The position numbers were made by a program, and so were the translations under genes. 35,397 bases of DNA from Clostridia bacterium (GTDB lineage: Bacteria; Bacillota; Clostridia; Peptostreptococcales; Filifactoraceae). Positions 1-35,397 of the stretch are shown here, piece after piece. Every line of letters starts with the position of its first letter. The stretch's first letter is position 1. The notes under the pieces are model-generated. The model was not told the DNA's origin. It made no database searches and saw only the letters and a list, made by a program, of their open reading frames with translations. The DNA is taken from NCBI GenBank assembly GCA_009929415.1, contig SAAM01000004.1:1-35397 (forward strand), in the 5' to 3' direction.

Positions 1-9
1 TAACTTTTT

Positions 10-15
10 TGTCAA
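10..15 (-). promoter_or_regulatory. -35 box of a second (downstream) tandem promoter, cut by window edge
   Basis: Reading leftward, the minus strand shows TTGACA preceded by an A-rich tract (GATGAAAAAAGTG). The matching -10 would fall outside the window. It lies about 115 nt downstream of another strong promoter in the same direction. Tandem promoters with A-rich upstream elements are typical of rRNA operons, so a stable-RNA operon just left of the window is inferred, not seen. Confidence 0.5.
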
Positions 16-128
16 CACTTTTTTCATCTTCAAGCTTCGAACTGCCTCATTCGACGATGGGTCTTTTTTCATTAAGCTGTCATTTACTTCTTCGTGTTTT
101 CGTCAGTCCGTTTTTGAGGACGTATATT

Positions 129-157
129 AATATACCATCTCATGCTTAATCCGTCAA
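129..157 (-). promoter_or_regulatory. Strong sigma70-type promoter firing out of the left edge
   Basis: The minus strand carries TTGACG (157..152), a 17-nt spacer and TATATT (134..129). An A-rich stretch just upstream resembles an UP element. There is no ORF between it and the window start, so the transcript begins with an untranslated leader. It is the first of two tandem promoters, and the likely target is an rRNA or tRNA operon beyond the edge. Confidence 0.65.
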
Positions 158-199
158 TATTTTTTTGGTTTTCATTTGAATTTTCCTGGTTTTTCAGTT

Positions 200-238
200 A
201 AAAAATGTGCATCAGAGCTTGATTACTCGTGATGCACG
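200..238 (-). terminator. Rho-independent terminator of the NA37 gene
   Basis: The inverted repeat GTGCATCA/TGATGCAC (207..214 and 230..237) is followed on the minus strand by ATTTTTTAA. It sits 30-60 nt after the stop of the nucleoid-associated protein gene and separates that gene from the leftward tandem promoters. Confidence 0.8.
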
Positions 239-266
239 TCTTTGATTTTCAAGAATTGCGTCTATG

Positions 267-1286
267 TTAGACAGATTTATACTCGTCTATATTCTTTACT
301 ATTATGTTTATGGTTCCGTCACTGTTGGCTGTGATCTCGACTTTATCGGTATCCTGATAGTAGTCTACGGGTATGGATATCTCTATTCCATTTCCTGTGA
401 TTATTTTCTGCCTGTCGAATTTCCTTGCCATTACCTCTCCGACTTTTATTTCAGCTTTATCCAGGTTGGCTTTTTTCAGGGCCTCTCTGTATATGCCTTT
501 TACTTCCTGACCATCTTCAAATGCTCTGTCAAGAACCTTTTCAACCTCAATGATTCCTTCTTCTACTATGGTGTCTGATATGGCTTTTTTTATCTGAGCT
601 TTCTGCTGAAGGTCTTCTCCTATGAATTTTTCTTGTACTCTCTTGTTTACCTGATTGAATGCCTTGAGTTTTTCTTTTTCAGACATGCCGCTGCTGAGAC
701 CAAGTACGAGATCTCCAAAAAAGTTCTGCTTTTCTCCCTTTACCGTGTAGCTTTTGTCCAGGAGCGCAATATCCATGAACTTGAGATGCACTATGAATCC
801 TTCTTCAGTTTTGGATTTTGGCGTGAGATAAAGATCGTTGCTCTTTGCTATCATGGCAATGGCTCCGTCCCTTGTCTCTTCAAGCCTTCTTACGAGCAGG
901 TCCTTGTGATTGAATTTTATGCATCCGAAATACATTACCTCATCCATCTCAAAAAGTATGAAGGCTATATCACACGATGGAAGGGCTTCGCTGTTTTCAT
1001 AAATGTTCTTGTGTATCATGTAGCTCAGGTCTTTCGTTACTTCCATAAACAGGTTGAGGTCTGCATCCAGATTCTCCATCATCTTCTCTACAACCGAAGC
1101 CTCTCCAAAGGATGCCCATTTCATTTCTGATGACCCGTGTATCTTCTCCAGATTTTTTCTTATAATTTCGAACGTAAGCTCTTCCTCGTGGTCTATTTCA
1201 TATGTGGAGTATACAGGATATTCTCGCTCTCTGTTAAATGTGTGTATGACTGCCTTGTATATCAGTATCTTGCCTAAATCAAACAT
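267..1286 (-). CDS. Nucleoid-associated protein, NA37/YejK family
   Basis: This 339-aa soluble protein resembles the NA37 (PF04245) family of nucleoid-associated proteins common in Clostridia. The start MFDLGKILIYKAVIHTF, an acidic middle region and the late stretch KIITGNGIEISIPVDYY fit the family's length and layout. The E. coli relative YejK is nucleoid-bound; the role in Firmicutes is not well defined. The ATG is preceded by GAGGAG with AAA spacing. The gene follows gltX with a GC-rich hairpin between them and has its own terminator. The family call is by overall resemblance, as there is no catalytic motif to confirm it. Confidence 0.72.
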   Translation of the reverse strand: MFDLGKILIYKAVIHTFNREREYPVYSTYEIDHEEELTFEIIRKNLEKIHGSSEMKWASFGEASVVEKMMENLDADLNLFMEVTKDLSYMIHKNIYENSEALPSCDIAFILFEMDEVMYFGCIKFNHKDLLVRRLEETRDGAIAMIAKSNDLYLTPKSKTEEGFIVHLKFMDIALLDKSYTVKGEKQNFFGDLVLGLSSGMSEKEKLKAFNQVNKRVQEKFIGEDLQQKAQIKKAISDTIVEEGIIEVEKVLDRAFEDGQEVKGIYREALKKANLDKAEIKVGEVMARKFDRQKIITGNGIEISIPVDYYQDTDKVEITANSDGTINIIVKNIDEYKSV

Positions 1287-1323
1287 TTTGCTCCTCTTCT
1301 ATCTGACTCATATAAATTTTAAT

Positions 1324-1347
1324 CCCCCGCCGGTTTGTCAGCGGGGG
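1324..1347 (-). terminator. GC-rich hairpin between gltX and the NA37 gene
   Basis: The inverted repeat CCCCCGC/GCGGGGG has a 10-nt loop. On the minus strand it is followed by ATTAAAATTT, a weak U-tract. It is probably an imperfect or leaky terminator after gltX, since no clear separate promoter for the next gene was found. Confidence 0.55.
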
Positions 1348-1373
1348 TATTTGTCATCTCATATATTGAAAAT

Positions 1374-2849
1374 TTACAGATTTTTTCTTGCTTCTTCTAT
1401 TCTGATGAGTAATTTATCTTTTCCCAGAAGAGTAAGCAGCTTGTTTATGTCCGGGCCGTGCATCTGACCTGTAAGGAGTACTCTAGTTCCCATGAACAGA
1501 TTTTTGCCTTTTATTCCGAATTCCTTCTGTATTTCCTTGAACATGGCTCCCACGAATTCTTCAGTCACTTCATCTGCTGATGATATCTTTGCTTCGACTG
1601 CATCCGCAAGCTGGGCCATATGCTCAAGCTTCATGAATTCCATGGCATCCGGCTCTATGCTGCCAATATGTTCTTCGAGGAGAAGCTTTATCTTTTCAGG
1701 GAACATCAGAAGATAATCCATAGACTCTCTTACAGTTTCAACAGCCAGTCTCAGCCAAGCTCTTCTTGCTTCTGCTTCTTGCTGAGTCATGAGCCCTGCC
1801 TCAACCACAAAAGGTATGCACAGCTCAGTAAGCTCATCCAGATCATGTGCCTTTATATACTGATTATTCATCCAGTTAAGCTTTGCAACATCGAACACGC
1901 CGCCGCTTTTTGAAACCTTTTCAAGGTTGAATGCGTGCTCAAGCTCCTCCATCGTGAATATCTCCTGATTGTCATCCGGCGACCACCCAAGCAGAGCCAC
2001 GTAGTTCACAAGCGCTTCCTTCAGGTATCCTTTTCTTCTGAAATCTTCAACCGCTACGTCTCCCTGACGCTTTGAGAGCTTCTTTCTGTCCTGGTTCAGT
2101 ATATTCGGAAGATGAACAAAAGTTGGCGCTTCCCATCCAAATGCTTCATAAAGGTATACGTGCTTTGGAGTTGAAGGTAGCCATTCCTCACCTCTTATTA
2201 CATGTGTCACTCCCATAAGATGATCATCTACTATTACTGCCATATGATAGGTCGGGAACCCGTCTGTCTTCATGAGCACCTGGTCATCTATGTCATTCGT
2301 GTTTACCGTAACCTGGCCTCTTACTATATCGTTGAAGGTTATGTCATAATTTTCAGGCAGCTTGAGTCTTACTACATGCGGCACGTTGTTTCTGAGATTT
2401 TCCTCTATCTGCTCTTTTGTAAGCGATTTGCAATGACCGTCATATTTTGCGGTGTTGCCTTCAGCCTTCTGTGCTTCTCTGAGCTCATCAAGCCTCTCCC
2501 TGCTGCAGAAGCAGTAATATGCATGTCCAGAGTCAAGCAGCTGCTGTATATAGGTTCTGTATATGTCAAGCCTCTGAGACTGGATGTATGGTCCGTTCTC
2601 ACCCTTCTGAAATACCTGATGATTTTCATCCATCATCACGCCTTCTGTATGATTTATACCTGCCCATGACATTGCGCTGAGCATCCCTTCAAGGGCTCCT
2701 TCAACAAGCCTCGTCTGATCTGTGTCTTCAACTCTCAGAAGGTATTTCCCTTCTGTTTTCTTTGCAAAAAGATAGTTGTACAGAGCAGTCCTTAGACTTC
2801 CTATGTGTACAAACCCTGTCGGTGATGGTGCAAAACGTACTACATTCAT
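1374..2849 (-). CDS. gltX: Glutamyl-tRNA synthetase
   Basis: A class I aminoacyl-tRNA synthetase that charges tRNA-Glu. At 491 aa it is normal length. The N-terminal Rossmann signature [13 protein letters not shown] carries the HIGH motif at residues 15-18. The zinc-knuckle cysteines C113, C115 and C140 (CFC...GHC) are present, and the KMSKS-type motif KLSKR is at 257-261. The ATG at 2849 has AGAGGA upstream with about 7-nt spacing. A TATAAT at 2899..2904 (minus) could drive it, but no good -35 accompanies it. The racemase gene ends 60 nt upstream, so co-transcription is also possible. Discriminating versus non-discriminating charging cannot be decided here. Confidence 0.97.
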
Positions 2850-2909
2850 TATTTATTCCTCTTCTTTCTGTGTTATTATTGATAAAACATATAGAAGTAT
2901 TATACACTA

Positions 2910-3977
2910 TCATATGAATTTTTTGTATACGTATTCTGAATTAAATACGCTGAGAAGAGAGCTGTAGTTCATTTCAAAGCTCACCACATCTCCTATCTCA
3001 TACTCGCGGCTGCAATTTGTAACGTTTAGTATCATATGGTCGCTGCTTCCTCCCATAATCTCTATATCTCTGTCTTCAGGAGTGAGGCCTCCCAGCAGAA
3101 CGTCCTGTCTTCCAATTCCAAGGATAAGCCTTTTGAGATTTCCACGCTCTTCAAATACAGGAACGTTTCCAAATGCGTCGATTCCTATCTGCCCCTTTGG
3201 AACTGACGGCTTTGTCTTTTTCTCAATAACCTGAGCATGGAGCTTGTATATATCACCATAGAGCCCCTCTATTACTTCACCGTACTTGTCTTCAACTCCA
3301 AGGTTTATCGACTGCCCTATTCTCAGATGCGTTATCCCCTCCGGAAGAATATCCTCCCATATCATATGTAGATGAAGCGAGCTTCCACCAGTTATATGAG
3401 TGAACTTGAGACCGAGTTTTTCTTCAAGTGACCTTGCATGATTCATAAATGCCGTCATAGATTCTCTGTCAGGTATAACTCCTCCAAAGCAGCCGAAGTT
3501 CACGCCAAGTCCTACGAGCTCTACTCCCCTGCACTTCACTATTTCCTGAGCAGTTGCGAGCACATCTTCTTCATTTACTCCCTCTCTCCTGTCTCCCATA
3601 TCTACCATTAGCACTACTTTATGCTTTCTGTCATGCTCAAGGCAGTAATCCGAAATCGCTCTTATCGTCTCCAGCTCTGAGTTAAGGCTTATGTCGGCAT
3701 ATTCAACCAGAAGATCTATCTCATTGAGCATAGGAAGCCTTATGAGTGCCTTTTCCACCTTTATATCCTTAAGCCTTATGAGATTCTGTATCCTTGCATC
3801 TCCAATGCATTCAACTCCTGCGTCCACCATCATCTGGGCGATCTTAGGATTTCCCTGAAACAGTTTTGTCACTGCCATTACCTTTATGTTCTTCTTCCCA
3901 CACAGCTCTATTACCGCCTTAGTGTTATGTATAAGCTTCTGTGTGTCAATCGTCAAGCATGGATATCTGTCCATCAT
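2910..3977 (-). CDS. PLP-dependent alanine/ornithine-racemase-family enzyme
   Basis: A fold-type III PLP enzyme of 355 aa. Lys38 in the motif MAVTKLFQ is the expected PLP lysine. GVNFGCFGGVIP, THITGGSS and HLRIGQSINLG match the layout of ornithine racemase (Orr) of Clostridium sticklandii as I recall it, including the final SEYVYKKFI. It lacks the C-terminal beta-barrel of dimeric alanine racemases. Ornithine racemase interconverts L- and D-ornithine for oxidative ornithine fermentation, so the family fits a Stickland organism. The gene sits alone with gltX, away from ornithine genes, so the substrate is unproven. GGAGG is 3 nt from the first ATG and 6 nt from the second (3974), so translation may begin at Met2. 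Confidence 0.75.
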   Translation of the reverse strand: MMDRYPCLTIDTQKLIHNTKAVIELCGKKNIKVMAVTKLFQGNPKIAQMMVDAGVECIGDARIQNLIRLKDIKVEKALIRLPMLNEIDLLVEYADISLNSELETIRAISDYCLEHDRKHKVVLMVDMGDRREGVNEEDVLATAQEIVKCRGVELVGLGVNFGCFGGVIPDRESMTAFMNHARSLEEKLGLKFTHITGGSSLHLHMIWEDILPEGITHLRIGQSINLGVEDKYGEVIEGLYGDIYKLHAQVIEKKTKPSVPKGQIGIDAFGNVPVFEERGNLKRLILGIGRQDVLLGGLTPEDRDIEIMGGSSDHMILNVTNCSREYEIGDVVSFEMNYSSLLSVFNSEYVYKKFI

Positions 3978-4036
3978 TTTCCTCCGTCTTTGATTTCATT
4001 TTATTTTTAATCTTCGGCAAATTCTGACCTTCTATT

Positions 4037-4066
4037 ATTTTACAACAAATGTATCCGAATCAACAA
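4037..4066 (-). promoter_or_regulatory. Putative promoter of the racemase gene
   Basis: The minus strand reads TTGTTG (4066..4061), an 18-nt spacer and TAAAAT (4042..4037), about 60 nt before the start codon. The match is moderate. Confidence 0.45.
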
Positions 4067-4086
4067 GGCCATTGTGCAATATTGTA

Positions 4087-4115
4087 TTGTATTTTTTGCC
4101 TTTCCGCGTTAAAAT
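4087..4115 (+). promoter_or_regulatory. Promoter of the GNAT gene
   Basis: TTGTAT (4087..4092), a 17-nt spacer and TAAAAT (4110..4115) lie about 50 nt before the plus-strand start codon. It is divergent from the racemase promoter. Confidence 0.6.
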
Positions 4116-4164
4116 TTAAGTATGCAGGTATATTCTCAAACTTTATAAGGGAAACGGAGCAAAT

Positions 4165-4593
4165 ATGAAAAAATATGATTACAGCATCGAAATGTCAAGA
4201 GACATAATCAGCATCGATACGGCGACCTTCCGTTCGATAGGGCTTTCATCAGATGAGCTTTCAAAAAGAATGTCAGAGAATCTATCATATGAAATCTTCA
4301 TAAAATACATAAACGATATACCCGCCGGCTTCATCGGGATAATGAAAGTCAGCACACCTCACTACTTAGCCCACTGGATAGACCTCATTGCAGTAAGCCC
4401 TGACTATCAGGGAAACGGAGTGGCCAGGGATATGGCGCGATATGTTAAGAATTATGTAAGAGAAAATTATCCGGCATCCGAGTTCATGAGCGCGCTCGTA
4501 AGATCATCCAATACCGCTTCACTGAGATCACTCGAAAGCGAAGGATTCAAGCCTGATGGAAAAGGCAGCTTTGAGCTTCTTTTTTCCGAATAG
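4165..4593 (+). CDS. GNAT-family N-acetyltransferase
   Basis: A 142-aa single-domain protein. The acetyl-CoA pyrophosphate loop is visible in DLIAVSPDYQGNGVARDMARYV (Q-G-N-G-V-A, about residues 95-103), followed by the typical late segment NTASLRSLESEGFKPDG. GNATs transfer acetyl groups from acetyl-CoA to amines; the acceptor cannot be read from sequence. The start has GGAGC 4 nt upstream of the ATG. The gene is monocistronic, on the opposite strand from its neighbours, and shares a bidirectional terminator with glmS. Confidence 0.88.
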   Translation: MKKYDYSIEMSRDIISIDTATFRSIGLSSDELSKRMSENLSYEIFIKYINDIPAGFIGIMKVSTPHYLAHWIDLIAVSPDYQGNGVARDMARYVKNYVRENYPASEFMSALVRSSNTASLRSLESEGFKPDGKGSFELLFSE

Positions 4594-4620
4594 ACCCGGT
4601 TACGATGTCACAATAAACAC

Positions 4621-4674
4621 AAAAAAGCCCCGCAGAGGATTTCAGATTGTTTCTGAGTTCACTTCGGGGCTTTG
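4621..4674. terminator. Bidirectional terminator between the GNAT gene and glmS
   Basis: The arms AAAGCCCCG (4624..4632) and CGGGGCTTT (4665..4673) flank a loop with an inner TCAGA/TCTGA stem. The minus strand ends in TTTTTT and the plus strand in TTTGATTTT, so it can stop both convergent genes. Confidence 0.88.
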
Positions 4675-4702
4675 ATTTTATATTTATTCAGTTATATCTG
4701 TA

Positions 4703-6529
4703 TTATTCAACCGTTACCGATTTTGCAAGGTTTCTAGGCTTGTCTACATCTATGCCTTTTGCAAGCGACGTGTAGTATGCTATAAGCTGAGTAGGGATTA
4801 CTGAAAGCACAGGCTTTAGCAGATCCAGAGTCTCAGGCACATATATGACCTCATCCGCGACTTTCTTTATCTCAGTCTCACCTTCAGTCGTGATGGCATA
4901 GACATATGCTCCTCTTGCCTTTACTTCTTTTATGTTTGAAATCATTTTTTCAACAAGATCCTTCTGAGTCGCTATTGCAACTACAGGAGTTCCTTCTTCT
5001 ATAAGCGCTATTGTACCGTGCTTGAGCTCTCCTGCCGCAAATGCTTCAGTGAATATATATGATATCTCCTTAAGCTTAAGCGAGCCTTCAAGCGCAGTCT
5101 GATAATCTGCTCCTCTTCCAAGATAGAACAGAGAGCTTTTTTCTTTTATTCTCTGAGCTATAGACTTTTCAGCCTCTATGTCCTCGAGAAGTGATTCCAC
5201 CTTTCCAGAAAGAGTCTTGAGTTCATCCAGAACCTCGAAGTATTTTTCTTTGGTTATAGTTCCTTTTTTGATTGCCATGTTCAGAGCTACCATGTAGAAC
5301 GCAATAAGCTGGGTTGTATATGCTTTTGTGCTCGCTACCGCTACCTCAGGACCAGCCCATGTGTAGAACACGTCATCAGATTCTCTTGCGATGGATGATC
5401 CGACAACATTCGTTATGGAAAGAATCCTTGCTCCCTTTCTCTTTGCCTCTCTAAGCGCCGCAAGTGTATCTGCAGTCTCGCCTGACTGGCTTACGAGTAT
5501 GAGCAGAGTCCTGTCGTCAACAAAAGGATCCGAGTATCTGAACTCTGATGCTATGTCTGTCTCAACCGGTATCTTCGCAAGCTTTTCAATGGCAAGCTTG
5601 CCTATCTTTCCTGCGTGATATGCAGTTCCGCAGGCCACTATATATATCTTGTTTATGTTATTCAAGTCTTCAGCTGACAGCTTTATGTCATCCAGCTTTA
5701 TATATCCGTCTTCATCAATCCTTCTTGTAAGTGTCTCTCTGATAGCCTGTGGCTGCTCATATACCTCTTTGAGCATGAAATGATCGTAGCCGCCTTTTGT
5801 GGCAGCATCGACTGACCACTCTACCGTATGTACCTCTTTGTCTACAGGGTTGCTGTCAAAATCAAACACCTCCACTCCTGATGGAGTCAGGCGCACTACC
5901 TCTCCGTTATCGAGGAAGTATACATCTCTCGTATAATTCAGTATCGCAGGCACATCTGAGGCTATATAATTTCCGTCTTCAGAAAGCCCTACTATAAGCG
6001 GAGATTCCTTTCTTACAGCTATCATCTCTTCAGGACTGTCCTTTGCAATGACTCCAAGCGCATACGCACCCTTGAGCTTCTTTATCGTCTTGAAGACTGC
6101 CTCAAGCAGATCTCCTTCATAATAATAATCCACAAGATGAGCTATTACTTCGGTATCTGTCTCCGAAACAAACTGATACCCCTTGCTCTGAAGCTCTTCC
6201 TTAAGAGTAAGGTAATTCTCGATTATTCCGTTGTGTACTACGGCTATTGTCTCTTTGTTGTTAAGGTGAGGGTGAGAGTTTATATCAGACGGAGCTCCGT
6301 GTGTTGCCCATCGGGTATGTCCTATCCCTACATTTCCTGTAATCGGATTTTCCTTTGTGTAATTGTCAAGAACAGAAAGTCTTCCCTTGAATTTTGCAGT
6401 ATTGATGCTTCTGTCATGAATTACTGCTATCCCTGAAGAATCATACCCTCTGTACTCGAGTTTTTCAAGCCCCTCGATTATAACGTTCTGAGCCTGTCTG
6501 CTACCTACATATCCTACTATTCCGCACAT
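4703..6529 (-). CDS. glmS: Glutamine--fructose-6-phosphate aminotransferase (isomerizing)
   Basis: Makes glucosamine-6-phosphate from fructose-6-phosphate and glutamine, the first step of the UDP-GlcNAc and peptidoglycan pathway. At 608 aa it is typical length. The N-terminal glutaminase starts MCGIVGYVG, with Cys2 as nucleophile after Met removal. Two SIS domains follow (SQSGETADT; STKAYTTQ; GRGADYQTALEGSLKLKEISY). The C-terminal tail DKPRNLAKSVTVE is the conserved end of the family. GGAGG lies 9 nt before the ATG. Its mRNA leader contains a glmS ribozyme, so expression should be lowered by its own product. Confidence 0.98.
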   Translation of the reverse strand: MCGIVGYVGSRQAQNVIIEGLEKLEYRGYDSSGIAVIHDRSINTAKFKGRLSVLDNYTKENPITGNVGIGHTRWATHGAPSDINSHPHLNNKETIAVVHNGIIENYLTLKEELQSKGYQFVSETDTEVIAHLVDYYYEGDLLEAVFKTIKKLKGAYALGVIAKDSPEEMIAVRKESPLIVGLSEDGNYIASDVPAILNYTRDVYFLDNGEVVRLTPSGVEVFDFDSNPVDKEVHTVEWSVDAATKGGYDHFMLKEVYEQPQAIRETLTRRIDEDGYIKLDDIKLSAEDLNNINKIYIVACGTAYHAGKIGKLAIEKLAKIPVETDIASEFRYSDPFVDDRTLLILVSQSGETADTLAALREAKRKGARILSITNVVGSSIARESDDVFYTWAGPEVAVASTKAYTTQLIAFYMVALNMAIKKGTITKEKYFEVLDELKTLSGKVESLLEDIEAEKSIAQRIKEKSSLFYLGRGADYQTALEGSLKLKEISYIFTEAFAAGELKHGTIALIEEGTPVVAIATQKDLVEKMISNIKEVKARGAYVYAITTEGETEIKKVADEVIYVPETLDLLKPVLSVIPTQLIAYYTSLAKGIDVDKPRNLAKSVTVE

Positions 6530-6555
6530 TTTTTGTGCCTCCTTAAATTGTATTC

Positions 6556-6720
6556 CCTGACAGTAGACGCAGCTATAGCATGGCTATATCACATGAAACA
6601 TTTTTGTCCTCCCGATTGCTCGAAAGTTTTGTGTGTTTCTTGGACCGTGAAGCCCTAAGAGCATCCGCCGAATTTTCGATAACTCTTATCCTCGTCAGCC
6701 TTTTAAAAGGCTCTGGCGCT
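6556..6720 (-). ncRNA. glmS ribozyme: glmS ribozyme-riboswitch
   Basis: The minus strand from 6720 reads AGCGCCAGAGCC, with cleavage expected between A6720 and G6719. It is followed by GACGAGG, TTATCGA and GGCGGATG, the conserved core of the glmS ribozyme in the right order. The 3' part includes CGGGAGGACAAAAATG and a closing TGTC near 6557. It self-cleaves when bound to glucosamine-6-phosphate, which destabilises the glmS mRNA. It lies between the glmS promoter and its ribosome-binding site. The 3' boundary is approximate. Confidence 0.95.
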
Positions 6721-6752
6721 GTATTTTGCTGTGCATATCATGGGTAATACAC

Positions 6753-6761
6753 ATTATAGCA
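6753..6761 (-). promoter_or_regulatory. Extended -10 promoter of glmS
   Basis: The minus strand shows TGCTATAAT (TGn plus TATAAT) about 35 nt before the ribozyme cleavage site. No good -35 is present 17 nt upstream, so the extended -10 is the main evidence. Confidence 0.55.
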
Positions 6762-6833
6762 CAAATTGATGCATTAGTACATGGATTTTATGTTTTTGTA
6801 AAATGCGAAATAGTCTGAATTGAGCTTCCTGAT

Positions 6834-6862
6834 TTGACAAAGAAATAATGTGCTGATATTAT
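6834..6862 (+). promoter_or_regulatory. Promoter of the MscS gene
   Basis: TTGACA (6834..6839), a 17-nt spacer and TATTAT (6857..6862), about 45 nt before the start codon. A near-consensus sigma70-type promoter. Confidence 0.8.
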
Positions 6863-6908
6863 TTAATCATACTTATAATCATTCGTTCAATTATTACAGG
6901 AGGTTTTA

Positions 6909-8033
6909 ATGGAAAAGCTTATAAATTTCTTATCTTCGTCTTTAAACCGTTTTATTTATGGTATATATGATTTTTTTGTAATGTATCTTTCCTCAGTCAT
7001 CGTGCTTGCAGTGTCGTTTGTTGCAGCTCAAATATTCAAGGGATATTTTTCCGGCATCATTATAAATGCATTCCACAGAGTCCTTAGCAGGACCAGGCTC
7101 CGTGTAGAGAAAGACTCTATGGAGTTTCTCAAAAAGCCACTGAAGCTGATATTCATTTCAACCGTGATGTTCTTTGCATTCATAACTCAAAAAAATCTGA
7201 TGGCTGAATATCCATTGCTGCTTTCCCTTGTAATCAGGATATACAGGCTGGCCATGATCTTATGCATAATATACTTCATCTATGCAGCAGTCCCTGTGAT
7301 CATGAGCGCATTCAACAGACTAAAGCACCCGGATTCAATCCTGCTTGACGATACGCTTCTGATATTCTTTGCAAAGATAATAAAGGCAGTCATTGTAATA
7401 ATAGCCGTTCTTATAGTTCTTGGAGAATTTGGAGTGAATATAAACGGGCTGATAACCGGAGTAGGACTTGGCGGTCTTACGTTTGCCCTCGCAGCTCAGG
7501 ACACTGCATCCAACATATTTGGCGGGCTTGTAATTATTTCCGATAAGCCATTTGCTGTAGGGGACTGGATACAGACAGCTTCAATAGAAGGTACTGTTGA
7601 AGATATTTCATTCAGGAGCACAAGGATCAGAACCTTTGACGATGCTCTGCTCGTGGTTCCAAATTCGACGCTCTCGAGCGCTTCGATAACCAACTGGTCC
7701 AAGATGAACAAGCGTAAGGTTAAATTTAATGTAGGCCTTACTTACAACACAGCTCCTTCTCAGGTAAAAAACATAATCACTGACATAGAAACCTTCCTTA
7801 ACTCACATAAAGATATCGTTTCCGATACACCTCTTGTAAAACTAGATGAATTTGGTTCAAGCTCTCTAAATATAATGGTCATGTTCTTTACCAGTCAGAC
7901 ATCTCTTACCGAGCTGAAGCGGGTACGTGAGGAAATAAACTATGAAATACTTGATGTAGTACACAGACACGAGTCCAGCTTTGCATTTCCATCGACAAGT
8001 GTTTATATGGAAAAAAATCTCAATAATACTTAA
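6909..8033 (+). CDS. Small-conductance mechanosensitive channel, MscS family
   Basis: A 374-aa membrane protein that should open under membrane tension to release solutes on osmotic downshock. Hydrophobic helices lie at about residues 20-45, 72-92, 103-135 and 147-172. The pore-lining helix is Gly/Ala-rich (GLITGVGLGGLTFALAAQD, about 178-196), followed by the conserved beta-domain entry SNIFGGLVIISDKPFAVGDWI. A soluble C-terminal domain follows. AGGAGG lies 5 nt before the ATG. The extra N-terminal helices make it longer than E. coli MscS and more like YnaI/YkuT-type members. It is monocistronic. Confidence 0.93.
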   Translation: MEKLINFLSSSLNRFIYGIYDFFVMYLSSVIVLAVSFVAAQIFKGYFSGIIINAFHRVLSRTRLRVEKDSMEFLKKPLKLIFISTVMFFAFITQKNLMAEYPLLLSLVIRIYRLAMILCIIYFIYAAVPVIMSAFNRLKHPDSILLDDTLLIFFAKIIKAVIVIIAVLIVLGEFGVNINGLITGVGLGGLTFALAAQDTASNIFGGLVIISDKPFAVGDWIQTASIEGTVEDISFRSTRIRTFDDALLVVPNSTLSSASITNWSKMNKRKVKFNVGLTYNTAPSQVKNIITDIETFLNSHKDIVSDTPLVKLDEFGSSSLNIMVMFFTSQTSLTELKRVREEINYEILDVVHRHESSFAFPSTSVYMEKNLNNT

Positions 8034-8039
8034 TAAAAA

Positions 8040-8069
8040 AGAGACCTGCGGCCTTAAACCCTGGTCTCT
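8040..8069. terminator. Terminator between the MscS and LUD genes
   Basis: The arms AGAGACC (8040..8046) and GGTCTCT (8063..8069) are followed on the minus strand by TTTTTTATTAA, a strong terminator for the LUD gene. In the plus direction the tail is only TAATAATAT, so it is weaker for MscS. Confidence 0.85.
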
Positions 8070-8107
8070 AATAATATCCAGACATAATAATTCACGCTTA
8101 AAAAGCT

Positions 8108-8755
8108 TTAGAATCCAAAATCGCCGTCAACGATTATGACTTTAATCCTGTTCTTTATCCTCTGATAACCAGTAAGTACTTCAGTGCAGCATATTCTCTT
8201 CTCTGATGCACAGTTTCTGCAGATTCCATCTATAGTGCAAGGCGTATTGCAGTCGAGCCTCATTGCATTTGCAGGTGCCGATATTTCCTTTACTCGTTTT
8301 CTGGCTTCTTCAGCATCTCTTACTATTTTGTTTGATCCTGCGATTACTATTACTTCTTTCGGTCCAAAAGAAATTGCAGCTACCCTGTTTCCATTACCAT
8401 CGATATTGAACAGCTCGCCTTTTTCAGTTATTGCATTTGTACCTGTTATGAAATAATCTGCAGTGAAGGCCTGTCTCTGTACTACCTGAACCTCTTCCGG
8501 AGTTATTCCCGGTCTTTCTCTGTCAATGTAATTATATACACCGCTTCTCAGGATTTCTACTATTCCAAGCTCTATTGATGTCATGCATCCGCCGGCAGTA
8601 ACCACTGAGTTCTCCCTGACAAGATCCTTGAATATTATCACAGCCTCTTCTGGAGTTTTTGCATAAAATGCTTCGATGTGATTTTTTTTCAATGCCTCTA
8701 CGGTCCTTCTGATTTTAAGGTCCTCACATTTTTTTATTGCATCTTTGAAATACAT
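8108..8755 (-). CDS. LUD-domain protein (lactate-utilization LutC/YkgG-like)
   Basis: A 215-aa protein with the LUD fold (formerly DUF162/DUF1121), recognisable from ENSVVTAGGCMTSIELGI, ADYFITGTNAITEKGELFNIDG and FGPKEVIVIAGSNKIV. A cysteine-rich segment, C169-X3-C173-X5-C179-X2-C182-X6-CC190, could bind metal or an Fe-S cluster. LutC is part of the LutABC lactate oxidation complex, but lutA and lutB are absent here, and stand-alone LUD proteins have no settled function. GGAGG is 9 nt before the ATG. The gene begins 14 nt after the cyclodeaminase-family gene, so the two form one operon downstream of the proline-reductase genes. Confidence 0.85.
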   Translation of the reverse strand: MYFKDAIKKCEDLKIRRTVEALKKNHIEAFYAKTPEEAVIIFKDLVRENSVVTAGGCMTSIELGIVEILRSGVYNYIDRERPGITPEEVQVVQRQAFTADYFITGTNAITEKGELFNIDGNGNRVAAISFGPKEVIVIAGSNKIVRDAEEARKRVKEISAPANAMRLDCNTPCTIDGICRNCASEKRICCTEVLTGYQRIKNRIKVIIVDGDFGF

Positions 8756-8769
8756 TGCTCTATTCCTCC

Positions 8770-9783
8770 TTAATCAAAATCAACGACAAGTCCAACTCCA
8801 AGTTCTACAGCCTTTTTGTATATGCTCTCTGCCGCCACAAGATCCTGCGCGGATATCCCTACGCTCTTGAATATCGTAATCTCGTCTTCGGTTTCTCTGC
8901 CTGGTACTTTGCCCAGTATCAGATCTCCTATCTCACCCGTGTAAAAATCATCACTGAGTATCCCTGCATCAATAAGCTGGGTAAAGTCTCCTGCCTCTTC
9001 GAGCATCGCATCTCTGTCGTCTATATATACCTTATCTGCTGTAAGAACTGTAGTCTTGTCCATCTCACACATCTGCTTCGTATATGAGCCTACACCTGAA
9101 ATGTGGACACCTGACTTGAGAAGGTTTCCATCAAACAGACCCCTGTCCGATGTTGTAGCAAGTACAATTACGTCTGCTTCCGGTACTGCATCGTTTCCAT
9201 CCTTGTATGCAGTGATATTAACATTCTTGTTTTCTTCGCTGACTTTCATGTATGGTATGATTTCGCTCATTTTCTCACAGAAATTTATCGTCTTCTCGAA
9301 ATTTCTTCCTACCACTCTTATCTCATCGAATTTTCTAGTAGCTATCATAGCCTCAAGCTGTTTTTCAGCCTGTCCGCCAGTTCCAAAAAGTACTCCCGTC
9401 TTTACATTTTCTCTTGCCAGAAGCTTTATTGAAGCTCCTGTAGCTGCTCCGGTTCTCATTTTTGTGACGTAGGTTCCATCGATAAGCGCCTTCACTTCTC
9501 CGGTTTCTACCTCTAGCATCACTATCGTTGCATTAACAACCGCTTTTCCTTTTGCTGAATTCTGAGGAAAAACGGACACTATCTTTGCTCCAAGATATCC
9601 CTTTTCTTCTACAAGACCAGGCATGAAGAGTGCATTTCCCTGAACGTGTTCAACCGTGAGCTTGCTTCTTACAGGCGACTTGACCTGCTTTGATGAGCTC
9701 AGCGCAAAAGCCTCCGTAACTGAGTCGATACAATCCTGCATGGTGTAGATTTTGTCTATGTCTTTTCTTGTCAATATAAGCAT
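8770..9783 (-). CDS. Ornithine cyclodeaminase / mu-crystallin family enzyme
   Basis: A 337-aa NAD(P)-dependent enzyme. Lys67 (GAKIVS), Arg110 (KMRTGA) and the dinucleotide loop GTGGQA (134-139) match the family. True ornithine cyclodeaminase converts L-ornithine to L-proline and ammonia, which would feed the proline reductase encoded just upstream. However, the segment where classic cyclodeaminases carry GDCPGKTE (the catalytic Asp) reads GVGSYTKQMCEMD (230-242). This is closer to alanine-dehydrogenase, ketimine-reductase or pyrroline-2-carboxylate-reductase members. The substrate is therefore open. GGGAGG precedes the ATG. The gene follows the TSUP permease after a terminator and is coupled to the LUD gene. 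Confidence 0.85.
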   Translation of the reverse strand: MLILTRKDIDKIYTMQDCIDSVTEAFALSSSKQVKSPVRSKLTVEHVQGNALFMPGLVEEKGYLGAKIVSVFPQNSAKGKAVVNATIVMLEVETGEVKALIDGTYVTKMRTGAATGASIKLLARENVKTGVLFGTGGQAEKQLEAMIATRKFDEIRVVGRNFEKTINFCEKMSEIIPYMKVSEENKNVNITAYKDGNDAVPEADVIVLATTSDRGLFDGNLLKSGVHISGVGSYTKQMCEMDKTTVLTADKVYIDDRDAMLEEAGDFTQLIDAGILSDDFYTGEIGDLILGKVPGRETEDEITIFKSVGISAQDLVAAESIYKKAVELGVGLVVDFD

Positions 9784-9830
9784 TTTATACCTCCCTGACT
9801 ATCCTGAAATAAGTATATATTAATTCGTAT

Positions 9831-9866
9831 AAAAAAAGTTGCTGATTTAATCAACAACTTTTTTAT
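9831..9866. terminator. Bidirectional terminator after the TSUP permease gene
   Basis: AAAAAAGTTG...CAACTTTTTT with inner TGATT/AATCA arms forms a near-perfect stem with T-runs on both strands. It lies between the permease stop (9905) and the cyclodeaminase-family start. Confidence 0.82.
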
Positions 9867-9904
9867 ATCATAGCATTTTTCAGCTAATGTTTCAACATAA
9901 AATA

Positions 9905-10768
9905 TTATGCAGTTTTTGATGCCTTGAACATTGAGATTGAAGTGTAAGCGATAACACACACTACAAGCCACTTAAGAACTGTAAGCGGAAGAGATGTTAC
10001 AAGGAATACTGCGATAAGAACTCCAACTACTCCGAATATAGTTATAGCCATAGAAGCTTTTCTGTTGTATGCTCCTTCTTTGATGAATTTAACTGAGCAT
10101 ATTGGCATAAGGTATGCACAAGATCCCATCATTATCGGGAATGCAACTGCAGGGCTCATTCCAAGAAGATATACAAGAGCCATACATGGAGCGTATAGTC
10201 CAACTCCAGCTGTCATAAGAGCTCCAAGGATAAGGTTTCCAACTACTCCTATTACTAGAGCCACGCCTGTAAGACCTATCGCTTCTCCACCACCTGGGAA
10301 TATACCAAGCATCTGGAACAGCATTACAAGACCAGCAAGTCCAAGCGCTATTGCCATTACCTTCTGAACTGTCTGTTTTGGAAGCTTTGACATGAATCCG
10401 GCTCCGAAATATGAACCTACAGATGCAGCAACAAGCATAGATGTAAGAGTTATCGGCTCAACCTCTACGGCTCTGATGAAAGCGAATGCCTCAACTATAA
10501 CCGGGATTGTACAAGCTACGTTAAGTGTTCCTGGTAGAACTCTGTCGTCAATCTGCTTGAATGTTCTAAGAAGTGCTGTAGTAGGAGCAAATGATCCTAT
10601 TCCAAGCGTATCAAAGAAGTTTACAACCATACCTATAATTCCTGATGTTACAAAGTTTGTTTCAGGCTCAAGCTGCTCTTTGTGTGCAACATAATCTTTA
10701 ACGAAGACAAAAGAGAATCCTGCAAGAAGTAGCGCGAGTACGCCAAGTAGTACTAATGATGCGTTCAT
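9905..10768 (-). CDS. Sulfite exporter TauE/SafE (TSUP) family permease
   Basis: A 287-aa integral membrane protein with about eight hydrophobic segments and the two-fold repeated pattern of the TSUP family (SGIIGMVVNFFDTLGIGSF and later GVVGNLILGALMTAGVGLYAPC). Family members move sulfite, sulfonates or organic anions, and many are uncharacterised. Its place directly downstream of prdF, and upstream of amino-acid enzymes, suggests a role in proline uptake or 5-aminovalerate export; this is inference from context only. GGAGG lies 9 nt before the ATG. It has its own extended -10 promoter overlapped by a perfect dyad. Confidence 0.88.
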   Translation of the reverse strand: MNASLVLLGVLALLLAGFSFVFVKDYVAHKEQLEPETNFVTSGIIGMVVNFFDTLGIGSFAPTTALLRTFKQIDDRVLPGTLNVACTIPVIVEAFAFIRAVEVEPITLTSMLVAASVGSYFGAGFMSKLPKQTVQKVMAIALGLAGLVMLFQMLGIFPGGGEAIGLTGVALVIGVVGNLILGALMTAGVGLYAPCMALVYLLGMSPAVAFPIMMGSCAYLMPICSVKFIKEGAYNRKASMAITIFGVVGVLIAVFLVTSLPLTVLKWLVVCVIAYTSISMFKASKTA

Positions 10769-10825
10769 AAATAATTCCTCCTAAGTATTTTTTTATATTA
10801 AAATTTTAACATTTAATATGTGTTA

Positions 10826-10834
10826 ATTATAACA
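10826..10834 (-). promoter_or_regulatory. Extended -10 promoter of the TSUP permease gene
   Basis: The minus strand reads TGTTATAAT, with TATAAT at 10831..10826. The -35 position (TTTATT) is poor. This is the same extended -10 as that before prdR. Confidence 0.6.
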
Positions 10835-10861
10835 TATCTGCCGGAAAAAATAAACAGATAT
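10834..10861. promoter_or_regulatory. Operator-like dyad over the permease promoter
   Basis: A perfect inverted repeat, ATATCTG (10834..10840) and CAGATAT (10855..10861), with a 14-nt spacer. It covers the spacer and -35 region just upstream of TGTTATAAT. The position fits a repressor site or an activator bound near -35. The cognate protein is unknown. Confidence 0.45.
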
Positions 10862-10964
10862 CGTCAGTTTTTTCATAATTTTTTCAGTAAAGTCAATGAT
10901 TTCATTATGTTGTTCACATCTGTTGATGCAGGATTAAATTAATTAAGTTTTTGTTAATTTTTAG

Positions 10965-11008
10965 TTAATCTCGAGTGCATTTTTTCTTATTATTGCACTC
11001 GAGATTAA
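10965..11008 (-). other. Long 3' hairpin after prdF without a U-tract
   Basis: Perfect 15-bp arms (10965..10979 and 10994..11008, core AATCTCGAGTGCA) with a 14-nt A/T loop, 26 nt past the prdF stop. On the minus strand the stem is followed by CTAAAAATTAAC, so it is not a classical intrinsic terminator. It may protect the 3' end of the prd mRNA or mark a processed end. Confidence 0.7.
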
Positions 11009-11034
11009 AATAAAATGTCAGCTGTAGATTATTC

Positions 11035-12039
11035 TTATTTAAGGATAAATCCGTGCTTAAGTGGATCTGTCTCATCTATTACAAAGTGGTTGAATCCTGT
11101 GATATATGCTGAACCTGCGATTTTTGGTATTACCGCATCATAGTCAGCAACTTTTGTAGTGCCTACTATTTCTCCATAGAAAAGAGTTCCAAGTATGCTC
11201 TCATATACGAATTTCTCACCAACAGCTATTTCACCTTTTGAGTGAAGAGTTGCCAGTTTTGCAGAAGTTCCAGTACCGCACGGCGATCTGTCAACCTGTC
11301 CCTGTCCGAATATAACAACGTTCTTGTATGTTGCTTCCGGATGTGTTGGCTCATCATAGATTTCAACAAGGTCTACTGTCTTGATATGAGCAAGAGTAGG
11401 ATGCTGGATCTCGATCTCAGCGTTTATTATATCTCTGAGTCTTAGGGCAACTTCTGTAAGTCTTCCAGTATTCTCAGGCTTGATTTCAATTCCAAGCTGC
11501 TTAGCGTGAACTATAGCAAAGAAGCTTCCGCCAAATGATATATCAAAAGTTACTTCTTTTCCATCAAGCATAACCTTCTGCTCTTTTTTGTAGTGGAATG
11601 CTGGAACGTTAACGAATGAAACGCTCTGAACTTTTCCGTTTGCAACCTGAGCTTCTGCTTTTACGATTCCAGCTGGAGCCTCAAGCACTACGTGAGTAAC
11701 AGGCTCAACCATTGGAACCATTCCAGTTTCTATGGCAGCAGTAACTGCACCTATAGTACCGTGTCCACACATGTTAAGGTATCCGCCGCCGTCCATGAAT
11801 ATTATACCAAGATCAGCTTCATCAGTAGTTGGAGCTGTTATTATAGAACCAAACATATCGTTGTGTCCTCTTGGCTCAAGCATTATAGCCGTTCTCAGAT
11901 AGTCAAGTTCCTTCTCAAGATACTCTTTCTTCTCTGGCATTGTCTTTCCTTTTATGTTAGGAATTCCTCCAGTAACTATTCTTGTAGGTTCTCCTGCTGT
12001 ATGAGAATCAATTGCCTGTATTCCTCTTGAAAAAATCAT
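11035..12039 (-). CDS. prdF: Proline racemase
   Basis: Interconverts L- and D-proline by a two-base mechanism without cofactor, supplying D-proline to the reductase. It has 334 aa, and both catalytic cysteines are in their conserved settings: Cys91 in MCGHGTIG and Cys254 in DRSPCGTGTSA. The N-terminal AIDSHTAGEPTRIV is the family signature. The ATG is preceded by GAGG with 7-nt spacing. The prdE stop is only 3 nt upstream, which implies translational coupling. It is the last gene of the prd operon. 4-hydroxyproline epimerases share the fold, but the operon makes proline the likely substrate. Confidence 0.96.
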   Translation of the reverse strand: MIFSRGIQAIDSHTAGEPTRIVTGGIPNIKGKTMPEKKEYLEKELDYLRTAIMLEPRGHNDMFGSIITAPTTDEADLGIIFMDGGGYLNMCGHGTIGAVTAAIETGMVPMVEPVTHVVLEAPAGIVKAEAQVANGKVQSVSFVNVPAFHYKKEQKVMLDGKEVTFDISFGGSFFAIVHAKQLGIEIKPENTGRLTEVALRLRDIINAEIEIQHPTLAHIKTVDLVEIYDEPTHPEATYKNVVIFGQGQVDRSPCGTGTSAKLATLHSKGEIAVGEKFVYESILGTLFYGEIVGTTKVADYDAVIPKIAGSAYITGFNHFVIDETDPLKHGFILK

Positions 12040-12042
12040 AGC

Positions 12043-12510
12043 TTATCCTCGCTTTCTCATTTTAAGTTTCAAAAATGCTGCTGCTTTTTTTGCATCCAGC
12101 GTATCAGTTGTATTTTCACCGACTACTTCGGTTTCGATACCCTCTTTTGACTTGTTGATGTCTACAATCGTATCCATGTATTTGTTTGTCACGACAAACT
12201 TTGCCTGGACTCCGTTGAACGTAACCCCGACAAGCGGAATGTTTCGCTTTCCTATTTCTTCAAGGGTATTTGCATAATCAACATGCGAATTTCCCCATCC
12301 GTCACAGGAAACGATGCATCCATCGACTCTCATGGACTCAAGCCACTGAGCTGTCCTTTGTCCTACTCTCTCTTTTTCTTTATTGTCCTGAGGAGTTCCC
12401 ACAAGGATTACTCCCACAAGATCAATGTCTGTATCATTTGATAATACATCCACTAATGGATCCCTAAAATGATGCAGGCTTGTCTCTTTTGTAGATGGTC
12501 CTATACCCAT
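12043..12510 (-). CDS. prdE: PrdE, homologue of the PrdA C-terminal (pyruvoyl) half
   Basis: A 155-aa protein that aligns along most of its length with PrdA from Cys420 onward (GIGPSTKETSLHHFRDPLV versus IGPASKECSRHYFREPLVL; INKSKEGIETE versus NNKSKQGIENE). After the initiator Met it carries Gly where PrdA has the Cys that becomes the pyruvoyl group, so it cannot form that cofactor itself. It lacks the ~50-residue C-terminal tail of PrdA. GGAGG precedes the ATG, 12 nt after the prdD stop. The role is unproven; with PrdD it may aid assembly or processing of the reductase. Confidence 0.92.
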   Translation of the reverse strand: MGIGPSTKETSLHHFRDPLVDVLSNDTDIDLVGVILVGTPQDNKEKERVGQRTAQWLESMRVDGCIVSCDGWGNSHVDYANTLEEIGKRNIPLVGVTFNGVQAKFVVTNKYMDTIVDINKSKEGIETEVVGENTTDTLDAKKAAAFLKLKMRKRG

Positions 12511-12522
12511 TTTATACCTCCA

Positions 12523-13281
12523 TTATGTCATCGACCTGAGTGCACCATCTCTGTACTCGTTAGGAGACAGTACTACCGGCATATTTGCCATATCTATTAT
12601 TGAAAGGCCTCCCGTATATCCGGAGGGTTGATCAGGGAACAGCTGATTATCGTACATGGCTCCCTGTCCTGCAATCTGCTTAACCAGTGCGACCTTTTTT
12701 GCGCCTTTTCTGATGCGGTCATAGAATTCATGAACCTCAGTTGCTGATCTTGGCTCAAGCTTCTTCAGCTCAGCTCTTATTGCATCTATCATCTCATCGC
12801 AGGCTTTGAATGCCGATATAGGAAGCTTTCTTTCATAAGGAAGCCCACCTTCAACAAGCACGTCCATATGGATTATATAGTCTGATTTTTCTGGTGTTCC
12901 AGCTCGTCCAAAAACCATCTGGTCCTTCAGATTGCCTTCTGATGATCCAAATTCATGCATCTGTCTACCGTCGGCATCACAACCTGTCAGCATAACGTAT
13001 GCACCAGTCATTGTATATGTAATGCCTTCTCCAAGCTTTCCAAGTACTTTAACCGACATTGGCACTATGTCCATGATAGTGTTGATCTGTCTGTCGTGGT
13101 CATAAGGATTTATTATGTCTATCTTTATGTCCTTGATCGTAGGATCCTGAGCTATCAGTTTGTTTGTTATTTTTTTATCAATTTTGAGTATGCCATTTGA
13201 AAACTCAAATTTATCTGCAAACTCAACTCCTTTTACGTGAAAAGATCTGATTACTAATCTGCGTAAATCTATAGTTTCCAT
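12523..13281 (-). CDS. prdD: PrdD, homologue of the PrdA N-terminal part up to the processing site
   Basis: A 252-aa protein matching PrdA from about residue 173 to Thr419 (GEGITYTMTGAYVMLTGCD versus GSGVTRMLDGVIMMVTGTD; EFGSSEGNLKDQMVFGRAG; IAGQGAMYDNQLFP; NMPVVLSP). It ends ...DGALRSMT, exactly at the residue preceding the PrdA scissile bond. It lacks the Ala/Pro-rich N-terminal part of PrdA. The start is placed at the ATG at 13281; an in-frame GTG three codons upstream (13290) lies inside the AGGTG ribosome-binding site. A strong hairpin separates it from prdB. Confidence 0.92.
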   Translation of the reverse strand: METIDLRRLVIRSFHVKGVEFADKFEFSNGILKIDKKITNKLIAQDPTIKDIKIDIINPYDHDRQINTIMDIVPMSVKVLGKLGEGITYTMTGAYVMLTGCDADGRQMHEFGSSEGNLKDQMVFGRAGTPEKSDYIIHMDVLVEGGLPYERKLPISAFKACDEMIDAIRAELKKLEPRSATEVHEFYDRIRKGAKKVALVKQIAGQGAMYDNQLFPDQPSGYTGGLSIIDMANMPVVLSPNEYRDGALRSMT

Positions 13282-13302
13282 ATTATACACCTGCTTATTT
13301 TT

Positions 13303-13337
13303 TTATGCAGGAGAGGGAAATCCCGTCTCCTGCATAA
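13303..13337 (-). other. Intercistronic hairpin between prdB and prdD
   Basis: The arms TTATGCAGGAG and CTCCTGCATAA (11 bp, perfect) enclose an inner GGGA/TCCC stem. On the minus strand it is followed by AAAAAAATAAG, so it is not a terminator. The likely role is a stabiliser or processing barrier that sets more PrdA/PrdB than PrdD/E/F. This is inference from structure and position. Confidence 0.7.
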
Positions 13338-13359
13338 TATTTGTATTTAATTCTTAATC

Positions 13360-14085
13360 TTATACGTGTGCGTGGTACTCGAATGGTAGTGGTACTATCT
13401 TTCCTGCGCTTGGTATTTTTATAAGCTCTTCAAGTGTTGCTTTTACTATTGCTGTCTGCATTTCTGGATTGTTTGGCTCTCCTGCATTTGCTCCCATTGG
13501 TACTAGTGGTGCAACTGCTCTTGGAGTTCCGTTTTGTCTAACTACTGGAGGTAGAGCTGCTATTATTATTGTTGGTATTCCCGCAGCTTCGATTGCTCTC
13601 TGCACGATCACGGCAGAGCGGTGGCATGTACCTCAGCCAGCTGTAAGAAGAACTGCATCTACATTTTCATCTTTAAGTTGCTTAGCGATCTCAGGACCAG
13701 TTTCTTCAGTGAATTTAGCCTGGTCTCCTCCACCACCCATGAATCCAAAGTGTATTGGAGCTACTGCCTTGATGAATCCCTCTGCAGCAAGTTCCTGTAA
13801 TCTTTCGATAGGGAACATACAGTTGACGTCTTTGTTAACGTCTCCGTTATCGTATCCACCGTGTGATACCATAAGCGCTTCGCCTTTTGTATCTCCAGGG
13901 ATTGCTCTGAAAGAGAAATCTCCTGCAAGGTTAAATCTTTTATCTGTTTTTAGATGCACACCTGCTGCTGTCGCAAGGGCAACTACTGAATCTTTAAGTT
14001 CTTTTGTAACTGGTGTCCACACTGGTGGAGGGGTTACAGGAACAAATATTTCTGACTGAAGTCCTTTAACTACTGTAAGACTCAT
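13360..14085 (-). CDS. prdB: D-proline reductase selenoprotein subunit PrdB (in-frame UGA = Sec151)
   Basis: The 26-kDa selenoprotein subunit of D-proline reductase, which reductively opens D-proline to 5-aminovalerate with PrdA. An in-frame TGA at 13635..13633 splits it into two apparent ORFs. Reading through gives 241 aa, with Sec151 in AG-U-GTCHRSAV, a UxxC redox motif with Cys154. A hairpin downstream of the UGA suits a bacterial SECIS. The N-terminal part (SEIFVPVTPPPVWTPVT) and the later IIAALPPVVRQNGTPRAV match the glycine/betaine/sarcosine/proline reductase selenoprotein B family. GGAGG precedes the ATG. It needs SelA/B/C/D, which are not encoded here. Confidence 0.97.
13598..13618 (-). 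promoter_or_regulatory. Putative SECIS hairpin of prdB
   Basis: CTCTGC (13618..13613) and GCAGAG (13603..13598) form a 6-bp stem with a 9-nt loop containing G/U residues, starting 14 nt after the UGA. Distance and shape suit a bacterial SECIS inside the reading frame. Confidence 0.6.
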
Positions 14086-14105
14086 TATTATATTCCTCCT
14101 TTTCC

Positions 14106-14363
14106 TTACTTTTCTTTATTTTTTTTATATTCCAGATTCTGAGCGTATTTCTCATTTATTTCAGGTCCCAGCACCTCGGGATAACTCATTAAGAATCCTA
14201 CTTCCAGTCCCAACTGTGGTTCATAATCTGTTATGAGCATCCTTTTTGGTACGCTCAGATGACCAAGTCTGCCCTTAAGGTCTATTCCTACCGAACCGTC
14301 TTTAACATCTACTATTACGCCTTCCACATATCGCTCCGTAGAAGTATATCTTAATTTGTCCAT
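14106..14363 (-). CDS. Conserved small protein between prdA and prdB
   Basis: An 85-aa soluble protein in the proline reductase operon. It has no catalytic motif that I recognise. The middle (YVEGVIVDVKDGSVGIDLKG) is beta-rich and looks like a small barrel, and the C-terminal part is charged and helical, ending in a Lys-rich stretch. A gene of this size occupies the same slot in other clostridial prd operons, and it may belong to the family named CBO2463/CBO2479 in databases (recalled, unchecked). GGAGA precedes the ATG. It starts 32 nt after prdA and ends 20 nt before prdB. A role in assembly or maturation of the reductase is a guess from position. Confidence 0.85.
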   Translation of the reverse strand: MDKLRYTSTERYVEGVIVDVKDGSVGIDLKGRLGHLSVPKRMLITDYEPQLGLEVGFLMSYPEVLGPEINEKYAQNLEYKKNKEK

Positions 14364-14395
14364 CGTATATCTCCTTTATTGCCAGGCTTTTATTA

Positions 14396-16270
14396 TTAAG
14401 CCTCTACTTCGTAGATTTCTGCTCTCTTCTTGCTCTTTGGAAGAACTTGCTCATTGTCTTCAAGCTCTATCTTCATTTCGTAAGCTTTTTCAATCATCTC
14501 AACGTTGTTAAGCTTAACGTTTGGATTCCATTTTCTTTCAGCTTCTTTAACTTCTTCGCCAGCCATTACAGTCTTAAGCATAGCAACTGCTCTTATTGCG
14601 TCTTCTGGTGATAAAGTGTTGTTTGCAAGTATTTCGTTTTCTATACCCTGCTTTGATTTGTTGTTGTCAACCATGTTTTTCATGTATTTGTTACCAACAA
14701 CTAGAGCTCCCTGAACTGCTGAGTAAGATACTCCTACTACTGCAACTCCTCTTGATCCTATTTGCTCGTGGTGAGAAGCGAAGTCTATGTGGTTGTTTCC
14801 GAATCCTTCAGTTGTTATGATAGCTCCGTCTACGTCCATAGCCTCTACCATCATTCCAAGTCTGTTAGATACGTAGAACTTCTCTGAGTTAACCTGTGGT
14901 GATCCTACAAATATTACTCCGCAAAGGTCAAGCTCTTCGTCCTGCATAGCCTTAAGAACTAGTGGCTCTCTGAAGTAGTGTCTTGAACACTCTTTAGAAG
15001 CTGGTCCTATACAAGTAAGTGCATGGATTCCTCCATCAAGAACCTCAAGTGGTGAAAGAACTACCGGAAGGTTTCCAAGGTCAACGTTTGGCTTAGCTCC
15101 AAGTGTTCCAACTGGCTCAACTGGAAGGATAAGGTTGTCGTGCATTGCTCCCTGTCCCATGATTTCTTTTACTACTACTACTTTTTTCTTTCCTGGTCTT
15201 CTCTTTTGAACAAAAGTCTCTTCGTTTACACAAAGTGCTTCGTCTGCCGCTTTAAGTGCTTTTCTGATTTCATCAGTTATGAAGTCAGATGCCTTGTGAG
15301 CAGCAAGAGGTCCTGGTCTTTCCATGTTAGTGTGTGCTTTGATAACTACTTCTGTCTTTATGAAGATTTCGCCTTTATCTGGTGCTCCTGGTCTTCCCCA
15401 CATGATATTTCTGTCAAGTGGTCCTTCTGAAGATCCGAATTCTCCGATTTGTACTCCGCCTTCATCAGTTCCAGTTACCATCATGATAACACCGTCAAGC
15501 ATTCTTGTAACACCTGATCCAAGCTCGCCTTCTTCTTTAGTAGCGATTGGCTGAACGTCCATTATAGTCTCTGAATGAGTGTCATATTTGTCTGGAGTTA
15601 TTATTTCAACTTTTAGAGAAACTACAAGGTCTTCTGAATCTACTGCTTCTTTTTCGATTCCTTCTCTGATGTATAGTGTTGTTCCTTCGATCTTTGTCTC
15701 TGGTCCAAACTCAACCTTCTCTATTTTGAAGTGTTTTCTTGTAAGGCTTCTTAAAACCTTCTCTTCTGCTGCTGCCGCTACTGCTGCAGGAGCTTCAACG
15801 ATTGCTGCTGCTGGTGCTGCAACTGCTGGTGCTACTCCCATCTGAGCTGCTACGCCAAGAGGTATTTCAAGATCTATGTTCTTTCCTTCACCTATGTGGA
15901 TTCTTACTGCTCCACCGTTTGATGCTGGCATTACTGGTGCTGCAACTGGTGCTGCAACTGGCGCTGCAACCGGTGCTGCTTCAGCCACCTCTACTTTTTT
16001 CTCTTCTGCTGCTGGAGCTGCTATTCCTTCTACCACCTCTGCTGTAAGTGGTGTAAGAGCATCAACTGTCTTAGTTAATTTTGCTCCTAATACTTGCTCG
16101 ATTGTTAGACAATCATCTGATATATTAAGAAGTCCTGAGTCCTGTAAATCAGCAAATATAGCTGGGTCTTCAAGGTTTGATACTTCAATAACAGTTCCTG
16201 CTTCAAATCTACAGCAAGAAACTGCAGGGTCTTTAGCATGAGCCTTAGCTGTTTCTAAAGTTATTGACAT
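14396..16270 (-). CDS. prdA: D-proline reductase proprotein PrdA (pyruvoyl-forming)
   Basis: A 624-aa precursor that cleaves itself to give the two non-selenium subunits of D-proline reductase. The processing site is Thr419-Cys420 in HALTCIGPASKE; Cys420 becomes the pyruvoyl group that binds D-proline as an imine. Residues 1-80 form a Cys-containing N-terminal region. Residues 88-170 form an Ala/Pro-rich linker with a four-fold VAAP repeat, interrupted by a short ordered block. Residues 173-419 and 420-570 are homologous to PrdD and PrdE. GGAGG lies 8 nt before the ATG. The gene lies 63 nt after the prdC stop, with no promoter visible in the gap, so it is probably transcribed from the promoter before prdC. 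Confidence 0.97.
   Translation of the reverse strand: MSITLETAKAHAKDPAVSCCRFEAGTVIEVSNLEDPAIFADLQDSGLLNISDDCLTIEQVLGAKLTKTVDALTPLTAEVVEGIAAPAAEEKKVEVAEAAPVAAPVAAPVAAPVMPASNGGAVRIHIGEGKNIDLEIPLGVAAQMGVAPAVAAPAAAIVEAPAAVAAAAEEKVLRSLTRKHFKIEKVEFGPETKIEGTTLYIREGIEKEAVDSEDLVVSLKVEIITPDKYDTHSETIMDVQPIATKEEGELGSGVTRMLDGVIMMVTGTDEGGVQIGEFGSSEGPLDRNIMWGRPGAPDKGEIFIKTEVVIKAHTNMERPGPLAAHKASDFITDEIRKALKAADEALCVNEETFVQKRRPGKKKVVVVKEIMGQGAMHDNLILPVEPVGTLGAKPNVDLGNLPVVLSPLEVLDGGIHALTCIGPASKECSRHYFREPLVLKAMQDEELDLCGVIFVGSPQVNSEKFYVSNRLGMMVEAMDVDGAIITTEGFGNNHIDFASHHEQIGSRGVAVVGVSYSAVQGALVVGNKYMKNMVDNNKSKQGIENEILANNTLSPEDAIRAVAMLKTVMAGEEVKEAERKWNPNVKLNNVEMIEKAYEMKIELEDNEQVLPKSKKRAEIYEVEA
15932..15979 (-). repeat. 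Four tandem 12-bp repeats in prdA
   Basis: Four near-identical 12-bp units (GCAGCACCAGTT-like) encode the repeated Ala-Ala-Pro-Val linker. Such a repeat can change copy number by slippage without a frameshift and would only alter linker length. Confidence 0.85.
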
Positions 16271-16333
16271 TACACGTTCCTCCTTTTTGGATTGAAAATT
16301 TTTTGTTAATTTATATAAAAAAGAAATTCAGCG

Positions 16334-17611
16334 TTAGCTTTTCTTTTTTCTATACAATCTGTGTCCACCTGCTCTTAATGTGTGGTCTGTACTGTGATAT
16401 ACGGCAATTCCTAACCTAGGCGCCACTTGCATAACTGTGTTAGTTCAGTCCTCACAGGTGCCGACGATTATAGCCTCTGCACCTTGTTTCTTAAGCTCAA
16501 GCACCTTTTCTGCCTGTCCCGGACAAATTCCAGGAAGCGTGCAGCGGAATCTTCCATTGATTTCTTCCATTCTCTTGCACTTTACTGAAGCAACTACGGT
16601 TCCTCCCATAGCTTCTGCAAGCTCTGTAAGTCTTTCCTTCTGAGCTCCGCATTCACATTCGATCATTCCGAATTTTCTGTGGTCTTCAGGGAATGGCACT
16701 GCAACAAGTATTCCACCAAGTGTCTTAACTATTCTTGCAGACTCTTCTCCATGCTTTCCTGTGAAAGGTCCTCCAAGAACTATTTCGCCATGAGGCTCAA
16801 CATATCCGCCTGACTGGTCGATGTAGTGCTTGATTTCCATGCCCAGTGGAACTTCTCTGTAAACGGAAGGTTTAGCAACTCTGCCGCCTACTGTGATGTC
16901 CTTAGTTATAACTGGCATCTTCTTCTCTATTGCATAAGTAACGTTCTTAAGTGTCTCAACGTTGCTTATTATAGCATTTGCCTCGCTTGGAAGTGCTCCA
17001 AGCGGAAGCTCAACTCCAAGAAGCTCTCTAACGATTACTCTCTCATCTCCTGCAGGATACATGTCAGAAAGGAATTTAACCTCTACTCCTTCTACGTTCT
17101 TGCATGCCTTTGCAACAGATATCATAGCTTTCTGATGCTTTGGTTTTATTGCGATGTAACCATGAGTTGCTCCTGTGATTTCCATCACATATTTGATACC
17201 TCTTACTACAAGCTCTGGCTCGTTTTCAAGCAGATGCATGTTGTGCGCAAGCAGTGGCTCGCATTCAGCAGCATTCGCAAGGATATATCCGCCTTCAAGC
17301 TTTGCCTTGAATTTTACATGTGCAGGGAAACCTGCTCCACCGGCACCTACGATTCCGGCTTCCTCTATAAGTGACAAGTGATCTTCTGATGTAAGTCTCA
17401 CGTAATCATCCATGTTGATCTCGCCGACAGCTTCAATAGCTATTTCGTTTTCGTTAATTTCAACTATCTTTCCATTAGCGCTGGCATGAATATTTGCTCC
17501 GAGTCCAGCCGGCTTTGCGATAAGCTGTCCACGTTTTACTTCATCGCCAACCTGAACAACAGGCGTGCACGGTGCCCCGACATGTTGTCTTAACGGTAAA
17601 ACTAACTTCAT
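16334..17611 (-). CDS. prdC: PrdC, RnfC-like electron-transfer selenoprotein (in-frame UGA = Sec389)
   Basis: Thought to pass electrons from NADH to D-proline reductase. The N-terminal RnfC-type domain (LRQHVGAPCTPVVQVGDEVKRGQ) is followed by the NAD-binding loop GIVGAGGAGFPAHVKF and a central SLBB-like region. The apparent stop at 16447..16445 is TGA. Reading through adds 37 codons to a TAA at 16334, giving 425 aa with C386-E-D-U389, a CxxU redox motif, and a coherent tail (NTVMQVAPRLGIAVYHSTDHTLRAGG region) ending in basic residues. The ATG at 17611 is the chosen start, 8 nt from GGAGG; the in-frame GTG at 17620 overlaps that ribosome-binding site. It is the first gene of the operon. Confidence 0.93.
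16403..16424 (-). promoter_or_regulatory. Putative SECIS hairpin of prdC
   Basis: Starting about 20 nt after the UGA, GGC/GCC outer pairs and a CCTA/TAGG stem with a GGT apical loop can fold within the reading frame. It is a plausible SECIS, with a weaker stem than that of prdB. Confidence 0.5.
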
Positions 17612-17710
17612 AGCTCCCACCTCCTATTATTATTTTTTCATATAGAATTTCATATATCGTCTGTATTGATATTGATTTTATTGATGATTCTATTTGATTT
17701 CTTTATAACA

Positions 17711-17739
17711 ATTATATGATAAATATTTAATTAACGCAA
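17711..17739 (-). promoter_or_regulatory. Promoter of the prdC-prdF operon
   Basis: The minus strand reads TTGCGT (17739..17734), exactly 17 nt, then TATAAT (17716..17711), about 100 nt before prdC. It is a sigma70-type promoter. I looked for a -24/-12 (sigma54) element in this gap and found none with the right spacing. Confidence 0.78.
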
Positions 17740-17740
17740 G

Positions 17741-17756
17741 TGTTAGTTTTCCGACA
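17741..17756. promoter_or_regulatory. Proximal palindrome, candidate PrdR site
   Basis: The minus strand reads TGTCGGAAAACTAACA, a dyad of the form TGTyr-N6-yrACA. It abuts the -35 box of the prdC promoter, and its centre is near -44 relative to the predicted start. It resembles a second palindrome 99 bp upstream. The position suits a sigma70-contacting activator. Confidence 0.5.
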
Positions 17757-17839
17757 CAAAAAGCCCATATTTTTCCACCATACGTCTACACTCATTGAAA
17801 ATTCTTTATTCCGTGATGCGTTTATCCTTTTGCGCTCTT

Positions 17840-17855
17840 TGTCGTTTTTTCGACA
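17840..17855. promoter_or_regulatory. Distal palindrome, candidate PrdR site
   Basis: TGTCG-N6-CGACA, a perfect 16-bp palindrome (minus strand TGTCGAAAAAACGACA), lies just after the prdR stop. Centre-to-centre distance to the proximal copy is 99 bp. An overlapping TCGAC-ATA-GTCGA dyad is at 17850..17862. With no U-tract it is not a convincing terminator. Confidence 0.5.
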
Positions 17856-17865
17856 TAGTCGAATA

Positions 17866-19269
17866 TTAGACAGTTTGATTTTTCTTGGTTTTTTTTGATT
17901 TCTTCTCACTCTTCTCTTTTATGCCATAAAGATCTATCTTGTATATGAGAGTTGTGCGGGGTATGTTGAGCATCCTTGCTGCTTCCGATTTGTTCCAGTT
18001 GGATTTATTCATCACATTTTCAATTATATCCTTTTCAAACTCCCCGACGCTCTTTGCGAGGTCATTTACCTGCAGATTCGCTCTCGCATAGCTCTTTACA
18101 CTTTCCTTTATGGATATCGGAAGCATGTCTGTGGTTATAGTCTTCCCTCCGCTCATTACAACTACATGCTCTATTATGTTCTGAAGCTCTCTTATGTTCC
18201 CCTTCCAGCTGTACTGCATGAGTATGTCTACGACTTCCGGGTCGAGCTTTGGTATCTCCAGGTTGTATTTTTCGCACATTTCCTTCATGAAGAGGTCTGC
18301 AAGCAGCGGGATATCTGATTTTCTCTCTCTAAGAGGCGGAACTGTAAGTTCTATGACGTTGAGGCTGTAATAAAGCTCCTCAAGAAATACACCCGTTTCT
18401 GTCATTTCCTCTATATTCTTGTTTGTACCGCTTATTATCCTCACATTGATCTTTATGTGCTTTCCGTCGCTTGTCCTTACTATTTCATTTTTCTGAAGCA
18501 GATTGAGCAGCTTAGCCTGCATGCTTAATGGCATTTCTGTTATCTCTCCGAGGAATATAGTTCCCTGGTCCACTATTTCAAACAGCCCTGGTACGTTTTT
18601 ACCTGTTCTGGGATCTGTGCTTCCAAAAAATTCACTTTCGAATATCTCATTTGGTATAGCGCCGCAGTTGACATGGACAAACGGCCCCTTCCTCTGACTC
18701 ATCTCATGTATCCTTCTTGCCAGCGCCTTTTTTCCTACTCCACTCTCTCCAAGTATCATCAGCGGAGTATCTGTCCTTGCAACCTTGGCGGCCTTGTACA
18801 TAAGGTCTTCCATCTGAATGCTGTTTCCTGCTATCATGGTATTTTTGTTCATTTCAGCTTTTCTCTGAATTTCAAGATAGTTGATTTTGTCTTTGAGCTT
18901 GTCCACCTGCCTGGTCAGACGGTCTATCTCACTGAGGTCCTTGTCGACGCACAGCGCTCCTACTTTTTCTCCATCTATATATATTATCTTTGCATTTACC
19001 AGTATATTGCATCCGGTCCTTGTCGACTGGTATATGTTCTCCATATCTTCGCCTGATTCAAGCACCTTCATTATAACGGTATCCTTCAGCACTGAATCCA
19101 TTCTCTTTCCTATAAGTTCTTCTTTTGTTACATCATATATCTTTTCTGATTTTTCGTTCCACACATGCACTATGCCGTCATTATCCACTATGCAGATGGC
19201 TTCGTCTATGACGTCAAGTATGAAATCTCTGGCAGCCGTGTCAAGAAACACCTCAAACTTCTTATTCAT
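17866..19269 (-). CDS. prdR: PrdR, PAS/AAA+/Fis-type regulator with a degenerate sigma54-activator domain
   Basis: The proline-responsive regulator of the prd operon by position and architecture. In 467 aa: PAS domain (about 15-110), coiled coil (112-140), AAA+ domain (144-385), Fis-type helix-turn-helix (405-450, NWNKSEAARMLNIPRTTLIYKI) and a Lys-rich tail. Walker A GESGVGKK (174-181) and GNIREL (sensor II) are kept. The GAFTGA loop is replaced by STDPRTGKNVPG (217-228), Walker B reads GTIFLGEI (Asp to Gly241), and the FRxDLYYRL finger region reads FLEELYYSL, losing both Arg. It therefore probably does not remodel sigma54, and TyrR is the precedent. The start has GGAGG 6 nt upstream. Confidence 0.93.
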   Translation of the reverse strand: MNKKFEVFLDTAARDFILDVIDEAICIVDNDGIVHVWNEKSEKIYDVTKEELIGKRMDSVLKDTVIMKVLESGEDMENIYQSTRTGCNILVNAKIIYIDGEKVGALCVDKDLSEIDRLTRQVDKLKDKINYLEIQRKAEMNKNTMIAGNSIQMEDLMYKAAKVARTDTPLMILGESGVGKKALARRIHEMSQRKGPFVHVNCGAIPNEIFESEFFGSTDPRTGKNVPGLFEIVDQGTIFLGEITEMPLSMQAKLLNLLQKNEIVRTSDGKHIKINVRIISGTNKNIEEMTETGVFLEELYYSLNVIELTVPPLRERKSDIPLLADLFMKEMCEKYNLEIPKLDPEVVDILMQYSWKGNIRELQNIIEHVVVMSGGKTITTDMLPISIKESVKSYARANLQVNDLAKSVGEFEKDIIENVMNKSNWNKSEAARMLNIPRTTLIYKIDLYGIKEKSEKKSKKTKKNQTV

Positions 19270-19313
19270 TAAATCCCTCCGAGACTCTTAAATTAATTTC
19301 TCTTTCTGGGACA

Positions 19314-19322
19314 ATTATAACA
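19314..19322 (-). promoter_or_regulatory. Extended -10 promoter of prdR
   Basis: TGTTATAAT on the minus strand (TATAAT at 19319..19314), about 45 nt before the prdR start. No clear -35. It is identical to the extended -10 of the TSUP permease gene. Confidence 0.55.
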
Positions 19323-19367
19323 TAAAACAGAGATATTTGATGGATTTATGATGAATTGAAAATGATT

Positions 19368-20531
19368 CTAACTGCTTCGTACCGTGCTGTGATACCTGAA
19401 TTTCCCGCTACTGACCTGCATAACAACTACATCCTTGAGTGCATCTCCGTTTTCGTCAAAGGATATTGTGCCTGTGGCTCCTCTGAAATCTGAAGTGGAG
19501 GCTATCTCATCTCTCAGCTTTTTGCCGTCTTCTGCAGTGCCTGCCCTTTTTATGGCTTCTATTATTATCCTGTAGGAATCATATCCGAGAGCTGAAAGCG
19601 ACAGAGGCTCACGGCCGTATTTTTTCTTATACCTGTATATGAATCTTCTTGAGGTCCAGCTTACAGGTTTTTCTGAGGAAAAGGATGTAGTGAGCATAGA
19701 GCCTTCCACAGTTTCTCCTCCAAGGCTAAGGAATTCATGAGTTTCCCATGTGTCTCCTCCAAGGAACTGCGATCTTATTCCCATTCTTTTTGCCTGCCTT
19801 ATGAGCATAGCCGACTGCGTAAAGCCTCCCGGTGCAAATATAACATCAGGCTTAAGTTCATATATCTTTTCAAGTATTGAGGTAAAGTCTGTTTCGCTAC
19901 TCTCATATCCTGCTTCATAGATTATTCCTGAGCTGTTTCCTGCAAGCTCCGTGAACTCCTTTTTAAAGAATGCCGCCAGCCCCTGTGAGTACTCACTGCC
20001 TTTTTCGTATAAGATTACCGCGGTAGCCGCCTCAAGCTCTTCGTGAGCCATCTCTGCCAGTACCTTTCCCTGGAAGGAATCCAGGAAGCTCGCTCTGAAG
20101 TAATAGTCATTTTCCGCGGTTACCTCAGGATTGGTAGCCGATGGAGCTATGGCCGGTATGCCTGCGCTGCTGAAGGACTGCCCGGATGCAATAGAAAGGC
20201 TCGAGCCCCATGATCCAATAACCGCAGACACGCCGTATTCTTTTATCAGCCGGTCTGCCAGCCTTCTGGATTTTTCTCTGTCCGACTCATTGTCTGCGAT
20301 TACGAGCTGCACCTTTCTTCCGAGCACCTCTGGAAACATCTCGTTAGCAAGTTTTATGCCTTCAAGCTCCAGCCTTCCTCCATCTTCAGCTGCTCCGCTG
20401 AGAGGCTCGAGCACTCCTATCTTTATTACCTCAGGTTCTGACTGCTCGTCCTCGAGCTGTGAAATTGAACAGCCGCCAAGCACAAGCACTGCCGAAAGGA
20501 GCAGAGCCGTCAGTTTTATGTATGTCTTCAT
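19368..20531 (-). CDS. Orphan amino-acid ABC transporter substrate-binding lipoprotein (LivJ-like)
   Basis: A 387-aa lipoprotein. The signal peptide ends in the lipobox LGGC (Cys21), so it is anchored to the outer face of the membrane. The mature part has the periplasmic-binding-protein type I fold of branched-chain amino acid receptors (IKIGVLEPLSGAAEDGG; GIPAIAPSATNPEVT; DVIFAPGGFTQSAML; ALGYDSYRIIIEAIKRAG). No permease or ATPase gene is next to it, so it either works with a transporter elsewhere or acts as a sensor. GGGGG lies 7 nt before the ATG. It is directly upstream of prdR in the same direction with no terminator between. Confidence 0.88.
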   Translation of the reverse strand: MKTYIKLTALLLSAVLVLGGCSISQLEDEQSEPEVIKIGVLEPLSGAAEDGGRLELEGIKLANEMFPEVLGRKVQLVIADNESDREKSRRLADRLIKEYGVSAVIGSWGSSLSIASGQSFSSAGIPAIAPSATNPEVTAENDYYFRASFLDSFQGKVLAEMAHEELEAATAVILYEKGSEYSQGLAAFFKKEFTELAGNSSGIIYEAGYESSETDFTSILEKIYELKPDVIFAPGGFTQSAMLIRQAKRMGIRSQFLGGDTWETHEFLSLGGETVEGSMLTTSFSSEKPVSWTSRRFIYRYKKKYGREPLSLSALGYDSYRIIIEAIKRAGTAEDGKKLRDEIASTSDFRGATGTISFDENGDALKDVVVMQVSSGKFRYHSTVRSS

Positions 20532-20620
20532 TATTTACCCCCGATATTCATTTCTTCTTGATATGGTGTTCCAGCTGGTGTAAACTGAATGTATATAATT
20601 CAACTGGAGGACAAAATTTC

Positions 20621-21463
20621 ATGCATAACACTATAGAATCTTTATTCCCAACCACGATAAGGTTAAACAGGCAAAAAAATGATTTTGACAGATTCGTCCT
20701 GCCATTGTCTCTCGCTCTGGCCGGGGCATATTTTGCATATTCATATTTAATGCTCGATATGAGCGCGTTTTCAGCTATAGCTGCTTCTCTCGAAAAAGCC
20801 GTGCTTTCATATATGACTTATCTCATAATGATAGAGCTTTCTCCCGACAGCATAAACATGTACCTGCCGTCATTTCTTATTACAGGGCTTGCCATAGTCC
20901 CGCTGAGAGAAGTTCACATCATGACTACCGTATTCTTTCTTTTTACCTTAAGGCTGCTTACAAAAAGCAGCGGTTACAGATCCTCTTCGGTCGAGCTGGC
21001 TTTCATGACGGTTTTTACGGTGCTTGAATATTTCCTGTCACCTTTCATATATCCTCTGTTCTTTGGAAGCGCACTGCTTCTTGACTACAGATTCAAGCCC
21101 GATGACAGAAGAAACATTCCTTTCATAGCAGTATCCTTTGTCATGGCCCTGCTTTGGCTGTTCAGGGGCTTTGGGATAATGACTTCTTCGCTGGATCCAT
21201 TTTCCACGCTAATAGTCTGCCTGACTGCGATAGCTTATATACTCAGGCTTTCGCTCCTCAAGAGCATCCTTACGATGAATGACCTCCGTACCGGCCTGAT
21301 AAGCCCAAGGAGAGTCAAAGCCGCGGCTCTGCTTCTCCTTATTTCACTTATCATACTTGCCGTAGGTCATGCGATGGTCTTTGAATTCCTTAATCTGTGG
21401 GTCATGACAGCATGTATCAGCTTTCCTTTCCTTAAGGATATAAGGCGTGTCATAAACGGTTAG
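20621..21463 (+). CDS. Polytopic membrane protein of unknown function
   Basis: I do not recognise this gene. From the ATG at 20621 (GGAGG 10 nt upstream) it encodes 280 aa with about eight hydrophobic segments and short polar loops, a basic N terminus and a C terminus ending FPFLKDIRRVING. There are no charged catalytic or transport motifs, no signal peptide cleavage site and no soluble domain. A longer in-frame reading from 20459 has a poor, polar N-terminal extension and overlaps the binding-protein gene, so it is rejected. It is divergent from the lipoprotein gene and convergent with addA, with an 11-nt gap and no visible terminator. Confidence 0.8.
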   Translation: MHNTIESLFPTTIRLNRQKNDFDRFVLPLSLALAGAYFAYSYLMLDMSAFSAIAASLEKAVLSYMTYLIMIELSPDSINMYLPSFLITGLAIVPLREVHIMTTVFFLFTLRLLTKSSGYRSSSVELAFMTVFTVLEYFLSPFIYPLFFGSALLLDYRFKPDDRRNIPFIAVSFVMALLWLFRGFGIMTSSLDPFSTLIVCLTAIAYILRLSLLKSILTMNDLRTGLISPRRVKAAALLLLISLIILAVGHAMVFEFLNLWVMTACISFPFLKDIRRVING

Positions 21464-21474
21464 ATGCCCTGGCT

Positions 21475-24400
21475 CTACATCTTTGTGCTCGTGCCTCTGC
21501 TGAGCCAGTATATATACGTTTCTCTTACCCTTGCTCCATATATGCTTTCGAGGGCATTTCTGTAGAGTTCTAGCTGAGACCTGTATTTTTCCGGGTCCGG
21601 AATTTCATCGGTCTTGTAGTCGATAAGGATAATTTCATCATATTCAAAGAAAAAGCAGTCAATTATGCCTTCTGCTATAATATCTTCATGGCGCATGAGA
21701 AACTGCTTTTCTCTGTACACTCTTCCTGATTCTATCATCCTCCTGCCTGTCTCGCTCTCAAAAAATCCGGATACCGCTGCCACATCCGCTGCCTCCGCCT
21801 CTTCCTCGGTAAGGATTTCTCTCTCCACCATTTTCTTTATTTCCTGAGATACTGATTCAGTGCTGTGAGGCCTTATGCTTATCTTCTCCATTATCATGTG
21901 AACGATTGTTCCTATCTCGGTTCTTGAGAACAGTCTTTTATCCTGCATGAACACAGGCATCCTGTTTATCTTTATTTCTTCGCCCGCATACGGAGTTTCT
22001 TCCTTAATATATGATTTAGTGATTTCAGTAACTGACCTCTTTCCAGGAGTCAAAGTGTCCGATATATGCTCATACCTGAACCCGGACCTTCTTTCAAATT
22101 CTGCAAGCATTGCCGCATCTATGTCTCCGGGTGCATATATCTTCTCTCTGAGCTCTTCAAGTCCACGATCTTTCTTCAACCCTGTTTTTTCGAATTCCTC
22201 AGCTCTGTATATGCTGATCTTATATTTAAATCCCGAATCAAAAATCTCGTCTTCTGAAAGCACGTCCTGATTCCTGCTCCTCAGCACAGTGCCTGAGGCA
22301 TCTCTGACTAGCACGCTGCATATCCACGACAGATAGTTCTTGTGCTTTCTTATATTGCCATCTATATCTCCCTTCATTGTCTTCGTTATGAATTTATCTG
22401 CGTCTGCAACCACGCCTGTCATGTAAAGCCTGTCCACGGCTCTTGTGAGAGCTACATACAGTATCCTTATCTCTTCAGATATGTTTTCAAGGCTCTTTTT
22501 CATTTTTATCTGGTTTCTCGGTATCGAATCAGACTGTATGTTCTCCTCGGAATTCCTGTACTTCATTCCTATTCCCAGTCTGTTGTGAAGGATTATGTCT
22601 GATTTCAAATCGGCTTCATTTATTCGCTTTCCAAGGTCACACAGGAACACAGTATTGAATTCAAGACCTTTGCTCTTGTGCACAGACATTACAGTTACTG
22701 CATCTTCAGAATCTGTAAGCATGCTTTTTTCCGGGCTGTCTCCCTTTTCCCTCAGGATTCGGTCGACCTGCCTCAGAAATCCGAAAAGCCCCATTGATTC
22801 GCTCTCTTCATACTCGCCAGCCTTTTCTATGAAACTCCTTATGTTCATCATTCGCTGCCTGCCGTCAGCCATTCCAGAAACATAGGCGGCATAATCGGAT
22901 GTTTCCACCACATACCATATGAAATCCGGAAGACGCCACATCTTTTCGAAAATCCTCAGGGTGTCTATCTGGGAGAAAAACTCCTTAAGCCGCTCCGCCG
23001 TGTAATCATGCTTTTCACGGCTGTAATGCTGAACTGCGCTGTAAAACGATTCATCCGGATATGACGTCCTTATCTTTATGAGCTCCTCAGATTCAAATCC
23101 TCCAAATGCTGAGCTCATGGATCCTATAAGCGCTTCATCCTGATTACGGTTGTCTATTATCCTTAGATAGTCAAGAAGGCATTTTATCTCCACCCTGTCA
23201 TAGCTTGAACTCCTGAAGTCCACATAGCACGGTATGTTGAATCTGTTCAGCACTTTTTCGAACAGTTTTGCCTTGTTTTTAGGCGATCTCATGAGTATGG
23301 CGATATCTTTATATCTGACCTTTCCAGAAGATACAAGGCTGGAGATCTTATGAGCACAATAAATCGCTTCGAGTTCATCCCTGTCTGCTGCTGTATCTTC
23401 CTCGGCAGGGGAGTCCTCATCGTCTTCGCTTTCTCCCTTGTCAGACCCGGCTGATGATGAAGAATTTCTTTCTATTATGGCCAGCTCTATGTTGTCGTCA
23501 TAGCCTTTTGAATCTCTTCCGGCAACCAGTTGATGAGACTCATCGCTGTAATCCACCTCTCCAAGCTCTTCACTCATTATTTTGCTGAATATGAGGTTGC
23601 AGAAATCCAGGATTTCCTCCCTGCTCCTGAAGTTTTTCGAAAGATCTATCTTCTCCGATGAAGTGCTTCGTCCTCCTGCGTAATCTCTGTATCTGTCATT
23701 GAAGAGTGTAGGGTCTGAAAGCCTGAATCTGTATATCGACTGCTTTACGTCTCCTACAAAAAACAGGTTGTTGTCTCTTTTTACCGCATTAATTATTGTT
23801 TCCTGCACGAGATTGCTGTCCTGATATTCATCGAAGAATATATAGCTGTATTTATTCTGAAGACTCTGCCTTACCCCGTCATCTTCAAGTACCTTGAGTG
23901 CAAGATGCTCCAGATCCGAAAAATCCACTACTCCGTGCTCTTTCTTGAGTGCCGTGAACTCTTCATCGAATTCGAGCACAAGCTCTGTAAGGCTCGTTAC
24001 GTGCCTGTGCATATAAGATATGTCGTCTATGAGCTGTATCATGCCTGCATCCGAAAACACCTTGGAGAGGCTCTGCACTTCTTCCTTTATTCCATTTTTT
24101 CTTATGTCCTTTATGCGGTCCAGCACCGCCTGATCATATCCGCACTGCTCCGCACTCTTTTTGCTCACGGTCTTGAGCCTGCTCTGTCTGAAATCAGTTA
24201 TCCTGTCGTGATACTGAACCCAGTCTTCAGACTCGAGGCTCTGTAATATTTCGCATATCAGGACCTTGTCATCCTCAATATTTTCAATATATGGTATTGG
24301 ATTCTGATATCTGCTGCACAGCCTGATTGCCTTTTCGCACTGCCCGAGAGCTCTTTCCAGCTGCAATCGGCCCTGAGCCTTCATTTCTGTCGCCCATATG

Positions 24401-25083
24401 CTTTCAGAAAATGCCCTGAGCTTTTTTTCTTCGCTCTCATCAGGCTCTGCAAGCTGATAGCTTAGCACCTGGCTCTTCAGCCACTCTTGTGGATATGGCT
24501 GCGCCTGTATGAACCTGTGTACCTGCATCATCTGATCGAGAAGGCCCCTGTCGCTCTTTGCTCCTCCAAAGGCATCTACAAGGCTTAGAAATCCTTGATC
24601 CTCATTCTCATACATCTTCTCGAAGGTGTTTTCTGCCGCCCTGTTCTTTAAAATCAGAGACAGCGATTCGCTGGCTATCTTAAATGCAGGGTCTATTCCG
24701 GCAATCTGAAAGTTCTGTCTCAGTATTTCTATGCAGAATGAATGTACCGTGCTTATAGAGGCTCTCGAGATATTCTTTATCTGCTTTTTCAGAAATGCCG
24801 CCTTTTCTCTGTCGTTCTCGCTGAACGCCTCACCTGACCTCATAAGCTCGCTTAATCTGCTCTGCAGCTTTTTCTGTATCCTGTCTTTCATTTCTTTGGC
24901 TGCCGCATTTGTAAAGGTCACTATCAGCATTGAGTCTATATCCTTATGGTCATATTCGATAAGGTTCAGTATGCGCTCAACGAGCACTGCGGTTTTTCCT
25001 GATCCTGCCGCTGCCGAGACCAGTATGTTTGTATCTCTTAAGTCTATGGCTCTTTGCTGAGCGCCTGTCCATCTGTTACTCAT
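21475..25083 (-). CDS. addA: ATP-dependent helicase/nuclease subunit A
   Basis: UvrD-type helicase and nuclease subunit of AddAB, which resects double-strand breaks for RecA loading; functional equivalent of RecBCD. At 1202 aa it is normal length. Walker A is in VSAAAGSGKTAVLVERI (about residues 23-38), the DEYQDSN Walker B/motif II and motif VI ILYVALTRAVDRLYMTG are intact. The C-terminal nuclease has AEGIIDCFFFEYDEIILIDYKTDE. The ATG overlaps the addB stop in ATGAGTAA (8 nt), so it is translationally coupled, with GGAGGTG upstream. An acidic, low-complexity insert (SSSSAGSDKGESEDDEDS) sits mid-protein. Confidence 0.97.
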   Translation of the reverse strand: MSNRWTGAQQRAIDLRDTNILVSAAAGSGKTAVLVERILNLIEYDHKDIDSMLIVTFTNAAAKEMKDRIQKKLQSRLSELMRSGEAFSENDREKAAFLKKQIKNISRASISTVHSFCIEILRQNFQIAGIDPAFKIASESLSLILKNRAAENTFEKMYENEDQGFLSLVDAFGGAKSDRGLLDQMMQVHRFIQAQPYPQEWLKSQVLSYQLAEPDESEEKKLRAFSESIWATEMKAQGRLQLERALGQCEKAIRLCSRYQNPIPYIENIEDDKVLICEILQSLESEDWVQYHDRITDFRQSRLKTVSKKSAEQCGYDQAVLDRIKDIRKNGIKEEVQSLSKVFSDAGMIQLIDDISYMHRHVTSLTELVLEFDEEFTALKKEHGVVDFSDLEHLALKVLEDDGVRQSLQNKYSYIFFDEYQDSNLVQETIINAVKRDNNLFFVGDVKQSIYRFRLSDPTLFNDRYRDYAGGRSTSSEKIDLSKNFRSREEILDFCNLIFSKIMSEELGEVDYSDESHQLVAGRDSKGYDDNIELAIIERNSSSSAGSDKGESEDDEDSPAEEDTAADRDELEAIYCAHKISSLVSSGKVRYKDIAILMRSPKNKAKLFEKVLNRFNIPCYVDFRSSSYDRVEIKCLLDYLRIIDNRNQDEALIGSMSSAFGGFESEELIKIRTSYPDESFYSAVQHYSREKHDYTAERLKEFFSQIDTLRIFEKMWRLPDFIWYVVETSDYAAYVSGMADGRQRMMNIRSFIEKAGEYEESESMGLFGFLRQVDRILREKGDSPEKSMLTDSEDAVTVMSVHKSKGLEFNTVFLCDLGKRINEADLKSDIILHNRLGIGMKYRNSEENIQSDSIPRNQIKMKKSLENISEEIRILYVALTRAVDRLYMTGVVADADKFITKTMKGDIDGNIRKHKNYLSWICSVLVRDASGTVLRSRNQDVLSEDEIFDSGFKYKISIYRAEEFEKTGLKKDRGLEELREKIYAPGDIDAAMLAEFERRSGFRYEHISDTLTPGKRSVTEITKSYIKEETPYAGEEIKINRMPVFMQDKRLFSRTEIGTIVHMIMEKISIRPHSTESVSQEIKKMVEREILTEEEAEAADVAAVSGFFESETGRRMIESGRVYREKQFLMRHEDIIAEGIIDCFFFEYDEIILIDYKTDEIPDPEKYRSQLELYRNALESIYGARVRETYIYWLSRGTSTKM

Positions 25084-28000
25084 CTGCCTTCACCTCCCCA
25101 AGTTTCTTTATTACCTCTTCGTTGCTGTACTGAGGTATCTTTTTGTACATGTCAGATTCGAGCTCTTCATCGAACCTGCATATAGAGCTGTATCTGCAGT
25201 AATCGCATGCCTTGCTGCCTGTTTTTTGAATTATGACAGGGCTTGGCTCTATCACTCCTGATATCATTTCTTCAAGATATTCGCTTATCCGGTTTTCTAC
25301 TCTTGATATCAGGGCATCGAATTCTTCAAGCTCAAGCATATGCTCCTTACGGCTTCGGCCCTTTGTCTTTATGGAGGTATCCTCATCCTTCCCGTTTATC
25401 GCTTCTATTATCTTGATATCATGCAGCACAATGCCGTCCATCTTCATCTGAGCTCTTATGAGCTCCTCTATCTTCTGGCGGTCTCTGCTCTGTGTGTTTA
25501 TTACAGGGTTTATGACCGGGAAATAGAATACTCCGGCAGGATATGTCTCATTCTTTATGAAGGCGCTGCTCTGCATTGCCGCGCTCAGATATACTATCAG
25601 CTGTATGTCAAGCCCATTGTAGGCATCGGAAAGACTGAATGCCTTGCTCCTGGTCTTGTAGTCTATTATTTTGATGAATTTCCTTTCGCCGTCTTCGAGA
25701 ACGTCTACCCTGTCAATAGTGCCTTCAAGGACTATAGTCTCTCCATCTATCTCAAATATGAGTGGGGGGATCTCGCTGCCCTGTGCAAAGCGCTCCTCCT
25801 GATACATGAGCTCGAATCTGCCTGCCCTCAGCTGCTCTACACAGCTGTAGCCGGCCATGAATGCTGTCTTTTTGAGTTTTCCGAGTATATGCTGGTTCCG
25901 CTTTTCCCTGAGGTCGTGTTCCTTAAAGAGCTCCTGCGCGGATCTTTCGAATATCTCTCCTATTACTCGGTCTGATTCTTCCCTTGTAATCGTTCCTATT
26001 TCTGGAAGATTTTCCTTGAGTTTTGCTATAAATTCTTCTACCGTCATATGGAGAACCTGCCCCATTTCCGCAGGATCGATCTCATATACTTTTCTCTGCC
26101 TGGCTTTGAGTCCGTATTTTATGAAATGGCTGAAGGGACATCTCGCAAAGCTGTCTATTCTGGTGGTGCTTACCTTAAGTGGAGACCTGTATAGCTCTGC
26201 TGCGAGCTCTCTGCCCACTGGCGGCCTGGTATTATCATAGAATATTCCTGCCATTGCTGCATCAACTCTTTTTCTGTGCTTTCCGTCCCTTAGATAATAT
26301 CTCAGAAGCTCAAGCCATATTTTATCAGGCTCCTCTCCATACGCATAGCGCTTTATCTCTCCTGCCATTATAGATATAGTAGGTCCCGGAACGGTTATAT
26401 AATACTTCGCATCGAAGTCTCTCGCTGTCTTTATCCTGATTCCCGGATATATCAGGCACGCCTGGTTCATTATGCTTGATGGTATAGCGCTTCCACTTCC
26501 GGTATCTGCAGCATAGCTCATATGAAGCATGTGAGAAGGCTTTGTAATTAGATTGTATATGAGAAGCGCTTCGTTGCTGTCTGTATGCTCCTGATTTGAT
26601 GGAAGCACTATTCCCTGAGCTGCTAGAAGGTCTTTTTCTTCTTTTGACAGCAGTCCGCTTTCCTTTGATACTCTTGGCATGCCTGTACTGTCAGCTCCAA
26701 GAACATAGACTGTCTTTTTGTCCATGCTCCTGCTCCTCTCTATATCCCCTACCACTACCTGATCTTTTGAAGGAGGTATAACTGCCAGCTGATGGCTTGC
26801 GATTCCCTGCTCCAGAATTTCACGATAATATGAAAATTCTATCTTTTCATCCCCAAGAAGCTCCACGCTCTGATCTGCTATCCTGAGAAATACGTTCCAT
26901 ATCTGTCCGTTTTCATTTGCTTCATCATGATACTCTTCTTTCTTAAGCGTTTCGACAAACTCCTGAAGTTTTTCAGGCAGCCTGAGCTCAAAGAGGATCT
27001 CAAATATCTTCTCTGCAAACTCCTTTGCTGTAAGCTTCTTTGATGAGATATCCCTCAGGGGTCCAAATACGGAGCAGATATAGTTTCTTACGACTGCTAC
27101 GGCTGTTTTTTCCTCTTCATCCTCATAAAAATACTCAGGCTCGAAATAGCGGTCTTCGAAGAACATGTCTCCCTTGAACTTCCTCTTTATTACGTGGTTC
27201 TCGAATATGTTGGCCTCGTCTTCGCCTATGCCGCTGAACCCGTTCTTGAGGAAAAGGAGAAGATCTTCCATCCTGAACCTGCTGTCCAGGAGATTGAGCA
27301 CTGATATTATGGTCTTTATGACAGGACTTGACATTATGCTTCTTTTTTCGTCTATAAAGAATGGAATCTCGTATTCCTTGAAAATCAGCTTTATGACAGT
27401 GTTGTATCTCTGCGGATCGCATGGTATTACCATTATATCCCTGTATCTGTAACCCTTATCCATTATATTGTGAATTATATCTGCGGCTGTACGCCTTATT
27501 TCTTCATCTATATTATGCGCATGATATATATCTATGCTGAAGGGAGCTTCTGGCCTTGATTCCACAACGGTACTGAATATGTTGTCTCCAAGATGCCTTA
27601 TCTCTTCGTTCTCACATTCTCCCTGGTCTATTATTTCAATCTCATGCCTCACTCCGCACTCTTCGCACATGTCAGTGAGCTTTTTCAGGGTTTTTCTTGT
27701 TATGGCAAATGTTTCATCTGCATCGTCGCCTGCAGTGCCAAAATCTGTATTCAGGAAGATTTCCATATCAAGTCCGGATCTGAGCATATTCCTGATAACC
27801 TGATTTTCAATCTCCGTGAAGCTGAAAAAACTGTAGAAATACATCCTGGTACCTTCGAGATGAGTCATTTCGCGTATGTCTGAAAGCTGCCCTATGCGGT
27901 CCTCGTTATCTATGTACTTGCCGCTTAGAGAAGCCTCGAATTTCTGATATATCATGGCCAGTTCGCTGAGCTTCTGGGACATGAGTATATTGGAGTTATT

Positions 28001-28426
28001 CTGCTCAGATGCCTCCATGAGCTGTGCCGGATTTATCATGGTTCTTTTAAACTCTGACATGAGCCTTACCAGAGAAGCCACAAATCCTTCCTTATCAATG
28101 CTTCCTCTGTACAGAGAAAGTCCTGAGCCGTCACTCTGGAATATTCGCTTGACTGCCATCGCCTTTCCTATATCATCTATATACTTTCTCTTGAGCCCCC
28201 CAGATTCAGAAAGGGCTTCCATGGCAAGCCTGTTGAAGCTCATTATCCTTATATCCATTACCGCCTGCGCATCAATGGCCTCCATGAGCTTTATTTCATT
28301 CTGAAGCGTGAACTGCTCAGGAACCATTATATATGCTCTTCTGTTTTCTCTGTGGTCTCCTGCTGCTCTCTCAAAAACTCGCTTTTCTATATCTCTTACA
28401 TATCTCGATGTTGATATCTTAAGCAT
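25076..28426 (-). CDS. addB: ATP-dependent nuclease subunit B
   Basis: Partner of AddA, with an inactive helicase-like core and a C-terminal RecB-type nuclease. The nuclease carries the iron-sulfur cysteines: one in FARCPFSHF and three in KACDYCRYSSICRF. The nuclease core is GTIDRVD and KIIDYKTRSKAFSL. The start is placed at 28426 (MLKISTSRYV) because GGAGG lies 6 nt upstream, giving 1116 aa; an extension to 28489 has no ribosome-binding site. The usual N-terminal GRAGSGKS Walker A is absent: the sequence goes from MLKISTSRYVRDIEKRVF to IMVPEQFTLQNE. TATAAT at about 28456..28461 (minus) is a possible -10. Confidence 0.95.
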   Translation of the reverse strand: MLKISTSRYVRDIEKRVFERAAGDHRENRRAYIMVPEQFTLQNEIKLMEAIDAQAVMDIRIMSFNRLAMEALSESGGLKRKYIDDIGKAMAVKRIFQSDGSGLSLYRGSIDKEGFVASLVRLMSEFKRTMINPAQLMEASEQNNSNILMSQKLSELAMIYQKFEASLSGKYIDNEDRIGQLSDIREMTHLEGTRMYFYSFFSFTEIENQVIRNMLRSGLDMEIFLNTDFGTAGDDADETFAITRKTLKKLTDMCEECGVRHEIEIIDQGECENEEIRHLGDNIFSTVVESRPEAPFSIDIYHAHNIDEEIRRTAADIIHNIMDKGYRYRDIMVIPCDPQRYNTVIKLIFKEYEIPFFIDEKRSIMSSPVIKTIISVLNLLDSRFRMEDLLLFLKNGFSGIGEDEANIFENHVIKRKFKGDMFFEDRYFEPEYFYEDEEEKTAVAVVRNYICSVFGPLRDISSKKLTAKEFAEKIFEILFELRLPEKLQEFVETLKKEEYHDEANENGQIWNVFLRIADQSVELLGDEKIEFSYYREILEQGIASHQLAVIPPSKDQVVVGDIERSRSMDKKTVYVLGADSTGMPRVSKESGLLSKEEKDLLAAQGIVLPSNQEHTDSNEALLIYNLITKPSHMLHMSYAADTGSGSAIPSSIMNQACLIYPGIRIKTARDFDAKYYITVPGPTISIMAGEIKRYAYGEEPDKIWLELLRYYLRDGKHRKRVDAAMAGIFYDNTRPPVGRELAAELYRSPLKVSTTRIDSFARCPFSHFIKYGLKARQRKVYEIDPAEMGQVLHMTVEEFIAKLKENLPEIGTITREESDRVIGEIFERSAQELFKEHDLREKRNQHILGKLKKTAFMAGYSCVEQLRAGRFELMYQEERFAQGSEIPPLIFEIDGETIVLEGTIDRVDVLEDGERKFIKIIDYKTRSKAFSLSDAYNGLDIQLIVYLSAAMQSSAFIKNETYPAGVFYFPVINPVINTQSRDRQKIEELIRAQMKMDGIVLHDIKIIEAINGKDEDTSIKTKGRSRKEHMLELEEFDALISRVENRISEYLEEMISGVIEPSPVIIQKTGSKACDYCRYSSICRFDEELESDMYKKIPQYSNEEVIKKLGEVKADE

Positions 28427-28499
28427 TTGACACCTCCGATTCTGCTTATTATCTACAATTATACAGTAGAGTCGATGCAAAGTGGACATTTTTTTAAAA

Positions 28500-28545
28500 A
28501 AACACCCCCGCTCCTGGAAGCCTCAAAACCAGGACGGGGGTGTTT
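28500..28545 (-). terminator. Strong terminator of the ldhA-brnQ-aminotransferase operon
   Basis: AAACACCCCCG and CGGGGGTGTTT, with inner CCTGG/CCAGG pairs, are followed on the minus strand by a run of seven T. Confidence 0.92.
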
Positions 28546-28554
28546 AGTATATTG

Positions 28555-29739
28555 TTAGATGTTTGCCTTGAGGATCTCTCCAAGTCTTTCTATGCCTTGC
28601 ACTATCTTTTCTTCAGGCATATTTGAGTAGTTCAGTCTGAAAGTGTTGTCCACGCCTCCATTCGGATAGAAAGATCCGCCTGGAACATAGGCCACGTTTC
28701 CTTCAAGACATTTTACCATTATGTCCTTTGTATTGCAGTGTTCAGGAAGAGTTACCCACATGAACAGCCCGCCCTCAGGATATGTAACGCTTATGTCCTG
28801 TGGGAAATATTTCTTTATGCTGTCCAGCATAAGGTTTCTTCTTTCTCCGTATACCTTGATTATCTTTGCAACGTGAGCATCGAAATCATACATGTCTATG
28901 AACTTTGAAAGCTCTCTCTGAGATATTGTGGAGCACTGAAGGTCTGCGCTCTGCTTTATTATTATATACTTCTCGAGTATTTCCGGAGAAGCCGCAACCC
29001 AGCCTATTCTAAGTCCTGGAGCGAATGTCTTTGAGAAAGTTCCCAGGAATACTACAAGTCCTTTTGTGTCAAGCGACTTAAGCGATGGAAGCATCTCGCC
29101 TTCGAATCTGAGCTCTCCGTATGGATTGTCTTCGATTGCAACTATGTTGTGCTTATTTATTATCTCCATGAATCTCTTTCTTCTTTCAAGAGGCCATGTT
29201 CTTCCTGTAGGGTTCTGGAAATCCGGAATAACATATATCATCTTTACTCTGTCATTTGACTCAAGGATTTTTTCAAGCTCTTCCATTATCATTCCGTGCT
29301 CGTCTGTCGGTGCCTCGATGAATCTCGGATCATATGATTTGAATGCGTTTATAGCACCAAGATATGAAGGGCTTTCGCATATTACTACATCCCCCGGATT
29401 GAGGAACACTTTTCCAGAAAAATCAAGTCCCTGCTGCGATCCGTTTGTTACCAGTATGTCATCAGGCGCTACCTGAGTGAGAAGCTTCGTGTTCATTCTT
29501 TCTGCTATCTGCTTTCTAAGCGGAGGAAATCCCTCTGTTGTAGAGTACTGAAGCGCATCTTCGCCCGCTTCTGTCATTACCGCTGCAGATGCCGCCATGA
29601 ACTCCTTGACAGGGAAAAGCTCAGGTGCAGGAAGCCCGCCCGCAAATGAAATCACTTCTTTTCTTGCTGTCAATTTTAAAAGTTCACGAATCTCTGAAGC
29701 TCCAAGCTTGCTCATTATACTTGCAAATTCTACTGACAT
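28555..29739 (-). CDS. PLP-dependent aminotransferase (class I/II, LysN/AADAT-like)
   Basis: A 394-aa fold-type I aminotransferase. PLP lysine Lys237 lies in GTFSKTFAPGLRIGW, NPTG is at 176-179 and EDNPYGEL supplies Asp204. It resembles the 2-aminoadipate/aromatic/branched-chain group acting on hydrophobic amino acids. In this operon, after brnQ and ldhA, a role in converting leucine (or other branched-chain or aromatic amino acids) to the 2-oxo acid reduced by LdhA is likely. The start MSVEFASIMSKLGASEIRE has GGAGAAGG upstream. It is the last gene of the operon, before a strong terminator. Confidence 0.92.
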   Translation of the reverse strand: MSVEFASIMSKLGASEIRELLKLTARKEVISFAGGLPAPELFPVKEFMAASAAVMTEAGEDALQYSTTEGFPPLRKQIAERMNTKLLTQVAPDDILVTNGSQQGLDFSGKVFLNPGDVVICESPSYLGAINAFKSYDPRFIEAPTDEHGMIMEELEKILESNDRVKMIYVIPDFQNPTGRTWPLERRKRFMEIINKHNIVAIEDNPYGELRFEGEMLPSLKSLDTKGLVVFLGTFSKTFAPGLRIGWVAASPEILEKYIIIKQSADLQCSTISQRELSKFIDMYDFDAHVAKIIKVYGERRNLMLDSIKKYFPQDISVTYPEGGLFMWVTLPEHCNTKDIMVKCLEGNVAYVPGGSFYPNGGVDNTFRLNYSNMPEEKIVQGIERLGEILKANI

Positions 29740-29787
29740 TACACCTTCTCCTTTTTCACTCTGTAAAATAAATATGTTACCAAAATA

Positions 29788-31092
29788 CTAAGCATTTTCC
29801 TGTACTGTATCCTTCTGAAGCATTTTATCAAATATTACGAAAATTATCGACATGGCTATAGAAGGAACTATCCATCCAAATCCAGCTTCAGCAAAAGGAA
29901 GTGAATCCCTGAAAGAAATAAGTACTGAAGACTTTGCTCCCATGCTTATGAGAAACTCTATGAAGCTGAGCGCAAATGCTCCCGTCACCGCTCCGGCATA
30001 TGGAGCTCTTGATGTAAGCTTTTCCCTTAAGAACACAGTCATTACTATAAGCACTATTACAACTGGATAAACCAGACAAAGTATAGGCACTGAGAAAGAT
30101 ATTATCTTTTCAACTCCCAGACTGGCAATTGCTGCTGAAACCAAAACTGTAGAAATAACTATGAGATTATACGAAAGCTTTCCCTTGCTTATGTCGTTAA
30201 AGAATTTTCCGGCAGCTGCCGTAAGTCCGATCGAAGTCGTAAGACACGCAAGCCCTATGGTTACAGCAAGCGCGTATTTGCCGAACCCGCCAAGAAGCTC
30301 CTCTGTTATCGCTATCATGAGCGCAGTCCTCTCAACTCCCGCATCAAATGTTCCTGCTACAGTAGCTCCAACATACATAAGCCCTACGTAAACCACCGTG
30401 AGTCCTACCGCAGCGATTATTCCAGCCTTTATAGTCATGCTAACTCTGGTCTTTTTGTCTGTGTATCCTTTTGCGATTATAGATTCAATTATTATGCTTG
30501 CCAGGATAACCGATCCAAGGGCATCCATTGTCTGATAACCTTCAGTAAAACCTCTCGAGAATCCTACGCCTTCAGACAGTACTGCAATTTCACCAATAGG
30601 ATTCATTATACCTTTTCCTATTATTATTAGCAGTACCACAAGAAGAACCGGAGTAAGCACTTTTCCTATATTATCAACCACGCTTGCGGGTCTTATTGAA
30701 AAATAAAGCGTTATTGCAAAGAAAATAATAATAAACAGTATGTTGCTGAATCCTGGCATGGTCGGTACCATTGCAATCTCATAGGTAGTAGCTGCCGTAC
30801 GAGGTATAGCAAAAAGTGGTCCGATTATTATCATTATGACAGATCCCAGCAGGGCTCCAAATTTTGGATGTACTCTGTCAGCCATATCATTGATTGATGT
30901 CCCCGAAATAGCTATAGCAACTATTCCCATTAGTGTAAGTCCAATTCCTGTAATCAAAAATCCACCCATAGCCAGTGGCCATCCGCTTCCGGAAATAACT
31001 CCAAGATACGGTGGAAAAATCAGGTTTCCCGCTCCAAAAAACATTGCAAATAATGCAAATCCTACAACTATAACATCGCTCTTTTTATTCAA
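29788..31092 (-). CDS. brnQ: Branched-chain amino acid carrier, BrnQ/LIVCS family
   Basis: A 434-aa sodium-coupled importer of leucine, isoleucine and valine with 12 hydrophobic segments. The N-terminal motif VGFALFAMFFGAGNLIFPPYLG is the family hallmark. It starts at TTG (31092), 6 nt after GGGAGG. An out-of-frame ATG-GCT-TGA overlaps the TTG and would give a two-codon peptide. The position between ldhA and the aminotransferase gene makes it the likely uptake step for the amino acid fermented by this operon. Confidence 0.95.
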   Translation of the reverse strand: MNKKSDVIVVGFALFAMFFGAGNLIFPPYLGVISGSGWPLAMGGFLITGIGLTLMGIVAIAISGTSINDMADRVHPKFGALLGSVIMIIIGPLFAIPRTAATTYEIAMVPTMPGFSNILFIIIFFAITLYFSIRPASVVDNIGKVLTPVLLVVLLIIIGKGIMNPIGEIAVLSEGVGFSRGFTEGYQTMDALGSVILASIIIESIIAKGYTDKKTRVSMTIKAGIIAAVGLTVVYVGLMYVGATVAGTFDAGVERTALMIAITEELLGGFGKYALAVTIGLACLTTSIGLTAAAGKFFNDISKGKLSYNLIVISTVLVSAAIASLGVEKIISFSVPILCLVYPVVIVLIVMTVFLREKLTSRAPYAGAVTGAFALSFIEFLISMGAKSSVLISFRDSLPFAEAGFGWIVPSIAMSIIFVIFDKMLQKDTVQENA

Positions 31093-31128
31093 GCCATACC
31101 TCCCTGCCCTAAAGGCACTAAATTATTA

Positions 31129-32124
31129 TCAGTTTACTCTGCATTCACTGTGTCCATTTCGGATTACATCCTGTACATTTTCAAGCGCCTTGCTTACTAT
31201 GTTCTCAATCGCAGTCTCTGTAAAAAATCCTACGTGAGGAGTGACTATGACATTGTCCATCTTCTGAAGCAGATCAATAGCGCTTCCTTCAATCATCTCA
31301 GTCGTAACCGTCTTGTTTATGAATACAGATTCGTTTTCGAGTGTATCCAGTCCTGCTCCCGCAATTTCACCATTCTGAAGTGCCTCCAGAAGATCCTGAG
31401 TATTTATGACATCACCCCTGCTTGTATTAATTATAAGTGCGCTTTTTTTCATGAGCTTGAGACGGTCCTTGTTTATCATATGTCTCGTAGACTCAAGCGA
31501 TGGGGTGTGTATGCTCACAAGGTCAGCCTCTTTCAGGAGCTCTTCTATTGTTTCACAATATGTAAGAATCTCTTCTGCTTCCGAGGATCTGTATACATCA
31601 AAGCCTATCACCTCTGCTCCAAAGCCTTTGAACAGCTTTGCCGATGTAAGGCCTATCTTTCCTGTACCAATGATTCCTATTTTCAGGCTTCTAATCTCTT
31701 TTCCCAGAAGGTCAGCTTTCCATCTGAAGTCGTTCTTCTTCATCCTTCCATCTACCTTGTCACATTTCCTGAGAAGATTCAGCGAATGTGAAACAGCAAG
31801 CTCAGCTATGGCATTTGGAGAATATCTTGGTACATTAGTGACTATTATACCATTTTTTGCGGCAGCTTCCAAGTTAATCATATCAACTCCCGCGGTACGT
31901 GAAGAAATAACTTTGACTCCGTATTCCTTAAGCTGCTCAAAAGTCTTTTCATCCTTGACTTCCTTTACCTGCTGTATTGATATTCCGTCATATCCTTCTG
32001 CTTTTTTCACAGTTTCTTCAGTGAGATCCTCATGTATCATGTCCGCATTAAGATTGGCCGCTTTAAGGCATTCCTTCATTACCTCTTCTTCATAATCTCT
32101 AACCCCATATATAAGTATCTTCAT
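31129..32124 (-). CDS. ldhA: D-2-hydroxyacid dehydrogenase, (R)-2-hydroxyisocaproate dehydrogenase-like
   Basis: Reduces a 2-oxo acid with NADH to the (R)-2-hydroxy acid. From the ATG at 32124 it has 331 aa; a start four codons upstream has worse spacing. The NAD loop GIIGTGKIGLTSAKLFKG and catalytic Arg236 (NTSRGD), Glu263 and His297 (TPHVGFFT) are present. The protein closely resembles LdhA of Clostridioides difficile as I recall it (GYDGISIQQ, SRTAGVDMI, VPxYSPNAIAELAV, C-terminal ..RVN). There it makes 2-hydroxyisocaproate from leucine in the reductive branch. Phenylpyruvate or pyruvate are other possible substrates. It has its own promoter and a structured leader. Confidence 0.92.
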   Translation of the reverse strand: MKILIYGVRDYEEEVMKECLKAANLNADMIHEDLTEETVKKAEGYDGISIQQVKEVKDEKTFEQLKEYGVKVISSRTAGVDMINLEAAAKNGIIVTNVPRYSPNAIAELAVSHSLNLLRKCDKVDGRMKKNDFRWKADLLGKEIRSLKIGIIGTGKIGLTSAKLFKGFGAEVIGFDVYRSSEAEEILTYCETIEELLKEADLVSIHTPSLESTRHMINKDRLKLMKKSALIINTSRGDVINTQDLLEALQNGEIAGAGLDTLENESVFINKTVTTEMIEGSAIDLLQKMDNVIVTPHVGFFTETAIENIVSKALENVQDVIRNGHSECRVN

Positions 32125-32185
32125 CTTACCCACCATTTCCCTTCACATCATTTTTTATAAATCACAGTTTTTCTTAATTCTTCTT

Positions 32186-32243
32186 TTCCACTGCGGGCCT
32201 CCTCTGCCAGGGCTCTAGTCCAGCAGAGAAGGATCACATGGAA
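32186..32243 (-). ncRNA. Structured 5' leader element of the ldhA operon
   Basis: In the ~140-nt leader, CCTTCTCTGC (32232..32223) pairs with GCAGAGGAGG (32207..32198) over 10 positions, including one G-U pair. An outer TTCCA/TGGAA (32243..32239 and 32190..32186) closes a 58-nt stem-loop, and inner GG/CC pairs extend it. No U-run follows, so it is not an intrinsic terminator. No T-box, SAM or other riboswitch signature was recognised. It may be a novel regulatory RNA or an mRNA stability element. Confidence 0.55.
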
Positions 32244-32270
32244 TATTACTTTAACTTAGGATTTCGCTTA

Positions 32271-32299
32271 TTTATATGTCTATCCTCTTACGCTGTCAA
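32271..32299 (-). promoter_or_regulatory. Promoter of the ldhA-brnQ-aminotransferase operon inside the end of etfA
   Basis: TTGACA (32299..32294), exactly 17 nt, then TATAAA (32276..32271). The -35 lies in the last codons of etfA. The predicted start near 32264 leaves a leader of about 140 nt before ldhA. Confidence 0.75.
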
Positions 32300-33293
32300 G
32301 CTGCTCTATGATATGAGGCACTACCTCATAGAGGTCTCCTACTATTCCATAGTCCGCAACTGAGAATATAGGTGCGTTTGGATCTTTGTTGATCGCTATT
32401 ATTATGTCTGACTGGTTCATTCCTGCAAGATGCTGTATTGCTCCTGATATTCCGCATGCGAAATATATATTAGGCTTTACAGTCACCCCTGTCTGTCCAA
32501 CCTGATGAGAATGGTCTATCCAGCCCTTGTCTACTGCGGCTCTTGATGAGCCTATTACTCCATCAAGCTTCTCCGCAAGCTGCTTGAGAAGGTCAAATCC
32601 TTCTGGAGACTGAAGTCCCAGTCCTCCTGATATAATGAAGTTTGCGTCAACGAGAGATACAATTTCCTTGTCGCTTTTCACTATTTCCAGGATTTCTGTT
32701 CTTATGTCTTCGCTGCTGATTGAAAAGTCAAGCGGAACTATGTTTCCTTTTCTTGAATCGTCTCTGTCTGCCTTATCCATAACCCCTGGTCTTACTGTAG
32801 ACATCTGTGGCCTGTTCTCAGGGCATACGATAGTAGCCATGATGTTTCCGCCAAACGCAGGTCTTGTCTGCTTGATCTTTCCGTCTTCCGGATCTATCTC
32901 AAGCTTTGTGCAGTCTGCTGTAAGTCCAGTATCAACTCTTGATGCTATTCTCGGAGCGAGGTCTCTTCCTATATGAGTCGCTCCTATGAGCATTATCTCC
33001 GGCTTGTGCTGATGAATTGCTTCAGATATTACCTTTGTGTATCCGTCTGTCGTGTAGTTCTTAAGAAGCTCATGATCTGCTGTATATACGTTCTTAACAC
33101 CATGCGCGATAAGTTCTTTTGTCATTTCTTCAAGGTTTTCTCCAAGAAGCACTGCGTTAAGCTCTACTCCTCTTTCTTCTGCAAGCTTTCTTCCTTCTCC
33201 AACAAGCTCTGTTACTACTGGCATAAGCTTTCCATGACGCTGCTCTGCAAAAACCCAAATATTCTTGTACTGATTTATATCATGCTTTCCCAT
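32280..33293 (-). CDS. etfA: Electron transfer flavoprotein subunit alpha
   Basis: A 337-aa FAD-binding subunit of EtfAB. The C-terminal FAD domain is clear: [41 protein letters not shown] and [21 protein letters not shown]. With the adjacent acyl-CoA dehydrogenase it should form an electron-transferring, possibly bifurcating, complex of the clostridial butyryl-CoA dehydrogenase/Etf type. GGAGA precedes the ATG. It follows etfB by 27 nt, and its last codons contain the -35 of the next operon. Confidence 0.97.
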
Positions 33294-33320
33294 ACTTATC
33301 TCCTTATTTATGTTCTTTTT

Positions 33321-34109
33321 TTATATGAAATGTTTGCTCTTAAGGTGTCCGAGAAGCTCGAGAGCCGCTTCCTTTGGAGCCTTGTCTATCATGATTCCTG
33401 CGGTCTTCATGTCAGGCGTGAAAGAGCGGAATACTCTTGTAGGAGATGCCATCAGTCCCACCTGGTCAGAGGTTATGTCAAGGTCGTTTATTCCAAGCAC
33501 TTTTATCTGCTTTGTATATGCTTCGAATATCTTGTCAAGCGCCATGTATCTTGGCTGGTTAAGCTCTTTTACTGCAGTAAGAAGTACCGGAGCCTTTACC
33601 TTTATCATTTCGTGTCCATCTTCAAGCTGTCTCTGAACTATGACTTCTTTGTTCTCTTTTATCTCGAAGTTCTGTACATATGTTACCTGAGGTATTCCAA
33701 GCTTTTCTGATATCTGTGGTCCAACCTGCGCTGTATCTCCGTCTATTGCCTGTCTTCCTGCAAAGATTATGTCAAACTCTCCAAGAGTCTTTATTCCTGA
33801 TGCTATAGCGTTTGATGTTGACCATGTATCTGATCCTCCGAATGCTCTGTCGCTCAGAAGCACTGCTTCGTCAGCTCCCATAGCCAGGCACTCCCTGAGC
33901 ATCTCTTCTGCCTGTGGAGGTCCCATGCTCACTACTGTAACGTGGACATTGCTGTCAGCATCCTTCATTCTGAGTGCCTCTTCAAGGGCATTCGCATCGT
34001 CAGGATTCAGTATGCTTGGTACTCCGTCTCTTATTAGAGTTCCTGTCTCCTTGTTTATCTTAACCTCTGTTGTATCTGGTACCTGCTTTACGCAAACAAT
34101 GATCTTCAT
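33321..34109 (-). CDS. etfB: Electron transfer flavoprotein subunit beta
   Basis: A 262-aa partner of EtfA. The start MKIIVCVKQVPDTTEVKIN, the nucleotide-binding segment FAGRQAIDGDTAQVGPQ and the family signature VKAPVLLTAVKELNQPRYM are all present. In bifurcating Etfs this subunit holds the second FAD and accepts electrons from NADH. GGAGG lies 9 nt before the ATG. The gene lies 21 nt after the acyl-CoA dehydrogenase stop, so the three genes form one transcript. Confidence 0.97.
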   Translation of the reverse strand: MKIIVCVKQVPDTTEVKINKETGTLIRDGVPSILNPDDANALEEALRMKDADSNVHVTVVSMGPPQAEEMLRECLAMGADEAVLLSDRAFGGSDTWSTSNAIASGIKTLGEFDIIFAGRQAIDGDTAQVGPQISEKLGIPQVTYVQNFEIKENKEVIVQRQLEDGHEMIKVKAPVLLTAVKELNQPRYMALDKIFEAYTKQIKVLGINDLDITSDQVGLMASPTRVFRSFTPDMKTAGIMIDKAPKEAALELLGHLKSKHFI

Positions 34110-34130
34110 GTTTAAATTTCCTCCAAATTT

Positions 34131-35264
34131 TTATTTCAATAAGCTTCCTGCTATTACCATTTGCTGAACCTGAGATGTTCCTTCGTATATTGACATGATT
34201 CTTGCGTCTCTGTATATTCTTTCGATTGGATAATCCTTTATGAATCCATATCCACCATGTATCTGAAGCGCATCATATGCAACCTCGTTGGCAACCTCTG
34301 CAGCCATGTATTTGCACATTGCGGATTCCTTGCTTATAGACATTCCTGCTTCCTTCATTTCTGCAGTCTTGTAAAGAAGTGCTCTCACTGCACATATCTT
34401 TGTTTCCATATTTGCAAGCTTGAACTGGATGTCCTGGAATTTTGAAAGAGATTTTCCGAACTGAACTCTCTCCTTCGAGTATTTAACTGCTTCATCCATT
34501 GCTCCCTGAGCTACTCCAAGTGCCTGAGCCGCAACTCCTATTCTTCCTGTGTCGAGAGTATGCATTGCTATCTTGAATCCCTGTCCTTCTTTTCCAAGAA
34601 TATTCTCTTTAGGGACTCTTACGTTTTCAAATATAAGATCTGAAGTCTCTGTTGCACGGATTCCCATCTTGTCCTCGTGCGCTCCGCATGATACTCCTTC
34701 AAGATTCATGTCTACTATGAATGCCGAGGTTCCCTTAACGCCCTTTCCTCTTTCTGTAACTGCTATTACGATTGCAAAGTCAGCTATTGGAGCGTTTGTT
34801 ATGAATGTCTTTCTTCCATTAAGTATATAGCTGTCTCCGTCGAGAACTGCCGTAGTAGTCTGTCCTCCTGCATCTGATCCAGCTCCTGGCTCTGTAAGTC
34901 CGAATGCTCCTATAGCTTCGCCTGAGGTTATCCTTGTAAGGTATTTCTGCTTCTGCTCCTCTGTTCCGAAGTTGAGAAGCGGGCTTGATACAAGCGATGC
35001 CGCTGCAGTCGTGAATGTTCCAGTAGATGCGCACTTCTTGCTTATCTCTTCCATTATTATCACATAAGATGTGTAGTCAGCCCCTGCTCCGCCGTACTCT
35101 TTTGGAACTATCGGGCTTGTATATTTGTATCTTGCAAGCTTTTCCATAAGATCTCTGGAAATAGCTCCTTCTTTTTCTCTCTCAGCTGCGTAAGGTAAAA
35201 CTTCCTCTTCTGCAAATTTTCTTACTGCCTTTTGCAGTAACAGGTGCTCTTTCTTGAATATCAT
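34131..35264 (-). CDS. Short-chain acyl-CoA dehydrogenase (butyryl/isocaprenoyl-CoA type)
   Basis: A 377-aa flavoprotein reducing a 2-enoyl-CoA with electrons from EtfAB (or the reverse). FAD and substrate motifs AFGLTEPGAGSDAGG, FITNAPIADF, QIHGGYGFIKDYPIERIYRDARIMSIYEGTSQVQ are present, with catalytic base Glu361 in IYEGTSQ. The start is taken at the ATG at 35264 (MIFKKEH), 5 nt after GGAGG; an upstream in-frame TTG at 35276 lies inside that ribosome-binding site. With ldhA and brnQ next door it could be the AcdB-like isocaprenoyl-CoA reductase of leucine fermentation. A general butyryl-CoA dehydrogenase (Bcd) is the alternative. Confidence 0.95.
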   Translation of the reverse strand: MIFKKEHLLLQKAVRKFAEEEVLPYAAEREKEGAISRDLMEKLARYKYTSPIVPKEYGGAGADYTSYVIIMEEISKKCASTGTFTTAAASLVSSPLLNFGTEEQKQKYLTRITSGEAIGAFGLTEPGAGSDAGGQTTTAVLDGDSYILNGRKTFITNAPIADFAIVIAVTERGKGVKGTSAFIVDMNLEGVSCGAHEDKMGIRATETSDLIFENVRVPKENILGKEGQGFKIAMHTLDTGRIGVAAQALGVAQGAMDEAVKYSKERVQFGKSLSKFQDIQFKLANMETKICAVRALLYKTAEMKEAGMSISKESAMCKYMAAEVANEVAYDALQIHGGYGFIKDYPIERIYRDARIMSIYEGTSQVQQMVIAGSLLK

Positions 35265-35291
35265 ATTTTCCTCCAATTATGTGTTTTTATA

Positions 35292-35320
35292 TATTTAATA
35301 ACTCATACTTCGCACTTCAA
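35292..35320 (-). promoter_or_regulatory. Possible promoter of the acyl-CoA dehydrogenase-etfBA operon
   Basis: TTGAAG (35320..35315), 17 nt, TAAATA (35297..35292). The -35 lies within a perfect GCACTT-N4-AAGTGC dyad (35312..35327), which could be an operator. Confidence 0.4.
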
Positions 35321-35386
35321 AAAGTGCCTATGGACCTTGAAAATTCAATAATATTTGACAAATAAAAAGCATGAAAGCCCCGTTTT

Positions 35387-35395
35387 TGGTATAAT
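35387..35395 (+). promoter_or_regulatory. Extended -10 promoter pointing out of the right edge
   Basis: TGGTATAAT on the plus strand at the very end of the window. It would drive a divergent transcript beyond the edge. A TTGACA at 35355..35360 is 29 nt away, too far to pair with it. Confidence 0.45.
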
Positions 35396-35397
35396 TG

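Follow-up and report, generated by a model that had tools for sequence, protein, structure and literature searches.

Promoters of the σ54 and σ70 types work by unrelated mechanisms, and explanations of how an operon moves between the two have been mostly guesswork. The prd locus studied here raises this question in a concrete form. Its regulator, PrdR, is labeled σ54-dependent by annotation, and a reconstruction of Clostridiales regulons lists PrdR only as such (PMC6615313). A preliminary description of the locus had proposed that this PrdR has lost the parts needed to act on σ54 and is a proline-responsive, TyrR-like regulator of a σ70 promoter. Which machinery do the regulator and its promoter use, and did they change it together?

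The prd locus and its regulator

The window (the whole stretch of DNA that was analyzed, 35,397 nt) is a contig of a metagenome-assembled genome from the genus of Proteocatella sphenisci. The contamination estimate of this assembly is 7.6%, but the locus is confirmed because the isolate genome of P. sphenisci DSM 23131 carries the same prd locus, with a PrdR that is 92% identical to the window's. The prdR reading frame spans positions 17866–19269 of the minus strand exactly, has no internal stop codons and lies directly upstream of prdC in the complete gene order prdR-prdC-prdA-prdA2-prdB-prdD-prdE-prdF (Table 1).

The protein has Pfam matches to PF00158 (AAA) and HTH_8, and its best curated model is TF_PrdR (NF041552; E = 3.4e-154, 514 bits). 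The score falls under the model's cut-off of 795 bits because model positions 1–135 are unmatched. The N-terminal CBS pair that these residues form in the intact PrdR of locus L107 is absent here, a difference that the preliminary description did not mention. In a phylogenetic tree, the window protein falls inside PrdR and groups with prd-linked PrdRs (SH-aLRT 95), and its gene lies beside prdC and prdA. Its exact place within PrdR is unsure because the branch leading to its clade is long (1.63 changes per column). Judged by its sequence, the window protein is an orthologue of PrdR, yet it lacks the features that define a σ54-dependent activator.

Several neighboring features were also observed. 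The mechanical gene call for prdC stops at an in-frame TGA, while the frame runs on (minus strand, 16335–16446) as EDUTNTVMQVAPRLGIAVYHSTDHTLRAGGHRLYRKKKS and is kept in all five genomes of the window's clade, which suggests that PrdC is a selenoprotein extended by a short C-terminal segment. An extra short reading frame precedes the full prdA in L094, L103, L104 and L107 and matches only the first ~140 PrdA residues. Downstream of prdF lie genes of the ornithine cyclodeaminase family and with a LUD domain (8108–9783, minus strand), and the former could provide proline from ornithine. Directly upstream of prdR, a Peripla_BP_6 gene (a periplasmic amino-acid-type binding protein; 19368–20531, minus strand) is kept in P. 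sphenisci; no transporter genes were seen adjoining it, and it may be linked to prd.

Table 1. Features of the prd locus in the window, with positions counted from its first nucleotide
Feature	Positions	Strand	Remarks
prdR	17866..19269	−	PAS-AAA(+)-Fis-type HTH regulator, 467 aa, no N-terminal CBS pair; syntenic orthologue in P. sphenisci
Walker A GESGVGKK, residues 174–181	18727..18750	−	Lys kept
L1 loop GSTDPRTGKNVPG, residues 216–228	18586..18624	−	GAFTGA lost; four residues shorter than in intact PrdR
Walker B GTIFLGEI, residues 236–243	18541..18564	−	Asp replaced by Gly241
Arginine-finger region FLEELYYSLN, residues 295–304	18358..18387	−	Arg replaced by Leu296 and by Ser302
HTH recognition region SEAARMLNIPRTTLIYKID	17932..17988	−	Resembles that of intact PrdR
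Distal PrdR-type operator 1 TGTCTAATATTCGACT	17857..17872	−	Overlaps the prdR stop codon
Distal PrdR-type operator 2 TGTCGAAAAAACGACA	17840..17855	−	Dyad arms perfect
Proximal PrdR-type operator TGTCGGAAAACTAACA	17741..17756	−	One base from the −35
−35 TTGCGT	17734..17739	−	3/6 to TTGACA, weak; TTGC invariant in 5 genomes
−10 TATAAT	17711..17716	−	6/6; 17-bp spacer; invariant in 5 genomes
prdC	16335..17620	−	In-frame UGA (Sec392), conserved C-terminal extension; first gene behind the promoter
prdA, prdA2 (85 aa), prdB (Sec at in-frame TGA), prdD, prdE, prdF	11035..16270	−	Presumed operon after prdC

PrdR has lost the motifs for acting on σ54

We compared the motif residues of the window PrdR with those of intact PrdRs, and the losses named in the preliminary description are all present. 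The GAFTGA loop, GYEAGAFTGASKKGKIG in intact PrdR, is replaced by GSTDPRTGKNVPG; the Walker B Asp is Gly241, with Glu242 retained; and both arginine fingers of the intact FR.DLYYRLN are changed, to Leu296 and Ser302. The parts said to remain do remain, by residue comparison and Pfam match: sensor II (GNIREL), the Fis-type HTH and Walker A, which differs from the usual GESGTGKE by T to V and E to K and retains Lys180. The AAA fold is retained in an AlphaFold2 model (mean pLDDT 78.6), whose best PDB matches are σ54 activators and relatives (the AAA domains of FlrC, NtrC1 and FleQ). These replacements indicate that contact with σ54 has been lost and, very probably, ATP hydrolysis as well.

PrdR of P. 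sphenisci has the same motif state at the same syntenic locus. In the three genomes of the sister genus g4, whose PrdRs are 57–59% identical to the window's, GAFTGA, the Walker B Asp and the first arginine finger are lost and the second is retained (YYRL). In genome G059 of the clade, the Walker B Glu of PrdR is missing too (YLSGI), which shows that erosion of the active site has continued. In genus g2 of the same family, all PrdR motifs and the −24/−12 promoter are intact. The comparison of orthologues that the preliminary description had proposed was carried out across the order: 9 of 82 PrdR-like proteins have no recognizable GAFTGA, five in the window's clade and four in a second group, g8, and we mapped these losses on the tree.

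The loss is specific to prdR because the genome retains rpoN and activators with GAFTGA. The relatives have rpoN too, and the motif, read in five other activators of the window's genome, is GAFTGA or a conservative variant in each, which rules out a genome-wide loss of σ54. Also ruled out are another intact PrdR outside this locus (the other activators are at most 39% identical, and the −24/−12 target is gone) and, by the same losses in the syntenic P. sphenisci isolate and by dN/dS, an assembly or sequencing error or a pseudogene. A partial second rpoN-like match on a short contig (G000:C307:34-348) is probably contamination of the assembly.

A putative operator adjoins a σ70-type promoter upstream of prdC

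The DNA between prdR and prdC has the arrangement TGTCGGAAAACTAACA-C-TTGCGT-17-TATAAT in the window, TGTCGAAAAACAAACA-C-TTGCGT-17-TATAAT in P. sphenisci and TGTCGAAAATCGGACA-C-TTGCAT-17-TATAAT, plus two variants, in g4. The operator starts 40 bp before the start of the −10 in each of the clade's five genomes, which span two genera, and it fits the PrdR motif published as TGT-N10-12-ACA (PMC6615313). With a transcription start placed from the −10 at ~17704, the proximal operator would be centered at about −44.5. This operator-promoter block is conserved in the five genomes; most other intergenic DNA has diverged, except the tandem pair of distal operators, which lies beside the prdR stop codon and is recognizable in all five loci.

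We searched 11 whole genomes of the family for the composite of operator + N + TTG-N20-TATAAT. Exact matches occurred only at the prdC promoters of four genomes (G000, G021, G082 and G059), and the prdC promoter of G076 has the composite with two mismatches. A mechanical promoter scan requiring at least 4/6 per hexamer found 6 promoters where 7.6 were expected, and did not list the prdC promoter with its weak −35. In five genomes, the putative PrdR operator lies beside a TATAAT promoter with the spacing unchanged, which supports the earlier proposal of a TyrR-like regulator at a σ70 promoter; as far as sequence can tell, this is the arrangement of the GAFTGA-less relatives that act with σ70.

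The −24/−12 promoter is missing where PrdR is degenerate

We built a position weight matrix (PWM) from eight published C. difficile −24/−12 sites (PMC7438776), for which the 99th percentile of shuffled sequences is 10.7 bits. Sites of at least 11 bits occur upstream of prdC or prdA in 41 of 46 loci with intact PrdR versus one of nine with degenerate PrdR (Fisher p = 9e-6, which is descriptive only because the threshold was picked after seeing the scores and the rows are related). After inspection of the five low scorers, and with L185 and L186 excluded as not assessable (the locus edge cuts prdC), all 44 assessable loci with intact PrdR have a −24/−12 site. L138, L161, L147 and L103 were considered as exceptions and rejected; their −24/−12 cores had been missed by the PWM, the strict pattern or the 700-bp range. 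The centers of operators of the TGTC-N8-GACA type in these 44 loci lie 60–292 bp (median 140) upstream of −24/−12, where operators were called with one mismatch allowed and single calls may be due to chance.

We looked for a −24/−12 promoter before prdC or prdA, which would have argued for σ54, and found none: the best PWM score is at most 6.0 bits in the window and the four genomes closest to it, and no site reaches 14 bits anywhere in the full 35.4-kb window. Our search likewise found no close orthologue with these residues that had been shown to need σ54. The PrdR with experimental evidence is that of C. difficile, with published −24/−12 sites (PMC7438776). Its genus-level orthologue here, L107, is so assigned because its promoter sequences are identical to the published ones; it has these sites and an intact GAFTGA.

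A second lineage with altered loops and promoters

The second group, g8, belongs to the same family as the Clostridioides-like loci and comprises eight genomes with PrdR, of which four are GAFTGA-less. In L094, L102, L103 and L104, GAFTGA is intact and a −24/−12 site lies 140–141 bp past the operator start. The altered loops read GAIRGG (L095 and L097), GEYKGG (L096) and NDYEGN (L101). The L094 PrdR (genome G070) has no CBS domains, yet keeps GAFTGA and −24/−12, so that loss of the CBS pair alone does not imply independence from σ54.

In L095, L096 and L097, no −24/−12 site was found in 16–17 kb. These loci have lost the −24 element and retain the former −12 as TTGCTATAAT, which can be read as an extended −10 (TGcTATAAT). 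The distance from the operator start to TATAAT is 76–77 bp, versus ~157 bp to the matching position in intact relatives; the operator is thus ~80 bp closer to the promoter, which here lies ahead of prdA, in three of the four GAFTGA-less g8 genomes. In L101, GAFTGA is lost, yet TTGACA-18-TATACT is overlaid on a −24/−12-like site, and the sequence reads as a hybrid or intermediate promoter.

From a PrdR tree with the motif columns removed, we infer three losses of GAFTGA, two of them forced by well-supported branches. The five loci of the window's clade share one ancestral event. A single origin of the loss is disfavored (AU p = 0.026, with the caveats of long branches and post-hoc grouping). 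With only three losses in the whole data set, the association between regulator and promoter cannot reach significance by independent pairs. On balance, we lean toward the reading that PrdR left σ54 at least twice within one order, with the promoter switching each time: in the window's clade by an operator set against a weak −35 and strong −10, and in g8 by loss of the −24 and reuse of TTGCTATAAT as an extended −10. If true, this would be a repeatable route for an operon from σ54 to σ70 that leaves the regulator, its binding specificity and its target genes unchanged.

Proposed mechanism and alternatives

The regulator and the promoter appear to have switched machinery together, as the σ54 parts of the protein are lost and the operator adjoins a σ70-type promoter. 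PrdR is probably a former σ54 activator that now serves as a TyrR/VpsR-like, σ54-independent regulator, most likely an activator, at a σA (σ70-type) promoter of prdC-prdA-prdB-prdD-prdE-prdF. In the mechanism that we propose, the Proteocatella PrdR would descend from a σ54-dependent enhancer-binding protein whose σ54 activity is gone. A dimer bound to the operator at about −44.5 would touch RNA polymerase in the −35 region and activate transcription, and the two distal operators, ~100 bp upstream, may raise occupancy through oligomerization. The PAS domain would convey the signal, perhaps together with nucleotide bound at the Walker A that remains; this signal is presumably proline, as assumed by analogy with C. 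difficile. We infer DNA binding, use of σA and activation rather than repression.

Repression is the main rival to activation. PrdR could repress the σA promoter, or regulate it both ways as TyrR does: without proline it would bind at −44.5, possibly in a loop with the distal sites, and block RNA polymerase until proline releases it. Two distal operators and one proximal operator would permit looping, and TyrR, a σ70-acting family member, represses at some promoters. However, the proximal site stops short of the −35 and leaves the −35, −10 and +1 uncovered, a weak −35 paired with a perfect −10 is characteristic of activator-dependent promoters, and the ancestral PrdR was an activator, according to work on C. 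difficile cited in PMC7438776. We therefore regard repression as unlikely.

The loss of several catalytic motifs and of the CBS domains could also mean that prdR is a relic, with a vestigial operator and a prd operon on a constitutive or otherwise controlled σA promoter. This is very improbable, as prdR is under strong purifying selection (ω = 0.03 within g4, pair L089/L090; low dN with saturated dS within g1, with dN = 0.056 between the window and P. sphenisci, L015), and two genera whose PrdRs are ~58% identical have conserved the HTH, the operator and its spacing. Least credible of all is a PrdR that still depends on σ54 through its divergent loop, at an unrecognized σ54 promoter: rpoN is retained and other activators tolerate some variants of the loop (PMC6615313), but here a shorter segment stands in place of the entire loop, catalytic and trans residues are missing as well, nothing −24/−12-like is found in the window, and intact relatives, including genus g2, keep both motifs and promoter.

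In the prd case, the same regulator, operator and target genes stand on either side of the proposed switch to σA. Intermediates survive in relatives, namely CBS loss with GAFTGA intact, a hybrid promoter and partial loss of the active site, and P. sphenisci DSM 23131 is a cultured species in which direct tests are possible. Proline reduction is a main Stickland pathway, and it would be assigned wrongly if published σ54 regulons were extended to these bacteria.

Comparison with known systems

PrdR of Clostridioides difficile (NF041552) is like the window PrdR in its prd-adjacent position, PAS-AAA-HTH order, HTH and operators of the TGTC-N8-GACA type. It differs in having the CBS pair, GAFTGA, the Walker B Asp, both arginine fingers and −24/−12 promoters (PMC7438776), none of which the window has. 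Our literature search found no description of a PrdR without GAFTGA, although one may exist.

Established relatives that lack GAFTGA and act with σ70 include TyrR, DhaR and HupR (PMC3162934), and VpsR and the NtrC proteins of Rhodobacter capsulatus and Caulobacter (PMC10274813). Like these, the window PrdR has lost the loop in an otherwise conserved, selected protein, and the sequence evidence suggests that it works as they do. TyrR and DhaR of Escherichia coli are σ54-activator descendants without GAFTGA function that act with σ70 (PMC3162934), and differ from the window PrdR in signals, targets and lineage (Proteobacteria). VpsR of Vibrio cholerae also has no GAFTGA and regulates σ70 promoters (PMC10274813); it responds to c-di-GMP and phosphate, going by a title cited there, where PrdR has a PAS domain instead. 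In NtrC of R. capsulatus and Caulobacter, the L1 loop is deleted from an orthologue of a classic σ54 activator, and these proteins are reported to act on σ70 promoters (PMC10274813), but they are two-component response regulators, unlike PrdR. The kind of protein is thus known, while the matched, position-specific switch of regulator and promoter, and its apparent recurrence, appear to be new.
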